Below are positions 1-42,030 of a DNA stretch of 42,030 nt, one piece after another. The stretch's first letter is position 1, and the number at the start of each line of letters is the position of its first letter. Source of the stretch: Botryococcus braunii (Eukaryota; Chlorophyta; Trebouxiophyceae); assembly GCA_002005505.1 (NCBI GenBank), contig KV908636.1, positions 129,911 through 171,940 of the forward strand. The letters are read 5' to 3'. A program made the translations under genes and the position numbers. Under the pieces are notes generated by a model. That model was given only the letters and a program-made list of their open reading frames with translations. It searched no databases and was not told the DNA's origin.

Positions 1-50
1 GCCGTGCACATGGCCCTCGCCGAGTACAGACGCTCCATATACTATCCTGG
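1..50 (+). CDS. possible partial exon of the TWD40-1-like gene
   Basis: The first 50 bases read AVHMALAEYRRSIYYPG with no stop and end at a candidate donor (GG^GTGATT). In this frame the exon ends in phase 2, which fits an acceptor at 1480/1481 that opens the next supported exon. The peptide is helical in character, as expected in the alpha-solenoid of this protein. It is short and cut by the window edge, so the call rests mainly on phase agreement. The rest of the gene's 5' half, including its WD40 propellers, lies outside the window. Confidence 0.35.
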
Positions 51-132
51 GTGATTCCTCCCAATTCCAGCCCACACACTAGCTTGGCCATACCTCATGA
101 TCGCCGGCTAGGGCCCGAGTGTGTTGTGTGCG

Positions 133-134
<2 letters not shown>

Positions 135-198
<64 letters not shown>

Positions 199-204
199 TG
201 TGTG
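135..204. repeat. (GT)n microsatellite
   Basis: Nearly uninterrupted GT dinucleotides on the + strand in the presumed intron 51-1480. The His/Thr- or Cys/Val-rich reading frames across it are artefacts of the repeat. Confidence 0.98.
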
Positions 205-1054
205 TTGCGGTGTGAGTTGTGTGTGTGTGTGTGCGTGTGGGGTGTGTGTGTGGGGGGGGTGGGTTGGGGTGTGGGCGTGTGCCCACGCGGGTTTTGAGTG
301 TGTGTGGAGGGTTGAGTGAGGGTGTGAGTTCACCGTCTTACAGAACCCTTGCCGTGACCCCAGCAACCTTCAGCGATTGAATCGATAAGAAGAGAAAGAA
401 AAGAAAGTCCAAGGTATGGGAATGCGCATGCCAAGCATGTGCCTCTCTTGCGGAAAATGCTTTTTTGCCCTGTTCCCTCCTCCTAGACTTGCAAAGCCCT
501 ACTTTACAAGCGCCTCTGTGCATTTTCCGGGGTCTATTTTACCTCCAGCTTCTGTCATGTGTAAGCACCATATGACTCCCCCAGAAATGCCGAAGTGCTC
601 CCTTTGTCCCTCCCTCCCTCCCTCGCTTTCAACGCATTTTCTCCGTTCCATAGAGAGAGGTGGGAGTGGGCTGGAGTTGTGGGCCTGTTAGCTCGTTGTG
701 CTTGCAGCACTTCGTACTGGCTGCTGCTGTGGTTTGAGAAGAGTGCAGGGATGGGGCAAGACAGTTTCTGGCGCATTCCGTTTGTTAGTCATGGAGGCAT
801 CAATGATTTGTTTCAGGGCAGGAAATGCAACTCTGTTCCGGTTTTGTTGTTTGGTTGTATCAGCGGGGGCTGAAGTGCAGAGCATGTGTCCAGGCCCAGT
901 GTTCCTCAGACGTGCCCCACCTGACCTTCTGTGAGGGATGCATTACAAGAAATACTGACACAAATCTTAGGCATTAGGCATGTAGCCACATGAAGATCGA
1001 GAATTTTGGAACCCCCCCCCCCCCAACGAAACAGAAAAAGGAGCATGCGCGACT
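205..1054. other. presumed intron, no recognisable gene
   Basis: Apart from the (GT)n tail, a G-rich stretch and a run of C at about 1012-1024, I see no convincing exon here. Open frames at 416-691 and 595-873 have no recognisable motif or good splice pair. With 1055-1480 this is most simply one intron of about 1.4 kb. Confidence 0.45.
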
Positions 1055-1150
1055 ATGTACACTGGTGGGGATTTGAACCCTGGTAGAGGGTGTACCCTGT
1101 CCTACTGCCCTCAACGCGCCGCTGCCCTACCCATTCAGGCATTGCTTAAA
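1055..1150 (-). repeat. tRNA-derived SINE-like remnant
   Basis: On the - strand this stretch has an A-box-like TGCCTGAATGGG and, about 60 nt downstream, a perfect B box GGTTCAAATCC. This is the layout of an internal RNA polymerase III promoter. The anticodon arm cannot be folded cleanly, so a tRNA-derived SINE or tRNA pseudogene is more likely than a working tRNA. Confidence 0.5.
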
Positions 1151-1480
1151 TCCCCCCACGCCCACCCCCCTCTCTTTCTCTGCCGCGAGATCTCACCCGT
1201 GCACTCTCGACCCACGCACGGATGTCCCGGCCCGCATGCATGCCGTGAAGCTCCAAAGAGCAAAGTTATAATCAGGAAGGGGCTTGGTCACCCCCAGGCG
1301 CCACCAGACGCTCGCATACTTCCATCGGGGCCCTCGTACAGCGAGAAAGATATTCCCACTCAAACAATCTCGCACCAAATCTGCGCAGTTACGGACTGAA
1401 AGCTGTTGCGTGCTCATTCTGTGAAGCACATGCATGCCCATCAGGCCCCTGTCCTGACTACAAAATGGATGTGGGGACAG

Positions 1481-10561
<9,081 letters not shown>

Positions 10562-11673
10562 ATCAGGAAGCATCACCAGTGTTGCAGCAGATACGTTGAC
10601 CTTAGCAACCAAGCAACACAGTTTAAGAACAAGTCCCAATCTGTGTTTGCTGGCTTGGGACCCTGTTACTGCACCAAAGTTGCTTTTTAAGGCCGAGTGA
10701 CCGCACACTTTTGCATTGCTTGTAGCATGTATCGATGACTGGTGCTTTAGGTCAGCAGGTTTTGGTGACCAGTAAGGCACCGGTATAGGATGAAAAACTT
10801 TCAATTCCTACTGAATAATGAGCCCAATGCTCATTTCCGGGCAGGTATTGCATGAAATCGATAAAAGTGTACGTAAAGTGAAGGACAAGGAAACATCCAT
10901 AACAAAGGAACCACAAGTTCTGTACATTACCTCCAAAACGATAGTTTTGCCCAACAGAAACGGCCGTAGGCAGACATTCCCGCAATCTTGGCAAACTCTA
11001 GTACGGTGGCATCAAACCCATCATGTCGAGAGCTTAAAACTACTCTGTAATCAAAAACCTTCCCCAGGCTGCATCCGCATATGTTTTTTGAAGCGAGTTT
11101 TCGTGATTCCCCTCAACGTCCGGACATGAAATAAGAGATAATAAAAGAACGGAAAGGGTAGGGACTGTAAGACAGCTCCGTTTACACGGCCTGATCCTCA
11201 ACCGTAACCCATAACCGCCCCGCTTACAGCGCCGCCTATGCACAATGGCCATGCGTCAAGTGCCTTTTTATTGCGGTCCCACTTAATTTACTTCATTGAA
11301 CAACCAGTGACCATAATTTTCTGGTACACCGAGCTGCTCGATGGGCCAAAACGTGTGGGCACGTCTCCCCAGCGTACCTGGCAGGTACAAAAAGTCTGAT
11401 TAGTGGATAACCTCTTCCAACTGCCAGTCGGAAACCCAAGCGTCGCATTTGCGGCATTCGTGGCTCGGATTCGCTGCGTCCAGGACATGTTAGGCTATGT
11501 CCACATGCATTACTTAAACTAGATTGGACATCATTTGATCCTCAAGCTTGAACATATTGTTTTGCTGTCAAGTATTTCAATGTATAATATTGGGTCGCCC
11601 GCATCTATCCTTGGGTCCGGCGTTCGACCTTAACCCGTCCGACTTGACCGCGGGAGGGGGAAGGATTGTAGTA
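10562..11673. other. intergenic region between TWD40-1-like gene and DEG7
   Basis: No convincing exon or repeat. It must hold the 3' end of the first gene and the promoter of DEG7. I see no clear TATA box. The open frames at 10298-10804 (-) and 10818-11129 (+) have no recognised motif. Confidence 0.6.
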
Positions 11674-23872
<12,199 letters not shown>

Positions 23873-25340
23873 CGCTTGTGTCACATGCAATGCTTTGTTA
23901 TTGTGTGTGAGAAACTTCCTTGGATTTGCTACATCTTTCTGTGTTCTGTTAATGGCCATTCACGATGGTGCTGTTAAGTTGTACAATAACTGTAGTTCCC
24001 ATGCAATATGAATTATCACAGTATTAATGTGCTGACTTTAACTTGGCAACAAAGTAGCTCGCCTGACCTGCAAAACGTCCTTTATTGCCATAAAAAGCGG
24101 GTGAATTGAATTCCTGGATCCGTTTCTTATCGCAAACGGCAGTGTAGAAAGCATGTTATGATAGCTAGTACGGGTCATACTGGACAGTGCGTGTAAGACT
24201 TCAATATGTATCACTTGGCATCTTTGATTATTGTAGACGTTAACATCCCTGCATGCAGGCATAACCAAGTTTTTGATAGAATGTCCAACGGTTGTTCAGC
24301 TCATAAACGTAAGATCCACGTTTGCCTGAACTGCGAGGTCTTCTTTTATGCGAGGAGGGCATGGATAGAAGTCAAGTTGAAGGAAATAAAGGCAAATGTT
24401 TTTTGTTGAGTTTGCCATAAAGTCCGGTGTATAGAAAAGGGTTTTCCGCAGCCAAAAGACCTAGTGAAAGTATCTGCTTTTAATTCCTTTTTTTTTTAGT
24501 CATTGCAGTGGGCTCTCTGCAGCTTTTACTCAGCTCTTATGCGTGTCTGTGTTGAATCCATCTATTGTGCTGCTGCTGTATGATGCAACCTGAAAGTACA
24601 TGTGGAAGCACCAGGGTGCTGGCCAGTGATGTTAATTTCAGAGACCTGCACAGCAACAGCCTTTGATGCTCAAATTGGAACTCGTTTTCCAGATTTTTTA
24701 AAAGTACGGGGGACGTCCAAGTGTTCCAGAAGTCAAAAAGCGAGAGCAGAATTTCAATCAGTAATCTTGCCTGTCCTGTTTGTTTCCAATGTAGAACCCA
24801 AATATTGACATCCGCGATCGTACTTGCTGCACCGCATTGCAGCGTTGCCATACTTGAACGCTGTTAAGAACCTGTGCTTTCTGTCGAAGTCACGTCAGGA
24901 GGAGATGGAGAATGAAGCAGACAAGCATGCTGCAAGCATCGACTTTAGTGCTACGGCAAGTGATGTGCGCATGCCTGGTTCTCTGGCCGACAGACACCAC
25001 CTTTTCCTGACGGAGTTCATTGTTTTGGGAGGTATCGACACAAAAACGCAGAAACACATACAAAAGTAGCATGCTTCTTGCAGGGGAAAAAACGACGAAA
25101 ATACTATTTGTGATACGGATGTCACTGTTTCAAGGGAACCTGACCATGTCAGCCCTGGGCTCACTTCTTCTGAAGAGGGTTTCACTTGGTCGCTACTTGT
25201 ACTTCTCCCCAAACTTCACCTTATGTCTGGTTCATCCGCATTGAATACCTACAGGTAATACAGGCTGATCTCTTCCTTGGTTTAGACACATAGTGAAGCA
25301 TTTCCTTCCATGTCTTGGAGCTGTAATAAGTCGGTGCAAA
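23873..25340. other. intergenic region 3' of DEG7
   Basis: No confident gene. The frame at 24824-25069 (+) contains RQEEMENEADKHAASIDFSA and looks faintly coding, but it has no recognised motif and no partner exon. The DEG7 3' UTR should lie in the first few hundred bases. Confidence 0.5.
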
Positions 25341-25520
25341 ATGGTGGTGCATGGACTAGCGTGTTAGTTATGCACCATGGCAACCGAGCTATGAAGGAAA
25401 GGGCATGGGGTGAGTGAGCACTTGGAGCGGCACAGCGTTGGACTTCTTACTTATTGGCCAGTATCGTGCTATGATCAGATTAAGATCACACTCAAATCCC
25501 TATCCAGCAGTTCATACGCA
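25341..25520 (+). repeat. tRNA-Ser-like SINE remnant
   Basis: Contains GCGTTGGACTT, the D-to-anticodon arm string typical of tRNA-Ser, and further on ACTCAAATCCC, a B-box-like element. The A box is degenerate and the spacing is long, so this is a tRNA-derived repeat rather than a tRNA gene. Confidence 0.45.
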
Positions 25521-25702
25521 GGCTGACCCGGAAGGTTTAGAGGCAGCCCAAGTTATCGGAGAGTCGCCCATTTTGAATTGAAGTCCTGCATGACAACAGC
25601 AAAGCCTCTTATTTGGGACTTGAGGTAGACTTGCAATATGAGCATGTCTGCTACGCTATGCAGCTGGAACCTGACTTCCCTCCCCTCCCCCCCCCCCAAC
25701 CT

Positions 25703-25875
<173 letters not shown>

Positions 25876-26404
25876 GTGCGCACGCGCGCGCCTGTGTGTG
25901 CGTGTGTTTTCGTGTATGCGTACATGCGGCGCTGTGTGTGAGCCTATGCGTATGACCCAGCCGACCCCCAACACAGGACGATAGTTGACGCACTGGCAAC
26001 TAATTGGAGGCACCCGAATGGAGCCCCCCATCTTGAGTCTGGTGTTAAAACAGAATGGAGTTTAGGTCAAACTTTGAGATCGCGAGCTCAATGACTTTGC
26101 CGTCCACAGAGCGTCCTCGCCGTGTCAGCCTTTCGGGATCCTTAAGGATCTCTCCCAGGGTCGTCCCAAAACTCTTCCGAGGTGTTTTAGGACTGCAACC
26201 CAGCTCAGCGCCAGCAGGCGTGGTATCCCCTCAGCCATAATGGCTGGTTCTGGATGTTATATATCCTTCCGTACCACGTTTTACCACTTGCAACTTGACT
26301 TGCTTAAGACCCGGCGCTGGCTTCTACCAACTCGATCGTGGCAGCAGCCCAGAGGGGTACCCTCGATCACGCCAGTACCCAAAGCACAACATCCCATATT
26401 ACAA
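25876..26404. other. no recognised feature
   Basis: Unique-looking sequence. The open frame at 26055-26240 (+) has no motif I know. Confidence 0.5.
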
Positions 26405-26718
26405 CACGAGACTGCAACACGATACTCACCACCCGCAATAATTCATCTTAAGATTATTATTTGCGTTAATATTAATGCTAATAATAATGCAACACGAGAC
26501 TGCAACACGATACTCACCGATACGATACCCATGTTGCAACACGAGACCGCAAAACGATACTCACCACCCATAATCATTCATCTTAAGATTGTTATTAGCT
26601 TAAATAATAAAGCTTTTCCGGTTTATAATGAGCAGCAACTGTTTTGCCGTTTTTTGAGGGTGCTTTTACTGGTTGGCTGTTAGCACCTCTCACATAGCCA
26701 CTAGTCATTTTCAATTTG
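26405..26718 (+). repeat. 314-bp direct repeat, left copy
   Basis: From CACGAGACTGCAACACGATA to TCATTTTCAATTTG. It recurs at 27740-28053 with a single difference that I can find (AATAATTC versus AATCATTC). Inside are three diverged copies of a GCAACACGAGACTGC motif and an AT-rich TTATTATTTGCGTTAATATT stretch. The ends are not TG/CA. Confidence 0.95.
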
Positions 26719-27739
26719 CTGCGCAACGCGGAGAGTTGCTATGCATACTTACTTACAGACATATCACCATGCACTGTTTATATGACCCCAACACACCACA
26801 GCCCACTGTATGCCTGTAAACGGACCTTCTGGGGTATGGTGCTGGCCACATCTGCCAGCAGGGGTCCCACCCAAACTTTCAGTTACAGGTACGAAAATGC
26901 CAACGCCCACTCATGTCCACAAATCATGACACTGGATGCTGTGGATGTGGGCGGTTGGGGGGGGGGGGGGGTAAGGGTAGCTTTTTAAAAGGTGTCCAGG
27001 TAAATTGGAAAAAGGGGTGGGGGGAGGGGGGGTTGACCGTCCGTATGGAACCCATGTGATATTATCTTTCTGGGTGTTGGGGGTTTCCTAATTAGTAACT
27101 CTGCCGGTCAAACTGCTGGGAGTAGTGGGGTGGGAGTTTAGGGCTCTCGCCCCCATCTTCCTTTTTCTATATTGCAACACGAGACTGCCCCAAGACGTTG
27201 GCATGCGGCCACGCAGGTGCGAAAACGTGGCCCCCAACTGGTGCGAAGATAACCCCAAGACACGAAAATGATGCACAACTTTGTGGGGTTTCTGTCAGTG
27301 CGTGAACATTTGCTTGTGACAGCAACCGTATCTGCTGAACAAAACCAGGGAAGTCAATCCGACCCAGCAAAAAAACGGCAAAAAAAGGGCAAAAAACAGT
27401 AAGGTGGGGGGGGGGGCAGGCTGTTCAAGGCATAAGGTCCCGGTCACCGTAGCCTTTGTCTAGGGGATCAGCGTGATATGATGGATGGTTTCATAATACA
27501 CCGCATGTGGTTTTGAGTTGCAATACCTAGTAGAAGGGGGTCATGACTCACGGGGCTCCGCATGTGTGTTGCCTGTCCAGAATTTATACTGGAAGGGTCG
27601 TGGTACACCGGATGCAGCTTTCTGGATCAAATCACGTTCGAGGGCCAACACAGCCGTTATTTAAAGTTGGAGGGCGTTCTCTTCTAGACACGGATGGGAA
27701 CTTCTGTGGCTCAGTAAATTTGGCGTGCCATGTATCTAT
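26719..27739. other. spacer between the two 314-bp repeats
   Basis: 1021 bp with several G runs (about 26957-26970, 27017-27031 and 27405-27416), no convincing gene, and one isolated copy of TTGCAACACGAGACTGC at about 27173, the same motif as in the flanking repeats. Confidence 0.7.
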
Positions 27740-28053
27740 CACGAGACTGCAACACGATACTCACCACCCGCAATCATTCATCTTAAGATTATTATTTGCG
27801 TTAATATTAATGCTAATAATAATGCAACACGAGACTGCAACACGATACTCACCGATACGATACCCATGTTGCAACACGAGACCGCAAAACGATACTCACC
27901 ACCCATAATCATTCATCTTAAGATTGTTATTAGCTTAAATAATAAAGCTTTTCCGGTTTATAATGAGCAGCAACTGTTTTGCCGTTTTTTGAGGGTGCTT
28001 TTACTGGTTGGCTGTTAGCACCTCTCACATAGCCACTAGTCATTTTCAATTTG
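27740..28053 (+). repeat. 314-bp direct repeat, right copy
   Basis: Same sequence as 26405-26718, offset by exactly 1335 bp at both ends, so no indels separate the copies. Confidence 0.95.
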
Positions 28054-28460
28054 GAAGCCACCCACGTAGATAGCATGTCTGAGGCCTTGGCACGTAATAA
28101 ACACCTCATATCAGGTTCATCCACATATTATACTCAGAGGCGGTCAGGTGTTCATCCTGTTGGGTTTTGTGCTTCATTATGTCATGTTAATTTGAGGTAA
28201 TTATGATTAGATAAATAGCTGTGAGTTAACTTCACAGTTAACTCAAGGTGAGGATGCCTTGACACTGGCTAATCAATCAGAAGGATAAACATTATATGGC
28301 TGTCGTCTACTGTTACTTTTTGTGGCTGAAAAACCATGCATTTACCTTTAATAAAAACGTGCATGAGAGTACTGTTAGGATAAGGGTCCAGAACTTGAGG
28401 TTTTGGACCATTAGGGAGACAGGAATTCAGGAAAAGGGTCAGGAGTACTGCTGAATAGCG
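28054..28460. other. insertion-site flank of the gypsy element
   Basis: No gene seen. A perfect 9-bp hairpin (GAGTTAACT-TCAC-AGTTAACTC) lies at 28223-28244 in AT-rich sequence. Confidence 0.5.
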
Positions 28461-28465
28461 CAACC
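28461..28465 (+). repeat. target-site duplication CAACC (left)
   Basis: CAACC immediately before the 5' LTR; the same five bases follow the 3' LTR at 34496-34500. Five bases is the usual size for LTR retrotransposons. Confidence 0.95.
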
Positions 28466-28726
28466 TGTAGCATTTCCTAGGGTATAATGCTCTAGTAGGG
28501 TCCTTGGCATAGTGCATGACTTGCCTTGTGATCTAGTTCGCAGTACAACCTCGCTCAGGTACTTCGCTCGGTTGCCCGATCACGCGTCTGTGGCAGTACG
28601 ATATAATTCAATCCACCCTGGGTTTAAGAGTACGCTTGCGAATCAATCATGTAACACTCTTTTGTTGCACACCACGAACGTCTCACTGTCTCCTTCTAAA
28701 CCTCTTCCGCTAAGCTATAGTCTACA
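28466..28726 (+). repeat. 5' LTR of gypsy element
   Basis: 261 bp, TGTAGCATTTCC to TAGTCTACA, same as 34235-34495 base for base by eye. It should hold the element's promoter. ACGATATAATTC at about 28600 is the only TATA-like string. Confidence 0.97.
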
Positions 28727-28727
28727 G

Positions 28728-28740
28728 TGGTATCGGCGAC
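28728..28740 (+). other. primer-binding site
   Basis: TGGTATCGGCGAC one base after the LTR; its TGGTATC start matches the 3' end complement of initiator tRNA-Met used by most plant LTR elements. Confidence 0.8.
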
Positions 28741-28791
28741 AAGGATTAGTTCCTTGTCGTTCGTTCGTGGTGCGTTTCTTTCGTGATTGTG

Positions 28792-29818
28792 ATGTCTCGG
28801 CATCCTTGTTCGAGTTCGAGGGTCCGTGCACCGAGTCCTGGCATCGCAGAGCCAGATCCATCCATAGATCTTCTTGCTTATGTATATGTAGATCGTTCAT
28901 GGGTAGATCTTCGTTGTATGCTTAGGCGTGTGGTAGATATCGGTGCCCTGCTCGAAGGAGCCGTTGCATTAGGATCTAGTGTTCCGTCGCATTCCCCTCC
29001 AGTTGATACCGCTCAGAGCATTTCAAAGGGACTTGAGATGTTAATTCAGTGCTCTCTCGCGCAACCTGCATCTGTGGTCGTGCCGCAGCCCATACCAACG
29101 GCGATTCCGGCATCGGCTACAGCCTCGTCAGGTTCAGGGAAGCCCTCGCTCAAGTTGCCATACCCATCTGTATTCGAGGGAGATCCAATGAAGTTGGATC
29201 CATGGCTTATGCAGACTGAAATGTGTTTGGGGACCTACGATGTAGGCTTGGCATCCGCTCGGTGGAGGTGGCTACGACGTTCTAGCGTTGGATTGGTGGA
29301 CTGGGCAGTTTAAGTTAATTGCTTCAGGGAGTCTTGCTGCTTATGGGACGTGGGAATCGTTTGTGACTGCACTTACTGCTGCTTTTAGGCCTGTAGAGCT
29401 GCATAAGAGGCATTTAGAGCAGTTGCTGAGTCTCTCACAGGGAAAGACTGACATGCGAAGCTATATTGCAACATTTAATGCATTGAGGTCAAAGGTTCCA
29501 AAGGCATTTGCAGAAGAGACTTTGTGTCACTTATTTTTGGCTGGCTGCAGGGCTGATCTTCAGAAAAGCATCTCCCTACAGTATCCCCAGACCTTGGAAG
29601 ACTGCTTCAAGCATGCTGTGACAATATCAGACCTCCCAGGACCGTCTAAGCCTGTGAACCCTGCTCCAAAGTACTCCCCTGACTCCAAGTCACCAGGCCC
29701 GACAAAAACTTCTGCGCAGCCCTGCGCACATTGTGGCAAGGCAGGACACGCAGCAGAGCGTTGCTGGAAATTGCATCCAGAGCTCAGACAACCCAAGCGC
29801 AAGTCAAGTACTACTTGA
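28792..29818 (+). pseudogene. gag: gypsy gag, frameshifted
   Basis: Starts at ATG 28792 (MSRHPCSSSRVRAPSPG). The frame is lost around 29270-29290, where the family motif VEVATTF...ALDWWTGQF is spread over three frames, and resumes in another frame through AFRPVELHKRHLEQL to the stop at 29816. The C-terminus has a CCHC zinc knuckle CAHCGKAGHAAERC (CX2CX4HX4C), which binds the element's RNA in the virus-like particle. At least two small indels are needed to explain the frames, so an intact capsid protein is not made from this copy. Confidence 0.85.
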
Positions 29819-29861
29819 TTTGTTGGTCTTCTTTGGTAAAACAGCAGTGTGAGTCCTGTTT

Positions 29862-30300
29862 ATGATGCCAGCCAACTGTTCAGAGCCCCAGTATGGTATT
29901 CCTGTTTTGTATGAGCTTGGTCATCTGCAGAATTATTTCCACAGTTGTTACCATAATTTCATGACCCATATTGTAGGTGGGCATGGTTTGTGTAGAGAGT
30001 TTCAGACATCCCCCTCTGCCAGTGACCTGATCAGTCCTGAGAGCATGTTTAAGAGAGATGCAGCTCCTCACCTTATTGATAGTGATGCTCATGTTGTTTT
30101 GTTGGTTGATAGTAGTGATAGAGAGGATTCTGTCAGCCAGCTTGTGTCACAGTTGTTGCCAGGAACAAGATTGACTGTGCTCTCTTGTCAAAGCCATTGT
30201 GAGCAGGTGCTGGAAGGGACTACTTCACAGCAGTCACATGAATTACTACTCTCGGCTTCTGTTTTGGCTGCATTGGGTTTATCTTCCACCACTATGTGCA
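29862..30300 (+). pseudogene. gag-pro linker in a third frame
   Basis: Open frame MMPANCSEPQYGIPVLYELG onward, through AAPHLIDSDAHVVLLVDSSD, then AALGLSSTTM. It sits between the gag stop and the protease and fades where the pol frame takes over near 30300. It looks like the pre-protease region of the polyprotein displaced by frameshifts; I do not know a function for it. Confidence 0.5.
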
Positions 30301-32992
30301 CACCCCATTGCAATTCCCATACAGGCTTGCCCTTGTTAGTTGTTTGGTACAGTCTGGCTGTCTCGGTGAGAAGAAGAAGCCACTGCCTGCAACCTGTTTT
30401 GACTCTTTTGTTCAGCTTGACAGTAGACACATTGTGGATGGTCTTGATCTTTCTGGTACTTGTATTGAGTTTGAGGGAACTCTTGCTGGTAGGACTGTCA
30501 GGATTTTGTTAGACAGTGGAGCTTCTGCAAATTTTATTGATGATAAACTTGTGCATGAGCTTGCCCTTCCCACTGAATCTATGAGTTCACATGTTACTGT
30601 GAGAGTAGCTGATGGCAGAACATCTATGGTAGGACATAGTGTGTCAACTGACCTGACTGTTGGGACATTGGGTTTTAGAGTCACCTGCCTCCCTACTGAG
30701 TTGACTTATTATGATCTTGTCTTGGGCAAACCTTGGCTTACTGCTTTTAACCCAGTTGTAAATTGGAAATTGAATGCTGTGTCCTTGGTTCATGCTGATC
30801 AAACACATGTACTTTTGGGGTGTCAGAGGTCAGGCATGCCAGAATATGTGGTTTCTTCTATGGAAGTAGAAGAGATGGTGAAGTTGGGTGAATCAATCTA
30901 TGTTGTTCAATTAAATGCAGTGACTGACAGTCCAGATACTGATGCATATAATGTGCCAGAGTTGGAGGAGCTTTTGCAGGAGTTTCAAGATGTTTTATCT
31001 GGACTTCCTGAAGGCCTACCCCCTACTCGTGCTGGAGACCACCATATCAGATTGGAGCCGGAGGCAACTCCTCCAGTCTCTCGTATTTACCCACTGTCCG
31101 GAGCTCAGCTGGCTGAACTTCGTGCGCAGTTACAAGAGCTCCTGGAGCGAGGCTTCATCCGCCCATCAACATCCCCTTTTGGTGCACCTATCTTATTTGT
31201 CCCAAAGAAAGATGGTGGCTGGCGTTTGTGCATTGACTATAGAGCCTTGAATAGGATTACTGTTAGGAACCAGCACCCATTGCCTAGAATTGATGAGATG
31301 TTTGAACAACTTCATGGCAGTTGTATCTTTTCTAAACTTGATCTGGCTTCTGGGTATCATCAGATACGTATGCATGAAGACAGTATAGAAAAGACTGCAT
31401 TTAAAACTCGTTATGGTCATTATGAATTTACTGTGATGCCTTTTGGGTTGACTAATGCTCCTGCCACCTTTCAGGCTGTAATGAACTCTGTCTTGGCTCC
31501 CTTTCTTGACAGATTTGTGCTAGTGTACCTAGACGATATCCTCATTTATTTTAAATCTGTTGCAGAACATATGGAGCATCTAAGAACTGTCTTGTCAGTG
31601 TTACGGGAACATAAATTTTATTGTAAAAGGTCTAAGTGTGAATTTGCTGCCAAGCAGGTGGAATACCTTGGGCACCTGTTGACACCGGATGGGATCAAGG
31701 TGGATCCTAGGAAGGTTGCTGCCATTCAGGATTGGCCCACTCCTTGTAATGTGTCACAGTTGAGAGGGTTCCTTGGGTTGACACAATATTATGACACTTT
31801 TATTGACCATTTTGCAGATGTTGCTTATCCTATGACTGAGTTGCTTAAGAAGGATATGCCTTGGACCTGGGAGGGACCCCAGAGGGAAGCCTTTGTTGCA
31901 CTGAAAGATCTTGTTTCTACTCCTCCTTGCCTGTTGATGCCTGATTTAGACAAACCTTTTGTTGTACATGTAGACGCCTCAGGATTTGCTGTTGGAGCTG
32001 TACTACAGCAGGATCAAGGGAAGGGACTGCAGCCCGTGGCCTTCGAATCCAGGAAATTCCAACCCCCTGAAAGGAAGTTAGCACCCTATGATAGAGAATT
32101 GCTTGCCCTGATACATGCATTACTGAAGTGGAAGCATTTGTTGCTAGGGGCTAAGTTTACTGTGCACACTGACCAGCAAGCACTTAAGTATTTACTTACT
32201 GCTCCTGTTAGGACTAGTAGACAAGAACGTTGGCTTACTGAGATCATGAGGTTCATGCCTGACATCAAATATGTTAAAGGGACTGACAACGTTGTTGCAG
32301 ATGCTTTATCCAGGCGTGTTGATTTAGCAGTAATGCATGTCTCCTCTGTTTCTGTCTCGTCCCTCCTACCAGAAATTGCTTTGCTGTGTACTAATGACCC
32401 CACAGTTACTAAACTGGTGGAAGAAGGTGTTTTGGTGATGAGAGACACTATACCTTATTCTGTGCAGTCAGGTCGAGTATTTGTCCCTGATGCAATGAGA
32501 GAGAAGGTATTGAGAGAGTGTCATTCCACCCCCTTTTCTGGACATCTTGGGATTAACAAGATGCATGACTTAGTTTGCAGGAACTTTTGGTGGCCACGGC
32601 TCAACTCGTCAGTCAGGGACTTTTGCAGGTCTTGTGACACCTGCCAGCGCACTAAAGGGACGGGAACTGTACCTTATGGACTGCTCCAGCCACTACCTAT
32701 TCCGGATGGACCTTGGCAGAGCGTTTCCCTGGACTTAGTGACTGATTTACCTGTCTGTTGTGGGTTTGATTCTATTGTGGTATTTGTTGATAGGTTTTCT
32801 AAGTTGTGTGTATTGGCTGCATGCAATAAAACTATCACTGCACCCCAGCTTGCACAACTATTTATTGACAGGGTCTTTGTGAGATTTGGAATGCCTACCT
32901 CAATTGTGAGTGATAGAGATCCTAGGTTCACTAGCCATTTTTGGCAGGCCTTTATGAATATATTAGACTGCCTTAAAGTGTGCCAAATCTAA
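30296..32992 (+). pseudogene. pol: gypsy pol: protease, RT, RNase H, 5' part of integrase
   Basis: An 898-codon open frame. Aspartic protease LLDSGASANFIDD (catalytic Asp at about residue 73). Reverse transcriptase with KKDGGWRLCIDYRALN, FSKLDLASGYHQIR and the catalytic YLDDILIY at about 411. RNase H with VHVDASGFAVGAVLQQD, LLALIHALLKWKHLL and HTDQQALKYLL. Integrase HHCC finger (HLGINKMHDLVCRNFWWPR, CRSCDTCQRTKG), then core motifs SLDLVTDLP and SDRDPRFTSHFWQAF. It then breaks off at FMNILDCLKVCQI and stops. RT and RNase H look intact, integrase cannot be active. Confidence 0.93.
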
Positions 32993-33476
32993 CCTTGCCT
33001 CTGCACAGCAACGGCAGAAGACTTACGCGGATAAGAAGAGACGGGACCATCCTTTTAAGGTGGGGGACCAGGTCTTGCTGGCTGCGAGGAAGAACTAGCT
33101 TGAACCTGGGCTCTCGTCCAAGTTATCAGCTAAGTATTTTGGGCCCTTTGTGATTGCTGCAGCAGTTGGTTCTCGAGCTTTTAGGCTTGTGTTGCCTGAG
33201 ACTGTTAACATTCATCCTGTATTTCATGTTTCCCAGTTGAAGCCATATGTATCTTCATCTGTACCAGTGACCGTTACTTCACCACCTCCTTTGTATGCAG
33301 ACAGGCGTGGCGGCGTGTACGAAGTGGAGGCCATCATAGCTAAGAAGAGAGTTGGAAAGTCTTGGCGCTACTTAGTCAAATGGAAAGGCTACGATGAGAC
33401 TGAGAATACTTGGGAGCCTCTTGCCCATGTTCGCCATCTGGCTGATGACGTGGCAGCTGCCCCTGTCTTCTCCTAA
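32966..33476 (+). pseudogene. integrase C-terminus with chromodomain
   Basis: In a different frame from pol: ALKCAKSNLASAQQRQKTYA, an in-frame TAG after LLAARKN, then the GPF/Y-type module KLSAKYFGPFVI through LPETVNIHPVFHVSQLKPYV. A chromodomain follows: YEVEAIIAKKRVGKSWRYLV, then KWKGYDETENTWEPL. In chromoviruses this domain binds modified histone H3 and steers integration to heterochromatin. The segment between integrase motif SDRDPRF and this C-terminus, including the catalytic Glu and the HPQTDGQTER-type region, is missing. Confidence 0.9.
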
Positions 33477-34234
33477 GTCCCACTTGCGGGCATCCCTTGA
33501 TTAAGCCATTTGCGGCTTGAGCCTTTTCCAGCCACTTGCGGCTGATGACCCTTGGAGCTTCAATGCCAGCCAGCTTGGGTTTGGGAGGGAGGGAGGGTGG
33601 AAGGGTCTGGGAGGGGGATTCGTGATTGGGGATTTGCATGCATGTCTCTTGGTTATATGTTTTGCATGGGTTATGTTTCCTTGACCCACGGCTCCACTTT
33701 GTGATGCACTTGCTGTTGCAGTGTAGCTGCAAATTGTAGTTCCGTGCTTGAATAACTTGCTTTGGTATCTTACCCATGAGATACAACATGTGGCAGTTAG
33801 TGTGTCTAGCTTGCTGCTCTAGACAATATGCCTTATGCCCGTTGTTGGAAAACCACCTCAAGCGAAGGTTGCACTGCGTAGCAGGGTAACTGGACCTAAG
33901 GTTTGGACAAGTGCTAGTCTAATGACTCAACCTTATTGTTTCATCACTGGTGTGAGTGCTGTCTAGGGAGTTCGTCCCCTAAGTTAGAGGATCCGCCTTG
34001 CAGACGATAGTCCTTAGAATGTTAAGGTATTCGAGCATTGAGCAGATGAGTCCCTCGTCTGTGTCGTGCTAAACTTGCTTGTGGATTTCATCCTCTAACT
34101 TGCGTTATGTAGTAACTATAGGAGGTGTGATTGTCTATAGTTACAGTAAGCAGGGTTCGTGATACTCCTGTCTTACGTTTGTGGCCCCAATTGCCATAAA
34201 CATCATCTCATAGCTTATGCCAAGGGGGAGGGCA
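33477..34234 (+). other. gypsy 3' untranslated region and polypurine tract
   Basis: Non-coding. Near the start three diverged copies of an ACTTGCGG / ATTTGCGG motif are spaced by about 30 bp. The last bases 34222-34234 (AAGGGGGAGGGCA) form the polypurine tract that primes plus-strand DNA, directly next to the LTR. Confidence 0.85.
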
Positions 34235-34495
34235 TGTAGCATTTCCTAGGGTATAATGCTCTAGTAGGGTCCTTGGCATAGTGCATGACTTGCCTTGTGA
34301 TCTAGTTCGCAGTACAACCTCGCTCAGGTACTTCGCTCGGTTGCCCGATCACGCGTCTGTGGCAGTACGATATAATTCAATCCACCCTGGGTTTAAGAGT
34401 ACGCTTGCGAATCAATCATGTAACACTCTTTTGTTGCACACCACGAACGTCTCACTGTCTCCTTCTAAACCTCTTCCGCTAAGCTATAGTCTACA
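34235..34495 (+). repeat. 3' LTR of gypsy element
   Basis: Same 261 bp as the 5' LTR, no difference seen; followed by CAACC at 34496-34500. Confidence 0.97.
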
Positions 34496-34500
34496 CAACC
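34496..34500 (+). repeat. target-site duplication CAACC (right)
   Basis: Matches 28461-28465; the pre-insertion site reads ...AATAGCG-CAACC-TTCACGCGC.... Confidence 0.95.
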
Positions 34501-34550
34501 TTCACGCGCTGATCTGAGTATTGATAGGCTTAGAACCCGGAAGGACAGGC

Positions 34551-34974
34551 AGTCATTCGCTCTCTAAAGGCTTGTTCAAGCCGTCTCCTGTTTGACTCGT
34601 CTGTTCTCTTATTGTCTTGCTTTCTCTTCTACTCACTGTGTGTGAGCAATTCCCTGAAAGCAACAGTCTAATCTGGTAAGACTCCGGGTCATGACGGCCT
34701 CAGTTCGTTCACAGCCATGAGTGCTGAATATTGACTAGTTACTAACATAAGTGTGTTAATTCTACAGATTGTACACCAGTTCGACACCATTGAGTATGTG
34801 TGCCTGATTGAACTGGTGCAATATCTGGTAAGCCGGCAGTGTGACGTCTTGGTATTAGAGTAGTAATGTAGAAATCATGCAAGATACTAAAGGTGTTAGT
34901 GCGTTGACAGGATGATATACGTGTACGTATATTGATAATCTATATTTGATCTTTGACACCTTTGGATCTTGCAG
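34551..34974 (+). other. three exons with two introns (unspliced copy)
   Basis: Segments 34551-34675 (125 bp), 34768-34827 (60 bp) and 34911-34974 (64 bp) recur joined together at 35017-35265. The two pieces missing from that copy are a 92-bp intron (34676-34767, GTAAGA to TTCTACAG, with a TTACTAAC branch-point-like string) and an 83-bp intron (34828-34910, GTAAGC to TTGACAG). The third segment is followed by a donor-like GTGAGA. No long reading frame crosses these segments, so they look like 5' untranslated exons. Confidence 0.93.
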
Positions 34975-35016
34975 GTGAGATTAGATAGTGTGTGTGTTCG
35001 TTCGTTCAACGTTGTA

Positions 35017-35265
35017 AGTCATTCGCTCTCTAAAGGCTTGTTCAAGCCGTCTCCTGTTTGACTCGTCTGTTCTCTTATTGTCTTGCTTTCTCTTCTACTC
35101 ACTGTGTGTGAGCAATTCCCTGAAAGCAACAGTCTAATCTGATTGTACACCAGTTCGACACCATTGAGTATGTGTGCCTGATTGAACTGGTGCAATATCT
35201 GGATGATATACGTGTACGTATATTGATAATCTATATTTGATCTTTGACACCTTTGGATCTTGCAG
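35017..35265 (+). other. exactly spliced copy of 34551-34974
   Basis: 125 + 60 + 64 bp in direct succession, identical by eye to the three exon segments upstream and joined precisely at both splice junctions. It continues into ATCACAATGGTTATGGGCCC, so it is the 5' end of a longer spliced RNA copy. Only 42 bp separate it from the unspliced version. Confidence 0.93.
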
Positions 35266-35271
35266 ATCACA

Positions 35272-35956
35272 ATGGTTATGGGCCCACCCATGGAGTCTCG
35301 ACGCCTAGAAGTGCAGCGTGCGAATCTCATTCACTTTGGCGTGGAGCAACATAGAAAAGGGCGCTTCCGTTGCGACTCGTGCGATAACTACTTCTTTGGA
35401 AAGGTCCCCTTAGATCAAGTAGCATCGGCAATTGATAGTGGTTGCTATCGTTTCGAACGCTTCTGTGACATTGGTACATAAATTGAAAGAAAAAACAGAA
35501 GGAATAATCCATTTCTGAGTTTGTCTATCCTTACCGACCACCTGGCTCTGAATCCGAAGAACTTCGGCCTGTTAAACGAAGTCGGTGTGAAGTTATCTAT
35601 TCGTATCGACCTTTTATTGAAGAGCAACACTCATTAAGTGATTGGGAAAGAGACTGTGTGAATCACAAACATTAGTTTAGATCGCTGTGGGTAGAAGCTG
35701 GATTATTGGTGGACTCCTGTGACAAAAATCCTTCAGACACTTTCTTCTACTGGTTAGTAATTGAAGTATTCACCCTACTTTCATTGGCAAAATCCTTAAC
35801 TTGGTACTCTATCCTGAATTGCACGGTCAAGACCTTATTAGAATCAGATTGGAAGGTGAAAGACGTAGAATTATTGACCAATTTGCTGAGGATGTTGAAA
35901 CAAACAATCACTTAGTCCTTGCAAGTGTTTATTCTTTGGCGTACCAAGGCACCTGA
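35272..35956 (+). pseudogene. decayed extra ORF upstream of copia gag
   Basis: Three blocks in different frames read like one broken protein. 35272-35481: MVMGPPMESRRLEVQRANLI, then RKGRFRCDSCDNYFFGKVPL. 35508-35760: EFVYPYRPPGSESEELRPVK, a TAG at 35673, then SLWVEAGLLVDSCDKNPSDT. 35765-35956: SIHPTFIGKILNLVLYPELH, then LIRIRLEGERRRIIDQFAED and a stop. Two frameshifts and one stop would explain it. The CDSC motif hints at a metal site. I do not recognise the family. The first ATG lies just after the spliced 5' segments, and the stop is 36 bp before the gag ATG. Confidence 0.5.
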
Positions 35957-35992
35957 AGTTTGAGTTTGATCACAGCACTTACAGTGTTCATA

Positions 35993-38900
35993 ATGAGTAA
36001 TTCAGCTGGAGCATCTGCTCCTGGTGGTAATCCAACGGTTGCCTCAGGTAGCACACCTGACCCACATAATCCTGTTTATAACAACCAGAAATTGGTACAA
36101 TCTCTGGATGTTGATTGTATAAATGGGTTCAGGTGGGCTAAGGATGTTGAAAATGTTGCTAATAGTAAGAGAATCAGGATATGCCTTGAAGAGGAGCACC
36201 CGGATACGCCTGGTGACTCACTGGCTATGAGTCTAGTGACAGAAAAGATTCCCGACGAGTGGATAGATAAAGCGCTCGACATGCCTTCAGCCAAGCAAGC
36301 CTATGAGTGGCTGAAAGGTAAGTTCACAGGAGGTAAAAATCAAAAGCTCATGTCTAAATGGGCTTTTCTCCTTGATTCAGGTAAAATCGAGGATGCCCAG
36401 ACCTACATGGCATTTGTAGCCATGAAGTTCAAGCTGGCTAGAGGTCTTAGGGCAAATAATCACCCTGTGGATGATGAGCGCCTCATAATGGGAATTGTCA
36501 GTGGGCTGCCCAAGGCTTTTTCTCATGATTTAGGCCATCTGTATGATTCATGCTTGGGAAAAGATGAGGATGAGGTTGTGTCTCGTATCAGTGCCAGTGC
36601 AAAATTCTTAGGAATCGATCAGCACAAGGCTCCCTCTGCGTCAGCAAACCTTGTTCCTCCTCCCAGACCAAGGAATGCCCCTACTTATGAGGGTGTGAGG
36701 CCGAAGGGCATGCCTCATGATCTACCAACAGAGTTTCGTGGCTGTTGGTTCTGCCTTGGAGATGGTCATAGAAGGCAGGACTGTCAGAAGTACAAAGATG
36801 ATTGTGCCAGGAGAGCTGCAATCATGGCTGGCAAGGGGCGATCTCAAAATCTTGTTGGAGGAATGGCCATGATTGACTCCTCAGATTCAGGTAAATTGTC
36901 ATCACTATGGGTAGTAGATTCTGGAGCTTCCACACATATCTGCAATGATGTGAGATTAATGAATAACGTACATTGGTATCCAGTTCCAAAGGGTCTAAAT
37001 CTGGCCACTGGTGAACATGTGGCGCAACGCAAAGCATCTGGAATCGTATGCTTGGTTGATCAGCAGGGCAACACATGTATGTTGAGGGATGTTGAATTTG
37101 TTCCGACTGCGTTGGAAAATTTAATGTCAGTATCTGCTGGAGTCGTCGACGGTCTTAGTTTTTCAACTAATTCAGTAGGTGAAGTCACAAGTGTCTGCTG
37201 TCTGAAATCATCCTTCACAATGGAAGTTACAAAGGAGAGAGGGTTGTATTTTTGTTCAACATCATGTCAGTCAATGAAGCCCCCTCACACTGCTGGTCTT
37301 GCGCACAAGTGCTCCGAGTATGATCTCTGGCATGCAAGGTTAGGACATCCTGGAAGTAAAAACATGGAACGACTGCAGACAGAAAATATGGTTAAAGGGA
37401 TTGAAACCTCTTTATCTCCTTGCTCACATGGTCACTCACTATGCGAGGTGTGTGTTTTGGGTAAGCAGACTAGAGAAAGCTACCAGCGTTCCCCTGCAAC
37501 GGCTACAGAGCGCCTACAGCTTGTCCATATGGATATCGTTGGTGAACTTCCTGTACCGGGGGCAGAAGGGGAGAGGTATATGCTCACTGTGCTGGATGAT
37601 TTTTCTAAGGCTGGTGAAGCAAGGGCTCTATGCTACAAGTCTCAGGTGGGCGATGCTGTTAAAGCAATCCTACTATATTTAGAAAATCAAACTGGTCACT
37701 CTGTAAAGGTGGTTAGGACTGACAGGGGGACTGAATTTGTTAACTCAGATTTACACGAGTTTTTTCAGTCAAAGGGCATCAGACATGAAACGTCTGCACC
37801 CTACACACCTCAACAAAATGGTAGGGCAGAGCGTTTTAACAGATCCTTAAAGGAGAAGGTTAGAATGTTGCTGCTACAAGCTAAGGCCCCACAAAGTATG
37901 TGGACCGACGCACTGCCTACTGCTGTCAGGCTACTTAATCTTAGAGCTACTAAGGGGAAGTCTGCCACCCCTTATGAGCTACTGTTCGGCAGGAAACCTT
38001 CTGTGCATTATTTGAGGGTCTTTGGCTGTCTCGCGTACATCAAAATTCCAGACAAAGACTTGTCTGCCTTCTCCCCTAGGTCAGAGGCTGGTATGTTCGT
38101 GGGTTATGAACCAGCATCTAAGGCATACAGGATAAGGGTTGGCAGTAAGGTCAAGGTATCGAAAAATGTTAAGTTTTTCGAAGATAAATTGGGAATTCAC
38201 ACTCTCTCTACTAAAACCCAATTGCCCTCTGACTTCCCACGTGAAGTAAATTGTGATCAGGTGCCAAGCGCTGCAGATGAGGATGACTGGGATTTTGTTC
38301 CGGTTGACATTGCCGACGCCTTGGAGATGAACAGGGAAGCTGGAAGGGGAGTAGATCAAATCCTTCCAGCTAACCTAGAAGTTATGCAGAGACTGAACGA
38401 AGTTCTGAGGGAACAGGCTCTGGCGGAAGAGAGTGGGATCAGAGAGACACATGGCTCAGCCATCTCAGGGGAAGAGTTAATGGGCCTTGGGACTGGACAG
38501 GAACATCCAGAGGAGGGTGTGAATAATCCATGCTCAGAGTCGGATAACGATAACTCATCACATGAGTCTGACAATGATGATGATGTGCAGGAAAGGGTGA
38601 GGGGTGGAACAAGTCGGTATGATCTAAGAGAGACACTTGCTCAACCAGATAAGTATGTTCCAGGTGCTTATCATGTAAAGGACAATCCATTACTAGGCGC
38701 AACAGAGGTTACACCACCCATGCAGAATGGAGCAAGAGAGAAAGTCAACATTGCATCTAGAGATGTGAGGATTCCTAACGATTGGTTTGAAGCCAGGAAT
38801 TCACCCCAATGGGTGTACTGGCTGGAGGCCATGAACGAGGAAATGGACTCCATCGAAGCGCATGAAACCTTTGAGTATTGTGACAAGCCATCACATGCAA

Positions 38901-39112
38901 AGGTGATCCCACTGAAGTGGGTTTATGCTATTAAAACTGATGGTTTTGGGGATGTAGTCAGGTTCAAGGCTAGACTTGTTGCTCAAGGATGCAAGCAACG
39001 GCCAGGAGTGGACTATTTTGAGACGTTTGTGAAATATTCTGGGCTTGGCGTATCCTGCATGGTGGCGGCACGGAGGGTGTTAGACGATGTCCTCCTACTT
39101 GTGCGTTGTTAA
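35993..39112 (+). CDS. gag-pol: copia gag-pol polyprotein, cut off in RT
   Basis: ATG 35993 (MSNSAGASAPGG) opens 1039 codons without a stop. Gag with zinc knuckle CWFCLGDGHRRQDC (from residue 251); protease VVDSGASTHICND (Asp about 309); integrase HHCC finger HARLGHPGSK...CEVCVLGKQ. The core is D514 (VHMDIVGELPV), D577 (RTDRGTEFVN) and E613 (NGRAERFNRS), the classic D,D(35)E spacing. Reverse transcriptase begins at WLEAMNEEMDSIEAHETFE, continues through VIPLKWVYAIKTD and RFKARLVAQGC, and stops matching after DYFETFVKYSGLGV. The last 19 codons are read from the other element's LTR. Gag through integrase look intact, so the copy is young. Confidence 0.93.
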   Translation: MSNSAGASAPGGNPTVASGSTPDPHNPVYNNQKLVQSLDVDCINGFRWAKDVENVANSKRIRICLEEEHPDTPGDSLAMSLVTEKIPDEWIDKALDMPSAKQAYEWLKGKFTGGKNQKLMSKWAFLLDSGKIEDAQTYMAFVAMKFKLARGLRANNHPVDDERLIMGIVSGLPKAFSHDLGHLYDSCLGKDEDEVVSRISASAKFLGIDQHKAPSASANLVPPPRPRNAPTYEGVRPKGMPHDLPTEFRGCWFCLGDGHRRQDCQKYKDDCARRAAIMAGKGRSQNLVGGMAMIDSSDSGKLSSLWVVDSGASTHICNDVRLMNNVHWYPVPKGLNLATGEHVAQRKASGIVCLVDQQGNTCMLRDVEFVPTALENLMSVSAGVVDGLSFSTNSVGEVTSVCCLKSSFTMEVTKERGLYFCSTSCQSMKPPHTAGLAHKCSEYDLWHARLGHPGSKNMERLQTENMVKGIETSLSPCSHGHSLCEVCVLGKQTRESYQRSPATATERLQLVHMDIVGELPVPGAEGERYMLTVLDDFSKAGEARALCYKSQVGDAVKAILLYLENQTGHSVKVVRTDRGTEFVNSDLHEFFQSKGIRHETSAPYTPQQNGRAERFNRSLKEKVRMLLLQAKAPQSMWTDALPTAVRLLNLRATKGKSATPYELLFGRKPSVHYLRVFGCLAYIKIPDKDLSAFSPRSEAGMFVGYEPASKAYRIRVGSKVKVSKNVKFFEDKLGIHTLSTKTQLPSDFPREVNCDQVPSAADEDDWDFVPVDIADALEMNREAGRGVDQILPANLEVMQRLNEVLREQALAEESGIRETHGSAISGEELMGLGTGQEHPEEGVNNPCSESDNDNSSHESDNDDDVQERVRGGTSRYDLRETLAQPDKYVPGAYHVKDNPLLGATEVTPPMQNGAREKVNIASRDVRIPNDWFEARNSPQWVYWLEAMNEEMDSIEAHETFEYCDKPSHAKVIPLKWVYAIKTDGFGDVVRFKARLVAQGCKQRPGVDYFETFVKYSGLGVSCMVAARRVLDDVLLLVRC

Positions 39113-39196
39113 GTAGGCACGGACATATACAAGTCAAGGACTGGTTAGCAACTGATTGATAGACACCCGGAGTGCCACTATAGTTCCAACCAAGTG
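39054..39196. repeat. 143-bp direct repeat, left copy
   Basis: Starts CCTGCATGGTGGCGGCACGG, ends TCCAACCAAGTG. The same sequence is at 39375-39517, offset 321 bp, no difference seen. Confidence 0.95.
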
Positions 39197-39720
39197 TTAC
39201 AATATCTCTCATCTCTCCTAACAAGGTGACGCAGTTCAAACACGCCTAACCTGCTCTCACCCAGGTCGTGTTCATTACTTTGTCCGATGAGCTAAACTCA
39301 ACTCTATATGTCTAACATGTTCTAACAATGTTCATCTGAGTGCTAAATCCAGGAATACAATAAGGATTAAGTCACCTGCATGGTGGCGGCACGGAGGGTG
39401 TTAGACGATGTCCTCCTACTTGTGCGTTGTTAAGTAGGCACGGACATATACAAGTCAAGGACTGGTTAGCAACTGATTGATAGACACCCGGAGTGCCACT
39501 ATAGTTCCAACCAAGTGCCTTCCCTATCCGTGCTTGCCCCATATGCCTCCTTTCTACAAACGTGTCTGTAACTTGCGTTATGATAGTCTTCGTTCAAATG
39601 CATGTATTGCCTGGCAGAACTCAGGGTTCTGCCTCTCTTTCCTAATTGGTATTGTCTTCATACGGAGACTTGCCATTATTACTCCTCTGAGGGAAAGGCA
39701 TAAAATTAATTAACACAACA
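39056..39720 (-). repeat. 3' LTR of the - strand copia element (665 or 344 bp)
   Basis: The right end is firm: on the - strand the LTR starts TGTTGTGTTAATTAATTTTA at 39720, directly after the polypurine tract. The left end is either TG at 39056, which coincides with the break in the forward polyprotein, or TG at 39377, giving 344 bp. The 143-bp duplication makes both ends look alike. Confidence 0.7.
39375..39517. repeat. 143-bp direct repeat, right copy
   Basis: Second copy of 39054-39196, within the LTR of the - strand element. Confidence 0.95.
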
Positions 39721-39737
39721 CTTCCCCTTGCCTTTAC
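39721..39737 (-). other. polypurine tract of - strand copia
   Basis: On the - strand GTAAAGGCAAGGGGAAG abuts the LTR start TGTTGTG; it primes plus-strand synthesis in LTR elements. Confidence 0.8.
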
Positions 39738-39738
39738 C

Positions 39739-41751
39739 TCACAGAAACTTGGCCAGTCCCAGTGAGTTACGATGTCCCAGAAACACTTGTCTAACTAGTG
39801 GTTTGGTAAAAATGTCAGCCACATTTCTAGCAGATTGAATGTACTTGAATTCAACCTGCCCCTTTGCAATAGCTTCACGTGCGAAATGACAGCTAATTGC
39901 AATATGCTTTGTGTGTTTGGAGTACACCGGATTCCTCAGGTGGTTTATACACCCTTGGTTGTCACAATGAATCTTCACTATCCACGGTAACACTCCAATT
40001 TCCTCCAGGAAACCTCTCAGCCAATTTGCTTCCTTCACAACAGCACTTGCTGCCATGAATTCAGCCTCCACTGTTGAAGTGGCAACAGCAGATTGCTTTT
40101 TACTTCCCCACACTACTGCTCCTCCAAACACAGTGAGGACAAAGCCAGTGGTAGAGAAGCGATGATCCTGATCACCTCCATAGTCGGCATCCACATAGCC
40201 TTCTAGCTCTATCTCCCCCCCTCCGAGAGTTAGAACCAAATCTCGGGTTCCTTTCAGATACTTCAACACACGGATGGCTTCATTCCAATGTGCTGTGGTG
40301 GGAGATATGCGATAACGAGACAATACACCTACTGCCTGAGCTATATCGGGACGTGTGGTGTTGGCTATATACAGAAGAGACCCTACTAACTCACAGTAAC
40401 GGTGACCTGGAGGTAGTGGACTGCCAGCACCAATGCTGTCGCTCCCATCTCTCGGTGCAGGCCTTTGGGACATTACGAAATCTTTTGTCATGGGAGTATC
40501 AGGTCCCACTGACTCAAGATCCAAGCCAAATTTCTCTACAAGTGCATCGATTTTAGGGATGCAACTCAGGGTGATCAGCCCTTTATCTCTATCTCTCATC
40601 ACTTGACATCCCAAGAAATCCTTCACTTCCCCAAGATCATGGATGGTGAATTCTTTCTTGAGAAGTCCCTTCACTCTCTCGATTTCTGACATGCCCTTGG
40701 AAACTATCAGAAGATCATCAACATAGATCAGCACATAGGACTTTCCTCCATCAGTAGAGCATCTCACATACACTCCCGCATCACTCTTGCACACCTCATA
40801 CCCCATGACTTCAAGTTTGTCATTCAGGGTTTTGTGCCAGGCACGTGGAGCCTGCTTCAGGCCATACAACGCCTTTCTCAATCGGCACACAATATTCTTA
40901 TCACCATTCTCAAAGCCAGGAGGTTGCGTTACATATACTTCCTCCTCGAGCTCACCATTCAGAAAGGCGGTCTTAACGTCCACCTGATGAATTTCACAGC
41001 CCTCTCTTGCAGCAACAGCAAGCAGAGCTCTTCTAGCTCCATAGCTACTAGTAGGAGCAAAGACCTCCATCACATCCACTCCAGGGATTTGTCTGCATCC
41101 CTGTGCCACTAATCTGGCCTTGAATCTCACAACATTGCCATGTGCATCCATTTTCACTGAAAATATCCAGTGAACTGGAATAACCTTATGTCCACGAGGT
41201 CTCGGAACATACTCCATGACCTCATGAGTATCTAGAGAATTTTGCTCTTCCTGCATAGCTGCCTTCCAGTATTCCCACTGGGGAGACATCTGTGCTTCTC
41301 TCAAATTAGAGGGAACGTGAATTTTCCCAAATCTGACACCTGTGTGCTTTTCCTCTGAATTGCCTGATTTTCTCTCACTTTGTCCAGAACCCACTACTCT
41401 TCCACTGACACTCGCTGAGTTACACATCACAGGCTCTCCAGTAGAAGTAGAATGCTCTCTCATAGCACGCTCTCGCTTGGACTCACACTTGGCTTTGCAC
41501 AAGTTACTCTGCTCATCCCTCACATCATCCTCCCATGCACAGGTACCTCTCGGACAGTCTTTGTAATTTGGAATCCCTTCACATTGTCCAGACTTCCGAT
41601 TCACCTCCTCAGACACACTCTGACATGCCTGCAAGAGTTCAGACTCTTCAGGTCTCTCACAAGCAACATCGGATATGCAGTGTCTGCATACTTCCCCTAT
41701 TATGTGATCCACATGCCTCTCAGACCGACTGCATGTCACTGTTGGATGACC
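39739..41751 (-). CDS. pol: copia reverse transcriptase and RNase H
   Basis: Open from 41751 to the stop at 39739. A Cys-rich linker comes first (NYKDCPRGTCAWEDD), then RT: SPQWEYWKAAMQEEQNSLD, VIPVHWIFSVKMD, RFKARLVAQGCRQIPGVD, EIHQVDVKTAFLNGELEEEV, LRKALYGLKQAPRAW and the catalytic YVDDLLIVSKG near 40.72 kb. RNase H follows: YVDADYGGDQDHR, KKQSAVATSTVEAEFMAAS, CDNQGCINHLRNP, HIAISCHFAREA. It ends at ADIFTKPLV...LGLAKFL just before the polypurine tract. All catalytic motifs look intact. A stop (TGA) at 41752 separates it from the upstream polyprotein. Confidence 0.93.
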   Translation of the reverse strand, partial: GHPTVTCSRSERHVDHIIGEVCRHCISDVACERPEESELLQACQSVSEEVNRKSGQCEGIPNYKDCPRGTCAWEDDVRDEQSNLCKAKCESKRERAMREHSTSTGEPVMCNSASVSGRVVGSGQSERKSGNSEEKHTGVRFGKIHVPSNLREAQMSPQWEYWKAAMQEEQNSLDTHEVMEYVPRPRGHKVIPVHWIFSVKMDAHGNVVRFKARLVAQGCRQIPGVDVMEVFAPTSSYGARRALLAVAAREGCEIHQVDVKTAFLNGELEEEVYVTQPPGFENGDKNIVCRLRKALYGLKQAPRAWHKTLNDKLEVMGYEVCKSDAGVYVRCSTDGGKSYVLIYVDDLLIVSKGMSEIERVKGLLKKEFTIHDLGEVKDFLGCQVMRDRDKGLITLSCIPKIDALVEKFGLDLESVGPDTPMTKDFVMSQRPAPRDGSDSIGAGSPLPPGHRYCELVGSLLYIANTTRPDIAQAVGVLSRYRISPTTAHWNEAIRVLKYLKGTRDLVLTLGGGEIELEGYVDADYGGDQDHRFSTTGFVLTVFGGAVVWGSKKQSAVATSTVEAEFMAASAVVKEANWLRGFLEEIGVLPWIVKIHCDNQGCINHLRNPVYSKHTKHIAISCHFAREAIAKGQVEFKYIQSARNVADIFTKPLVRQVFLGHRNSLGLAKFL

Positions 41752-41860
41752 TCACATCTCTGACATCACTCTCCCAGCACAGGTACCTCTCAGTGAGCAC
41801 TTGTAATTTGGTCTGTCTCCACAATGTCTGTGCTCCTGATTCACCTCTCCTCTCGTCCCT
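41520..41860 (-). repeat. diverged tandem repeat in the copia linker region
   Basis: On the - strand EEVNRKSGQCEGIPNYKDCP-RGTCAWE and EVNQEHRHCGDRPNYKCSLRGTCAG are clearly related and about 240 bp apart; the second unit lies beyond the stop at 41752. The DNA shares CACAGGTACCTCTC and TTTGTAATTTGG-type blocks. Confidence 0.75.
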
Positions 41861-42030
41861 TACATGGAGTCAAGGATGCAGATCCTGTCTCCCGCTCACA
41901 ATCATGTTTGGCTGGTGCAGAGAAAGCATATGATGCTTCCTCTGACCGTGGCTGCCACCACAGTCCCGTCCAGGAGTGCTCTGACTGGACGGGTTGCCAG
42001 AAGAACTCTGCATGGTCACATCTCTTACAT

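Follow-up and report, generated by a model that had tools for sequence, protein, structure and literature searches.

The window, the whole stretch of 42,030 nucleotides of Botryococcus braunii DNA analysed here, carries a copia element, designated family I, into which a gypsy-type element and a second copia element (family O) are inserted (Table 1). Within the 5′ LTR of the first copia lies a block, A (34551-34974), consisting of exons of 125, 60 and 64 bp split by GT-AG introns of 92 and 83 bp. After a gap of 42 bp it is followed by block B, a continuous 249-bp copy of the A exons with 0 mismatches. A perfect match of 249 bases interrupted solely at two GT-AG units is not due to chance. This layout had been described in an earlier note on the same DNA and was found to be exact on re-reading the window, and the second copy, which the note had attributed to spliced RNA, does have the sequence of a spliced RNA. 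The suggestion that B sits inside a third intron also agrees with the sequence, since the GTGAGA at the start of the gap looks like a donor and B falls within the putative intron that it would open. A TGTAA motif, the proposed poly(A) signal, straddles the junction of gap and B in the window.

The link drawn earlier to a copia gag-pol was borne out by Pfam domains in the open reading frame 35993-39112, namely gag_pre-integrs, rve (506-606), SH3_retrovirus and the start of RVT_2 (958-1013). An integrase upstream of an RVT_2-type reverse transcriptase in one polyprotein is the Ty1/copia order. The open frame continues into the LTR of family O, an element inserted in reverse orientation into the reverse transcriptase part of the first copia; the 5′ LTR of family O lies outside the window because the window ends at the contig end. 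The reverse transcriptase frame of family O has a 71-bp repeat with 75% identity upstream (41537-41607 and 41777-41847). Among the best 120 of 2503 relatives of the integrase part, the top ones were unnamed metagenome proteins (up to 91%), and the named ones included Adiantum (41%), Volvox (~45%) and Closterium (36-38%). Relatives among viral contigs were absent from one search, and another returned five distant loci at 27-33%.

The U3 of the family I LTR is split by the gypsy-type element. Positions 28158-28466 match U3 positions 1-309 of another copy, L009, at 98.4%, the last base belonging to the nested element. Junction read-out and self-comparison gave an apparent target duplication, CAACC, and the gypsy open reading frame (30581-32992) contains Pfam RVT_1, RNase H and integrase domains. 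The nested element interrupts the LTR and is not part of the mechanism considered below.

Table 1 Features of the copia locus, in window coordinates
Feature	Position	Strand	Remarks
5′ LTR, U3/promoter side, first part	28158..28465	+	Family I; U3 split by nested gypsy
Gypsy-type element nested in U3	28466..34495	+	Direct repeats 28466-28726 and 34235-34495
Remaining U3 (positions 304-358)	34496..34550	+	100% match to L009 U3; ends with the C before the proposed start site
A exon 1 (E1)	34551..34675	+	125 bp; first base is the proposed transcription start
Intron 1 of A	34676..34767	+	92 bp, GT-AG, GTAAG..TACAG; contains TTACTAAC; recognisable in diverged loci
A exon 2 (E2)	34768..34827	+	60 bp
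Intron 2 of A	34828..34910	+	83 bp, GT-AG, GTAAG..GACAG
A exon 3 (E3)	34911..34974	+	64 bp; 3′ end TTGCAG
Gap between A and B	34975..35016	+	42 bp; begins GTGAGA, ends TTGTA
B, spliced copy E1E2E3	35017..35265	+	Proposed R plus U5
Proposed third intron	34975..35265	+	Donor GTGAGA (34975) to acceptor TTGCAG (35265); encloses the gap and the whole of B
ATCACA, LTR 3′ end	35266..35271	+	From LTR borders and target duplications
Primer binding site (PBS) GGTTATGGGCCCACC	35274..35288	+	Two bases after ATCACA; exact 15-nt tRNA complement
Copia gag-pol, same element	35993..39027	+	Interrupted by the next insertion (family O) at 39028
Family O 3′ LTR (second copia)	39028..39720	-	Same plan
Family O exon copy B′	39055..39195	-	3′ end ATGCAG (acceptor)
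Family O gap	39196..39375	-	Starts GTGACT (donor), ends TTGTAAC
Family O exon copy A′	39376..39516	-	141 bp, 100% identical to B′
Family O copia reverse transcriptase part	39739..41463	-	RVT_2, E 4e-67

LTR forms and families across the genome

The genome to which the window belongs (176 Mb, 989 contigs) was searched for further copies of the 715-bp unit of A, gap and B. From 196 first-look candidates 40 were scored, of which 35, the window's own place included, matched the full 715 bp at 97-100%; the remainder comprised one match at 83% and four partial ones. Assembly collapse of two loci as a source of the layout is excluded by the many copies of the unit across the genome. Many of the matches were paired ~6200 bp apart. 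Direct repeats of 1077-1092 bp were present in 11 compared pairs (1079 bp in six of them), and the A-gap-B unit occurred in both repeats of all 11 elements. Because these repeats end in TGTTGGGT..ATCACA and are flanked by 5-bp target duplications, e.g. GAAAC, GTTAC and CACTG, they are LTRs, and direct TG..CA LTRs with a short target duplication are again as in Ty1/copia elements. The family I LTR is made up of a 358-bp U3, A (424 bp), the gap (42 bp), B (249 bp) and a final 6 bp. The unit does precede a copia gag-pol, as had been noted, but it lies within an LTR and not beside one, the stretch before gag being the R-U5 side of the LTR itself. The 5-bp target duplications at LTR pairs and at solo LTRs indicate that the double-copy LTRs are mobile. 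Copy numbers are not insertion numbers, as L022/L023 and L034/L039 have common flanks and some loci may be two haplotypes of a single insertion. Of L034 (C809) and L039 (C926), one has 22 bp inserted into B where E2 meets E3, and the insert resembles the junction sequence in inverted orientation.

The PBS in the window is exactly complementary, over 15 nt, to the anticodon region of two tRNA-Met(cat) genes in the same genome. A PBS for a host tRNA adjoining the 5′ LTR is a further Ty1/copia trait, and this exact type was found in the window/L004, L009 and L013. A commoner type, longer by a T and a C, was present in 12 of the 15 loci with the PBS in view.

Spliced and unspliced junctions were scanned for with up to three mismatches, and read-backwards sequences were used as the control. 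The spliced E1|E2 junction gave 54 matches (control 1) and the unspliced junction of E1 with intron 1 gave 58 (control 22), so that part of the weak unspliced matches is due to chance. Both forms of the leader, which the earlier note had proposed to tell apart throughout the genome, were found; 38 pair in the order unspliced-then-spliced, 462-493 bp apart. Same-strand junction matches within 1000 bp included no spliced-spliced and no unspliced-unspliced pair. Neither a doubly spliced A, nor a partly spliced B, nor an E-gap-E-gap-E array was seen in the junction matches and the fetched loci; the matches C34:12 and C70:297775 fall outside the fetched loci.

Shorter LTR forms were present as well. 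LTRs with the spliced unit only (U3-E1E2E3-ATCACA) make up both LTRs of L042/L043, L046/L047 and L048/L049, with the target duplications GCCCT, CCCAC and GCAAC, and occur also at L050. The U3 variant 171insA of such LTRs is found in the long-form L031/L032 too, and 160T>C in several long forms, while 138T>C and 290A>T are exclusive to L046/L047. From these differing U3 variants we infer that the spliced-only LTRs arose more than once. LTRs with A alone, lacking gap and B, were found at L036, L037 and the diverged L060. Single-E and A-only LTRs do not decide the mechanism, because deletion between repeats or strand transfer onto A could produce both. The single-E LTRs at L042/L043, L046/L047, L048/L049, L050 and L090 are without the TGTAA-bearing gap.

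Three further LTR families (O, P and Q) have an exon ending CAG|GT, a gap with TGTAA at its end, and an exon copy ending in CAG; the inner introns 1 and 2 are missing from the O, P and Q loci seen. With the family O LTR as the query, at least 40 perfect matches were obtained in the genome (40 of 886 candidates were scored). The PBS 15-mer had 1956 genome-wide matches at up to one mismatch (read-backwards control 30), which suggests a very large copia load. Six of seven PBS places that were chosen by hand, not randomly, among the matches listed (1956 in total) have the same plan, L085, L089, L091, L097 and L099 belonging to family P and L098 to family Q. The seventh, L090, has a single exon copy.

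The junction signals recur across these families. The gap begins with GT directly after the CAG of the block end in 9 of 12 family I-III loci and in 7/7 O/P/Q loci, where the cut in L098, shifted by one base in the joint read-out, was corrected to TACAG|GTGCGG. The second copy ends in CAG at the expected place in 11/12 and 7/7 loci, respectively, the CAG of L062 lying three bases earlier because of the chosen cut, and TGTAA is present at the junction of gap and second copy in 8/12 and 7/7. All 19 loci (12/12 of families I-III) have C/A at positions -1/+1 of the start of A. We take TGTAA to be a candidate poly(A) signal and C|A to be a candidate initiator. In four of five tubulin genes TGTAA occurs 84-229 nt past the stop codon, with none within 577 nt in the fifth; AATAAA is also downstream in four of the five and is closer to the stop than TGTAA in two, so the tubulin support for TGTAA is weak. 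Five tubulin introns, read by position, look like GT-AG introns with CAG acceptors, as do the LTR introns.

Concerted change of the two exon copies

Diverged long-form LTRs were found at L038 (family Ib), L053-L059 (family II), and L061 and L062 (family III). The A-gap-B layout is retained in relatives whose exons are 17-26% different, and families I, Ib, II and III resemble one another in gap sequence and at both junctions. The long-form loci that were compared have introns in A and none in B. In the old copies L054, L057 and L058, B carries additions or changes of another kind, so only parts of their B entered the counts given below. In L054 (C11:26000-30000) B contains extra tandem sequence, and intron 1, ~800 bp long, includes a stretch closely resembling the family Q exon.

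For each pair of loci, quartets of the two A and two B copies were counted as concerted (A equals its own B and the loci differ), old paralogue (A equals A, B equals B, and A differs from B) or crossed. The counts in this order were 33:0:0 for I-Ib, 35-41:0:0 for I-II, 48-49:0:0 for I-III and 40-49:0-1:0-2 for II-III. Summed over the inter-family pairs of 11 loci, without L035 (which is included in the individual counts), there were 1297 concerted, 7 paralogous and 11 crossed counts. The concerted counts fall in 80 distinct columns. Since the same sequences enter several pairs, the pairwise counts are not independent of one another, but the contrast between concerted and paralogous does not hinge on this. 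For three O and three P loci, the counts were 53-56:0:0 for O-P, 27-29:0:0 for P1-P2 and 2:0:0 for L085-L091, with 0-1 mismatches between own A and B in each of these six loci and 0-2 across seven O/P/Q loci. L027 and L033, which are separate insertions, share a change at A2:42 and B2:42, that is, a change of subfamily depth present in both copies. L036, L037, L039 and L040 were excluded from the alignment in which this change was read. The A-B tests also excluded the truncated L041, L044, L045, L051 and L052 (except the family O LTR in L044) and L063-L070, which are without such an LTR (L067 and L070 have a short match).

The agreement between A and B extends to 2-4 nt from the splice junctions. 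Up to 5 nt from a junction there were 7 concerted columns, 0 paralogous ones and one crossed count. Within-locus A-B differences amounted to 13/215 at up to 5 nt, 14/215 at 6-10 nt, 23/431 at 11-20 nt and 112/1786 beyond 20 nt, a flat rate with no rise toward the junctions.

These results bear on how the double copy came about. The earlier note had read it as a one-off self-retroprocessing of one leader next to its template, kept as a fossil. The exact spliced copy at the window site would suit that account; however, there are 35 near-identical full-length matches, the unit is in both LTRs of the 11 compared elements, diverged families share both the layout and the concerted change, and three more LTR families follow the plan. 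A one-off processed retrocopy is marked by a single locus, intron loss and decay after insertion, whereas the unit is multi-copy, internal to the LTR and kept alike. A single fossil event is contradicted by the multi-copy LTR location and the concerted change, and we regard it as hardly credible. The layout stands in the LTRs of several diverged families whose copies co-evolve, and the concerted change of A and B points to re-making during replication rather than to a single past accident.

It is very improbable that spliced cDNA was instead inserted time and again, founding the layout separately in each family, and that no regular renewal followed inside a family. Such origins would leave A and B identical or nearly so within the young copies of each family, as was found, but I, Ib, II and III have similar gaps and similar sequence at both junctions, and changes of subfamily depth are present in both copies (L027/L033, L085/L091, P1/P2), so that renewal would need to be frequent even then.

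A single old spliced-cDNA event, after which A and B were kept alike by template switching or gene conversion, would not need splicing. Direct repeats do invite template switching, and the single-E LTRs (L042/L043, L046/L047, L048/L049, L050 and L090) and A-only LTRs (L036, L037 and L060) show that exchange or deletion takes place. Nevertheless, the intron-flanked exons of 60 and 64 bp in families I-III would need two switches each. A and B agree to 2-4 nt of the junctions without decay at the edges, the long-form loci compared show no intron in B and none lost from A, and the homology stops at CAG|GT in LTR families of different sequence. On these grounds, this explanation appears unlikely.

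A proposed replication cycle

We consider it probable that the RNA of these elements starts in A and is spliced from the last A donor to the acceptor ending B, and that minus strong-stop DNA rewrites B in each cycle. This proposal builds on the layout, the LTR borders, the PBS, the target duplications and the concerted evolution, which were observed directly. The LTR plan would be promoter, E(A), GT donor, gap ending in TGTAA, E(B) with a final CAG, a short tail and CA. Transcription would begin at the first base of E(A), and RNA from the 5′ LTR would be spliced from the donor directly after E(A) to the CAG acceptor closing E(B), a splice that would take out the gap, the poly(A) signal in the gap, and E(B). 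As the CAG at the end of E doubles as exon end and acceptor, E(A)-tail-PBS and E(B)-tail-PBS would be the same in sequence. RNA from the 3′ LTR would be cut right past TGTAA, barely inside E(B), and the terminal redundancy R would then consist of the initial bases of E. The minus strong-stop DNA made from the spliced 5′ end would pair with R and become the new E(B), and the promoter, E(A) and gap would come from the 3′ LTR; E(B) would in this way be rewritten from E(A) every cycle. In family I the two introns of E(A) would be absent from the copy becoming E(B) and retained in E(A). Transcription start, polyadenylation site, splicing, including removal of the third intron, and strand transfer are all predicted steps.

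With a start in E(A) and a cut within the beginning of E(B) at the 3′ LTR, RNA left unspliced at its 5′ end would make the LTR longer in every round (E-gap-E-gap-E). Removal of the gap and E(B) by splicing would let the LTR reproduce itself with E(B) always a processed copy of E(A), for which reason the homologous block would span from start site to splice site, B would be intronless, and A and B would change together. The missing partly spliced B, doubly spliced A and triple array fit this cycle, as negative evidence.

The replicating RNA could otherwise start at E(B), the classical R, with A as an alternative upstream promoter and exon for messenger RNA. TGTAA just upstream of B would then sit in U3, the classical solution, and two promoters in one LTR have been reported for barley BARE (PMC3735527). 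Under such an arrangement A would be no template for B and the two would be expected to drift apart, of which nothing was seen. We consider this start improbable; a classical start at B with A as a bystander was rejected because A and B would diverge but do not. The sequence instead suggests a transcription start in A and R in B.

For the proposed cycle to work, RNA from the 3′ LTR must retain introns 1 and 2 of A. This requirement counts against the cycle and is its weakest step, for which the data offer no explanation. The PBS type with two extra bases, which departs from the tRNA match in 12 of the 15 loci, also speaks against it. Introns 1 and 2 may have begun as gains in A after the duplication, a possibility considered because the O, P and Q loci seen have no inner introns. 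Intron gain in A leaves the concerted change of A and B unexplained.

On balance, the evidence leans towards a broader reading, held somewhat less firmly than the cycle itself, in which a large group of copia elements in this genome would replicate only via RNA with a 5′ end made by splicing. Transcription would begin at an exon further upstream, an intron comprising the 5′ poly(A) signal and all of R-U5 would be removed, and reverse transcription would restore R-U5 from the spliced exon in each cycle, which would also let true introns persist in the LTR.

Comparison with known LTR elements

Passage through RNA is expected to rid retroelements of their introns. LTR elements, for their part, have to use their 3′ poly(A) signal yet ignore the identical 5′ signal. 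If the proposed cycle is true, the second problem would be solved by splicing the 5′ signal out, with long-term carriage of introns within the LTR as a by-product. Splicing would be added as a required step of the LTR cycle, and strand transfer would have left a natural trace in the LTRs, one that can be read from the sequence by itself and put to a direct test.

The family I element resembles Ty1/copia elements (Pseudoviridae) in its gag-pre-integrase domain, integrase before RVT_2, TG..CA LTRs, 5-bp target duplications, and a PBS complementary to the tRNA-Met(cat) anticodon region; Drosophila copia is primed by a tRNA-iMet half. Unlike them, it has the leader twice in its LTR, with a donor after the first copy, an acceptor closing the second, and a second copy that tracks the spliced first. 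In HTLV/BLV and foamy virus, a splice donor lies in R and the 5′ poly(A) site is suppressed. These retroviruses are alike in that LTR-proximal splicing signals are coupled to the silencing of the 5′ poly(A) site, but their acceptor is not known to lie in the LTR, nor their R-U5 to be rebuilt from an upstream exon after splicing.

Nothing similar was found in the titles and abstract beginnings returned by a thin literature search, from which absence from print is not claimed. As far as the portions consulted go, the introns of BARE and EVADE lie in the gag-pol part and those of Ogre serve subgenomic RNA (PMC3735527, PMC8226300, PMC12786077). Ogre and EVADE have functional introns and make subgenomic RNA by alternative splicing, the EVADE intron lying within gag-pol; they differ from the present elements in that the parts of that account consulted mention no LTR-internal intron (PMC12786077). 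BARE1 of barley, a copia element with a spliced subgenomic gag RNA, two LTR promoters and LTR transcripts divided by function, is closer in these respects. Its intron, however, is in the gag-pol part and its authors argue that the spliced RNA must stay out of replication (PMC3735527), whereas in the elements described here the sequence suggests that the replicated 5′ end is itself spliced.
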